From Desulfotignum sp. (GTDB lineage: Bacteria; Desulfobacterota; Desulfobacteria; Desulfobacterales; Desulfobacteraceae), in contig JAABSA010000033.1 in assembly GCA_011390635.1 (NCBI GenBank), positions 1-45,549 on the forward strand: a stretch of 45,549 nt of DNA, read 5' to 3'. Shown piece by piece: positions 1 through 45,549 of this stretch. The notes below the pieces were generated by a model. That model saw nothing but the letters and a program-made list of their open reading frames with translations. It did no database searches and was not told the origin of the DNA. How positions within the stretch are numbered: position 1 is the first letter of the stretch; every line of letters begins with the position of its first letter. The translations under genes and the position numbers were made by a program.

Positions 1-381
1 ATGTCCCGCACCTTTGTGTTGATTAATGATGAAAACTCGAAAGAAATCCTTGGATTTTATACCCTGTCGATTTGTGAAGTTGAAACGGATTATTTACCAC
101 CTATTATCGCTAAAAAATATCCAGATCAAGTTCCTGCTTTAAAACTGGCGAGACTTGCTGTATCAAAAGAATACCAGCACAAAGGCTATGGAAATTATTT
201 AATAGGGAGTGCAGTTGAAAAAGTAATTCTTATTTCAGAAAACCTTGGAATAATTGGACTTTTTCTCGACGCAAAAGACAATAATACCAAAGAATACTAT
301 GAACAGTTTGGATTTATCTCGCTCAATGAAAAACCCTTGATATTATTCCTTCCTATAAAGACACTGGTTCACTATAAATAA
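1..381 (+). CDS. GNAT-family acetyltransferase, toxin (TacT)-like, 5' end probably outside the window
   Basis: The 126 residues match the C-terminal three quarters of small GNAT proteins of the TacT/AtaT toxin type. There is a strand with LGFYTLS, then a LARLAVSKEYQHKGYG acetyl-CoA pyrophosphate-binding loop (Q/R-x-x-G-x-G type, residues 49-64), and a C-terminal YYEQFGFISL block. These toxins acetylate the amino group of aminoacyl-tRNAs and usually run 150-175 residues, so about 30-40 N-terminal residues appear to be missing. The ATG at base 1 is therefore probably internal. The partner antitoxin (ribbon-helix-helix, DUF1778-like) normally lies immediately upstream, outside the window. The gene is clearly more AT-rich than its neighbours, which suggests transfer. 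Acetyltransferase fold is secure; toxin role is inferred. Confidence 0.75.
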   Translation: MSRTFVLINDENSKEILGFYTLSICEVETDYLPPIIAKKYPDQVPALKLARLAVSKEYQHKGYGNYLIGSAVEKVILISENLGIIGLFLDAKDNNTKEYYEQFGFISLNEKPLILFLPIKTLVHYK

Positions 382-418
382 CACGTTCATGTGTGGATCA
401 GCATATCCTCTGGTTAGG

Positions 419-1252
419 TTATTCTTTTAAAGGACAATGTGAATTCATGATACGGTTCAGTTCCGATACCAGGGCATCGGTGACCCCCGGATACACCCTT
501 CCGGTGAGTTCATCCATGTACACTTTGGAGACCTCCGTGGGCAGCACCAGGATCCGGGAATCCCAGTCTGTCAGCCGCCGGCAGAGCTCGCCATGGCCCA
601 TGAACACCTTGTTTTCCGCCACTGTCGGCGTGATCCCCGGCAGGCGGATGGTGCCCAGCAAAGACAGCCAGTCGTCCACCTCCTGCTGCCAAGTATCCCT
701 GTCAATCCCCCGGGTTCCGAGATTGAATACGGGTGGGTCGTCAACCCCTTTGGCCTGCTGCCGGGTGATGTTGTAAGAGTGGATATCGTACACCACACAT
801 CGATCGAATCGATCCAGCAAATAAGTGATCAGGGTGCCGAGGTGCCGGTAAAACCGCCGGTGACTCTCAAGGCTTTTCCGGTTCATTTCCGGGGGCGGCA
901 CCTCCCGGTACACCCGGGTGCCCCAGAATTTTTCCGGTGTCAGGGGCAGGGCCATCGCTTCATCCCGGTTGAGATCATAGACGGCCCGGGACTCCAAAGC
1001 CCACAGGGCATTGGGAAACGGACGGATCATCACATCCGTGGCCTCATCCTCCTCAAACAGCCGTTCGGCATCGGACAACGCCATGAACGGGAGGAGTTCC
1101 GGCCGGACCCGGTGCCCGGCATGGATGGCCACAGCGATCTGAGGCCGGTCAAAATCCAGATGACAGGCGAATCCTCCGTCAGGATCCTGCCCTGAAAGGG
1201 TTCCTGCCTGCCGGATTTGATCCAGCAGTAACGGGTCACAAGGTAGTGTCAT
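419..1252 (-). CDS. N-formylglutamate amidohydrolase family protein
   Basis: About 277 residues related to N-formylglutamate deformylase (FGase), zinc-type hydrolases that cleave N-formyl-L-glutamate to glutamate and formate. Visible family blocks are VAIHAGHRVRPEL (metal-binding His near the N-terminus), DEATDVMIRPFPNALWALESRAVYDLNR, VVYDIHSYN, and a late GHGELCRRL block. An in-frame ATG at 1279 would give 286 residues. I prefer the ATG at 1252 because AGAGG lies 7 bases before it, while the outer start has no good ribosome site. It is the last gene of the minus-strand cluster that begins with the aminotransferase at 3507. No histidine-degradation (hut) genes are nearby, so the substrate is probably another N-acyl or peptide-like acidic amino acid. 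Family assignment is firm; substrate is unknown. Confidence 0.8.
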   Translation of the reverse strand: MTLPCDPLLLDQIRQAGTLSGQDPDGGFACHLDFDRPQIAVAIHAGHRVRPELLPFMALSDAERLFEEDEATDVMIRPFPNALWALESRAVYDLNRDEAMALPLTPEKFWGTRVYREVPPPEMNRKSLESHRRFYRHLGTLITYLLDRFDRCVVYDIHSYNITRQQAKGVDDPPVFNLGTRGIDRDTWQQEVDDWLSLLGTIRLPGITPTVAENKVFMGHGELCRRLTDWDSRILVLPTEVSKVYMDELTGRVYPGVTDALVSELNRIMNSHCPLKE

Positions 1253-1321
1253 CGAATGCCCTCTTCTTGATGTAAACATTCAGCCTCACGTTTCCGGGCA
1301 GCAGGGCCGCCGGGGGCGGCA

Positions 1322-2311
1322 TCACACAAGTCCGTGGCGGCTAAGGGCCGAAGACACGATCTTGTGGATCAGCTGCTTATAATCTTCCAGGGGCCCCTCC
1401 GGAGAGGGATGATGCATGGTATACATCTGGGGGCTCCAGCTTTTCAGGGGTTTCAGGCCCGGAATTCCGTTGACTTCAATAATCTTGAGCTGTCCACGGG
1501 CATCCAGGCGCATGTCGGTACGCACATGGTCCATGCAGCCCAGTGCGGCCATGGCATCCCGTGTCAGTGCCACGGCTTCATCCCTCCGATGACAGGCGGG
1601 CCGGATCTTGGTGAGTCCCACGCCTCTCAGGTCCGCTCGAAGGATGGGGTACTTGCCGAATTTGGATTGATCCACCTCGACGCGGCCGGCCAGGAACTCC
1701 TGGTGTTCACCGCTGCCCAGCATCAGCACGGTGTACTCCCGGCCGGGAAGGTACTCCTCCACCAGGGCCGGCTGGTCAAAGGTATCGTGGATATAGGCCA
1801 CCTGTTTTTCAAGCGCGTCAGGGGTGTGCACCACACTGTTGTCACTGATGCCCACGGAACGGGACTCAAAGCTGGGCTTTACAAATGCGGGATAGACCAG
1901 ATCCGGCAGGGGATCTTCCCGGTCGATCTGATAATGATAGGGAACGGCGACACCGGCCTTATGCAGAATCCGGTGGGTGGTGGTTTTGTGGATCAGGGCT
2001 TTCATGGTCGCGGCATTGGGACCGATGTAAGGAATTTTTTTCCTGTCCAGGATGTCGGCCAGCCAGTTGTCGTCACTGTCGCTGACGCCGATGGTCTCGG
2101 ACTTGGCAGAGACATGGTAGAGAGCACTCCAGACGATATCAAACGCTTTTTCTTCGATGGCCCTGTAGAATTCATCCATCGAGGTGACAAATGCGATCTC
2201 AGCGTCATTGCCGGTATCCTTGATCGCCTGGCAGACGTTTTCCGACACGCTCAAATCACCCCACCCCTGGGCATCCCCTGCCGGTCCTGTGATAATCAGT
2301 ACTTTACCCAT
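1322..2311 (-). CDS. ATP-grasp ligase of the D-alanine-D-alanine ligase type
   Basis: A 329-residue ATP-grasp enzyme. The order of elements is that of Ddl: an N-terminal Rossmann-like part (MGKVLIITGPAG, residues 1-10), the Y-I-G-P-N block before the central domain, KALIHKTTTHRIL (nucleotide-binding lysine helix), FVKPSFESRSVGIS (residues ~143-156), VEEYLPGREYTV, and the metal-binding C-terminal VRTDMRLD...IIEVNGIPGLKP. The GVGL/SKFGKY region replaces the usual Ddl omega-loop, so the acceptor substrate need not be D-Ala. It would join an amino acid or peptide carboxylate, activated by ATP, to an amine. GAGGAG lies 8 bases before the ATG. The gene sits between a racemase remnant and an N-formylglutamate amidohydrolase, not in a cell-wall cluster, which argues against being the housekeeping ddl. 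Confidence 0.82.
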   Translation of the reverse strand: MGKVLIITGPAGDAQGWGDLSVSENVCQAIKDTGNDAEIAFVTSMDEFYRAIEEKAFDIVWSALYHVSAKSETIGVSDSDDNWLADILDRKKIPYIGPNAATMKALIHKTTTHRILHKAGVAVPYHYQIDREDPLPDLVYPAFVKPSFESRSVGISDNSVVHTPDALEKQVAYIHDTFDQPALVEEYLPGREYTVLMLGSGEHQEFLAGRVEVDQSKFGKYPILRADLRGVGLTKIRPACHRRDEAVALTRDAMAALGCMDHVRTDMRLDARGQLKIIEVNGIPGLKPLKSWSPQMYTMHHPSPEGPLEDYKQLIHKIVSSALSRHGLV

Positions 2312-2362
2312 GCTTCTGACTCCTCAATGATCGTGCCGGGCGGCTGATCCGCCGGGCCGCGG

Positions 2363-2569
2363 TTATGTTGACTGTTGTTTTTCGTGTTTCTGCCCAGTGA
2401 TATTACGCAACACTGAACAGCGTATCGTTCTGTTCATGATGCAGGAGCGCCTCCCGGACCACTTTTTTTGTTTCCTGTGCAAAAGGGATGCGGCGACGCG
2501 GTTGAAAACCGACAGGCCGCCCAGGCCGGAGTCGGTCACCAGTATGGATGCATCCGAAGTCTTTTTCAT
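2363..2569 (-). pseudogene. remnant of an Asp/Glu (glutamate) racemase-family gene
   Basis: The first ~25 codons give ILVTDSGLGGLSVFNRV, which is the N-terminal catalytic-Asp block of glutamate racemase-type enzymes (D-S-G-x-G-G-L-S-V). Nothing else of the ~260-residue enzyme follows: no CNT or GCTHYP cysteine motif. After an A7 tract (minus-strand bases near 2462-2468) a second frame continues to a stop at 2403 and reads KKVVREALLHHEQNDTLF, which looks more protein-like than the remaining codons of the first frame. The simplest reading is a racemase gene reduced by a large internal deletion, with or without a +1/-1 slip in the A run. It stands exactly where a racemase would belong in this D-amino-acid-like cluster. 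It is unlikely to encode an active enzyme. Confidence 0.6.
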
Positions 2570-2667
2570 CAATTTTCCCTGTATTTCCGGGTCATGAGAT
2601 CCTTAAAATGGTGAAAAGGCGAGGCGTTAAGTCCTGAGACGTTCCAGATTTCCACCTTGGTTCTTTT

Positions 2668-3507
2668 TTATGCGGATCCAAAGGCAATGGTGTGTTCCCT
2701 GAACCGTTTCATGATTTCCCGTGTGACCTTGCCTGGTTTTCCATCCCCAACGGTCATATCGTCCACACGGATCACGGGAACGATCTCCTTGTTGGATGCA
2801 GAGATAAAAATTTCATCCATTTGGGCCAGTTCTTTCCGGTCGATATGCCGCAGATTCACATCCAGCAGCCCTTCAGCCAGTTCCAGGACCACACCCCGGG
2901 TGACTCCGGGAAGGATACCGTCGGGCGGGGTGATGAGCTCATTCCCCTTGATGCCGTAAATATTGGTGGTGGTGCCCTCCAGGACCCGTTGCTCCCGATC
3001 CACGTAAACCGCTTCGATGGCCCCTGTTTTACGAGCCTGCTGCTGGGCATACACTGCGTTGAGATAAGCCGTACTCTTGGCGCTGGGGATAAACCGTTCC
3101 ATTTCCACCAGGGCAATAGCTGCACCATCTGTATACCACCAGTCCGGCAATTCATGCCTGGGGGTCACCATCACCATCAGGATGCCGTTGCCACGGGGGG
3201 TCACACTGTCAAGACTGATGCCCCCGGTATACAGGATGCGGATGTTGGATTCATTGTGGTGCGGATTACTGCGGATGGCCTCCACCACGATATCACAAAT
3301 CTCCTGGTGGGTATGGTTGAGCTGCAACCCGATCCCGGCGGCGGAATTCTCAAATCTGGTGACATGTTCTTCAAGGCGGAAAGGTCGTCTATTGTAGGTG
3401 ATCATGAAATCAAACACCCCGTATCCCCTGAGCACCGTGATATCCTTTACCGATACCATTGCCTTGTCTTCATCCACATACTCCCCGTCAATGTAATAGG
3501 TGTCCAT
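2668..3507 (-). CDS. PLP-dependent aminotransferase class IV (D-amino-acid/branched-chain type)
   Basis: A 279-residue fold-type IV aminotransferase. Landmarks are the YIDGEYV start, DITVLRGYGVFD, RLEEHVTRF, the probable Schiff-base lysine K144 in SAKSTAYLN, the EGTTTNIYGI block, PDGILPGVTRGVV (phosphate cup), and ISASNKEIVPV near residue 240. The same fold serves branched-chain transaminase, D-alanine transaminase and 4-amino-4-deoxychorismate lyase. The sequence alone does not decide among them, but the neighbouring ligase, racemase remnant and formylglutamate hydrolase favour D-amino-acid transamination. AAGGAG lies 6 bases before the ATG. It is the first gene of a minus-strand cluster reading away from the LacI-type regulator, and two palindromes lie in its 5' region. 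Confidence 0.85.
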   Translation of the reverse strand: MDTYYIDGEYVDEDKAMVSVKDITVLRGYGVFDFMITYNRRPFRLEEHVTRFENSAAGIGLQLNHTHQEICDIVVEAIRSNPHHNESNIRILYTGGISLDSVTPRGNGILMVMVTPRHELPDWWYTDGAAIALVEMERFIPSAKSTAYLNAVYAQQQARKTGAIEAVYVDREQRVLEGTTTNIYGIKGNELITPPDGILPGVTRGVVLELAEGLLDVNLRHIDRKELAQMDEIFISASNKEIVPVIRVDDMTVGDGKPGKVTREIMKRFREHTIAFGSA

Positions 3508-3559
3508 GATCTCTCCTTCCCCCCTGAAATGCTGTTGAATTAAACGAATAAGTTAACCA

Positions 3560-3578
3560 AACCGCCTGCCAGGCGGTT
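3560..3578. repeat. 19-bp perfect inverted repeat in aminotransferase leader
   Basis: AACCGCCTG-C-CAGGCGGTT: two perfect 9-bp arms around one base. It lies about 55 bases upstream of the aminotransferase start. With a one-base centre it can be a protein-binding site or a hairpin with a slightly opened loop. No U-tract follows on either strand, so it is not an intrinsic terminator. Confidence 0.55.
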
Positions 3579-3628
3579 CAAAACGCCAGCTGATCGCCAC
3601 TAAATATCAATTGACCACCAGAATCAAC

Positions 3629-3640
3629 TTTAACGTTAAA
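3629..3640. promoter_or_regulatory. candidate LacI-family operator (TTTAACGTTAAA)
   Basis: A perfect 12-bp palindrome with the central C-G step and A/T-rich arms typical of LacI/GalR-family operators. It lies in the divergent region between a LacI-type gene (start 3888) and the minus-strand aminotransferase cluster (start 3507), the standard position for an autoregulated operator that also controls the divergent genes. Binding is inferred from position and symmetry only. Confidence 0.6.
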
Positions 3641-3887
3641 CTAAAAAAGATCACCTGTCTTGTCAAGCGTTTTTTCACGCCCATGATCCGGCCCTGTTTT
3701 TCAACAATTTCTGGCATTAACGGCAGGCCTGTGATATACACTGGAATGTGCGTGGGGTTAAGGTCACGGGTCCGCCATCGGCCCCTCATGCTGCAGGTGA
3801 AGCAGATCAGGGCCAGGCATTCGCACTCACGAAGCGCCCGACAACAGGTGATGTCACGGCAGGGGAAAAAGGAGTCGACGTTCAACC

Positions 3888-4928
3888 ATGAGCAGGGTCA
3901 CCATCAAAGATATTGCCCGCAAACTCAATGTTTCGGCCACCACTGTATCCAACGCCTTAAACGGTAAACCCGGCGTGGGCAAATCGGCGAGAAAAAAAAT
4001 ACAGGACCTGGCCCGGGAGATGGGATACCAGCCCAACTATTTTGCCAAGGGATTGGTATCCAGGCAGAGTTATGCCATCGGCCTGGTCATCACCAACATT
4101 ACCGACCCGTTTTATCCGGAGCTGGCACTGGGGGTGCAGGAAAAGGCCGGTGAATGGGGTTACAGTACCATGCTGTTCAACACCAACCACAAACAGGAGA
4201 GCCAGGAAACCATCATCCGGATGCTGGGTGCCAAGGGGGTGGACGGGGTCATCCTGTCAACGGTCCGCCAGGATGACCCGGCAATTGATCTGCTGGATGA
4301 GATGGAAATGCCCTATGTACTGGTCAACCGGATGATCCTGAACCCCCGGAAAGCCGGTCACATCGATTCCGTGACCCTGGACAATTACAGCGGTTCACAC
4401 CAGGCCGCCACCCACCTTTGCCGGCTGGGCCATACCCGCATTGCCGTGATCGCCGGTGACATGGGCGCTTCCACCGCCATTATCCGAACCAGCGGTGCCA
4501 TGGATGCCTTCAAGGAATGGGGGGTTTCTATTCCGGACAACTGGTTCGTGGACTGCGGCTACACCAAAGACAGGGCATTCAACGCAGTCCGGAAAATCCT
4601 CACACGGTCCGCCCACCGCCCCACCGCCATTCTCGCCCAGGATGACAACATGGCCCTGGGGGTCCGGGAAGCCGCCTATGCGGCAGATCTCAGAATACCT
4701 GAAGATCTGGCACTGGTGGGATTTAACGACATCAGTTTTGCATCACTTATCGGTATCGAACTGACCACCATCCGGCAGGACCAGCACCACATGGGCATGA
4801 CATGTGCCGAGATACTGATCAGCAAACTCCAGAACCCCAAGCGCCGGGGTTTGTGCAACAACGTCCTGATCCAGACCGACCTGGTGATCCGCAAATCCTG
4901 TGGATTCTACCTGAACGGATATCCCTGA
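3888..4928 (+). CDS. LacI-family transcriptional regulator
   Basis: A 346-residue LacI/GalR-type repressor. Residues 3-50 form the DNA-binding headpiece (VTIKDIARKLNVSATTVSNALNG, then the hinge helix region RKKIQDLAREMGYQPN). The rest is the periplasmic-binding-protein-like effector domain with YAIGLVITNITDPFYPELALGVQ, GVDGVILST, FVDCGYTKDRAF, AILAQDDNMALGV and LALVGFNDISFASLI. Such proteins bind a small molecule (sugar, nucleoside, sometimes amino acid) and leave or bind an operator. Length is usual for the family. Divergent orientation to the aminotransferase/ATP-grasp/N-formylglutamate amidohydrolase cluster suggests it controls that cluster. The effector cannot be told from sequence. GGAG is present but 13 bases before the ATG, a long spacing. 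Confidence 0.93.
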   Translation: MSRVTIKDIARKLNVSATTVSNALNGKPGVGKSARKKIQDLAREMGYQPNYFAKGLVSRQSYAIGLVITNITDPFYPELALGVQEKAGEWGYSTMLFNTNHKQESQETIIRMLGAKGVDGVILSTVRQDDPAIDLLDEMEMPYVLVNRMILNPRKAGHIDSVTLDNYSGSHQAATHLCRLGHTRIAVIAGDMGASTAIIRTSGAMDAFKEWGVSIPDNWFVDCGYTKDRAFNAVRKILTRSAHRPTAILAQDDNMALGVREAAYAADLRIPEDLALVGFNDISFASLIGIELTTIRQDQHHMGMTCAEILISKLQNPKRRGLCNNVLIQTDLVIRKSCGFYLNGYP

Positions 4929-4985
4929 AACCGTCTTTCTCCCCGCCGCAGAGGAAAATGTTGAACGCCTGCTGCCATCCTGGAT

Positions 4986-6785
4986 CTATCCTATGGCTGA
5001 AGGACTCATGGGCCAGAAAATCAGAATCAGGGGGATGGCCACCAGGGTCACGATAATGGACAAGGGCAGTCCCAGGCGCCAGTAGTCGCCGAAGCGGTAT
5101 CCCCCCGGTCCCATGACCAGGGCGTTGGACTGGTGGCCCACCGGGGTCAGAAAGGCGCAGGAGGCCCCCACCGCAACTGCCATCAGAAATGGATCCGGCG
5201 AAAATCCCATCTCCCGTGCCAGGGTAATGGCGATGGGTGCCATGAGAACCGCGGCGGCTGCGTTGTTCACCACATTTGACAGCAGCATGGTACCCACCAG
5301 GAGCACTGCCAGGGTTCCTGCATGGGAAAAAAACCCGGACAGCATCAGCAATTTTTCAGCAATCAATTGTGCACCGCCGGAAGCTTCCAGGGCATGGCCC
5401 AGAGGAAACATGGCACCCAGCAGCACGATCACCGGCCAGTCAATATGCTCATAGATTTCCCCTAAGGGAACCACCCCGGCCAGAACCATGATCACTGCTG
5501 CCGCAACAAATGCCACCTGCACCGGCAGCAAACCTGTGGCGGACAGAACCATGGCGGAGCCGAAAATCCCCACAGACAGCAGCACTTTTTTGGGCTGTCC
5601 GATGCGGATTTCACGCTCTGCCAGGGGCAGGCATTTAAATGCCTTGACAACTGTCTGCAAGGATTCGTCCGTGCCCTGAAACAACAGAATGTCACCGGTC
5701 ATAAATTTTGTCCGGCCCAGGGGCTGCGTGATCCGCCGCCCGCGCCGGGCAATGGCCAGAAGATTGACCCCGTAGAGCCGCCGAAGATAAAGCCCTGCCG
5801 ATGTTTTGCCCGGCAGGGTGGATTCCGTGGTGATCACCGCCTCCATAAGACGGATATCCTTTGATCCCAGGGTGGCCCGGCAATCCCCCTTGCATTCGGC
5901 CAGTTCCAGTCCCAGTCCGTCCATCAGGGCCTTGAGATCATCAGGGGCTGCCTCCACCATCAATACATCCCCGGCTTCAAGAATCTCATACCAGGAAGGG
6001 GCCGGCGTATGATCATCTCCCCTGGAAAGGCTTACCACCATGGCTTCGGTTTCCTTTTCCATGGCAGAGGTGAGATGGAAAATGGTCTGGCCCACAAACT
6101 TTGATCCTTCAGGAATGATGACCTCGGTGATATAATTTTCAATTTCAAACAGCTCATCCGGCGATGACTGGGCATCCCGCCTGGGGGTCAGGCGCCAGCC
6201 GAACACAGAGATGAAAGCCAGGCCCGCAAGGGCAACACCAATTCCCACCGGTGCAAAGTCAAACATGCTGAATGCCGGCTGGCCTGTTTCAACCCGGTAC
6301 AAGGCAATGATAATATTGGGAGGGGTGCCGATCAGGGTAACCAGACCGCCCAGAAGCGACCCGAATGCCAGGGGCATGAGCAGCAGGGAAGGAGACCGGC
6401 CGCTCTGGCGGGACATCCATATGGCCACCGGCATCAGCAGGGCCAGTGCACCCACATTGTTCATCACACTGGAACACACCACGACAATGGCGGCCAGGGC
6501 TGTCACCTGGGCAGTGGAATTTGTCCCTACCTTTGCCATGTGCCGGGACAACAGGTCCACCGCTCCGGCATTGAACAGTCCCCGGCTGAGCACCAGAACA
6601 GCTGCCACCGTGATAACGGCCGGGTGACCGAATCCCATAAACACCTGGTTTCCAGGAACCAGTCCGGTGATGGAAACAAGTAAAAGTGCAGTCAGTGCCA
6701 CCAGGTCATACCGGAACTTTCCCCATACAAACAGAACCAGGGTGGCTGACAGGATGGCAAACACCAGTGCTTGATCGGTTGTCAT
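4986..6785 (-). CDS. SLC13 (DASS) permease with two cytosolic TrkA-C/RCK domains
   Basis: A 599-residue membrane protein. Residues 1-190 and 395-599 are hydrophobic transport halves with the repeated DASS signatures (SVMNNVGALALLMPVAI and LLSNVVNNAAAAVLMAPIAI, each with an N-rich hairpin) and GTPPNIII. Residues ~205-375 form two TrkA-C domains (IENYITEVIIPEGSKFVGQTI... and LMEAVITTESTLPGKTSAGLYLRRLYGVNLLAIAR). This architecture is known in SAC1/SLT-like sulfate transporters and related anion carriers; it likely moves sulfate, thiosulfate or dicarboxylate with Na+ or H+. Its ATG is 5 bases after the nifS stop and has a weak ribosome site, suggesting translational coupling and one nifU-nifS-permease transcript. 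The substrate is inferred only from family and the sulfur context. Confidence 0.85.
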   Translation of the reverse strand: MTTDQALVFAILSATLVLFVWGKFRYDLVALTALLLVSITGLVPGNQVFMGFGHPAVITVAAVLVLSRGLFNAGAVDLLSRHMAKVGTNSTAQVTALAAIVVVCSSVMNNVGALALLMPVAIWMSRQSGRSPSLLLMPLAFGSLLGGLVTLIGTPPNIIIALYRVETGQPAFSMFDFAPVGIGVALAGLAFISVFGWRLTPRRDAQSSPDELFEIENYITEVIIPEGSKFVGQTIFHLTSAMEKETEAMVVSLSRGDDHTPAPSWYEILEAGDVLMVEAAPDDLKALMDGLGLELAECKGDCRATLGSKDIRLMEAVITTESTLPGKTSAGLYLRRLYGVNLLAIARRGRRITQPLGRTKFMTGDILLFQGTDESLQTVVKAFKCLPLAEREIRIGQPKKVLLSVGIFGSAMVLSATGLLPVQVAFVAAAVIMVLAGVVPLGEIYEHIDWPVIVLLGAMFPLGHALEASGGAQLIAEKLLMLSGFFSHAGTLAVLLVGTMLLSNVVNNAAAAVLMAPIAITLAREMGFSPDPFLMAVAVGASCAFLTPVGHQSNALVMGPGGYRFGDYWRLGLPLSIIVTLVAIPLILIFWPMSPSAIG

Positions 6786-6790
6786 GGCAC

Positions 6791-7963
6791 TTACACCATT
6801 TTACCGTCTTTCCAGAAAGGAGACATGGCCCGCAGCTTTTCAACGGCAGACACCATGGTCGCAGCGATATGGTCCATCTCCTCTTTGGTGTTGTAATGGG
6901 ACAGAGAAAAGCGGATGGTGCCGTGGGCGGATTTGAACGGCACTTCCATGGCCAGAAGCACATGGGACGGATCCAGGGAACCGGAAGTGCAGGCAGATCC
7001 GGATGATGCACAGATACCCTCCTTGTCCAGGAGCATGAGGATGGATTCACCTTCCACGGCATCAAAACCGATGGACAGGGTATTGGGCAGGCGGTTATCC
7101 AGATCGCCGTTGACAGATACGCCGGGGATTTTTTCCAGGAGCTGATCCTGGAGATAGTCCCGCAGCTGCCGCACCGCTTTGTCCATGACCGGCAGATGCC
7201 CGGCCGCCAGCTCACAGGCACGTCCCAGTCCGATGATGGAAACCGTGTTTTCCGTGCCGCCCCGCCGGCCTTTTTCCTGGTGGCCGCCGATCAGATAGGG
7301 ATGAAACTTCAGCCCCTTTTTCACATACAAAACACCTATACCCTTTGGGGCGTGTATTTTATGGCCGGACAATGCCAGCATATCCACGTTTGCCGCTTTT
7401 ACATCTATGGGAATCTTGCCGGCAGCCTGGACCGCATCCGTATGAAACAAAATCCCTTTTTCCGTCACTTTTTTTGCGATTTCAGGGATGGGAAAGATCA
7501 CGCCGGTTTCATTGTTGGCCCACATCAAGGATACGACTGCCGTGTTGTCAGACAAACTGTCATACAGCATGTCCGTGTTCAGGTGCCCTTTTTTGTCCAC
7601 CGGCACAAACACGGCATCATACCCTTTTTTATCCCGCAGAAATTTGAACAGGTTCAAAATGGCCGGGTGTTCCACAGTGGAGGTGATGATCTGTTTTCTG
7701 TCCGGATGGGCATTCAGGGCAGAGAATATGGCGCTGTTGTCACTTTCCGTGCCGCAGGAGGTAAACACGATTTCATCGGGGTCTGCGTTTATCAGATCCG
7801 CCACCTGCTGCCTGGCCGCCCTGATTTTTTTGCCCACCTGATCCCCGAATGTATGCATGGAAGACGGATTTCCATAGAACTGACCCAGATAGGGCACCAT
7901 CTCTTCAATGACCTCATCCGCCACCTTTGTGGTGGCATTGTTGTCGGTATAAATCACTTTCAT
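6791..7963 (-). CDS. nifS: cysteine desulfurase (NifS/IscS type)
   Basis: A 390-residue fold-type I PLP enzyme that takes sulfur from cysteine as a persulfide and hands it to the scaffold encoded just upstream. Seen here: YTDNNATTKV start, SCGTESDNSAIF, the PLP-stacking His99 (VEHPAI), HTDAVQAAGKI, the Schiff-base lysine K202 in LSGHKIHAPKG, GGHQEKGRRGGTENT, and the catalytic Cys325 in SSGSACTSGSLDPSHVL. That loop is of the long group I type. AAAGGA lies 8 bases before the ATG. The gene follows nifU by 4 bases, making the usual scaffold/desulfurase pair. No nitrogenase genes are in view, so it is likely a general Fe-S assembly pair in an anaerobe. Confidence 0.95.
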   Translation of the reverse strand: MKVIYTDNNATTKVADEVIEEMVPYLGQFYGNPSSMHTFGDQVGKKIRAARQQVADLINADPDEIVFTSCGTESDNSAIFSALNAHPDRKQIITSTVEHPAILNLFKFLRDKKGYDAVFVPVDKKGHLNTDMLYDSLSDNTAVVSLMWANNETGVIFPIPEIAKKVTEKGILFHTDAVQAAGKIPIDVKAANVDMLALSGHKIHAPKGIGVLYVKKGLKFHPYLIGGHQEKGRRGGTENTVSIIGLGRACELAAGHLPVMDKAVRQLRDYLQDQLLEKIPGVSVNGDLDNRLPNTLSIGFDAVEGESILMLLDKEGICASSGSACTSGSLDPSHVLLAMEVPFKSAHGTIRFSLSHYNTKEEMDHIAATMVSAVEKLRAMSPFWKDGKMV

Positions 7964-7967
7964 CAGG

Positions 7968-8531
7968 TTATCCTTTGGCTTTAACAGAGGCGATCACCTC
8001 TTCAATCCGGTCCAGGCACTTGCCGCATCCGCCCCCGGCTTTGAGATAATCGGTCACATCCTCGGTGGTTTCCAGATTGTTTTCTTTTACCGCGTCAATG
8101 ATTTCCAGGTCTGTCACTTCAAAACACTCACACACCAGTTCCCCGGGTTTTTCAAGGATCTGGACCCCTCTGTAGTTTGCAATGGCTTTTTTCAGGGCTG
8201 CCTTGCCCATGACGGAACAATGCATTTTCTCTTTGGGCAATCCCCCCAGATAATCGGCAATATCATCATTGGTGACCTTGGAGGCCTCATCCAGGGTCAT
8301 GCCTTTGATGATCTCCGTGAGCGCGGAAGAGGAAGCAACCGCACTGGCACAGCCGAATGTCATAAATGATGCGTCAATGATCCGTTCGTTTTCATTCACT
8401 TTTAAAAAAAGCTTCAATGCATCCCCGCAGTTCAGGGAGCCGGTTTCACCGATGGCATTGGCATCCTTGAGTTCCCCTACGTTCCTGGGGTGCAGAAAGT
8501 GCTCTTTTACCTTTTCTGTGTAATCCCACAT
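7968..8531 (-). CDS. nifU: NifU-like Fe-S scaffold (IscU domain plus BFD-like [2Fe-2S] domain)
   Basis: 187 residues in two domains. Residues 1-125 are the IscU scaffold with the three cluster-building cysteines C35 (LNCGDA), C61 (FGCASAV) and C105 (MHCSVMG). Residues 130-187 carry a four-cysteine BFD-like [2Fe-2S] domain: C134, C136, C169 and C172 (VCEC...GGGCGKC). The C-terminal Nfu domain of Azotobacter NifU is absent, a short form common in anaerobes. It receives sulfur from NifS, encoded 4 bases downstream, and builds clusters in the cytosol. AAGGAGA precedes the ATG by 7 bases. A TTGACA promoter with a small palindrome lies about 70-95 bases upstream. Confidence 0.94.
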
Positions 8532-8597
8532 ATATCTTCTCCTTCACCATATTATCTTTGATCAGTGACTTTTATCAATGATCTGATGTCTTGGCTT

Positions 8598-8625
8598 AAA
8601 ATACTACAGGGTGGTAGATTGTCAA
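8598..8625 (-). promoter_or_regulatory. candidate promoter of nifU-nifS with overlapping palindrome
   Basis: On the minus strand TTGACA (8625-8620), a 16-base spacer, then TATTTT (8603-8598). The spacer contains CTACCACCCTGTAG, an inverted repeat CTAC-N6-GTAG that extends imperfectly to AATACTAC/GTAGATT. A small palindrome between -35 and -10 of a nifU-nifS promoter is where Rrf2/IscR-type repressors bind, but the match to a known IscR site is poor. Confidence 0.5.
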
Positions 8626-8650
8626 GATCTGTCTGCTGCCCTGTCCATGG

Positions 8651-9361
8651 TCACAAAAGAACCGGTATCGGCTGGTTGATATGGATATGTTCCAGGGTAA
8701 TGGCAACATCCCGGGTGATGATTTCCACCCCTTTGTCCCGGGCATGCAGCAGTTTTTGCGCATATAGCTTATCTATCACGGCAGCAGGGGTGAACCGGAC
8801 AGCATCCATGCGCTGGATCAGATAAAAAATAACCCCCCGGTGGCCGGCTGAAACCAGGTCCTTCAATTCATCCAGATGCTTCTGCCCCCGCACAGTAACC
8901 GCATCCGGGAACATGGCAGTACCGTTCTCCACCAGGGTGCAGTTTTTGATCTCCACATAGCAGCGCCGGTCTGTGCCATCTTCCAGGACCAGGTCCAGCC
9001 GGGTTCCGCTGCTGGTCTTCACCTCTGAACGTACGGTCGGGTATCCGCAAAGCTCGGAAATCAGGTGGTTTTCTATAGCTGTTTTCACCAGTTTATTGGG
9101 CACAAGGGTGTTGATGCCTATCATGGATTCTTCTGTCCGGATCAACTCCCAGGTATATTTGAGTTTGCGCCGGGGATTGTCGCTTTGGGACAGCCACACA
9201 CGGGATCCGGGGACTGCGCATCCCAGCATGGAACCGGAATTGGGGCAGTGGGCGGTGACAACCTTTCCTGTGTCCAGGCGTACATCTGCCAGAAACCGTT
9301 TATACCGCTTGATCAGCCGTCCTCTCAGCAGCGGGGGAAGCGCATATCCATTTTCAGCCAT
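8651..9361 (-). CDS. sfsA: SfsA-family DNA/RNA-interacting nuclease-like protein
   Basis: 236 residues from the preferred start, matching the usual SfsA size (~235). Conserved blocks: [19 protein letters not shown] (OB-like N-terminal part), [79 protein letters not shown] (restriction-nuclease-like core with D...E-x-K), [14 protein letters not shown]. SfsA was named for sugar fermentation stimulation in E. coli; its real substrate is not settled. An ATG at 9436 would add 25 residues that match no family member, whereas the ATG at 9361 is preceded by AAGGAAA at a good distance. Confidence 0.9.
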   Translation of the reverse strand: [236 protein letters not shown]

Positions 9362-9499
9362 TTTCTTGTTTCCTTTACATTCGGTTTGTCCTGCCAGGGT
9401 ATTCGCATGGAAATGCAGGGTCCCATATATTGCCACAGCACATTCAGGGGGCGGATATCAAGCGGGTGAACAGAATATGGTTACATGAGACAGCCCTGT

Positions 9500-10288
9500 T
9501 TACCCTGCCAGGATGGTCTTAAGTTCCGTCATGTCCATGGTGCGCTGGATACCGAACCGGGTAAGACAAAAATCATATTTCACCGGATCATGGGGTGCAA
9601 TCTTTCGAAACCCCTCTGTAATCTCCAGGCAGGCAGCACGGTCCGGGTTTTTGCGCCGGGTAAACCCCAGCATCTGTCCTGCTGTATACATATGCCGGTC
9701 AAGGGGAATGAGCAGCTGGTCCGGACGGATCTGGTCCCATCCCCCCGGATCCACCCGGTCTTTGCGCACCATCCAGCGCAAAAACAGATGGCTGCGCTTG
9801 CAGGCACTGGATTTGCCGGGATCAGCCAGCAGATGGCCGCATGCCCCTTCAGGGTCCAGATGCTGCACCAGATATTGCAGCCCCGGCAGAACCGTGGTAT
9901 CTTCTGGATCAGTACCGGCCATCAAGCAGGCCTCCAGGGAGCCGTATTCCCGGATGACACACTGAATACCCAGAATCAGGGCCGTGATATGGGCCTGGGT
10001 GGCAAACCGGTAGGTAAACCCTGCCAGTCCCCGGCGGATCTCTTCTGCTTGAATACCTGTCACCCGGTCCCCGGGGGCCGGCCCTAAAAATGCGAGCACC
10101 TTTGCTGCTGCCTGCATGATCATTTCCACCCGGCCGTAGGCCAGGCAGGCTGCCACAAGACCGGCCACCTCCCGGTCCCTGACATCCTTGTAATCATAGA
10201 GGAACAACAGGGGATCAGGATCCACAAGCGATCTGCGGTTATAGTCCGCATACACCAGTTCCAGTTTCTGTCTCAATCGGGTCAGCAT
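9500..10288 (-). CDS. TIGR02757/DUF2400 family protein
   Basis: About 262 residues of a widespread but uncharacterised family (TIGR02757, DUF2400). Typical text includes LELVYADYNRRSLVDPDPLLFLYDY near the start, DREVAGLVAACLAYGRVEMI, GFTYRF, KRSHLFLRWMVRKDRVDPGGWD, and LIPLDRHMY. These are helix-rich and recall DNA glycosylase-type helix-hairpin-helix proteins; the R-W-M-V-R-x-D and D-x-H blocks are the family's most constant parts. I place the start at 10288 (MLTRLRQK) because AGGAGA is 10 bases upstream; an outer ATG/GTG would add 7-17 unsupported residues. Function is unknown. Confidence 0.82.
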   Translation of the reverse strand: MLTRLRQKLELVYADYNRRSLVDPDPLLFLYDYKDVRDREVAGLVAACLAYGRVEMIMQAAAKVLAFLGPAPGDRVTGIQAEEIRRGLAGFTYRFATQAHITALILGIQCVIREYGSLEACLMAGTDPEDTTVLPGLQYLVQHLDPEGACGHLLADPGKSSACKRSHLFLRWMVRKDRVDPGGWDQIRPDQLLIPLDRHMYTAGQMLGFTRRKNPDRAACLEITEGFRKIAPHDPVKYDFCLTRFGIQRTMDMTELKTILAG

Positions 10289-10417
10289 GAATATTTTTTC
10301 TCCTGCCATAATCTGATACTTTCTGCCCGGCGAACACACCTGCCGGAAATAGTATGCCTGTTCCAGGAAAAATGCAAATTCTGGGCCTGAAATAATCTCT
10401 GTTCCAAGAATTATAGC

Positions 10418-10447
10418 TTGACTCTTTTTTGCGGATGGACGTAATAT
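10418..10447 (+). promoter_or_regulatory. sigma-70-type promoter of proC
   Basis: TTGACT (10418-10423), an 18-base spacer, then TAATAT (10442-10447), 43 bases before the proC ATG. Near-consensus at both hexamers. Confidence 0.7.
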
Positions 10448-10489
10448 GACATCTTTATTTAACCACGCAAATCAAGGAGTTATATACAG

Positions 10490-11347
10490 ATGCTGCAGGA
10501 AAAAAAAATCGGATTCATCGGCAGCGGCAATATGGGAGAAGCACTGATATCAGGTCTTGTGCTTTCCAAAGCCACAAGGCCTGAAAATATCATCTGCTCG
10601 GACATCGACCCGGAACTGCTGGCAGCCATAAAAGAAAAATACAAGGTGCATACCACTGGCGATAATCTGGAAGTGGTCCGGCAGTCAGATATCATCGTCT
10701 ATGCTACCAAACCCCAGATCCTGGGGATGGTGCTCAAGCAAACCGCACCTGCCCTTGATGATACCAAGCTTGTCATTTCCATTGCCGCAGGGGTTCCTCT
10801 GGCTGCCATTGCCATCGGGCTGCAGAAAAAACTGCGCCTGATCCGGGCCATGCCCAATATCTGCGCCTTTGTCAAGGAAAGTGCCACCGCCATTGCCGCA
10901 GGCGAATATGTACGGGAAAACGATGTTGCCGAAGCCCGGGCCATCTTCAACTCCGTGGGAAAAACGGTGTTTATCCATGAAAATGTGCTCATGGATGCTT
11001 TCACCGGATTGAGCGGCAGCGGCCCTGCCTATATCTTTACCATTGTGGATGCCATGGCAGATGCCGGGGTAAAAATGGGGCTGTCCAGAAAAGATGCCCT
11101 GTTTTTGTCCACCCAGACAGTTCTGGGATCTGCGCGGCTGCTCATGGAATCTAAAGAACACCCGGGCCAGCTCAAGGACCGGGTTGCCTCCCCCGGCGGC
11201 ACCGCAATTGCCGGCATTCACACCCTGGAACAGGGCGGCTTACGCACCACCATGATCAATGCGGTGGAATCGGCCACCAACCGCTCCAGGGAACTGGGAG
11301 AAATGATGGTCAGGGATTTTATTAAAAATAACAAAAACGGAAAATAA
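10490..11347 (+). CDS. proC: pyrroline-5-carboxylate reductase
   Basis: A 285-residue NAD(P)H-dependent reductase that makes L-proline from pyrroline-5-carboxylate, the last proline step. The N-terminal Rossmann motif is KKIGFIGSGNMGEALISGL. Later blocks are YATKPQILGMVLKQ, VISIAAGVPLA, RLIRAMPNICAFVKESATAI, DAFTGLSGSGPAYIF (family signature), and LKDRVASPGGTAIAGIHTLEQGG. Length is normal. AAGGAG precedes the ATG by 11 bases and a good promoter lies upstream. It is transcribed alone; a strong hairpin starts 3 bases after the stop. Confidence 0.97.
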   Translation: MLQEKKIGFIGSGNMGEALISGLVLSKATRPENIICSDIDPELLAAIKEKYKVHTTGDNLEVVRQSDIIVYATKPQILGMVLKQTAPALDDTKLVISIAAGVPLAAIAIGLQKKLRLIRAMPNICAFVKESATAIAAGEYVRENDVAEARAIFNSVGKTVFIHENVLMDAFTGLSGSGPAYIFTIVDAMADAGVKMGLSRKDALFLSTQTVLGSARLLMESKEHPGQLKDRVASPGGTAIAGIHTLEQGGLRTTMINAVESATNRSRELGEMMVRDFIKNNKNGK

Positions 11348-11350
11348 AAA

Positions 11351-11390
11351 AACCGGGTGTCACATTACGGCATTCATGTGACACCCGGTT
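11351..11390 (-). terminator. intrinsic terminator of the DVU0772-family gene, possibly bidirectional
   Basis: Perfect 15-bp stem (11351-11365 with 11376-11390, AACCGGGTGTCACAT and its complement) and a 10-base loop. On the minus strand it is followed by TTTTTATTTT, a good U-tract, so it mainly ends the minus-strand gene at 11426. It lies just beyond the proC stop and may also stop proC, though the plus side has no immediate U-tract. Confidence 0.8.
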
Positions 11391-11425
11391 CCTGGCAAGG
11401 GAACTTTTTTGGAGGCGGTTATGGG

Positions 11426-11779
11426 TTACACTTCAAGTTCCTTTTTCAGCCAGTCTCTGACATTTCCTTCAACGGCATAAACCCCTTTGTATTTACCGAT
11501 GCCCTGCATGAATTCCGTCTCAAGCCCCTCGGGAAGGGTAAAACTTCCCAGTTCTTCAGAATCGAATCCTTTTCTGCGCACCAATGTCAGCACAGGACGT
11601 TTTTTCCATGTATTTATCACAAAATATACGGTCTCATTGTTATTGTCCCTGGAGTTATAATAGGACTGGGACCGCAGCGGTCCCCATTCCAGGTGAAGGG
11701 CAATGGCCTCTTCAGGGGTCATTTCCCAGTCCACTGCATTGAGCAGGTTATAATCTTTTTTTATATCACCAAGTCTCAT
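11426..11779 (-). CDS. DVU0772-family small protein of unknown function
   Basis: About 117 residues. The text VDWEMTPEEAIALHLEWG, VYFVINTWKKRPVLTLVRR, EELGSFTLPEGLETEF and GVYAVEGNVRDWLKKEL is what I recall of the small family named after Desulfovibrio DVU0772, found mainly in sulfate-reducing deltaproteobacteria. No enzyme motif, signal peptide or membrane segment is seen. I use the ATG at 11779 because GGAGG is only 4 bases before it; a further 10 upstream codons lack support. It is a single gene with its own terminator. Function is unknown; family name is from memory. Confidence 0.72.
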   Translation of the reverse strand: MRLGDIKKDYNLLNAVDWEMTPEEAIALHLEWGPLRSQSYYNSRDNNNETVYFVINTWKKRPVLTLVRRKGFDSEELGSFTLPEGLETEFMQGIGKYKGVYAVEGNVRDWLKKELEV

Positions 11780-11956
11780 ATGTCCTCCATTTCTGGGTTG
11801 GTCATCCACTTATTGAATAAACGTAACCATATCATATAGCAATTCGCGTGCCTGGGAATGAATTAAACGATTTTATCGTACGATTACAAGAAGTTACAAA
11901 AAAACAGCCGGCAGAAATCAGGGACGGAAATTAAGGATATGATACATAAGTGATTC

Positions 11957-11990
11957 GCCGGAACAGATACAGGAATGTATCTGTTCCGGC
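11957..11990 (-). terminator. strong hairpin downstream of the rubrerythrin operon
   Basis: Perfect 15-bp stem (11957-11971 with 11976-11990, GCCGGAACAGATACA and its complement) closed by a 4-base loop, 10 bases after the rubrerythrin stop. No U-tract follows on the minus strand, so it may be a 3'-end stabiliser or a weak terminator rather than a classical intrinsic terminator. Confidence 0.55.
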
Positions 11991-11999
11991 AACAGGACA

Positions 12000-12575
12000 T
12001 TAATAATTTTCACACAACCGCTCAAACCAGCCTGTGGGACGTACGCAGGCCGGGCATTTATCAGGGGCTGCTGTACCGGTATGAATATACCCGCAGCTTT
12101 GGCAGCGCCACCGGATCCGGGCTTCATCTTTGAAAATCCGCCGGGAGGCGATATTATCCGCCAGATGCCGGAAAAGCGCTTCATGATGATTTTCCGCCAC
12201 AATAATGGCGTCAAATGTATCGGCCGCCCGTTTGAATCCTTCCTGTGCTGCGATTTTGGCAAACCCGGCATACATGTCGTTGCCCACATAGGCCTCAAGT
12301 TCTGCGGACGAGAGCAGGTTGGCATGGGTATCTTCAATCACGCCCGTGGGGAACTGCCAGTTGATGGGCAATTCCCCGCCATTGAAAAATTTGAAAAATC
12401 GCAGGGCATGTTCAAATTCCTGGTTGGCGGTTTCATCAAACAATTTTGCGATCTGGATATACCCTTCATCCCTGGCCTTGTCGGCAAAAAAATTGTACCG
12501 GGTACGGGCCTGGGCTTCTGCTGCAAAAGAAGTGTGCAGGTTATGGGCAGTTTTGCTTTCCCTGAATTTGGCCAT
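12000..12575 (-). CDS. rbr: rubrerythrin
   Basis: 191 residues: a four-helix ferritin-like di-iron domain (residues 1-150) followed by a C-terminal rubredoxin domain. Di-iron ligands are in AAEAQARTRY, NQEFEHALRF, SSAELEAYVGN and VAENHHEALFRH. The rubredoxin knuckles are CQSCGYIHTG and CPAC. It reduces hydrogen peroxide to water in the cytosol using electrons from rubredoxin or a ferredoxin-type donor. AAAAGG precedes the ATG. The gene is last of seven redox genes on the minus strand and 11 bases after the ferredoxin gene. Together with that ferredoxin and the FAD oxidoreductase it could form a complete NAD(P)H-to-peroxide chain. Confidence 0.96.
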   Translation of the reverse strand: MAKFRESKTAHNLHTSFAAEAQARTRYNFFADKARDEGYIQIAKLFDETANQEFEHALRFFKFFNGGELPINWQFPTGVIEDTHANLLSSAELEAYVGNDMYAGFAKIAAQEGFKRAADTFDAIIVAENHHEALFRHLADNIASRRIFKDEARIRWRCQSCGYIHTGTAAPDKCPACVRPTGWFERLCENY

Positions 12576-12586
12576 AAAACACCTTT

Positions 12587-12778
12587 TTATTCTTCAATAA
12601 TAATGGCTTCGGCTCCGCATTCAGCCGCTGCCTGGCGCACCTTGTCCTTGAGATGCTCCGGGATGGGATCAACCTGAATGGTGGATATAAGCTGGTCCTC
12701 ATCATACTTGAATACTTCGGGACAAAGGTCATTGCAGTTTCTGTCACCCATGCACTGGTCGGTAATGGTTACTTTCAT
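12587..12778 (-). CDS. single-cluster [4Fe-4S] ferredoxin with Asp in the ligand series
   Basis: 63 residues. The cluster motif is C9-M-G-D12-x2-C15-x3-C19-P and a remote C54 (AAECGAEAI). The Asp in the second ligand place is the arrangement of Pyrococcus furiosus ferredoxin (CIGD-type), which allows easy conversion between [3Fe-4S] and [4Fe-4S]. The second cluster motif of clostridial ferredoxins is missing. The C-terminal EAIIIEE is typical. GGGAGG lies 6 bases before the ATG. Placed between an FAD oxidoreductase and rubrerythrin, it is a likely electron carrier between the two. Confidence 0.9.
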   Translation of the reverse strand: MKVTITDQCMGDRNCNDLCPEVFKYDEDQLISTIQVDPIPEHLKDKVRQAAAECGAEAIIIEE

Positions 12779-12845
12779 GTGTTCCTCCCTAAAAATTAGT
12801 GTATTTTACTGTGAATCCACGCCATGCGAATTTCCAGGACATGTA

Positions 12846-13973
12846 TCATTTTTCAATGGCCTGAAATTTTTTCATAAATTTTGTATCAATATAATGCTTA
12901 ATTGTAAAGGCTAGCCTGCCGCCGAATACGATGTTTTTTTTCTTGAGCACGCCTTTTCCCCCGCCAAGATTAAACACCAGAAGGTATTCAGGTCCTGGAT
13001 CAAACGGCATCAGGGCTTCTTCCTCCAGGGCTGCCATCAGATTGTGAAGCAACACCGGATTTTGCCGCACCGCATACACCCCCACCTTGTCCAGCGGCTG
13101 GCTTTGAAAATAGATACAGTCACCGCCACCAAAGATCTGCGGATATGCAACGCTCTGAAGATATTGGTTGACCAGCAGGCCCTTGTCAGGTCCCACGGGC
13201 AGACCGGAATCCTCAAAAATGGGGGATGGCACAACACCGGCTGCCATAAAGGTAAAATCCGTGTCATATTTTTCCCCGGAAACCAGGGTAATATCTGTGT
13301 CGGTTACTTTCTGCACCCGGGCATTTTCAAAAATTGCAATCTTTCTTTTTTCCAGAACTTCTTTTACCCGCCTGGAAATTGTGCTGGAAAATCGTCCCAT
13401 GAACCGGTTTGCACAAAAAATGCGAATCAGGGGCATGTGGACGCCGTTGTTTCTGGCCAGCTGCCAGACATTGCCGGCAATCTCAGCAGACGACGGTCCT
13501 CCGCCCACTATGCTCACCTGCACCGGTTTCTGACTGAACAGGTGCAACAGTTTTTCTGATGCCTCCAGCAATTTTTCAATGGGTTTGACCGGATACACAT
13601 TTTCCAGCTTTTTTGCATCTGCACTGCCGGCAGCTGCCATGGAGATATAAGAGCCTGCATTACAGGAAACCACATCATACAAAACCTCATTGCCGGACTT
13701 TGTAATCACTTTTTGGTTTTCCGGATCAATGCGTGTCACATAGTCCTTGACAAACACACCACCCTGTTTTTCCACCACATCCCGGGTGGCAAACCGAATC
13801 TGCTCAGGCGAATAGGTTTGGCCCAGCATACCCGGTCCCATGCCTGAATAATAATGGTACATTGACGGCCCGATTACCGAAACCCGGTATCCTTTTTTGA
13901 CAAACCGGCTGATGTTTTCCAGCGTAACCATGTGGGCATGGCCGCCCCCCACCAGCACCAGATGTTTTCCCAT
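12846..13973 (-). CDS. FAD-dependent pyridine nucleotide-disulfide oxidoreductase, SelD-associated type
   Basis: 375 residues with an N-terminal FAD motif (HLVLVGGGHAHMVTL), SVIGPSMYHYYSGMGPGMLGQTYS, a second nucleotide motif (VQVSIVGGGPSSAEIAGNVWQL, residues ~155-176), FMAAGVVPSP, and GLLVNQYLQSVAYPQIFGGGDCIYF. This is the NDH-2/SQR-like group, and especially resembles the FAD domain that in many bacteria is fused to or encoded with SelD (TIGR03169 type). It lacks the redox-active CxxxxC of glutathione reductase. It would oxidise NAD(P)H and pass electrons to a quinone, ferredoxin or rubredoxin. CAGGAGA precedes the ATG. Its neighbour upstream is the predicted selenoprotein. Confidence 0.85.
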   Translation of the reverse strand: MGKHLVLVGGGHAHMVTLENISRFVKKGYRVSVIGPSMYHYYSGMGPGMLGQTYSPEQIRFATRDVVEKQGGVFVKDYVTRIDPENQKVITKSGNEVLYDVVSCNAGSYISMAAAGSADAKKLENVYPVKPIEKLLEASEKLLHLFSQKPVQVSIVGGGPSSAEIAGNVWQLARNNGVHMPLIRIFCANRFMGRFSSTISRRVKEVLEKRKIAIFENARVQKVTDTDITLVSGEKYDTDFTFMAAGVVPSPIFEDSGLPVGPDKGLLVNQYLQSVAYPQIFGGGDCIYFQSQPLDKVGVYAVRQNPVLLHNLMAALEEEALMPFDPGPEYLLVFNLGGGKGVLKKKNIVFGGRLAFTIKHYIDTKFMKKFQAIEK

Positions 13974-14012
13974 GACATTTTCTCCTGTTTTATGATCTCT
14001 TTTTTAAAGCAT

Positions 14013-14843
14013 TCACAGGGTGTCCATCAATTGTCCCAGACGTGCCAAATGATTTTTTTCATCTGCTGCAATTTTTTGCACAATGGCCAGTGACTGCGGG
14101 TTTTTCACACGGTCTCCCACCCGCTGGTACAGGTCCAGGGCCTGGGCTTCGATGGACATGGCCAAAGAGATCACTTCGGTTTCAACAGACAGGTCCGGAT
14201 CAAACGATGCAAGATACTGGTCTGTGGTCATCCCGCCTTCCATGGCTGATGCCTGCACCATATCTGCAAATGCTTCCCGGGATATGGGTTCCTCCGTAAG
14301 TTCCGTATAGGCGGCAAAAATAGCATCCTGGTGCTTGGCCTCAATGGCCCCCAGTTTTTCAAACAGATCCTGCACCGACCGTGTTTGGGCCTTGCCTGCC
14401 ATATCCATATAAAATTGCTGCAGCCCCTGTTCCAGAGAAAAGGCCACCGTAAGAAAATCCTCAGGGGTTTCTCTGCCGTCGAACAGGTCCATGCCAAGAC
14501 TTTGGGGACCCACAGCAGTCTTGCCCTCCCAGGCCTTGATACCGCCGGATAGGTTATACACCTGGCTGAATCCTTTGCCCGCCAGCATCTGAGCAGCCAC
14601 CCGGCTGCGCCCGCCCACGGCTCAGTAAACCAGGGTGGGTTTGGCCGGGTCCAGTTCAGACAACCGGTCCGACAGATGGGGCAGCGGGATCAGCACCGCG
14701 CCGGGAATATGGTTTTCCCGGTATTCACCCGGCTGACGGACATCCAGTATGGTAATTTCTTCCGGTGTATGGTCTGATATCATCTGTTCAGCTTGTTTGT
14801 AGTCACGGGATTTTACCGGGGTAAAAAACTGCATCCATTTCAT
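14013..14843 (-). CDS. selenoprotein: rhodanese domain (Sec in the active-site loop) fused to a ferritin-like domain
   Basis: One 276-residue product if the in-frame UGA at 14624-14622 is read as selenocysteine (residue 74). Residues 1-108 are a single rhodanese domain: ITILDVRQPGEYRENHIPGAVLIPL, PTLVY-U-AVGGRSRVAA, NLSGGIKAWEG. The UGA replaces the persulfide-carrying cysteine of the Cys-x-x-G-x-R loop. Residues ~120-276 form a rubrerythrin-like four-helix bundle with SLEQGLQQFY, AIEAKHQDAIF, SIEAQALDLY and AADEKNHLARL, i.e. two E-x-x-H pairs for a di-iron site. Both sides of the UGA are in one frame, equally conserved in style, and a SECIS-like hairpin follows. The ATG overlaps the stop of the SagB-like gene by 4 bases. 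Likely cytosolic sulfur/peroxide redox enzyme. Without Sec the gene would be broken at its catalytic residue. Confidence 0.87.
14593..14624 (-). promoter_or_regulatory. UGA selenocysteine codon and candidate bacterial SECIS hairpin
   Basis: UGA occupies 14624-14622. Thirteen bases later comes a perfect 6-bp stem GCAGCC/GGCUGC (14608-14603 with 14598-14593) closed by the tetraloop GGGU (14602-14599). The loop starts 19 bases after UGA, within the range for bacterial SECIS elements, and has G at its first positions, as SelB recognition needs. An outer UGAGC/GCUCA pairing (UGA itself with bases to 14590) can extend the structure. The hairpin is inside the coding sequence, as usual in bacteria. 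Confidence 0.8.
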
Positions 14844-16351
14844 GACAGATATCCTTTATTCTTTACAGGACCCGCAGACACAGCGTAGAGCAGAACACTG
14901 CCCGACTGCAGATCCAACAGTTCAACGGCCTCTTTGTCATACATGGCACCGATGCCGCAGCATCCCAGTTCCAGTTCCTGGGCTGCCATATATATGCGCT
15001 GCCCTGCCCTGCCGGCATGCATCATCACATGCCGGTATCCCCTGGCGCCCAGTGCCGCTTCAACCGCAGCAAGATCCGCCAGAAACAAAAAATTCATGGC
15101 AGCCCGGCTGATCCATGACTGGTCCAGGCAGACCCGGGCCAGTTCCTGTGCAAAAGCGCCCTGTTCCATGCATGCCATGGTCGATCCATCCTGTGAAAAA
15201 GCATATATCCCATCGGATAGTCCTTCCAGGTTCTGGCAGATCATTGCCGGTACCAGAAACGCTTTTGCAGCAGCACCCGGTTCCAGAGGGTTCTGTCCCG
15301 CACCCATGCCCGTAAAAACCCGTTCCAGAAAACGTGCCCACACAGAACGGGGCAGCATTTTGGTGGTAAAATTACGGCGGGAGCGCCGGTGGAACACGGC
15401 ATGTACAAAAGATACATCCAAACGCTTTTCACCCGTTGGCACCGCTATGGTGGCAACGGGCTCCTTTTCAAAAACCCGGGCATCTGTATCCGGCAACCCG
15501 GGACTGGTAATGGCAGATCCAGCCTGAAAAGCGTTTTCGAGAATCGCATATTCCATCGGGGCAGGCTGTCCGGACACCGGCTCTGCAGACTGATACGGTA
15601 TTGTCTCTACATCAGGCCCTCTGGATGTTTCGTGGCCCAGCCGGACGTATGCCAGGGGTACCTCCTGTGAAGCATCCAGGCCCAGGCGTTTCCCCAGTTG
15701 CCGATCACCAAAATCATAACACAGTGTGGCAGCAGCACCGACGGCTCTGGCGGCATTTACCACGGCCTCACCCAGGTGTCCGGCATCCAGCAGCAGGTAT
15801 CTGAAGGCCCGTTCCCGATATTTCCAGGCAGCATGATAAAAAATTCCGGTGATGACCAGGCCTGTTCCTGAATGGGCCTGCCCGTCGGCTACCACAGCAG
15901 TATCCAGGGGCCGGGAATTGATTTTTCCCAAAAACCCCTGAACCAGATCACAATAATACACCCCTGTGTCAATGCCGGCTGCCCCATCGCCTGACAGGTA
16001 CAACTGGCAAGGATAGAGCCCGCCTGCTGAAGGCACGCTGCGGAAAAAAATGCCCCGGGACCTGTCTGCCAGGGTCACCCCGTAGGACAAAGACAGGATT
16101 TGACACACCCGTTTGAAATCCAGCCCACGCCTGTCCTCCACCTGTCTGCCATCCAGCGCCTCTGCCACACACGCATCAAGATTATCCAACTCCGGATTGA
16201 TTGGTATCTTATCCAGATATTCATAGCCCTTGAAAGGTAGGGGATATCTGGAAAAATCCAAAGAATGGGGAGAAATCCGGTTGCGGACATGACAGGTATG
16301 CGCATGGTACCGGGTTGCAGAGACAAGCGGAGATGTGTCTGGTCTGCTCAT
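14840..16351 (-). CDS. SagB/ThcOx-type nitroreductase-family oxidoreductase (two tandem domains)
   Basis: 503 residues with two nitroreductase-like halves. First half: DRRGLDFKRVCQILSLSYGVT, FFRSVPSAGGLYPCQLYL (FMN-binding SAGGxYP block), YYCDLVQGFL, ITGIFYHAAWKYRERAFRYLLLDAGHLGEAVVNAARAVG. Second half from ~residue 320: FHRRSRRNFTTKMLPRSVWARFLERVF, GIYAFSQDG, AALGARGYRHVMMHAGRAGQRIYMAAQELELGCCGIGAMYD. This is the SagB/ThcOx form, FMN enzymes known for oxidising azolines in peptide natural products, but many members have other roles. No RiPP precursor, cyclodehydratase or peptidase is nearby; all neighbours are redox proteins. The ribosome site is weak. Family is firm; substrate unknown. Confidence 0.85.
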   Translation of the reverse strand: MSRPDTSPLVSATRYHAHTCHVRNRISPHSLDFSRYPLPFKGYEYLDKIPINPELDNLDACVAEALDGRQVEDRRGLDFKRVCQILSLSYGVTLADRSRGIFFRSVPSAGGLYPCQLYLSGDGAAGIDTGVYYCDLVQGFLGKINSRPLDTAVVADGQAHSGTGLVITGIFYHAAWKYRERAFRYLLLDAGHLGEAVVNAARAVGAAATLCYDFGDRQLGKRLGLDASQEVPLAYVRLGHETSRGPDVETIPYQSAEPVSGQPAPMEYAILENAFQAGSAITSPGLPDTDARVFEKEPVATIAVPTGEKRLDVSFVHAVFHRRSRRNFTTKMLPRSVWARFLERVFTGMGAGQNPLEPGAAAKAFLVPAMICQNLEGLSDGIYAFSQDGSTMACMEQGAFAQELARVCLDQSWISRAAMNFLFLADLAAVEAALGARGYRHVMMHAGRAGQRIYMAAQELELGCCGIGAMYDKEAVELLDLQSGSVLLYAVSAGPVKNKGYLS

Positions 16352-16416
16352 CCGGATACAACTTTCTTTGATGCAGCATCAGTACCATTGGCCGCTGCAG
16401 CAAACAGGTTCACGGG

Positions 16417-16602
16417 TTATTCCTTTTCAGAACCGTCATCTTCCTGAACATCGGCTTCCATGACCATCATACATTCATGGCATTCCATTTCAATGTTCGG
16501 CACATCACCGTATCTTTCCTTGATCTGTTCTTCCGTCAGATGAGTGGTCCCGCTGCAACCGCACTGGGGACATGATGTTTTTATCCGGTATTTCTTGGTC
16601 AT
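16417..16602 (-). CDS. small zinc-ribbon-like protein
   Basis: 61 residues with two cysteine knuckles, CPQCGC near residue 11 and CHEC near residue 41, followed by an acidic tail. The pattern indicates one Zn (or Fe) site of four cysteines. AAAGGAGGG lies 5 bases before the ATG at 16602, which decides the start over an upstream in-frame ATG at 16692 that would run into the preceding rubredoxin-like gene. It sits between a rubredoxin-like gene and the SagB-like gene. No specific function can be named. Confidence 0.75.
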   Translation of the reverse strand: MTKKYRIKTSCPQCGCSGTTHLTEEQIKERYGDVPNIEMECHECMMVMEADVQEDDGSEKE

Positions 16603-16618
16603 TGCGCCCTCCTTTGTA

Positions 16619-16783
16619 TTACTCTTTGCCTGTAATTCTCGGATCATTGGGTTTGCCCGCACAATCAGGCGTATAGCAGGAATTGTCCACAAAAACGCAC
16701 TCTTTTTTACAGCTCGGGCATTTTTCCGGCGGGGTGTCCGCCTCTAAGTTGTATCCACATTGGTCACAAATCCAGCTGGTCAT
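16619..16783 (-). CDS. rubredoxin-like small protein
   Basis: 54 residues, start MTSWICDQCGYNLEAD, with iron-binding knuckles C6-x2-C9-G and C22-P-S-C25, as in rubredoxins and rubrerythrin tails. Three further cysteines (C29, C36, C41) follow, which is unusual, and the classical aromatic core and GDP segment of rubredoxin are missing. A strong AAGGAGG is 6 bases before the ATG. It is the first gene of the seven-gene minus-strand redox locus and overlaps nothing; the zinc-ribbon gene begins 16 bases after its stop. Likely a one-iron electron carrier, or a structural Zn protein. Confidence 0.8.
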   Translation of the reverse strand: MTSWICDQCGYNLEADTPPEKCPSCKKECVFVDNSCYTPDCAGKPNDPRITGKE

Positions 16784-16813
16784 AACAGCCTCCTTACATG
16801 GTTATGGGTGAAC

Positions 16814-16839
16814 AGGTGTTTCAATCTACTGGAACACCT
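16814..16839. repeat. inverted repeat in the leader of the redox locus
   Basis: AGGTGTT (16814-16820), 12 bases, AACACCT (16833-16839). It lies about 30-55 bases before the rubredoxin-like start and could be an operator or a 5'-UTR hairpin. Confidence 0.45.
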
Positions 16840-16923
16840 TATAAAGTAACATACTATAAAGGTATAATCAAAAAACATGCCAGCAGTCGCATTTATTGCT
16901 GTAGAAAAGAAGATAATATATCC

Positions 16924-16951
16924 ACCATACCACAACCCCGGCAATCGTCAA
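16924..16951 (-). promoter_or_regulatory. candidate promoter of the redox locus
   Basis: Minus strand TTGACG (16951-16946), 16 bases, TATGGT (16929-16924). Moderate match, about 140 bases before the rubredoxin-like start, which would leave a leader containing the inverted repeat at 16814-16839. Confidence 0.3.
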
Positions 16952-17137
16952 ACACAAATATCCAGAATATCCCGGGGCAACTGCATGTAAATCGGCAGGA
17001 GGCCGCCCCTGGTGGGGGTACCTTACTGCCGGCCTGGAATCCACGGGGTGGCTCCGACAGTCCGTCAGCAAGGCACCCCCAGGCACGGGTCAACTTATGA
17101 CATATTCCCGGCAAATATTCAGGCCATCCGGAGTTTC

Positions 17138-17167
17138 TTGACATGCCGCGGGTTCGTACCTTATTAT
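17138..17167 (+). promoter_or_regulatory. sigma-70-type promoter of the PAS-domain gene
   Basis: TTGACA (17138-17143), 18 bases, TATTAT (17162-17167), 43 bases before the ATG at 17211. Confidence 0.65.
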
Positions 17168-17210
17168 AGGCATAAAATTGTATTGATCTTATCCACTGCA
17201 TAGAGATGAT

Positions 17211-18653
17211 ATGAGCCCCATAAAAAGAATCAGCACCACCGAATTGCTGGATATGATAACCGAAGGTGTTATCCTTATTGATAAAAATGCCAGGATTGCC
17301 TTTTCAAACAACAGCTTTGCAGAACTCATTGATATTGATAAAGAAACATTGATTGGCATGCCCTTTCTGGAAGTTGTCTTCCGTGAAGACAAACGGAAAA
17401 TTGAAGGTTTTGTGAATAATTTGATCCAGTCAGATGTTTTTATCAAAGACAGAACTGAATTTTCCCTGATCAACAGAACCGGCACTGAATATCTGGTCGA
17501 GATGAAAGTTCGAAAGATTCCCTATGAAGACAAAACAGGTATTTTAGCGTCTCTGGCCGATATCACCGAACGAAGAAAAACAAGAAACGAACTCAAAAAA
17601 TTGCTGGATCTGATTCCTGAGGTGGTTTTGACCACCTGTCCGGAAGACAACACCAGGATATTGAATATTTCCAATGCCACTGAAAAATTGTGCGCCATCC
17701 CTTCCGGGGAATTTTCATCAGGGAATTTTCATATTTTCGACATTGTCCATCCAGAAGACCGGGACCAGGTGGTCCGATTTTATAAAAACATCACGGATAA
17801 AGAGTTCGATGCTCTGGAATACAAAATTGTCTCTGCTGACGGGCAGACAAAATGGGTGAATGATGCCGCAGAAGTCATATACAAGAAAGGCGGCAGGGGA
17901 AAAATTGAAAGTATTCTGCATTTCATACGGGATGTCACAGAAAGAAAGATGCATATGCAGAATTTGACGGATGCGCTGGAACGTCTGCGAATCAGTGAGG
18001 AAAGACACCGCAATATGATTGAGACGGCAACGGACGCCATCTTCATTGTAACCCCTGAAGGGGCCTTTGAGCAGATCAATCCGGCTGGAATGAAATTGTT
18101 CGGTTTTACCGATCTTGAACAGGCATTAGCCAGCAATATCAATGACCACTATGTTGATTTGAAACAACGGACACATGTTATCCATGAAATAAAAATACAT
18201 GATGAAATTACAGATTACCCCATAAAAATAAAAACCTGCCGCGGGGATATACGGGAGGTCACCATTACCGCCGGTGCGAAAAAAAACAAAGATACCGGGG
18301 ATCTGGACAGTTACCAGGCAATTGTACATGACATCACTGTCACACTCAATAAAAAGGAAATTGAAACCTATCGAAGAACCATGAAAGGGCTTGCGGATTC
18401 CATCAACAACCTGGCACAGACATATTTTTCATATCTTGGCCTGATGGAAGAAAATCTGGAAGATTTAAGGCAGCATCCGGAAAAACTGGATGCTGCTTTG
18501 GCGGAACTGACCGCAGATATAACCGGTTTTGAAAAATCCCTGGAAAGGCTTGCCAGACTGGGAAAGATCGCCAGAGATGCATATGCCAGACCTCCTGACG
18601 TATCTCGTGATGGAACCAGCAGCGAAGGAATGTATTATTTTGAAACCAGTTGA
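17211..18653 (+). CDS. triple-PAS sensory protein without a recognisable output domain
   Basis: 480 residues, no membrane segment or signal peptide, so cytosolic. PAS 1: residues ~10-118 (MITEGVILIDKNARIAFSNNSFAELI ... ASLADITERRKTRNEL). PAS 2: ~125-245, PAC-type end HFIRDVTERKMHMQNL. PAS 3: ~262-383 (MIETATDAIFIVTPEGAFEQINPAGMKLFGF ... IVHDITVTLNKKEIE). The last ~95 residues are helical (MKGLADSINNLAQTYFSYLG, LEKSLERLARLGKIARDAY) in the place of a DHp dimerisation domain, but lack the H-E/D-N/T-P phosphorylation box, and no ATPase domain follows. It may be a sensor that works through protein contacts. About 285 bases without a gene follow, containing only a GC hairpin at 18698-18715. Confidence 0.85.
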   Translation: MSPIKRISTTELLDMITEGVILIDKNARIAFSNNSFAELIDIDKETLIGMPFLEVVFREDKRKIEGFVNNLIQSDVFIKDRTEFSLINRTGTEYLVEMKVRKIPYEDKTGILASLADITERRKTRNELKKLLDLIPEVVLTTCPEDNTRILNISNATEKLCAIPSGEFSSGNFHIFDIVHPEDRDQVVRFYKNITDKEFDALEYKIVSADGQTKWVNDAAEVIYKKGGRGKIESILHFIRDVTERKMHMQNLTDALERLRISEERHRNMIETATDAIFIVTPEGAFEQINPAGMKLFGFTDLEQALASNINDHYVDLKQRTHVIHEIKIHDEITDYPIKIKTCRGDIREVTITAGAKKNKDTGDLDSYQAIVHDITVTLNKKEIETYRRTMKGLADSINNLAQTYFSYLGLMEENLEDLRQHPEKLDAALAELTADITGFEKSLERLARLGKIARDAYARPPDVSRDGTSSEGMYYFETS

Positions 18654-18937
18654 ACGGTGTGTAATAAAACCAACACCCCCAACGATTCCGCGACAGCCTG
18701 CCGGCTTTCCGGCAGCAGAGGCCCGCAGGTCTGCCTTCGGTCACAGGATGCCCAAGGGAGTGACATCCATGACAGGACCCTTTCCGGATTGGAATTGACC
18801 ATCGGGCTGGTTAAGATTTGCACATTCCTATCTTCTGTGGTATGGCATTATCATCACATGACAACCAAAATAACGGTGTATGCCCGAATAGTTATTCACA
18901 TATTTTGATCGAATCAATTATAAAAAGGAGAAAAACC

Positions 18938-20857
18938 ATGGGACTCAAAGAAGAACTGGAAGAAAAAGCAGAGGAATGTGATGCACCGGAAGAGTATATT
19001 GCCGTGGCCAGGGAAATCGTGGACGGACTGTCAGACAAGGAATGGGCAGCCGAACTTCTGGAAGAGGGGGCTGAGTGGGCCGAGACCTGGGAAGATGCTG
19101 TGACCTATGCCAAAGCATGCATGGATATCTTAGGGGACAAAGAAGCCGCCGCCACCCATCTGGATGCCGGCAAGAACCTGTGCACCACAATAGAGGACTT
19201 TCTGGGCCTGGCCGCAGCCGCTCTGGAGATGGGCCACAAAGAGGCTGCCACGGAAATATATAATGCCGCCGGCGCCAAATGTGTGAAAACCGCTGACTTT
19301 CTGGAACTGAGCAAAAGCATTTCCCAGGTACTCAATGACGCGGAACTAGCGGAAAAAACCGTGGAAAAAGCCTTTGCCAAATGCAGCAAGACAGAAGATT
19401 TCGTGGTGTTTGCAAAATCGGTTCTGGACATGTTTGAAGACAAGGACCGGGCTGCGGCCGTCTATACCAAAGCCATGGAAAAAGCAGCCAAAGCAGATGA
19501 TTTTGACATCCTTGCCGCCGGTGCGGTCAAAGATCTTCAGGACAAGAAACTGGCCCGGAAAATCTATGAAAAAGCCCTTGCCTCCCTTGAATCCGGCAAT
19601 GAACTGCTCAAATTCGCCCGTACTGTCGATGAAAAACTGGATGACAAGGCATTTGTAAAGTCCATTTATCAGAAAGCACAATCTGTTTATACGGAATTTT
19701 CAGATTATTTGAAACTGGGAAAAGAAGCCTTTGAAGTAACAGGGGATGCCGCATTCGCCTCCGAAATATTCCAGACCGCTGCTGCCACCAACCCGGCATG
19801 CAGTCAGCTGGTGGATCTGGCACTGGCCATGGCAAAGGACCTCAAAGACCCGGATGCTGCCATTGAAGTGCTCAAGCAGGCACAGGGGGCGGTGAAAAAC
19901 AATGCGGATTTCATCAAAACCGCCAAAGCAATCCAGGAAGTTGTCACCAATGACAAGGAATGGACCGATGCCATCACCTTTCAGCTGGAAAAACGAGAAG
20001 AATTCAAAGACCTGTATGGGGATTTCATCAACAGAGAACAGGAAACCAAAACCTGTGCAGCCAAGCGTGCCCTGGCCCATGAAATTGTTGAAAAAACAGG
20101 GGATACCTTTTATGGGGCCAAAATTTACAGACAGGCGCAAACCCTGACCCGCAATTTCAATGATTTCATCAAACTGGCCAAGAGCATCCATGCTGATTTA
20201 CAAGATGAAGCCTGGGTGAAAGAGATCTATACCGGACTGCTGGAAAAATGCGTCAGTTTCAGTTACTATGCTGAACTCACCGATGCCATTGCCGCCACCC
20301 TCAAGGATGAAAAATGGATCCGCGACATTTATAAAGATGTTGAAAAAAAGAGCACTGAAATCAGCGATCTTGTAAAACTTGCCGCCATTGTGGTTGAAAA
20401 ACTCAATGACACCGGCTGGGCCGCAGATCTGCTGGCAAAAGCGGAAGCCAAATGCACCACCATGAAAGATTACACCTTTGTAGCAGGGGCCTTTCTCCGA
20501 TTGCTGGGGGACCGGGAAAAAGCGGCCGCGCTCTATGAAACAGCAGAAACCCAGTGCACCGACAAAACTTCCTATTCCAGGCTGATTACCCTGGTGCATG
20601 GTCAGAAAACAGACACAGCCTTTGTAACCCGGATTCTGGTTTCAGCCCGGCAGAAACTCAAAGGATTCGAAGATCTTTTGTTTCTGGCCCAGACCGCCCT
20701 GAACCTGCCCAAAGACAAACAGATGGCTGCCCAGATCTACGCCCAGGCGGAAGAAAAGGCAAATGATACCCGCCGGCTGTCCCGCCTGGCCACCAGCCTG
20801 GAAAGCCAGATGAAAGACAGTGCCTGGGCATCCAGGGTATTGCGGAAAATATCCTGA
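18938..20857 (+). CDS. large cytosolic alpha-helical tandem-repeat protein
   Basis: 639 residues made almost entirely of ~34-residue repeats, about 18 copies. The common frame is D-K-x-x-A-x-x-I-Y-x-K-A, five to eight variable residues, D-F-x-x-L-A-x-x-I, then L-x-D. Examples begin at DKDRAAAVYTKAMEKA and DKKLARKIYEKALASL. The period equals that of TPR, but the usual TPR W-L-G-Y-A-F-A-P pattern is not clean; many units have W or A after D-K/D-E and a conserved D-F/D-Y. An insertion around residues 341-390 breaks the series. No signal peptide or membrane segment is seen. The ATG at 18938 has AAAAGGAGA upstream; an upstream in-frame ATG has none. The RND efflux operon starts 30 bases later. No enzymatic motif; probably a protein-binding scaffold. 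Confidence 0.8.
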   Translation: MGLKEELEEKAEECDAPEEYIAVAREIVDGLSDKEWAAELLEEGAEWAETWEDAVTYAKACMDILGDKEAAATHLDAGKNLCTTIEDFLGLAAAALEMGHKEAATEIYNAAGAKCVKTADFLELSKSISQVLNDAELAEKTVEKAFAKCSKTEDFVVFAKSVLDMFEDKDRAAAVYTKAMEKAAKADDFDILAAGAVKDLQDKKLARKIYEKALASLESGNELLKFARTVDEKLDDKAFVKSIYQKAQSVYTEFSDYLKLGKEAFEVTGDAAFASEIFQTAAATNPACSQLVDLALAMAKDLKDPDAAIEVLKQAQGAVKNNADFIKTAKAIQEVVTNDKEWTDAITFQLEKREEFKDLYGDFINREQETKTCAAKRALAHEIVEKTGDTFYGAKIYRQAQTLTRNFNDFIKLAKSIHADLQDEAWVKEIYTGLLEKCVSFSYYAELTDAIAATLKDEKWIRDIYKDVEKKSTEISDLVKLAAIVVEKLNDTGWAADLLAKAEAKCTTMKDYTFVAGAFLRLLGDREKAAALYETAETQCTDKTSYSRLITLVHGQKTDTAFVTRILVSARQKLKGFEDLLFLAQTALNLPKDKQMAAQIYAQAEEKANDTRRLSRLATSLESQMKDSAWASRVLRKIS

Positions 20858-20887
20858 CGGGTATCCCCGGGCGGCTGATGAAATAGA

Positions 20888-22093
20888 GTGAATACATCCA
20901 TGTTTTTCCGGATACTGAAATGGGTGCTGATTCTGCTGGTGCTGGTACCGGGGATGTATTTTTTTTCAGGGGACCGGTGGTTCGGCACAAAAGACCCGGG
21001 TCTCCGGCCCACAGAAACCCGGGCCGCGCCTGTGGAAACCGCTTTGATAGAGCGGGGCCCCATGCAATTGCGCCGGACCTTCAGCGGCACCCTGGAATCC
21101 GGGGCGGAATTTCTGGTGGCGCCCAAGGTCAGCGGCCGGGTGGAACGTCTGTCCGTGGATATGGGTGACCCGGTCATCCGAAGGCAGGAAGTGGCCCTTC
21201 TGGACAATGATGAATATATCCAGGCCGTGGCCCAGGTTGAAGCCGATCTGGCCGTGGCCAAAGCGGATCTCATCGGTGCTGAAAATGCCAGTGACATCAC
21301 CCGGCGGGAGCTGGACCGTATGGAAACCCTTAAAGAACGAGGGGTATCTTCCGCTTCTCAGCTGGATGCGGCCCGTGCGGCCTGGCTGGCGGCCCGTGCC
21401 AGGGTTGAAATGGCCCGGGCACGGGTGCTGAAAGTCCAGGCCCAACTGGAAACCGCCCGGATACGGCTGGGATACACCACAGTGTTTGCGGACTGGACCG
21501 GCGGCAGCGACCAGCGGTTCATGGCCGAAAAATTCGTAACCGAAGGCGACACCGTATCCGCCAACACCCCGCTGGTATCCATTGTGGAACTGGATCCCCT
21601 GCTGGCGGTTTTGTTTGTTACGGAAAAAGACTATGGCCGGCTTGAAATCGGACAGCCGGCCGATCTTTCCACGGATGCCTTTCCCGACAGATCATTTCAG
21701 GGCCATATCTTTCGAATTTCACCGGTATTCAAGACCCAGACCCGCCAGGCCCGGGTGGAAGTCCGGGTGGCCAACCCGGAACTGTGCCTCAAGCCGGGGA
21801 TGTTTGTCCGGGTCGCCGTGATACTGGAGCAGGTAACAGATACCCTGATGGTGCCTGAAACCGCCCTGGTGATCCGGAACCATGAAACCGGTGTCTTTGT
21901 GGTGTCCGCAGATGAAAAAAAAGTGGCCTGGCAGCCGGTTGTCACCGGCATCCGCCAGAACGGCCGCGTCCAGGTCCAGGGGGAAAACCTGACGGGACAG
22001 GTAGTGACCCTTGGCCACCAGATGCTGGACCACGGGTCTTTGATCCGGGTTCCGGACCAGGCGGAAAACCCAGACCAGAAGCTGGACGGATGA
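20888..22093 (+). CDS. RND efflux periplasmic adaptor (membrane fusion protein)
   Basis: About 401 residues. An N-terminal signal anchor ([22 protein letters not shown]), then the first lipoyl/beta-barrel half ([35 protein letters not shown]), a helical hairpin (residues ~95-180, [36 protein letters not shown]), the second lipoyl half, and the beta-barrel/MP domain ([38 protein letters not shown]). It joins the inner-membrane pump to the outer-membrane channel. Start is GTG at 20888 or ATG at 20900; neither has a strong ribosome site. The pump gene begins 1 base after its stop. Confidence 0.93.
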
Positions 22094-22094
22094 G

Positions 22095-25000
22095 ATGAAC
22101 CTGCCCGGATTCAGTGTTCATCGACCGGTGTTTATCACCATGGTTTTTCTCATGGTTCTGGTGATCGGCTCGGTTTCCTTAAGCAGACTTAAGATTGACA
22201 TGCTTCCGGACATTGAACTGCCCACATTGAGCATCCGCACGGAATTTGAAGGGGCCAGTCCCGAGATCATGGAACAGCAGGTCACCCGGAAAATTGAAGA
22301 GATCGTTGCCACGGTGCCGGGTGTGGAAGAGATCACCTCTGATTCATCCGAAGGCCGCAGCAATGTCCAGGTCAGTTTTGACTGGGGAACCAGTATTGAC
22401 ATTGCGGCCCTGGATGTCCGATCCATTCTGGAAGACGAAATCAATGAACTGCCCGATGATGTGATACGACCTCAGATACGTAAATTTGATATCGGCAGTT
22501 TTCCCGTGGTGCTGCTCGGAATCTCCAGTCGGCTGGACCCTGTGGACCTGACCCAGCTCATCGAAGATCAGATCCGGTACCGGTTTTCCCGAATACCGGG
22601 CGTGGCCCAGGTGGATGTGTGGGGCGGATTCAACCGGGAGATCCGCATTGAACTGGATCCCGACCGCATCATGGCACTGGGACTGCCTCTGGACCGGATC
22701 ATTCACGCCATCACCCGGGCCAACCTTGATCAGCCTGCCGGCAAACTGGAACAGGGCCGGTATGAAATCCAACTGCGGGCACCGGCTCAATTCACCAACC
22801 TGGACCAGATCCGCAGCACCGTGGTGGCACATCAGGACGGGGCTGCCGTGACCCTGGATCAGGTGGCCCGGGTGAAAGACACCTATCAAAAACTGACCCG
22901 GATCATCCGGGTAAACGGAGAACCGGGCATCCGGGTAGCCATCCGGAAGCAGGCAGATGCCAATACCGTGGAAGTGTCCCGACGGGTGCTCAAAGAAATT
23001 GAAGCGGTAAACGCAGCCATGCCCCAGATCAAGATCATTCCGGTAATCGACCAGGGCAATTTCATTGAACGCTCCATCGCCAATGTGGCCCGGTCGGTAA
23101 TGTACGGCGGCGGTCTGGCCATTCTCATTCTGCTGTTCTTTTTAAGAACCGTGCGCAGCACCGTGGTCATCTCTCTGGCCATTCCTATTTCCATGCTGGC
23201 CACCTTTGCTGTGATGTTTTTTTTCGATTTCACCATCAATCTGATGACTTTGGGAGGGTTGGCTTTAGGAGTCGGCATGATGGTGGACAACTCCATTGTG
23301 GTACTGGAAAACATTTTCCGGCATCGGGATGAACATGGCAAAGCACCGGATAACGCATCAAGGGAAGGCGCCATGGAGGTGGCTCCGGCCATCCTTGCCA
23401 GCACCGTCACTACCCTGGTCATCTTTCTGCCCCTGATTTTTGTCAGGGGAGTATCCGGTATTCTGTTCACGGAAATGGCCTATGTGATCATTATTTCTCT
23501 GACCTGCTCTCTGCTGGTGGCGCTGTCCCTGGTCCCCATGCTGACATCCAGGCTGCTGGGTATCAAAAAACGGGGCAACGACCGGTCCATGATATCGGTT
23601 TTTTTTTCATTGTCTGAAACCTTTTTTCTCAAACTGTCATATGTCTACAACCGTCTTTTGGCCAAAGCGCTGGATCACCGCTGGGTGACCCTGTGCATCA
23701 CGGTGGCGGCACTGGGTGGCGCCTTGATGCTGGTACCCGGCATCGGCACGGAATTTCTGCCCCCCAGTGATGAAGGAGAAGTTCGGATCACCGGAGAAAT
23801 GGAGGTGGGGACCCGGCTGGACCTGGTAGACCGCCAGAGCCGGCTGGTGGAATCCATTGCGTATCCGGCGGTGCCCGAAATGGTCTCAGCCGTGGTCAGT
23901 ATCGGTGCATCAGGATACCGGCCCGGCAATGCAGCCAAAACTGAAATCCGCATGTCCCTGACCCCTTCGGCCCAGCGGACCCGGTCCAATATCGAAATCG
24001 CCCAGGACCTTCGCCTGCGCCTGTCAGATCAAATTCCGGGCATGGAAATCCGGACCCGGGCCCCCCAGGGTCAGTTTCTCCTGGACCGGATTCTCGGGGG
24101 TGAAGACGGCCTGAGTGTCGAGGTCCGGGGATTTGACCTGGATATTCTGGAAACCCTTGCAGCCAGGGCTGCGACAATCATTGAACAGGTGCCGGGCATC
24201 ACGGACGTGCTGCTAAGCCGGGAAGCCGGCACTCCCCAGAGAGAAATTCAGGTGGACCGGAACAAGGCAGCGGATCTGGGCCTGAGTGTCAAGGACATCA
24301 CCGATATCATCTCCACCGCCGTGGCCGGTTCCCGGGCCGGAGAATACCAGACCGGCGGCGATTCCTACCGGATATTCGTTCAGCTCAAAGATGTGGAAAA
24401 CCGCAGCCTGGACGACATTCTGGACCTGACCTTGACCACGTCATCCGGACAGCAGGTGGCAGTCCGGAATCTGGTATCCGTCCATCCGGGACGGGGCCCT
24501 CTTCTCATCCAGCGTAAGGACCAGCAGCGCACCATCTCCGTTTCTGCCAATGTGGCCGGCCGGGACATGGGGTCGGTGGCAGCTGATGTCACCGAACGTC
24601 TGGCAAAAATCCCCCGGCCTGTGGGATATGACCTGGTGGTGGCCGGGGATTTTGAAGAACAGCAAAAAGCGTTCCAGGAACTGGTGATCTCCCTGATACT
24701 GGCCCTGGCACTGGTTTACATGGTCATGGCCTGCCAGTATGAATCCCTTGTCAATCCCCTGGTGGTGATGTTCTCTGTTCCCATGGCCGTCATCGGGGTC
24801 CTGATTACCTTATATGTGACCCATACCACCCTGAATGTCCAGTCCTATATCGGCTGCATCATGCTGGGGGGGATTGTGGTCAACAATGCCATCCTGCTCG
24901 TGGACCAGTCCAGCCGCCTCTCCCGCCGGGGTATGCCGGTAAGAGAAGCGGTGATGGAAGCCGGCCGCCAGCGTCTGCGGCCCATTCTCATGACAAGCCT

Positions 25001-25178
25001 TACCACCATCCTGGGGCTGATGCCCCTGGCCCTGGGCATCGGTGAAGGGGCGGATGCACAAGCCCCCCTGGCCCGGGCCGTGGTGGGCGGACTCACCGGT
25101 TCCACCTTGATTACCCTGGTGCTCATCCCGGTCATCTATTCATTGTTTCATCCGGATTCAAGAAAGGCCCATCCATGA
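22095..25178 (+). CDS. RND-family efflux pump inner-membrane subunit (AcrB/MdtB-like)
   Basis: 1027 residues, normal for the HAE-RND family. Twelve membrane helices in two halves, the first starting at [20 protein letters not shown]. Porter segments are visible at [25 protein letters not shown] and again after residue ~560 ([15 protein letters not shown]). Helix 4 carries [25 protein letters not shown], so only one Asp of the usual D-D pair of drug exporters is present (D-N). Helix 10 region has a normal [14 protein letters not shown] block. Energy is the proton gradient; substrates probably lipophilic drugs, bile-like compounds or cell-envelope molecules. Overlaps the outer-membrane protein gene by 4 bases (ATGA). 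Confidence 0.96.
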
Positions 25179-26773
25179 AAAAACAGTACGTTGGTTCTGC
25201 CGCCATGGGCTTTATTTGCCTGGTCCTGATATGGCTGTTCTCCGGCTGTGTTTTGTCGGATTTCTCCCCAAAAAGCGTGTCCGACCTGGAACGGTTTGTC
25301 CCGGCTGATATCCGGGATCAAAGTGAAGATATCGAACCATTTGCATTCTCCTTGGAAAACCCGCCGGCGCCGTTGTCAATGCCCGCCGGTACCAAAACGG
25401 ATCTGATCTTGTCTGTGGAACAGGCGGTGATGCTGGCCCTGACCCACAACCAGGACCTGAAAACCCGGCAGCTGGGCCCGGTCATCGCCGGTGCCTTTGA
25501 GCAGATGGAAAAGGGATTATATGATCCGGAGCTGTTTGCAGACATAGGTGTTTTCACAGAAACGGTCAACCAGTCGGAATCCCGAGATACCGCCGTCGCT
25601 GCGGCTGCTGGTATCCGCCGGACACTGCCCTTTGGCACCACACTGGCGGCGGAAGCGTCCCATGAACAAAACCGGGCCCCGCGGACCACTGATCCGGACA
25701 AAACCCGTCTCACCCTGTCGGTGACCCAGGCCCTGCTCCAGGGTGCCGGACCGGCCGGCGGCCTGGTGGATATCCGGCAAAGCGAACTGGAAACCCGGGC
25801 CAGCTTCCATGAATTGACCGCCTATGTCCAGACCCTGGTGGCGGAAACGGAAATTACCTACTGGCAATATGTCCTGGCCCGCCAGGAACATGCCATTGTG
25901 GAACAGTCACTGGCGGTATCCAAAAAACAACAGACCGATGTGCAGCACCAGATCGATGTGGGGGTGCTGCCGAGAAACGAACTGGCGGCGGTGCTATCGG
26001 AAGTGGCCCGGCGGGAACAGGCCCTGATCGATTCAGCCAACCAGGTGGAGGCCTACCGGCTAATCCTGCTGAACCTGCTTCATCCGGGCGGCATCGGTCA
26101 TCTGGAACGGCTTGTCCTGCCAGCCAGCGATCCGGCCATCGATCCGGACCCTGTCACAGATATCGACGACCGCACGGCCCTGGCCATGAAACTGCGGCCG
26201 GATCTGGCGGAAGCCCGGCTGCGCATGCAGCAGAACCGGCTGGAAACCATCATCACCCAAAACGGCCTGCTGCCCAGACTGGATTTTTTCATGGATCTGG
26301 GGATCGCCGGATTCAGCAGCCGATCTTCAGATGCCCTTACATCCCTGGAAAACGGTGACTATGAGGTATTTGCCGGTCTGTCTCTGGCCCGGTTTGTGAA
26401 AAACCGTTCCGCCAGAGCATGGCACCAGGCAGCCCTGGCCACCCATCAACAGGCGAATGCCGCCCTTGAAAACCTGAACCGCACCATCCATTTGGATGTC
26501 CGCCTGGCTGTCAATGAAATTGAACGCTCTCGACAGCAGATCTTTGCTTCAAGGGTCACCCGCCGGTCTGAAGAACAGACTGTGCAGGCGGAGATCGAAC
26601 GGTTCAACGTTGGTGCGGGAACAGCCCTGCTGGTGGCCCAGGCCCGGCGTGACCTGCTGATCAGCCAGATCGCGGAAGTCCGGGCAGTGATCAATTACCG
26701 CATCGCCCTGATTCGGCTTTTTCTGTCCGAAGGCAGCCTGCTGCAGCGCCGGGGTATCGTTTTCAACGAATGA
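25175..26773 (+). CDS. TolC/OprM-type outer-membrane efflux lipoprotein
   Basis: 532 residues. The N-terminus has a lipoprotein signal with lipobox L-F-S-G-C at residues ~21-25, so the mature protein begins with a lipidated cysteine. Two OEP repeats follow: [21 protein letters not shown]..., and [39 protein letters not shown]. Long coiled helices typical of the TolC tunnel are seen around [25 protein letters not shown] and the C-terminal [19 protein letters not shown]. It forms the exit channel for the adaptor and pump encoded before it, and completes the operon. No clear terminator immediately follows. Confidence 0.92.
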
Positions 26774-26931
26774 ACAAATCATAACCCGGTTACAATCGTC
26801 TGTAAGTCACTAACCCTTTTTATTTTTAATTCCAGATGATAATGAATGTATTTTTTTAGTATCATACATGCTGCCCTGCAGAACACAACAAACCATGAAA
26901 TAACTGGTCCCGGGCAGACCTTTCATAAAAA

Positions 26932-26975
26932 TTTTCACGCCCCTGATCCGCTTTGTGGGAAAAGGGGCGTGAAAA
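26932..26975 (-). terminator. intrinsic terminator downstream of the phosphate-binding-type gene
   Basis: Inverted repeat TTTTCACGCCCC (26932-26943) with GGGGCGTGAAAA (26964-26975), 12 bp perfect, 20-base loop. On the minus strand the stem runs out into AAAATTTTTATG, giving a U-rich end, about 27 bases after the stop at 27002. It also faces the RND operon from the other side and may end both. Confidence 0.7.
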
Positions 26976-27001
26976 AAATGGACGTCGATGAACTGAAAGA
27001 A

Positions 27002-27808
27002 TTACTCGACAGACAACATGCCTCTTTCGAGGATCAGGGCCTTTCCCTTGTCGGATGTGATGAAATCCACAAAGGTTTTGACCGTGCCGGCAGGCGTGCC
27101 TTTGGTCACCAGATAAAACATCTGATAATAAGGATAATCTGTGTCTCCGGGCTTTTTACCGTCAATGGACAATACCTTTATCTGTGGATGGGTAATCTGG
27201 GCGCCTCTGGAAATAAAGGACACCGCACCCGGGGGCAATGATTCAATGGCTTCCAGCACCCGGGTGGATGTATAGGCCAAATAATCATAGGTAATCTCCT
27301 GGTGATGCATCACCTGCCGTCTGAAATTCTTGTTGGCGCCGGTATCTTCTCCAGGCACCACCAGGGTGACGGCCATATCAGGTCCGCCCACCTCTTTCCA
27401 GTTGGCAACGCCGCCGGAGAAAACCTGCTGAAGCTGCTCTGTGGTCAAGGCATCCACCGGGGTTGATTTGTGGGTAATAACCGCCAGGGGGTCTTTGGCA
27501 AAAGCAATTGCCTCCAATCCGAAATCTTTTTCCCGCTGGGACAGGGGACGGACTGAACTGGCGACATCTGTCATGCCCTGCAAAAGCCGATAGACACATG
27601 ACTGGGATGATGCCACATACAGGTCGATAGCGATACCTGTATCCTGTGTAAAGGTGTTCAGTCTGGAATTTTCAAACGCTTCATATACCTGTGCCGACGT
27701 ACTGTATCGCAGCCCCTGGCCTTCAGCCGCAAAGGTGATCGGCACAATGAGCGACAACACAAGTAATCCAAATCCCATTAAACCTGATGCGTGTACCAAT
27801 TTTTTCAT
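27002..27808 (-). CDS. PstS-like phosphate/anion-binding periplasmic protein, solitary
   Basis: 268 residues with a Sec signal peptide (LVHASGLMGFGLLVLSLIVPITFAAEG, cleavage near residue 28). The mature part is a type II periplasmic-binding fold of the PBP-like/PstS group: SSVRPLSQREKDFGLEAIAFAKDPLAVITH, LTTEQLQQVFSGGVANWKEVGG, VPGEDTGANKNF, YPYYQMFYLVTKGTPAGTVKTFVDFITSDKGKALI. It is shorter than PstS of E. coli (~320). No pstC, pstA or pstB is adjacent, and no Pho-box was recognised upstream. It may supply a distant transporter or act in signalling or oxyanion binding. Confidence 0.85.
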   Translation of the reverse strand: MKKLVHASGLMGFGLLVLSLIVPITFAAEGQGLRYSTSAQVYEAFENSRLNTFTQDTGIAIDLYVASSQSCVYRLLQGMTDVASSVRPLSQREKDFGLEAIAFAKDPLAVITHKSTPVDALTTEQLQQVFSGGVANWKEVGGPDMAVTLVVPGEDTGANKNFRRQVMHHQEITYDYLAYTSTRVLEAIESLPPGAVSFISRGAQITHPQIKVLSIDGKKPGDTDYPYYQMFYLVTKGTPAGTVKTFVDFITSDKGKALILERGMLSVE

Positions 27809-28036
27809 GACCTTTCCTCCATTTAATAAATGTTATCCAGATGTTCCGGCAAGAAATCGTAATATACCTCTTTGCCTGTTTTGATTTCTACTTTATCAAG
27901 TAGTGTGCCAGATATGGAGCGGCCAGCCCTATAAAAAAACAACTCATTGTATTTACACAATAATTTTATAATATTTGGTTTTCCGGATACCGATGCTGAT
28001 ATCGGTTCGGGTTTTGCGGGTCTGGTTCTGAAGAAA

Positions 28037-28081
28037 CATCAGTCATGTTTTTTTCCTTTATGTAAAAAAACATGACTGATG
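28037..28081. terminator. long perfect inverted repeat next to the DASS gene end
   Basis: CATCAGTCATGTTTTTTT (28037-28054), a 9-base loop, and its exact complement (28064-28081): an 18-bp stem. It lies 25 bases after the stop of the DASS gene on the minus strand. The A7/T7 part inside the stem makes it terminator-like for both directions (an 11-bp GC-mixed stem adjoining seven U). Confidence 0.6.
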
Positions 28082-28105
28082 CAGCCGATGAAGGAATGTG
28101 TCCCT

Positions 28106-29578
28106 TTAGTTCAGGAGGATGGGCATGCCCAGCAGGGGCCAGATCAGAAGAACGGCCAGGGCCACCAGGGCCATGAGCAGAATACTGGCCGGAATGCCGT
28201 AGCCGAAGAACTCACCGCTGGTAAACTGCCCGGAGTTGTAAGCAATGGCATTGGGGGCGGCCCCCACCAGCAGCAAAAATGGCATGCCGGCGGTGACCAG
28301 TGCGGCAAATACAATAACCTCCGGTGCCACACCCAGATAGGGTGCCACCACCAGGGCCACGGGCACGGAAATGGCAATAGCAGCCACATTCATGATAAAG
28401 TTGGTCATCACCATGACGAAAAAAGCAATGGCCATGACAAACACAAACCAGTGGGCATTTTTGAATAAATCCAGCCAGTTGATAGCCAGCCACTCGGCGG
28501 CCCCGGTTTGCCACAGGCAGAATCCCATGCTCATGGCACCGGCAAACAGCAAGATGATGTTCCAGGGAACATTTTCCAGGTCCCGGATATCCAGAATGCC
28601 CACGATAAAAAACAAGATGGTGGAAACCAGCAGCACGGCAGCCTTGTTGAACGGCTTCAATGCCGGAATGAAAGACTGCATGGAAAGAAACAGGATCACA
28701 CCGAAGATAATGGCCGTGGCGATGATTTCATGGCGGGAGAACGGTCCCATTTCAGTACTGAGCTGCCGGGCTTTTTCCCGCAACCCCGGGATCACGGCTT
28801 TTTCCGGTTTGAAAAACACCATGAAAAACACCCACAACAACAACACCATGCACCAGCCCACTGGAAACATGTAATAGGAGAGTTCAAAAAACGAAATGGT
28901 CTTGGATGTGATCTCTTCGTAAAACCCCAAGGCAACGATACCCCGGGCCGCTCCCAAAAGTGTGATGATACTGCCGGCACCGGCCACGAACGCCATTCCC
29001 ATGAACAGCCCTTTGCCGAATCTGGTGGGGCCTTCTTCGTCCGTGTACAGGGTATAGATGGACAGCAGCAACGGATACATGGTGGCGGCCACAGCAGTGT
29101 GGGCCATCACATGGGTGAGCAGGGCCGTGACCACAAAACACCCCAGGTAGATCATGGAGGTGCGCTCTCCCACGATCATGAGCATTTTATAAGCCAGGCG
29201 CTTGGTAATCCCCACCTTGGTGAACACCGTGCCGATGATCAGAGACCCGAAAATAAACAACACTGACGGGTCCATGAAATCCTTGAATGCATCAGCTGCC
29301 GGCCGGATGAAAAACAGGGCCTGGACCACGCCGATAAGCAGGCCGGTGACACCGATGGGCACCACTTCAAATACCCACCAGGTGCCGGCCAGCAGAAACA
29401 GGGCAATTGCTCCCTTTCCCTGGGGGGAGAGGGTAAAGGCCTTTCCCATGGGATCCAGGGCATCCGGCCAGGGCGGGGAATAGTACACAACGGCAAAAAG
29501 GATAACTCCGATCATCAAAAATATGATCCGTTTCCAGTCTATCTGAACCCCTGATGAGGCTGTTGCTTGGGTATTCAT
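28106..29578 (-). CDS. SLC13 (DASS) family sodium/anion symporter
   Basis: 490 residues, about 11-12 membrane helices. The DASS repeats appear as VMAHTAVAATMYPLLLSIY (first hairpin) and MTNFIMNVAAIAISVPVALVVAP (second), with GAARGIVALGFY and VGAAPNAIAYNSGQF as the paired substrate loops. No RCK domains, unlike the SLC13 protein at 4986. Such transporters import di- or tricarboxylates or sulfate with Na+. It reads divergently from a Cache/PAS histidine kinase and NtrC-type regulator, which suggests ligand-induced expression of this uptake system. CAGGAGAG precedes the ATG. Exact substrate cannot be fixed. Confidence 0.9.
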   Translation of the reverse strand: MNTQATASSGVQIDWKRIIFLMIGVILFAVVYYSPPWPDALDPMGKAFTLSPQGKGAIALFLLAGTWWVFEVVPIGVTGLLIGVVQALFFIRPAADAFKDFMDPSVLFIFGSLIIGTVFTKVGITKRLAYKMLMIVGERTSMIYLGCFVVTALLTHVMAHTAVAATMYPLLLSIYTLYTDEEGPTRFGKGLFMGMAFVAGAGSIITLLGAARGIVALGFYEEITSKTISFFELSYYMFPVGWCMVLLLWVFFMVFFKPEKAVIPGLREKARQLSTEMGPFSRHEIIATAIIFGVILFLSMQSFIPALKPFNKAAVLLVSTILFFIVGILDIRDLENVPWNIILLFAGAMSMGFCLWQTGAAEWLAINWLDLFKNAHWFVFVMAIAFFVMVMTNFIMNVAAIAISVPVALVVAPYLGVAPEVIVFAALVTAGMPFLLLVGAAPNAIAYNSGQFTSGEFFGYGIPASILLMALVALAVLLIWPLLGMPILLN

Positions 29579-29667
29579 GTGACTCCCGACTCTCCTGAAA
29601 AATTAGGTAAATTGGTTATAATCCGCATTATTATAAGGCATTTATCCCCTGCCTTTACGTTCATAAA

Positions 29668-29703
29668 TTGTCTTACATAAGACAAGCTCCTGGTTTTTGT
29701 CAA
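29668..29703 (-). promoter_or_regulatory. candidate DASS-gene promoter with 18-bp palindrome
   Basis: TTGTCTTA-CA-TAAGACAA (29668-29685) is a palindrome with perfect 8-bp arms. On the minus strand a TTGACA (29703-29698) lies upstream with TTATGT or TATGTA 17-18 bases further, inside the palindrome. A repressor bound there would cover the -10 region. A weaker TTATAAT-N7-ATTATAA repeat lies at 29616-29636, closer to the gene. Confidence 0.5.
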
Positions 29704-29710
29704 GCACAGT

Positions 29711-32032
29711 TTGATGGAACCCGATATTTTCCAACCGTCATCACAGTTTCAAAACCTGCGGCATACAATATGCATACCTGAACAGATACCGACTGTCATT
29801 TGCCGTCATAGTACATTATATATAATTGCATGGGTAATATTCACATTGTTGAACCCCAAAAAATTACCACACCGGCCTGCCCAGGTTCTCCATATTTTTC
29901 TGGGAAACAGGGATATCAGAAAGGTTCTGACCGGAGTGATCATCGCCACGATTCTCTTTTTAGGGCTCAGTGCCTACCTGGATCTGCGGGCTGCGGGCAA
30001 TCTGGGCAATATGGCCAAACAGCAGTTCAACGATCAGCAGATGGTTATTGCCAGACATATCAAGCGTCAGGTAGAATCTGAACTGTTGTTTATCCGCAGG
30101 GAGCTGGACCGTGTCTGTGATATCATCTACCAGGGAAACGCAAACATATCGGCTGTTCAGCCTGATCTGGAACCAACGCTGTCCCGACTGCTGGAAAAAA
30201 ATGTATACCAGATCCATATTCTGGATCTGGACGATCAAAAAACCTACTCTTTTGGTTATCCGCGCCTGTGGCAGGAAAATAATGAAATTGAACACACATT
30301 TGATCACCTCATGACCGGCCTGAAAGGGACCCGGATATTTTTCTCAAAGCCAATCCATGAATCAGGCGGCATGCTTATCCATATGGCCCGTCAGGTAAAG
30401 GATACCCGTAAAATACTGACTATCAAACTGGATATCACCCGGTTTTTCGGCCGGTTTCTGGATGATGTCCGTTCCGGCAGCACGGGATATGCCTGGGTGA
30501 TTGACAGTAACGGCATTTTTGTGTACCACCCCTATACCCGATTTATCGGCAAAAGTGCTTTTACCGCAAGGGAGAAACGGGATCCCGGCATGGCCCTTCA
30601 CAGCATCAATTTCATCCAGAGAAACCAGATGCTGGCCGGCCATACCGGCACGGGTTCCTATACGGCAGGCTGGCACCGGGGATTTACCGGAAAAATTGAA
30701 AAACTGATCGCCTACTGCCCCATCATTATATCTGACATGCCCGCCGGCACCTGGTCCGTGGCTGTGGTGGCGCCTGTTTCCGAAATCGACGGTTACATCC
30801 GGCAGACCGCTTTCTGGCGGTTTCTGCTTCACGCAGTGATCATTTTTGCGGTGGTTGTTTCTGGAACCGTCCTGCTGTTCAGGGAGATCCGGTGGACAAA
30901 CCGGCTGGAAGACAAGGTGGCGAAGCGGACCCAGGACCTGCAGCGGTCGGAAGAAAAATACCGGTCGGTTGTGGAAAGTGCGGAGGATTTTATTTTCACC
31001 ATTGACCAGGACGGCCGGTTCCAGTCCATGAACAGTTTTACCGCCAGTTTTTTCGGGGGAAGACCCGAGGACTTCATTCACCGCAGCATCGACCAGGTTC
31101 TCAACAAAGAGGCTTCCCAAAAACACCTGAAAATGCTGGACCTGGTTTTCCGTCACCAGAAGAGCGTACGGGATGAATTTACCTTGCAGGCCGGCGAACA
31201 TGAACTCTGGGTCAGCGCCAACTTCATGCCCATCCGGAATGAATCCTGCCGGGTGGAATCGGTGCTGTGCATTGCCAGGGATATCACCACTGAAAAAAAC
31301 CTGGAACGTCAGCTCATCAACACGGAAAAACTGGCTTCCCTGGGAACCCTGGCAGCCGGTGTAGCCCATGAGATCAACAACCCCCTGGGCGTGATACTGG
31401 GGTTCACCGACCTGCTGGTGAGAAAAACCGCCAAAGGCTCCCAGGCGTACCAGGATCTGAAAACCATTGAAAGACAGGGGATGCACTGCAAACAGATTGT
31501 GGAAAATCTGCTGCGGTTCGCCCGTTTCGGGGAAGGAAACTCCGCCTGTTCCGACATCAACGACGCCATCCGGGAGGTGGTCAACATCGTGCGCCATACC
31601 CTGGAAATGGAAACCATTGCGCTGAACATTGATCTGGATGACACCATCCCTCTGGTGCGCGGAGATTCCAGGGAATTGCAGCAGGTATTTCTGAATCTGA
31701 TCAACAATGCCTGTGCCGCCATGAAACAGGGGGGAACCCTGACGATTCAATCTGAATATGTGCCGGAAGAGAACAGAGCCATGGTCAAGATCCAGGACAC
31801 GGGGCATGGTATCAAAAAAAAATATATCGACCGGATTTTCGAACCGTTTTTCACCACCAAACCCGAAGGGGAAGGCACCGGTCTGGGGCTGTCCGTCACC
31901 TATGGCATTGTCAGCAAATACGGTGGTCTCATCGACTGTAAAAGCACACCTGTATCTTCAGAAAATCATGGGGGCACCGAGCATGGCACCCTTTTCAAAA
32001 TCAAAATGCCTGTTTTTAAAAAGGAGATGTGA
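29711..32032 (+). CDS. membrane-bound sensor histidine kinase (Cache-PAS-HisKA-HATPase)
   Basis: 773 residues at most. A membrane helix at ~70-89 (VLTGVIIATILFLGLSAYL), a periplasmic double-Cache-like sensor (residues ~95-365, with GYAWVIDSNGIFVYHPYTRFIG), a second helix (~370-393), a PAS domain (~413-530), HisKA with phosphorylated His in GVAHEINNPLGVILGF (~553), and an HATPase with N box LINNACAAM, G1 DTGHGI, EPFFTTKPEGEGTGLGLS. Cache domains usually bind small organic acids or amino acids. The start is unclear: TTG 29711 or ATG 29714 give an extra N-terminal hydrophobic stretch, and the true start may lie nearer the first clear helix. The response regulator begins in the stop codon (TGATG). 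Divergent to the DASS transporter, its probable target. Confidence 0.93.
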   Translation: MMEPDIFQPSSQFQNLRHTICIPEQIPTVICRHSTLYIIAWVIFTLLNPKKLPHRPAQVLHIFLGNRDIRKVLTGVIIATILFLGLSAYLDLRAAGNLGNMAKQQFNDQQMVIARHIKRQVESELLFIRRELDRVCDIIYQGNANISAVQPDLEPTLSRLLEKNVYQIHILDLDDQKTYSFGYPRLWQENNEIEHTFDHLMTGLKGTRIFFSKPIHESGGMLIHMARQVKDTRKILTIKLDITRFFGRFLDDVRSGSTGYAWVIDSNGIFVYHPYTRFIGKSAFTAREKRDPGMALHSINFIQRNQMLAGHTGTGSYTAGWHRGFTGKIEKLIAYCPIIISDMPAGTWSVAVVAPVSEIDGYIRQTAFWRFLLHAVIIFAVVVSGTVLLFREIRWTNRLEDKVAKRTQDLQRSEEKYRSVVESAEDFIFTIDQDGRFQSMNSFTASFFGGRPEDFIHRSIDQVLNKEASQKHLKMLDLVFRHQKSVRDEFTLQAGEHELWVSANFMPIRNESCRVESVLCIARDITTEKNLERQLINTEKLASLGTLAAGVAHEINNPLGVILGFTDLLVRKTAKGSQAYQDLKTIERQGMHCKQIVENLLRFARFGEGNSACSDINDAIREVVNIVRHTLEMETIALNIDLDDTIPLVRGDSRELQQVFLNLINNACAAMKQGGTLTIQSEYVPEENRAMVKIQDTGHGIKKKYIDRIFEPFFTTKPEGEGTGLGLSVTYGIVSKYGGLIDCKSTPVSSENHGGTEHGTLFKIKMPVFKKEM

Positions 32033-33441
32033 TGTCTTTGAAAATTCTTGTTGTGGATGATGAAAAAGATATACTGGCCCTGCTTTCCCGGTATATCACC
32101 GAAGAGACCGACTATGAGGTCAAAACTGAAAATGATCCTGTGACTGCGCTGGCGGTTTTCAAACAGGAGCTGTTCGACCTGGTGATCATGGACCTGAAAA
32201 TGCCCAAAATGGGGGGCCTTGACCTGCTGCGTCAGATAAAGAAAATCCGGCCCGACACCTCGGCGATTATCATGACCGCCTATGCCACCATTGAAACTGC
32301 GGTGGAAGCCATACAGGAAGGTGCTTATGATTACATCACCAAGCCCTTCCGCCGGGAACGGATTCTGCTGACCATTGACAAAGCCCTGCAGTGGCGCAGA
32401 ATGATTTCTGAAAACATGGCCCTGAGAGAAGAACTGATTCAAAAGGATGCCACCCTTCCCCTTCTCGGATCTTCCAATGCCATCAAATCCATTATACAGG
32501 AAATCAGACAGGTGGCCCCCACCACGGCCACGGTCCTCATCACCGGCCCGAGCGGGACCGGAAAGGAACTGGCGGCCCGGGCCGTCCATCAGCTCAGCCT
32601 GCGCAAATCCAATCCCATGATCACGGTCAACTGCACCGCTATTTCAGAAAACGTGATTGAAAGCGAACTGTTCGGCCATGTCAAAGGCGCGTTCACCGGT
32701 GCCTGGAAAGACAAGAAAGGGCTGGTGGAGGAAGCGGACGGCAGCACTTTATTTCTGGATGAAATCGGGGATCTGGGTCTTTCCATGCAGACCAAACTGC
32801 TGCGCCTGCTGCAGGAGGGGGAGTATAAACCCGTGGGCAGCACCCGCACCCGGCATGCGGACATCCGGTTTGTGGCAGCCACCAACCATGATCTGGAAGC
32901 AGATATAAAAAACGGGACGCTCAGAGAAGATCTGTATTACCGGCTCAAGGTCATCTGTCTGCACATGCCCGGCCTGGACCGGCGGCCCGAAGACATCTCT
33001 TTGCTTGCCCGGCATTTCATGAAAAAATATGCCCTGTTATATCAGAAAAAAATCGATCAGATATCCGAATCCGCCCTGAAACACCTGGAAGCGTATACTT
33101 TTTCCGGTAATGTCCGGGAGCTGGAAAACATGATTGAACGGGGGGTCATTTTCTGCCGGACCACAGCCCTTGAGCCGGAAGATATTTTTCCGGGTGCCGG
33201 GATGCCTGCTGACATCCCTTCCAATGAGATATCCAAAGATATTCTGGAAATGCCGTTCCGGGAGGCCAAAGACACGGCATTGGCCCTTTTTTACAACCAA
33301 TATATCAAAAACGCGCTCAAACACAGCAGCGGCAACATCAGCCGGGCCGCTGAAAAGGCGGGTATCCAGCGGCAGTATCTTCACCGCCTCATCAAAGAGG
33401 CGGGACTGGTTGCGGAAGGTTTCAAACTTTCCTCCGATTAG
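32032..33441 (+). CDS. sigma-54-dependent NtrC-family response regulator
   Basis: 469 residues in three domains. Receiver (1-120) with phospho-acceptor D54 in IMDLKMPKMGG and K in YDYITKPF. AAA+ domain (~140-375) with Walker A GPSGTGKELAARAVH, the sigma-54 contact loop ELFGHVKGAFTGA (intact GAFTGA), Walker B STLFLDEIGDL and the R-finger region DLYYRLKVI. C-terminal Fis-type helix-turn-helix (NISRAAEKAGIQRQYLHRLIKEAGL). It activates sigma-54 promoters after phosphorylation by the kinase encoded just upstream. The ATG at 32032 is preceded by AAGGAG and overlaps the kinase stop; a GTG at 32029 is a less likely start. Confidence 0.96.
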   Translation: MSLKILVVDDEKDILALLSRYITEETDYEVKTENDPVTALAVFKQELFDLVIMDLKMPKMGGLDLLRQIKKIRPDTSAIIMTAYATIETAVEAIQEGAYDYITKPFRRERILLTIDKALQWRRMISENMALREELIQKDATLPLLGSSNAIKSIIQEIRQVAPTTATVLITGPSGTGKELAARAVHQLSLRKSNPMITVNCTAISENVIESELFGHVKGAFTGAWKDKKGLVEEADGSTLFLDEIGDLGLSMQTKLLRLLQEGEYKPVGSTRTRHADIRFVAATNHDLEADIKNGTLREDLYYRLKVICLHMPGLDRRPEDISLLARHFMKKYALLYQKKIDQISESALKHLEAYTFSGNVRELENMIERGVIFCRTTALEPEDIFPGAGMPADIPSNEISKDILEMPFREAKDTALALFYNQYIKNALKHSSGNISRAAEKAGIQRQYLHRLIKEAGLVAEGFKLSSD

Positions 33442-33652
33442 ACATATTTTTCAACCCCAGTTTTTCCAGGGCATCATCCAGGCGGACGATGCCCATGGGA
33501 TGACCGTTTTGGACCACGGCAATGCGCTTGATCCCGTAAAAAAGCATCAGCTGCACCGCATGGGTCAGTCTGTCTTCAGGTGTAACAGTATGATCCAGAC
33601 ATATGCCGGATGTGAAGGGCATCAGAAGGGCTTTGACTTTGCATGATTCCAT
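33422..33652 (-). CDS. single CBS-domain protein
   Basis: 76 residues covering one CBS motif pair half: VKALLMPFTSGICLDHTVTPEDRLTHAVQLMLFYGIKRIAVVQNGHPMGIVRLDDALEKL. CBS units bind adenine nucleotides and usually act in pairs, so this would work as a dimer or with another CBS protein such as the receiver-CBS protein at 36952. GGAG lies 6 bases before the ATG at 33652. The 3' end overlaps the end of the response-regulator gene by 20 bases in convergent orientation. Could also be the remnant of a larger CBS protein. Confidence 0.7.
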   Translation of the reverse strand: MESCKVKALLMPFTSGICLDHTVTPEDRLTHAVQLMLFYGIKRIAVVQNGHPMGIVRLDDALEKLGLKNMSNRRKV

Positions 33653-33720
33653 GCTGATCTCCACTTTTTTCGGCTGTTTATTCCTGGAAAAAAACCAAAT
33701 GCAACGTCATTTGTTTTGTA

Positions 33721-33769
33721 ATTGGCGCACCCGGAAAGGATCACAAAAGATCACTGCGGATGCGCCAAT
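33721..33769. repeat. inverted repeat between CBS and antiporter genes
   Basis: ATTGGCGCA (33721-33729) and TGCGCCAAT (33761-33769), 9 bp perfect with a 31-base interval. It lies downstream of the antiporter gene on the minus strand and may be part of its terminator, although no strong U-tract follows. Confidence 0.4.
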
Positions 33770-33809
33770 CAATATAAATTGCCCCCGGGAACAAAAGCCC
33801 CGGATCCTT

Positions 33810-34829
33810 TTACACGGTATATACCAGATACCCCATGTAGCCTGCGTAGCAGCACAGCAGAAGAAAGCCGCCGCTCCGGCGGATCGTATAGTCCCTCCGC
33901 ATCAACAACCAGGGCAGGAAGCTCACAAACAGCATCACCAGATAATCATATATCAGACCGCTTTCAAAAAAACCGCCGGGTATCGGGATGGGGCGGACAA
34001 TTCCGGCTAACCCGATCACGGCCAGAATATTGAACACATTGCTGCCGATCAGGTTGCCGATGCTGATGTCCATTTCCTTTCGAAGCGCAGCGACCACAGA
34101 GGTAGCGAGTTCCGGCAGGGATGTGCCCAATGCAACGATAGTGAGCCCGATGAATTTTTCACTCACCCCGAAGGTTTTCATAATCACCACAGCAGCATCG
34201 ATGAGGACCTGGGCCCCGATCACCACCCCGGCGATGCCGAAGATGATCAGCATAATCTGTTTTGGCCGCGACTCGATGATTCCGATCTCCTCGAGTTCTT
34301 CTTCGACCTCGGCGACCAGTTCCCGGGCGTGTGCGGCTTCTGTGTCTGCTATAACGGATGCCTCCCTGGCCAGCCTGGTTTCCCGTGCGGAAATATAATA
34401 GTTGAAGACCGTATAAAGAATCACGCCGGCAAAGAGTGTCACCCCTTCAAGCCGGGTAATGTGCGAGTCCATGGAGATTATGAGCAGATAGACCGAAATA
34501 CCAAGCATCAGGGGAATATCACGCCTGATCACAGACTTGTCCGCCGTAAGCGGAATCAAGAACGCCGCCGCTCCCAGAACCAGGGCAATGTTGCAGATAT
34601 TGCTGCCCACCACATTGCCCACAGCGATCATACTTTTTCCAGCCAGCGACGAGATAACGCTGACCACCATTTCGGGCGCTGAAGTGCCAAAGGCCACCAC
34701 AGTCAAGCCAATCACCACCGGGGTCACCCCCAGGCTCCGGGCCAGATTGGCTGATCCTTTCACCAGCCATTCCGCACCATAATAGAGCAGTGCGAACCCA
34801 ACAATCAACAAAACAACTTGTAACCACAT
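33810..34829 (-). CDS. calcium/sodium antiporter (CaCA family, YrbG-like)
   Basis: 339 residues, about 10 membrane helices in two inverted halves. Each half has its alpha-repeat: GLTVVAFGTSAPEMVVSVISSL with VGNVVGSNICNIALVLG, and GLTIVALGTSLPELATSVVAAL with IGNLIGSNVFNILAVIG. The central hydrophilic loop (residues ~160-195) is very acidic (ELVAEVEEELEEIGIIE). Exports Ca2+ in exchange for Na+ or H+ across the inner membrane. AAGGAGG lies 5 bases before the ATG. It is transcribed alone, divergent from the TauE gene. Length is standard. Confidence 0.94.
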   Translation of the reverse strand: MWLQVVLLIVGFALLYYGAEWLVKGSANLARSLGVTPVVIGLTVVAFGTSAPEMVVSVISSLAGKSMIAVGNVVGSNICNIALVLGAAAFLIPLTADKSVIRRDIPLMLGISVYLLIISMDSHITRLEGVTLFAGVILYTVFNYYISARETRLAREASVIADTEAAHARELVAEVEEELEEIGIIESRPKQIMLIIFGIAGVVIGAQVLIDAAVVIMKTFGVSEKFIGLTIVALGTSLPELATSVVAALRKEMDISIGNLIGSNVFNILAVIGLAGIVRPIPIPGGFFESGLIYDYLVMLFVSFLPWLLMRRDYTIRRSGGFLLLCCYAGYMGYLVYTV

Positions 34830-35345
34830 GTCCGCCTCCTTTTACATTTTATGTGAAATTAACATATACATGGCCATAACAGCGTTTACTATATCAATCA
34901 ATCCAGCAGGTTCAAAACTGTTACAGCAAAACATATGCCACTTTCACAGGAAAAAAGATACGATTGACACACCAGGGGGAAACCGGTCCACAACAACCGG
35001 TCCTGCAGGTAAAAGCACACACATCGGGCACGGTTAAAAAATTACAGGCCAAGGATACCATTCAATGAATAAATGTCCACGAAAAGTTTCAGTGAGCAAG
35101 ATTCTGTCAACCGGCAGTGGACTGCGAAGACACCGGCCACCTGGTACTCCAGATGTCATCCGTGTCAAAAAAATGTGTCTGTAAAAATTAACATTCTGTA
35201 ATTTCAAACTGTTGCATTTTACTCCCGCCTCTTTCATGCACTTATTGAGCCTGTGGCATATATTTTGATTTATCACTTTCCAGCAGATGAAACCCGATGA
35301 CGGGGTGTCAAACTCACATCAAAAACAAAACATGAGGAGGCCATA
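34830..35345. other. 516-bp divergent intergenic region
   Basis: No convincing gene. It contains a 9-bp direct repeat AACCGGTCC (34981-34989 and 34995-35003), each with an ACCGGT palindrome, and a candidate sigma-54 site near the TauE gene. An 80-codon open frame on the minus strand (35034-35276) has no recognisable features. Confidence 0.55.
35254..35269 (+). promoter_or_regulatory. candidate sigma-54 promoter of the TauE operon
   Basis: TGGCATATATTTTGAT fits the -24/-12 pattern TGGCA-N6-TTG with 10 bases between GG and the -12 dinucleotide, but has GA instead of the preferred GC at -12. It lies 76 bases before the ATG at 35346, and a sigma-54 activator gene is 2 kb away. Confidence 0.35.
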
Positions 35346-36392
35346 ATGACTGAGCGAACGGAACAACAAAAAAAAATGGGATGGGAAGTTGCCCGGGATC
35401 TTGAGGCAACCAAAAAAACCGTATGGGAGCGCATGATGCCCGAGTGGCAGCAGATCCGGGCAGCCATGGGGGGCATCGTGGTATTTTTCCTGCTGTTTCT
35501 GGTGGGGATCTGGCTGGCCGGTAACCCCTTTGAATTCACGGTGCGTCTGCCTTCAGCATTCAACCTGTCCCACGGGTTCACCGGAGACCAGTGGACCATT
35601 GTATGGAGCGTGGTGTTGATTGCCGCATTTTTTGAATTCATGGATGCATCCGCCGGCATGGGGTTCGGAACAGCCCTGACGCCGCTGCTCCTCGTGATGG
35701 GATTCGACCCCAAACAGATCGTGCCCGTTGTCATGATCCAGCAGGGTGCCGCTGGTCTTGTGGGTGCGTTTCTCCACAGCGAATACCAGAATGTGGAGTG
35801 GAAGTTCAAGCCCATGAGTGAAACCGTCAAGCTGGCACTGATCATTGTGGTCTCCGGCGTGGTGTTCAACGTCCTGGCCATTGTGGGCGTCTATAAGATC
35901 TTCATGGTGGACAAGATCTGGATCAAGTTGTATGTGGCCTTTCTGCTGCTCATGATGGGGGTGATCTCCCTGATCTCCTCCAAAAAAGACCGTCCCTATA
36001 AACCTGGTAAAATGGTGCTTTGGGCATCCCTGGCCGGGTTCAACAAAGGGGTGGGCGGTGGCGGCTACGGTCCCGTGGTCACCATCGGGGGCCTTCTGGC
36101 CGGAGTGCCGGTAAAAAGTATGCTGGCAGTGACCGCCATCAGTGAGGGGGCTGTGAGCACCGTGGCCGTGGTCACCTGGTTCGCCATGCTCACCTCCGGG
36201 GTGAAAATCGATTATATCCTGCTGCCCAGCTTCATGCTCGCCACCATGTTCTCTGCCGTGGCCGCTCCCTACATGACCCGTGTATTTCCGGAAAAAGCAT
36301 GGAAAATAGTGGTGCCGGCTTACTGTCTGTGCCTGACCGCCTACGCATTCTACAAGATTATACCCGACATCATCAACCGCCTGGCAGGATAA
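35346..36392 (+). CDS. TauE/SafE-family sulfite/organosulfonate exporter
   Basis: 348 residues. A soluble N-terminal tail of ~40 residues (unusually long and charged) precedes 8-9 membrane helices. The two TauE repeats show FMDASAGMGFGTALTPLLL and FNKGVGGGGYGPVVTIGGLLAG. The family exports sulfite, sulfoacetate or similar anions, or takes up sulfur compounds. GAGGAGG is 5 bases before the ATG. It is the first of five plus-strand genes running to 41157. The association with receiver-CBS, kinase-like and acetyltransferase-deacetylase genes suggests a sensed anion flux, but the substrate is not determined. Confidence 0.9.
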   Translation: MTERTEQQKKMGWEVARDLEATKKTVWERMMPEWQQIRAAMGGIVVFFLLFLVGIWLAGNPFEFTVRLPSAFNLSHGFTGDQWTIVWSVVLIAAFFEFMDASAGMGFGTALTPLLLVMGFDPKQIVPVVMIQQGAAGLVGAFLHSEYQNVEWKFKPMSETVKLALIIVVSGVVFNVLAIVGVYKIFMVDKIWIKLYVAFLLLMMGVISLISSKKDRPYKPGKMVLWASLAGFNKGVGGGGYGPVVTIGGLLAGVPVKSMLAVTAISEGAVSTVAVVTWFAMLTSGVKIDYILLPSFMLATMFSAVAAPYMTRVFPEKAWKIVVPAYCLCLTAYAFYKIIPDIINRLAG

Positions 36393-36417
36393 CCTGAAAA
36401 CCCTTAGCCGGTAACAC

Positions 36418-36455
36418 GGCTGACCAGACCTTTGATAACAGAGGCCTGGTCAGCC
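36418..36455 (+). terminator. hairpin after the TauE gene, possible attenuator
   Basis: GGCTGACCAG (36418-36427) pairs with CTGGTCAGCC (36446-36455), extended inward by CC/GG after one mismatch. A competing hairpin AGCCG/CGGCT (36406-36410 with 36417-36421) overlaps its 5' arm. The U-tract is weak (ATTTACCC), so partial termination or processing between the first and second gene is likelier than a full stop. Confidence 0.6.
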
Positions 36456-36497
36456 ATTTACCCTAAAACCATAACCTTCAAACCATAAGAGGAAATC

Positions 36498-36920
36498 ATG
36501 AAATCAGTCCATACCAGCCAGATCCGGTTTTCATCACCGGGACCCCCCCGGCCCCGCCGTGGATTCGTGCAAACCCGGCTCCAAAATTTTGGATTGTCCA
36601 TGATTGTCATGGGCATAAGTTTCCTGTTATACTACATGGGCCTTTTCGGCGGGGTCGAAGGCCCCCTGGAACCGGCCAAGATCGGTGACACACTGGGGTC
36701 TCTGGGTGTTTCCAATTACCATATACTTGGAATCTGCCTGCTGTTCATGGTCATCAGCCTGACCTGGAACAACGTGTATAATACATTCCAAGGTATCCGT
36801 CACCGGAATGACACCAGCAGGCAGCCCGGAACTATCAGCAAAGGACCCGTCAGCCATTTTCTGTGGGTGATGTGGCTGGTGTTCAGTGCCATGGTAGGAT
36901 ATCTGGCCTGGCTGTCCTGA
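36498..36920 (+). CDS. small membrane protein, three helices, unknown family
   Basis: 140 residues. A basic N-terminal tail (PRPRRGF) is followed by predicted helices at ~31-50 (FGLSMIVMGISFLLYYMGLF), ~74-94 (YHILGICLLFMVISLTWNNVY) and ~120-139 (HFLWVMWLVFSAMVGYLAWL). I do not recognise the family. AAGAGGAAA precedes the ATG. It sits between the TauE transporter and the receiver-CBS gene and could be an accessory subunit of the transporter. Confidence 0.7.
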   Translation: MKSVHTSQIRFSSPGPPRPRRGFVQTRLQNFGLSMIVMGISFLLYYMGLFGGVEGPLEPAKIGDTLGSLGVSNYHILGICLLFMVISLTWNNVYNTFQGIRHRNDTSRQPGTISKGPVSHFLWVMWLVFSAMVGYLAWLS

Positions 36921-36951
36921 ACGAAAAGAGAAAAACTGCAGAGGAGACCCC

Positions 36952-37821
36952 ATGACAGAAAAAATAAAGGTACTGATCGTGGATGACGAGGTCCGGTTTG
37001 TCCAAAATGTTTCCCGGCTGCTGGACAACGGCCGGTTTGACGTCTCTGTGGCACACAATGGACTGGATGCCCTTGAGGTCATGCACAAAACCCGGCCGGA
37101 TGTGGTGGTGCTGGACATACGCATGCCGGAAATGGACGGCATCGAAACCCTTTTGGCGATGAAGAACCTTGATGCGGAAACGTCGGTGATCATTCTCACC
37201 GGTCATGCAGATGTGGAAACCGGTATCCTGGCCATCCGTGAAGGCGCATTTGACTATTTGTTCAAACCATGTGATATGGATCTTCTAAGGGAAAAAATCC
37301 TTCAAGCGGCAGCAACAAGACAGATCCAGCGCTGCCCCGTGCTGTGGCCCAGGCGCATGGTCAAGGAGATCACCAATGCATCGTTTATCCCGCTGGACAT
37401 CACGGATGACTTGACAAAAGCCCTGGAGATATTCAATGCCACCGGGTCCTGGGGAATGCGAGAAGAACTTCATGTGACGGATAACAGGGACCGGCTGCGG
37501 GGGGTAATATCAAGAAACGGGCTGATCCGGGAAGCGGAAAGGGTGTATCCGGAACGAAACATTCTCTGGTCCGACCTGGTCAAAAATCCCTGGTGGCTGC
37601 CCGGAAAAAAGGTGTCTGATGTCATGGAACCGCCGGCAGACATATCAGCCCACCCGGATGAACCGCTTCACCAGGTGGCACAAAAAATGATCAACCACCA
37701 CATCCGGTGTCTGCCGGTAATAGCAGACAACCGGTTTATGGGAATCATCCGGCTGAATGATATTCTTTTTCATATATCGACGGCCCATGAAAACAGGAAA
37801 CTGGGACATGAAGATGCATAA
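36952..37821 (+). CDS. response-regulator receiver fused to CBS domains
   Basis: 289 residues. Residues 1-122 are a receiver with acidic pocket D11/D12, phospho-acceptor D55 (VLDIRMPEMDG), T in ILTGHAD and K in YLFKPCD. Residues ~140-205 form a first, divergent CBS motif (ASFIPLDITDDLTKALEIFNATG...LRGVISRNGLI), and ~225-280 a second, clear CBS motif (VSDVMEPPADISAHPDEPLHQVAQKMINHHIRCLPVIADNRFMGIIRLNDIL). There is no DNA-binding domain. It probably couples phosphorylation to adenine-nucleotide binding and passes it on by protein contact. GAGGAG precedes the ATG. The kinase-like gene starts 14 bases before its stop. Confidence 0.9.
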   Translation: MTEKIKVLIVDDEVRFVQNVSRLLDNGRFDVSVAHNGLDALEVMHKTRPDVVVLDIRMPEMDGIETLLAMKNLDAETSVIILTGHADVETGILAIREGAFDYLFKPCDMDLLREKILQAAATRQIQRCPVLWPRRMVKEITNASFIPLDITDDLTKALEIFNATGSWGMREELHVTDNRDRLRGVISRNGLIREAERVYPERNILWSDLVKNPWWLPGKKVSDVMEPPADISAHPDEPLHQVAQKMINHHIRCLPVIADNRFMGIIRLNDILFHISTAHENRKLGHEDA

Positions 37822-38812
37822 ACATATTTCAGGCCCTCTCCAAATCCCCTATCCGCTCGTCAGGCCGGCATGGATTTCAGCGGTATGCGTTTCCCTGATG
37901 CCGGCCGCAGGTGTGTTTGCCGGTCTGGCCCTGTGGATATGGTACCGGAGTCCATCACCGGTTTTCGGCCTGATACTGCTGGCAGTCGGGGTTCTGGCTG
38001 GTGCCGCCGCACTGGTCTATCATCTCAGGGAAATGTCCCTGCGGCTGGGTAAAAAAATGCATCACATCCAGCTGCTGGACCAGCAGTTGTTGAAAATGAG
38101 CCGCATGGCTGCTGCCACCAAACTGACACAAGATTTTCTGGCAGCTCTCAAAGACGGCCTGATCAATATGGAAAGTTCTGCGGCACTTGCCCGGGAGTTG
38201 ATCGATCAGGAAAACCTGCCGGATGCAACCCGAAACCTTGACGATATCAAAACAAAGTCCACAAAATCCTGTGCTTCTATCAACAAATTGCTGACCATCA
38301 CACGAACCCCGGGAAATAACTGGATTATCCAGGATATCCAGATCAATGACATGATCATGGACATCCTGGAAATTCTTGCCCCCCAGTTCCGGGAAAAACA
38401 GGTCCACATCACCCGGGACCAGGAAGAGAATCCGCCCATGATCCGCAGCAATTTTTCCCGGGTGTACCAGGTCTTTCAGAACCTGTTTCTCACTGTGACG
38501 TCCGATATCATCCAAAAGGGGCAGTTGACTGTAACCACCCGGTCCGGATCAGAGGGCGTTCAAATGGTCCTGGTCTATCCCAGCCGCCATTTTGACAAAC
38601 ACGTAGTGAGACAACTGGCCGACCCGGCCTATGCACTCCAGGCCCAGGAACCCGGCCCATGGCTGGCGCTGTGCGTCTATCATGCTGACAGGGTCAACGG
38701 GTGGGTCCGTTCGGATGAAACCGATACCGGGCTTACACTGACCGTGAATCTGCCCTACCGCATCGACCGGTCATCGCCCCCGACACCCCAATCATTTTTG
38801 AAGGGACTATGA
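37808..38812 (+). CDS. degenerate histidine-kinase-like membrane protein
   Basis: About 334 residues. Two membrane helices near the N-terminus (PAWISAVCVSLMPAAGVFAGLALWIWY and VFGLILLAVGVLAGAAALVYHL) are followed by a coiled segment and a DHp-like helical pair (MSRMAAATKLTQDFLAALKDGLINMESSAALARELI). The normal H-E-x-x-N/T-P box is absent: the place of His is not obvious. The C-terminal ~150 residues look like an HATPase fold (VYQVFQNLFLTVTSDIIQKGQLTVTTR) but N, G1 and G2 boxes are not intact. It is probably a sensor pseudokinase or a dimer partner. Start chosen at 37808 (AGGAAA upstream); the frame is open further up. It overlaps both neighbours. Confidence 0.6.
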   Translation: MKMHKHISGPLQIPYPLVRPAWISAVCVSLMPAAGVFAGLALWIWYRSPSPVFGLILLAVGVLAGAAALVYHLREMSLRLGKKMHHIQLLDQQLLKMSRMAAATKLTQDFLAALKDGLINMESSAALARELIDQENLPDATRNLDDIKTKSTKSCASINKLLTITRTPGNNWIIQDIQINDMIMDILEILAPQFREKQVHITRDQEENPPMIRSNFSRVYQVFQNLFLTVTSDIIQKGQLTVTTRSGSEGVQMVLVYPSRHFDKHVVRQLADPAYALQAQEPGPWLALCVYHADRVNGWVRSDETDTGLTLTVNLPYRIDRSSPPTPQSFLKGL

Positions 38813-41157
38813 TCCGGATTCAAGATCTGGCCTATGCCGTTGAAAATATTTCCCGTCAGGACCCGGAAATCGGGTACGCCCTTTCCGAACTGCTGGCTGC
38901 CGGCCGCATCCGGATTTCGGTGGATGCCGTCAGCCTTGGGATTGATCCCTGTTTTTTGTTTGAAGATGAGCGGGTCTTTGTCCGAAAAGTGAGTTATTTC
39001 AACCACGGGATTGCCCCGCTGGAAGAAAGGCTGGTGCTCAAATACGGGGAGACTGCTGCAAAACACGGGATTGCAGAAACCCCTGCTAACAGGGATTATT
39101 TTGCCGCCGTAACCCACATTCATATGGCCGGCATCACCTGCCTGGTGAATTTTGAACTCACCAGTGCCATTTCCAGGCTCCAAAAAGAAATCAGGGCTGC
39201 CGGCAGCAGGACAGATCTTGAAAACATCCTGAAAGTCCGGCTTGAAACCCTGCAGCAGATGTTACAGGCCCCCCCTGCCAGCCGCAGTATGGAAATATTT
39301 CTGAAGGACCGGCTGTATTCCATTGAAATGCAGAAATCCGTTGACTGTCATTTTGTCCCATTCCCCTTTTCATCCACGGCCCTGGCTCAGCTGGCACAGC
39401 TGAATCTGGAATTTTTTCATTTGCGGTTTGTGCTGGACCTGTTTATCACGGGGACATTCCACCGGCTTTTTGCAGCTGTCAGCCAAGGGAAGATAACCGG
39501 AATGATGTATCTGAAGGAAAAAAACCGATTGTTCTACACCGGGCTGGAAATCCATTATGTGGCCACAGTCAACGGGCTCCCCCTGGATGAACAGACCCTT
39601 TATTATCCCAGGATACGGGGAACCGGCACCTTTCTCATGGCCGGAACCTGGCTCCTGTGGAAAAGCCGTTTTTTCCGGGCATCGGAAATTGTTCTGGATG
39701 CGGAAATCGGCGCAGAACAATTTTATGAAGCCATCGGGTTTGATTTCCGGCCTCCTTATGGGTATCTGCTCAAACAGCCCAAAGACAAGCTGCTGTTGTA
39801 TATTGTCGGCATGGCCATGAATTGTGAAACACTGCCGGACCGGCTGCAGGCCGCAGTGGTCAAGTGCATCAAACAGCAGGTCACCAGCCTGAAAAAAAAC
39901 ACCCCGGCCGATGATCCAAAACGGAAAGTCGCCATCCTGGCGATTTCAAGCTGTAACCAGGGGAATAAAAACAAAACTCTGTCAGCGATGGTCCAGGACC
40001 TGGTCTCCCGGGCCAGCCGCCGTATACCTGAAGCCCGTATGCTGCTGCAGGTTCTGGCACAGGATGATGCCGACCGGTCCAGACACATTCTGGTGAAAGG
40101 GGCCAGCATGATCTGGGTGGTCAGTGATCCGGTGTTTGACCAGCACCTGGAAGGCATCTTTCATATGGAAAGCCGGAAGCGGACCCAGGCACTGACATCC
40201 ATACTGGCAAAGGAACCTTTTACAGAAAGGGTCATCACGGTCCAGCCCCGGGCCGCCACCGAGCAGGAACTGGCCTGGGTTCACCTGCCGGAATACATTG
40301 TCAAAATTGCTGAAACCACCGGAAAAAAACTGGCTTACCTGGATCCGGACACCCAGACCACGCCCCACTCCTATGCAGTGGCCAGACTGGCCGCCGGCAG
40401 TGTGTTCAGCCTCATCGATGCGGTGTACAACGATCCTTTGCACCGCAGCGGCATCGCCTGCATCCGTCCCCCGGGCCATCATGCGGAACCTGACCGGGCC
40501 ATGGGTTTCTGCCTGTTCAACAACGTGGCGTTAGGGGCAGCTTACCTCAAACACCGGTACGGCGCAAAAAAGATTTTGATCGTGGATATAGATATCCACC
40601 ATGGCAACGGCATCCAGAAAGCATTTTATGACAGTCCGGAAGTGCTGTATTTTTCCGCCCACCAGTTTCCCTGTTACCCGGGCACCGGAAAACTGGCGGA
40701 TATCGGAAACGGTGCCGGAAAAGGTTACACCATCAATGTACCCCTGCCAAAAGGCAAGGGAGACAAGGACTATGCTGCTGTCCTCCATTTTCTTTTGAAC
40801 CCTGTGGCCACACAGTTTCAGCCGGAAATGATCCTGGTGGCCTTAGGGTTTGATCTCTATGCCCGGGATCCCCTGGGACAGATGAACGTGACCCCGGACG
40901 GATATGCCCTGATAACCCGCATGCTCAAACAGCTGGCAAAAAAGGTCTGCAGCGGACGGATCATCTTTGTGCTGGAAGGCGGATACAGTATCAGGGGCAT
41001 CCGCGAATGCGGGCTGCGGGTGTTCCAGGAACTGGTGGATCTTCCTACCCTGAGCCCGGAAAAAATCCGCCGGATGATCCCGGAAAAACCCGGTAGCGTA
41101 CCGGAACTGAAAAAAGCCATGGATCTGCACAGAACCTTCTGGCCGGCCATCCCCTGA
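38809..41157 (+). CDS. GNAT acetyltransferase - histone-deacetylase-family fusion protein
   Basis: 782 residues. Residues 1-185 are of unknown fold and helical. Residues ~195-345 resemble a GNAT domain: GKITGMMYLKEKNRLFYTGLEIHYVA, the acetyl-CoA loop RIRGTGTFLMAGTWLLW (~270), and AEQFYEAIGFDFRPPYG. A ~110-residue linker follows. Residues ~455-755 are an HDAC/AcuC/APAH-type deacetylase with its active site intact: RPPGHHAEPDRAMGFCLFNNVA (~550), IVDIDIHHGNGIQKAFY (Zn ligands D-x-H, ~592), ALGFDLYARDPLG (third ligand) and LEGGYSIRG (Tyr). One chain would thus add and remove acyl groups, probably on lysines. It overlaps the kinase-like gene by 4 bases. Bacillus AcuA (GNAT) and AcuC (HDAC) control acetyl-CoA synthetase this way; the target here is not known. 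Confidence 0.85.
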   Translation: MIRIQDLAYAVENISRQDPEIGYALSELLAAGRIRISVDAVSLGIDPCFLFEDERVFVRKVSYFNHGIAPLEERLVLKYGETAAKHGIAETPANRDYFAAVTHIHMAGITCLVNFELTSAISRLQKEIRAAGSRTDLENILKVRLETLQQMLQAPPASRSMEIFLKDRLYSIEMQKSVDCHFVPFPFSSTALAQLAQLNLEFFHLRFVLDLFITGTFHRLFAAVSQGKITGMMYLKEKNRLFYTGLEIHYVATVNGLPLDEQTLYYPRIRGTGTFLMAGTWLLWKSRFFRASEIVLDAEIGAEQFYEAIGFDFRPPYGYLLKQPKDKLLLYIVGMAMNCETLPDRLQAAVVKCIKQQVTSLKKNTPADDPKRKVAILAISSCNQGNKNKTLSAMVQDLVSRASRRIPEARMLLQVLAQDDADRSRHILVKGASMIWVVSDPVFDQHLEGIFHMESRKRTQALTSILAKEPFTERVITVQPRAATEQELAWVHLPEYIVKIAETTGKKLAYLDPDTQTTPHSYAVARLAAGSVFSLIDAVYNDPLHRSGIACIRPPGHHAEPDRAMGFCLFNNVALGAAYLKHRYGAKKILIVDIDIHHGNGIQKAFYDSPEVLYFSAHQFPCYPGTGKLADIGNGAGKGYTINVPLPKGKGDKDYAAVLHFLLNPVATQFQPEMILVALGFDLYARDPLGQMNVTPDGYALITRMLKQLAKKVCSGRIIFVLEGGYSIRGIRECGLRVFQELVDLPTLSPEKIRRMIPEKPGSVPELKKAMDLHRTFWPAIP

Positions 41158-41512
41158 ATGAAAAATTTTGATCAAATATTGGTTCCGGTTTGTGCTTTGA
41201 ACTCGATTGAATCGGCAGCAAGCCGGTCACAATATATGGCAATTCAACAAATCGGACTGACAGAAAGTCCACAGTATTTCGGAACGATGTTTTAGAAACC
41301 CAAATGGATAGTAGTCAACGGCTATGATCATGGCTATTCCCACCGGGAACCCGGGTTCAATTCCCGGCGGGGTCACTATTTAAAACATTTTGATTTCAGT
41401 TACTTGACCCAAATTTCTTTTGGCATCTCATGTCCGCCTCCAGTTCTCCGAAATTTTTTGTATTACCCAGTTGGGGTTTAACTGCTTATACTCAACTTGT
41501 TGATGAATTGAG
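41158..41512. other. AT-rich junction between core-like and defence genes
   Basis: 355 bases without a convincing gene. Composition drops in GC here. The only recognisable structure is a tRNA 3'-end-like segment at 41351-41375. An open plus frame from 41430 overlaps the HNH gene antisense and is not supported. Confidence 0.55.
41351..41375 (+). other. tRNA 3'-end-like fragment (T-arm plus acceptor strand)
   Basis: CCGGG-TTCAATT-CCCGG is a perfect T-arm with a 7-base loop beginning TTCAA, followed by CGGGGTC-A, which would be the 3' acceptor strand and discriminator of a tRNA beginning GACCCCG. No matching 5' half (GACCCCG, D-arm, anticodon arm) lies within 90 bases upstream. Such fragments are left where an integrase used a tRNA gene as attachment site. 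No CCA follows (CTA instead). Confidence 0.5.
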
Positions 41513-42598
41513 CTATAGGTTATCGAATAATCCAGCCTTTTTACAAGCATTCAGAAAAGGCACTTTTAAAAAATTGGCTTCGGCGTATGGTTTTTTCTCA
41601 GTGTTTCTGGAAAGTGCTTTTAAAAAATCGTCCGGTTTTCTGTCATCTTCCCGCCATTCATCAAGAACCTGCTCAATCCAGTACTTGCCATCATTCTCCC
41701 CGCAGCATTTTGCTTTATAGCGTTCCTGGATTCCATAAACGTCATCCCAGGTGGTGATCTGTTCCTTTAATTCCTCCGGTCCAAAAGTCATTTCGATATC
41801 CAGTGGATTGATGTCGGTCCAATCTCTACACTTCAATTTAAGATTCAGTTCAATTTTATGGGAATTGGCCGCGTAAGGGTAAAACGCCTTCCGCTTTCCA
41901 TTTGTCTGGGTCAATAGTGGATCTTTCGGATTATACGCCGGATCTTTGGTAAGCTTATAAGAGCTGTTGCACTCATGGCAGGCCGGTGCCAGATTTTTAA
42001 AATTGATCGAATTAAACGGATAGACGCCTTTGGGCAGGTAATGATCATATGCTTCCCGGTTTCTATGATACACGCCTTTAACATCATGAATGCCGCAGAA
42101 GGGGCATTTGCCGCTTATATTTTTCGTCATAAAAGCCTGATAGTGATCATCAATGTTCCCAGTTTTTGCCTTTAAATCAGACAGGCCCAGCAGTGAATAA
42201 AGCCCTTTAAAAAATTTAGAGAACTGCCCGGCAAGCTCTGGATGAAAATCTTCCAGATCACTGTAACGGACCGTTTCAATAGATGGATCATTACAACATA
42301 TTTTTTCAACTTCATTATTCGCCCCATACCATGAGGCAAGCAGTGCAATCTGCTCCTGGGTAAGGTTTGAAAAAATCTCATAAATGCGTTCAACATGCCC
42401 ATTAAAAAAATCGGCACCTTTTGTATCAGAATAATGAAACGTTTCCATCAGCTCTTTTAATTCCGGCAGATCATCAAAAAGGGCAAACCTATAGGAGCCG
42501 GACACAGGCGCCTTACACCAGACTTCATAAAAAATAAAATCCAAAAAGTGCTTCAGTATTTCCATCGGGTGAGGAACATACACGTATGGAAACAGCAT
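41513..42598 (-). CDS. HNH nuclease, PtuB (Septu)-like
   Basis: 361 residues. The nuclease core lies mid-protein: CPFCGIHDV (~165), EAYDHYLPKGVYPFNSINFKNLAPACHECNSSYK (~181-213), giving two zinc knuckles (C-x2-C, C-x2-C) and the D-H ... N-L ... H of HNH enzymes. The N-terminal 160 residues are helical without known motif. Its ATG overlaps the AAA ATPase stop (TGATG), so it is the third gene of an HsdS-ATPase-HNH unit. PtuA/PtuB pairs (ABC-type ATPase plus HNH) form the Septu anti-phage system, which fits. Base composition is AT-richer than the genes upstream. Confidence 0.8.
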   Translation of the reverse strand: MLFPYVYVPHPMEILKHFLDFIFYEVWCKAPVSGSYRFALFDDLPELKELMETFHYSDTKGADFFNGHVERIYEIFSNLTQEQIALLASWYGANNEVEKICCNDPSIETVRYSDLEDFHPELAGQFSKFFKGLYSLLGLSDLKAKTGNIDDHYQAFMTKNISGKCPFCGIHDVKGVYHRNREAYDHYLPKGVYPFNSINFKNLAPACHECNSSYKLTKDPAYNPKDPLLTQTNGKRKAFYPYAANSHKIELNLKLKCRDWTDINPLDIEMTFGPEELKEQITTWDDVYGIQERYKAKCCGENDGKYWIEQVLDEWREDDRKPDDFLKALSRNTEKKPYAEANFLKVPFLNACKKAGLFDNL

Positions 42599-44325
42599 CA
42601 GTTCTCATCCTTTTCCATGCTGTCAAGAAGGGTTTTGGTAAAAAGCACTTTCTCGATTGAATCCCCGAGTCTTTGATTAACTTCTTCAAGCAGAATTTCT
42701 TTGTCTTCTCCGGCTTTAAACCGTTCCTTTAGTTTATTCAAAATCGCTTCGGCATGGCCGCCAATGGTTTCTTTTTTCTCAAAGGTTTTCATCGTGATCT
42801 TGTTGATGGATGCGCCAAATGTATTGTAATCCGGTCTTGTGACGGTAACGGTGTCGTTTTCTTTTTTGAATACCATCACTCTTTGTGGCTCACTGTCGGA
42901 TATCAGAAACGGGGTATGGGTGGTGATCAGCATTTCCCGGATGATCTCTGGATCAGACGTGCTGAAACAGTCCCTGATCCGTGAAATCAATTTGGAACGC
43001 CAGTCGGGATTGAAGTGGGTTTCCGGCTCATCCAGCAGGAACAGCGCGTTTTTATTTTTGAAAAGCAGACACAACCCAAGGGTGTGCAGAAATTGATGTT
43101 CTCCATCAGACAGGGATTTGGCATAAACCGGGTCGGTCACCCCCTGTTTATATAAAACCAGATCTTTAAACTGTACGATTCGCTCATCCGATGGCAGCAC
43201 CGGCACTGTCTCATTCACATAAAGGCTTTGAGATCTGTACAGGTCTTTTTTCAGCGCGTCATTGACCGAATACAGGTTCAGGAAAATCAGGGCCTGAAAA
43301 CTCTGGAACAGATCCAGTATGCCGGAAAAATGATTTTGGAATGCTTTTCTGGTTTCCGGCGTGACCCAGTAATCCAGGACCAGAGAATCGGTCTCATCAT
43401 CAAAAAAGGAACAGGTCGCACAGTGGGTCAACCGGTCAATGATACCGGTTTTCCAACCGGACCCGTCTTTACGATACGTTATCTTCTTTAACCCGGCAGT
43501 TAATTCCGCCATGGCTTCGGACCTGTCTTCTGATATTGAGTCCCTGATTTCAGAAAGGATCTCATCATCAAATGCCACGCGATGATGCTGCCGGATGATG
43601 ATTCGAAATTGTTTCAGACCTTCCACCCCCACATCCTGCTTGAACGGCACCAGCGTCTTTTCATCCTGAAACAGGAAATTGCAAATCAGGATGGCCTGGC
43701 TCATCTCGGTGTCCAGAAAGGCCATGCAGCCTTCAATACCGGGATAATCAGACTGCCGGGTGAGATGATAAAGGTAGCCGTCGTAATTGATGAAGCGCAT
43801 CTTAAAAAACGGAAGGCTTAAAATCTCATTCTCCCCGGAGGAATAGGCCAGAACATACCCGGGCAGCATTTGGGCGGCCTCTGTTCTGGGAAGGGGTTTG
43901 CCCGCATCCACATCCGGATGATCGAGCAGGCACACCCTGGCGCTGCTGCCGGGAACCTTGACGATCTTGATGTGAACCAGACCGTTTTCATCCCCGTATT
44001 CCGGTGAGAGCGGGGGGAAGGTCAGATATTCCAGCTCAAAGGCATCGGGCACGGATTTTTCATCCCGGAATCCCTGCGGGTTTTCCTCTTCATCATAATC
44101 GAACCCGGCCGGGCGGATGGTCAGATACTGGCACTCCAAATGGAAAAAGATGGCAGCCAGAGCTTCCAGGGCATTGGATTTCCCGCTGCCGTTGGGCCCG
44201 GCCAGCACATACGGGGCAAAACCTCCCCGGTTTTCGCTTCGATCCCACTCGTTCTGGAAAACTAGTTCAAACCCCTCTTGCAAGCACCGGAACGGCTCGT
44301 TTATTTTCAACCGCAACAGAATCAT
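42598..44325 (-). CDS. AAA/ABC-type ATPase associated with restriction system (PtuA-like)
   Basis: 575 residues of the SMC/ABC-like ATPase group. Walker A: VLAGPNGSGKSNALEAL (residues ~40-56). ABC-type signature: KSLSDGEHQFLHTLGL. Walker B: NALFLLDEPETHFNPDW. Switch histidine: TTHTPFLISDSEP. The middle is a long insertion. Similar proteins are annotated as restriction-system-associated AAA ATPases, and PtuA of Septu has the same plan. In the unit here it would sense invading DNA or nucleotides and control the HNH nuclease encoded after it. The ATG overlaps the hsdS stop by 4 bases. No membrane segments. Confidence 0.85.
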   Translation of the reverse strand: MILLRLKINEPFRCLQEGFELVFQNEWDRSENRGGFAPYVLAGPNGSGKSNALEALAAIFFHLECQYLTIRPAGFDYDEEENPQGFRDEKSVPDAFELEYLTFPPLSPEYGDENGLVHIKIVKVPGSSARVCLLDHPDVDAGKPLPRTEAAQMLPGYVLAYSSGENEILSLPFFKMRFINYDGYLYHLTRQSDYPGIEGCMAFLDTEMSQAILICNFLFQDEKTLVPFKQDVGVEGLKQFRIIIRQHHRVAFDDEILSEIRDSISEDRSEAMAELTAGLKKITYRKDGSGWKTGIIDRLTHCATCSFFDDETDSLVLDYWVTPETRKAFQNHFSGILDLFQSFQALIFLNLYSVNDALKKDLYRSQSLYVNETVPVLPSDERIVQFKDLVLYKQGVTDPVYAKSLSDGEHQFLHTLGLCLLFKNKNALFLLDEPETHFNPDWRSKLISRIRDCFSTSDPEIIREMLITTHTPFLISDSEPQRVMVFKKENDTVTVTRPDYNTFGASINKITMKTFEKKETIGGHAEAILNKLKERFKAGEDKEILLEEVNQRLGDSIEKVLFTKTLLDSMEKDEN

Positions 44326-45549
44326 GAGACAGACCGGATCTCCATGCGGTTTTTTTCCTCGTTAAACGCCTGGGCCACCGAGCCTTCGGCCAACAGGTCA
44401 AAAAGCCAGTCCCGGACCCGGTCATAATCGCCCACTCCCAGAGGGGAGGCATCTTCATCCAGAAGTTCCGTGAATGCTTCTTCAGCTGTTCGCCAGAAAT
44501 CATCCAGGGACAGCGCACCGTTTCTGGCATCGAAAATAAACCCGTTAAACAGGCGCTGCAGGATCTGCTCCCGGGTTTCCTGCGTTTTCACCGGTTCGCC
44601 ATGAACAGTGAGATCCGGTTTTTCGACTTGAGGCGCATCCATTGTAATATCCTTTGGTTTCAACTCCACCGTGATTGGAATCCGGCTGAGATCCAGCTCT
44701 CCCTTGAAGGCTTTCTGACTCAATGCGCCATACAGGGTTTCGAGGTCATTGAGACTGTTCTGGTATTTTTCTTTGAGGGCTTCGACTTTTTCGACGATGG
44801 TGGCGAATTGGTTTTGTAGTCCTACTGGGGGTTTATTTATTTGGGTGTCTTTAATGATGCCCAAATTCAATCCACTCATTATTGCTCCCCTATTCCTGTT
44901 TATAAATTGGTTAATAATATAGGGATTTGAATGAATCGCATAAGACATGAATATTGGATTCGCTTTTTTCTTATCGAATGTGATGGCTGCCAAATGCTTT
45001 GTGTTTATGGCTAAAGGAATATCTTTTGGGATAACAGCAGATCTCCCCACAGTTCCCATGATGGTAACAATAACGTCTTCAGGAAAAATTCTGTAGTTTT
45101 TAAGTTTTTCATATTTTTCTTGAGTAATAAACCTAAGCGCTCCCCATGAAAAATGGTTTTGTACCGCATTGTCAATACCAAGAACAGCAACATCACCCGT
45201 TTTTGTGAATTCACTATGCAGGAGATTAGACCCGAATGGACCTGTTCGCATCGCACCTATATGATCCGCAGCCAAATCTTTAATTTTGACTATAGGCCAT
45301 TTCTCAAATTCCGGGTTGACCGGCCCAAACATCTCCAGAAAAGTGCTTTTCAACAACTCATCCAGCTCTGCGATGCTCTTTTTGCGTCTGGCAATCAGGG
45401 ATTCGATTTTGGACAACAGTGTGGCGATGCGGGTTTGTTCTTCAATTGATGGAATAAGAATTTTGCTTTCTAAATAAGAATCCAGTTTCAGATTGATGAT
45501 ACCAGTAGTTTTGTTTTGGAATTTTAATGTTTTGCCAAGTTTATGATTG
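44322..45549 (-). CDS. hsdS: type I restriction-modification specificity subunit (HsdS), 5' end outside window
   Basis: At least 408 residues; the frame remains open to the window edge, and the first visible codons continue into IPSIEEQTRIATLLSKIESLIARRKK, the conserved end of a first target-recognition domain and start of the central helix. A second recognition domain follows (ADHIGAMRTGPFGSNLLHSEF ... GLNLGIIKDTQINKPPVGLQNQFATIV), then a second helical spacer (EKVEALKEKYQNSL). The last ~110 residues (from VELKPKDITMD) are an extra C-terminal domain (EQILQRLFNGFIFDARNGALSLDDFW...) not found in plain HsdS. HsdS chooses the DNA site for type I methylase and nuclease; hsdM and hsdR should lie beyond the window. 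Overlapping stop/start with the ATPase gene indicates a common function. Confidence 0.9.
   Translation of the reverse strand, partial: NHKLGKTLKFQNKTTGIINLKLDSYLESKILIPSIEEQTRIATLLSKIESLIARRKKSIAELDELLKSTFLEMFGPVNPEFEKWPIVKIKDLAADHIGAMRTGPFGSNLLHSEFTKTGDVAVLGIDNAVQNHFSWGALRFITQEKYEKLKNYRIFPEDVIVTIMGTVGRSAVIPKDIPLAINTKHLAAITFDKKKANPIFMSYAIHSNPYIINQFINRNRGAIMSGLNLGIIKDTQINKPPVGLQNQFATIVEKVEALKEKYQNSLNDLETLYGALSQKAFKGELDLSRIPITVELKPKDITMDAPQVEKPDLTVHGEPVKTQETREQILQRLFNGFIFDARNGALSLDDFWRTAEEAFTELLDEDASPLGVGDYDRVRDWLFDLLAEGSVAQAFNEEKNRMEIRSVS

Follow-up and report, generated by a model that had tools for sequence, protein, structure and literature searches.

Rhodanese-like selenoproteins are already described in five forms, two of which (forms 2 and 4) carry a UxxG motif, according to the accessible part of a 2026 review (PMC13188914). 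In excerpts of two further papers, a sulfurtransferase and a rhodanese-like domain appear among the putative selenoproteins of one deltaproteobacterial genome (PMC8318568), and a "sulfurtransferase homologous to a rhodanese-like protein" is listed (PMC5029168). The gene described here resembles forms 2 and 4, as that part of the review presents them, in its PF00581 domain and in a Sec residue within UxxG (here U-A-V-G), a likeness of domain and motif. The deltaproteobacterial proteins are of the same kind by description, and the excerpts name no domain fusion.

The locus lies in a window of 45,549 nucleotides from Desulfotignum sp., the whole stretch of DNA that was analysed. On its minus strand, positions 14013..14843 hold a single gene of 276 aa, defined by its frame, domain matches and alignment, in which UGA74 is a predicted Sec codon and a rhodanese is fused to a predicted di-iron ferritin-like domain, with an FAD/NAD(P)H oxidoreductase gene next to it. 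The frame opens at the ATG at 14843, reads MKWMQFFTPV...KPTLVY and meets an in-frame TGA at 14624..14622; beyond it the frame continues as AVGGRSRVAAQMLAG... and closes at a terminal TGA at 14015..14013. The original prediction that the frame crosses a TGA at the catalytic position of a rhodanese was borne out when the frame was re-read: the sequence is TLVY-TGA-AVGGRSRVAA, and frame and homologues place codon 74 (14622..14624, minus strand) at the head of the U-A-V-G-G-R loop. The span first proposed, 14593..14843, covered codons 1-73, the TGA and a hairpin, but the gene extends to 14013 and includes a second domain; both this di-iron domain and the adjoining oxidoreductase gene had been missed. 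A window-wide read-through scan for TGA-interrupted frames listed 60 raw candidates, this gene among them. Gene prediction with TGA treated as a stop splits the protein, so that it is easily mis-annotated.

The rhodanese is one half of the fusion protein. It matches PF00581 over residues 16-107 (14523..14798, minus strand; Pfam 74.5 bits, cut-off 22.2), and residues 129-272 (14028..14459, minus strand) match the rubrerythrin/ferritin-like family PF02915 (Pfam 49 bits, cut-off 22.8). A comparison of the rhodanese domain with solved structures brought up chains annotated as FAD-dependent oxidoreductase and CoA-persulfide reductase, and also BpPRF, a persulfide dioxygenase-rhodanese fusion with a non-haem iron oxygenase as its iron partner. 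The C-terminal domain can be aligned with TM1526, a ferritin-like protein of known structure (PDB 1vjx). In an alignment of 51 homologues, with Sec written as C, position 74 is invariant together with G77, R79, S80 and R81 of the same loop, and further invariant rhodanese residues include D34, R36, E40, H45 and G48. The C-terminal domain holds its own invariant set across these sequences, namely E138, E168, H171, E202, E232, E262 and H265. Within it, E138, E168xxH171, E232 and E262xxH265 form an E/ExxH/E/ExxH series, the ligand pattern of di-iron four-helix proteins, and the domain is predicted to be of the di-iron rubrerythrin/ferritin-like type.

The downstream gene at 12846..13973 (minus strand) is assigned to the FAD/NAD(P)H oxidoreductases by Pfam (PF07992). 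Such a gene comes next, on the same strand, in 69 of the 73 distinct loci whose downstream sequence extends for 600 bp or more, the exceptions being L082, L095, L100 and L106. This count was made from 93 rows, leaving out the window's own gene, two partial copies, two copies near contig ends and 12 duplicates, and dropping three further loci with less than 600 bp downstream. The best NCBIfam match of the oxidoreductase is TIGR03169 (Nterm_to_SelD), with a score of 240.7 bits (cut-off 310), which makes it a relative rather than a member of that family. Across 81 aligned copies a single Cys is invariant, in a GGGDC motif, and no Cys pair is conserved; a Cys-pair relay is thus not evident.

On the upstream side, a gene for a SagB-type nitroreductase-fold dehydrogenase (14840..16351, minus strand) overlaps the selenoprotein start through an ATGA. 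Its SagB family match exceeds the cut-off (134.7 bits vs 78.4), and a gene of this type lies upstream in part of the related loci only. In one Desulfotignum, represented by L054 and L026, a SagB-like gene is itself split by a TGA (L054:2276-2278). This TGA sits in a variable linker, with no Cys there in three aligned relatives, and the gene is probably disrupted rather than Sec-encoding.

These features suggest a possible mechanism. UGA74 would be read by SelB with Sec-tRNA(Sec) by way of the downstream hairpin, and the resulting selenolate may attack either a sulfane sulfur, as persulfide or polysulfide, or a peroxide, yielding Se-S or Se-OH. Electrons from the adjoining flavoprotein would reduce this product, while the di-iron domain may clear peroxide or O2, or help to oxidise the bound sulfur. 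By removing reactive sulfur and oxygen species, the gene pair would shield sulfate reducers. A persulfide or peroxide role coupled to the flavoprotein is offered tentatively, as somewhat less than an even prospect, and the explanation as a whole, a Sec74 fusion acting as a flavoprotein-coupled persulfide/peroxide enzyme, falls just short of evenly balanced. That the two genes form a selenium-dependent sulfur/oxygen defence module, in which persulfide is processed at selenium with di-iron redox chemistry by an enzyme type undescribed within the literature searched, seems rather unlikely on these sequence data. The fusion and its conserved flavoprotein neighbour provide a concrete, testable hypothesis on a part for selenium at the junction of sulfane-sulfur and oxygen chemistry in anaerobes.

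Of the other functions considered, an oxidative-stress peroxidase or iron-handling protein survives best, as a possible reading on the unlikely side. Here Sec and the di-iron centre would both act on H2O2 or O2, with the rhodanese fold a mere scaffold. The invariant ligand residues of the rubrerythrin/ferritin-like domain are consistent with such a role, as are the ferredoxin and rubrerythrin genes found downstream in the window and in Desulfotignum loci. Against it, the rhodanese domain retains many invariant residues too, and outside Desulfotignum a rubrerythrin relative occurs within the flank examined in few loci (L075, L097, L099, L101 and L104).

A part in selenium delivery is improbable. 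The rhodanese would then carry Se(0) or perselenide, and selenide for SelD would be made by the flavoprotein, a relative of the domain fused to the N-terminus in some SelD proteins. The TIGR03169 match points this way, and NADH dehydrogenase-like domains are by far the commonest SelD fusions in the part of PMC4561486 consulted. The distribution of the genes argues otherwise: selA is over cut-off in 57 of 59 genomes, the window's own included, and one of these 57 (G058, 100% complete) has no match to the fusion protein at E <= 0.001, which suggests that Sec can be made without it. A supplier of Sec that itself depends on Sec would involve a circularity as well, of a kind for which SelD is nonetheless a precedent.

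The preferred reading, a Sec-containing fusion enzyme coupled to the flavoprotein, depends on how codon 74 is decoded. The original prediction looked for Cys or UGA at this position in homologues, and 121 of 122 related loci carry one or the other: TGA (Sec) in 91 and Cys in 30. The single unaligned locus, L112, has TGA there in a BLAST-based reading. The 122 loci include some fetched by two routes; once identical downstream sequences are merged, 78 Sec and 29 Cys sequences are left. Of the 65 public-contig loci, two partial matches (L113 and L114) were not counted. The position was read in fetched loci only, which comprise 30 of the matches from the 59-genome search. The phylum-wide search contributed its 30 best-scoring matches, among which the window gene recurred; the 29 new loci divide into 13 with TGA and 16 with Cys. 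The search query had C at position 74, so that TGA was not favoured by the search. Both TGA-bearing and uninterrupted forms occur across the 59 genomes (own included), the orthologue has one in-frame TGA in all 12 other same-genus genomes (two copies partial), and no internal stop interrupts those Cys homologues that were read. UGA74 is almost certainly a selenocysteine codon, judging from these comparisons. A sequencing error was rejected on the 12 same-genus orthologues, and genome-wide TGA recoding because the gene's own terminal stop is TGA and the internal TGA is replaced, in the loci read, by Cys only.

A SECIS-like hairpin lies at 14593..14608 (minus strand), with GCAGCC at 14608..14603, a GGGT loop at 14602..14599 and GGCTGC at 14598..14593. 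The perfect 6-bp stem with its GGGU loop, 13 nt past the UGA, was confirmed as first described, RNAfold yielding the same stem. Every distinct Sec gene except L033, which lacks a perfect core stem, forms all five core pairs (65 of 66), compared with 6 of 13 Cys genes. The Ala83 codon is GCT in 65/66 Sec genes and in 8/13 Cys genes, and in four Sec genes codon 79 is CGA and codon 84 is TCG (Ala to Ser), a two-sided change that preserves the pair. These counts were set against synonymous nulls that count related sequences as independent, ignore shared ancestry and take codon usage from the same genes. Over 2000 rounds of recoding of the 66 Sec genes, the core stem formed in 1.3 genes on average and in 7 at most. 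In a register-free search, 77 of 78 Sec genes had a qualifying hairpin, where the null gave 23.6 on average and at most 34; among the Cys genes 16 of 29 had one, where the null gave 9.6 on average and at most 16. The loop starts 19, 20 or 22 nt past the UGA in 75 of these 78 Sec genes; L134 is the one without a qualifying hairpin, and L135, L147, L149 and L157 have the stem in a shifted register.

The hairpin is conserved beyond coding need. Cys genes too exceed the null mean in the register-free test, which is a point against. Minimum free energy separates the two classes weakly, in a coding stretch that folds well anyway: folding energy reaches p<=0.05 in 46/78 Sec and 12/29 Cys genes (Mann-Whitney p=0.0005 on z-scores). 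Some Cys genes (L039, L108) retain the full hairpin and look like recent Sec-to-Cys changes.

The original prediction expected selA, selB, selC and selD in the genome and took a lack of selA, selB or selC as evidence against Sec. Three of the four are present over cut-off (selA 601.4, selB 341.7 and selD 369.5 bits); selC was not found in the own assembly as searched. The selD gene (C26:12486-13409) has one in-frame TGA, as do four of ten FlpD-family matches in this genome (on C17, C55, C28 and C7), so that further selenoproteins are likely. The FlpD family (FrhD, pfam02662) is given with CxxU among Sec families in the part of PMC2398784 available.

An Rfam search of the own assembly, with 150 of 544 candidates scored, returned no selC over cut-off; eight of its ten matches were fetched and are ordinary tRNAs, and none lies near selA or selB. 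Neither the selC stretch of another genome of the genus, G011, nor its 8.4-kb selC flank matched the own assembly as DNA queries, in searches that had no positive control genome. Elsewhere in the genus, selC is over cut-off in 8 of the 12 other assemblies and below it or absent in 4. In G011, selC stands about 3 kb from recA, and the genes that come after it score above the cut-offs for PepT-like, LarC and RecA. The PepT-side flank is common to the other seven selC-bearing genomes, and the stretch through recA also occurs in G003, the only one of them from which more of the region was retrieved. The gene recA is near-universal. In the own assembly, rated 96.4% complete, it is missing as well, with a best score of 24.7 bits against a cut-off of 325.3. 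Because recA, a neighbour of selC in G011, is missing too, an assembly gap is the likely reason for the missing selC.

The contrary view, that the TGA is a true stop and the locus either a pseudogene or a pair of genes, in which a 201-aa ORF starting at a GTG (Val76) comes after a 73-aa peptide, accords with the mechanical ORF list, which cuts the gene in two at codon 74, and with the missing selC, but is extremely improbable given the lone TGA in all 12 same-genus orthologues, the uninterrupted Cys homologues, the invariant residues that stay in frame past the TGA across 51 aligned sequences, and a hairpin above its synonymous null. The Cys-or-UGA homologues, the uninterrupted Cys forms and the conservation of the hairpin thus support a single Sec74 protein of about 30 kDa, as originally proposed.

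In a sample of 395 genomes of the phylum, 104 contain relatives of the fusion that match at E <= 1e-40. Public contigs that carry them are labelled Desulfotignum, Desulfobacula, Desulfopila, Desulforhopalus and Candidatus Electrothrix, among others, and none of the 572 plasmid records with a match reaches 80% coverage of the query. On a maximum-likelihood tree built from 75 Sec and 28 Cys sequences, 103 distinct ones in all, 16 Sec/Cys changes are required, and well-supported branches force 10 of these; with shuffled labels the average is 24.7. Four genomes (G027, G019, G028 and G013) have selA and a Cys form as their best-matching copy, so that Cys forms also occur in Sec-competent lineages. 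In the cable-bacteria group, the close relatives L109, L111 and L086 differ in having Sec or Cys at the catalytic position. One Sec copy, L096, comes from a contig labelled Neomarinimicrobiota and is nested among Desulfobacterota in the tree, reflecting either a binning error or a transfer. The occurrence of Sec and Cys forms among close, mostly selA-bearing relatives makes this family a good natural test of the advantage of Sec over Cys.

No NCBIfam model reaches its cut-off for the window protein. The rhodanese-related (seleno)protein family NF041203 has the rhodanese domain in common with it, but the match is weak (37.4 bits vs a cut-off of 115) and membership was set aside; its motif is CxU according to a table in the accessible part of PMC13188914, unlike U-A-V-G here. 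NF045694 (TsoB rhodanese/DsbD fusion-like selenoprotein) is likewise a Sec rhodanese fusion, with another partner by name, and membership was also set aside at 21.7 bits against 805. The literature search, within the sources accessible, found no paper that joins rhodanese, rubrerythrin and selenoprotein. "Ferritin" and "rubrerythrin" each occur 0 times in the main text of PMC13188914, and a rhodanese-rubrerythrin/ferritin-like fusion is not described in the consulted portions of PMC13188914, PMC9312934, PMC8318568, PMC1794560, PMC1088965, PMC5029168, PMC2398784, PMC8346489, PMC10599522 and PMC4561486. Sec rhodaneses are already known, and their fusion with a di-iron domain was not found named in NCBIfam or in the literature searched, so far as the sources were accessible. 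By their chain names, the solved structures 5ve3, 3nta and 8a56 join a rhodanese in one chain with an iron oxygenase or an FAD reductase. The protein described here differs from these in that its predicted iron domain is a ferritin-like four-helix domain and its flavoprotein is encoded by a separate gene.
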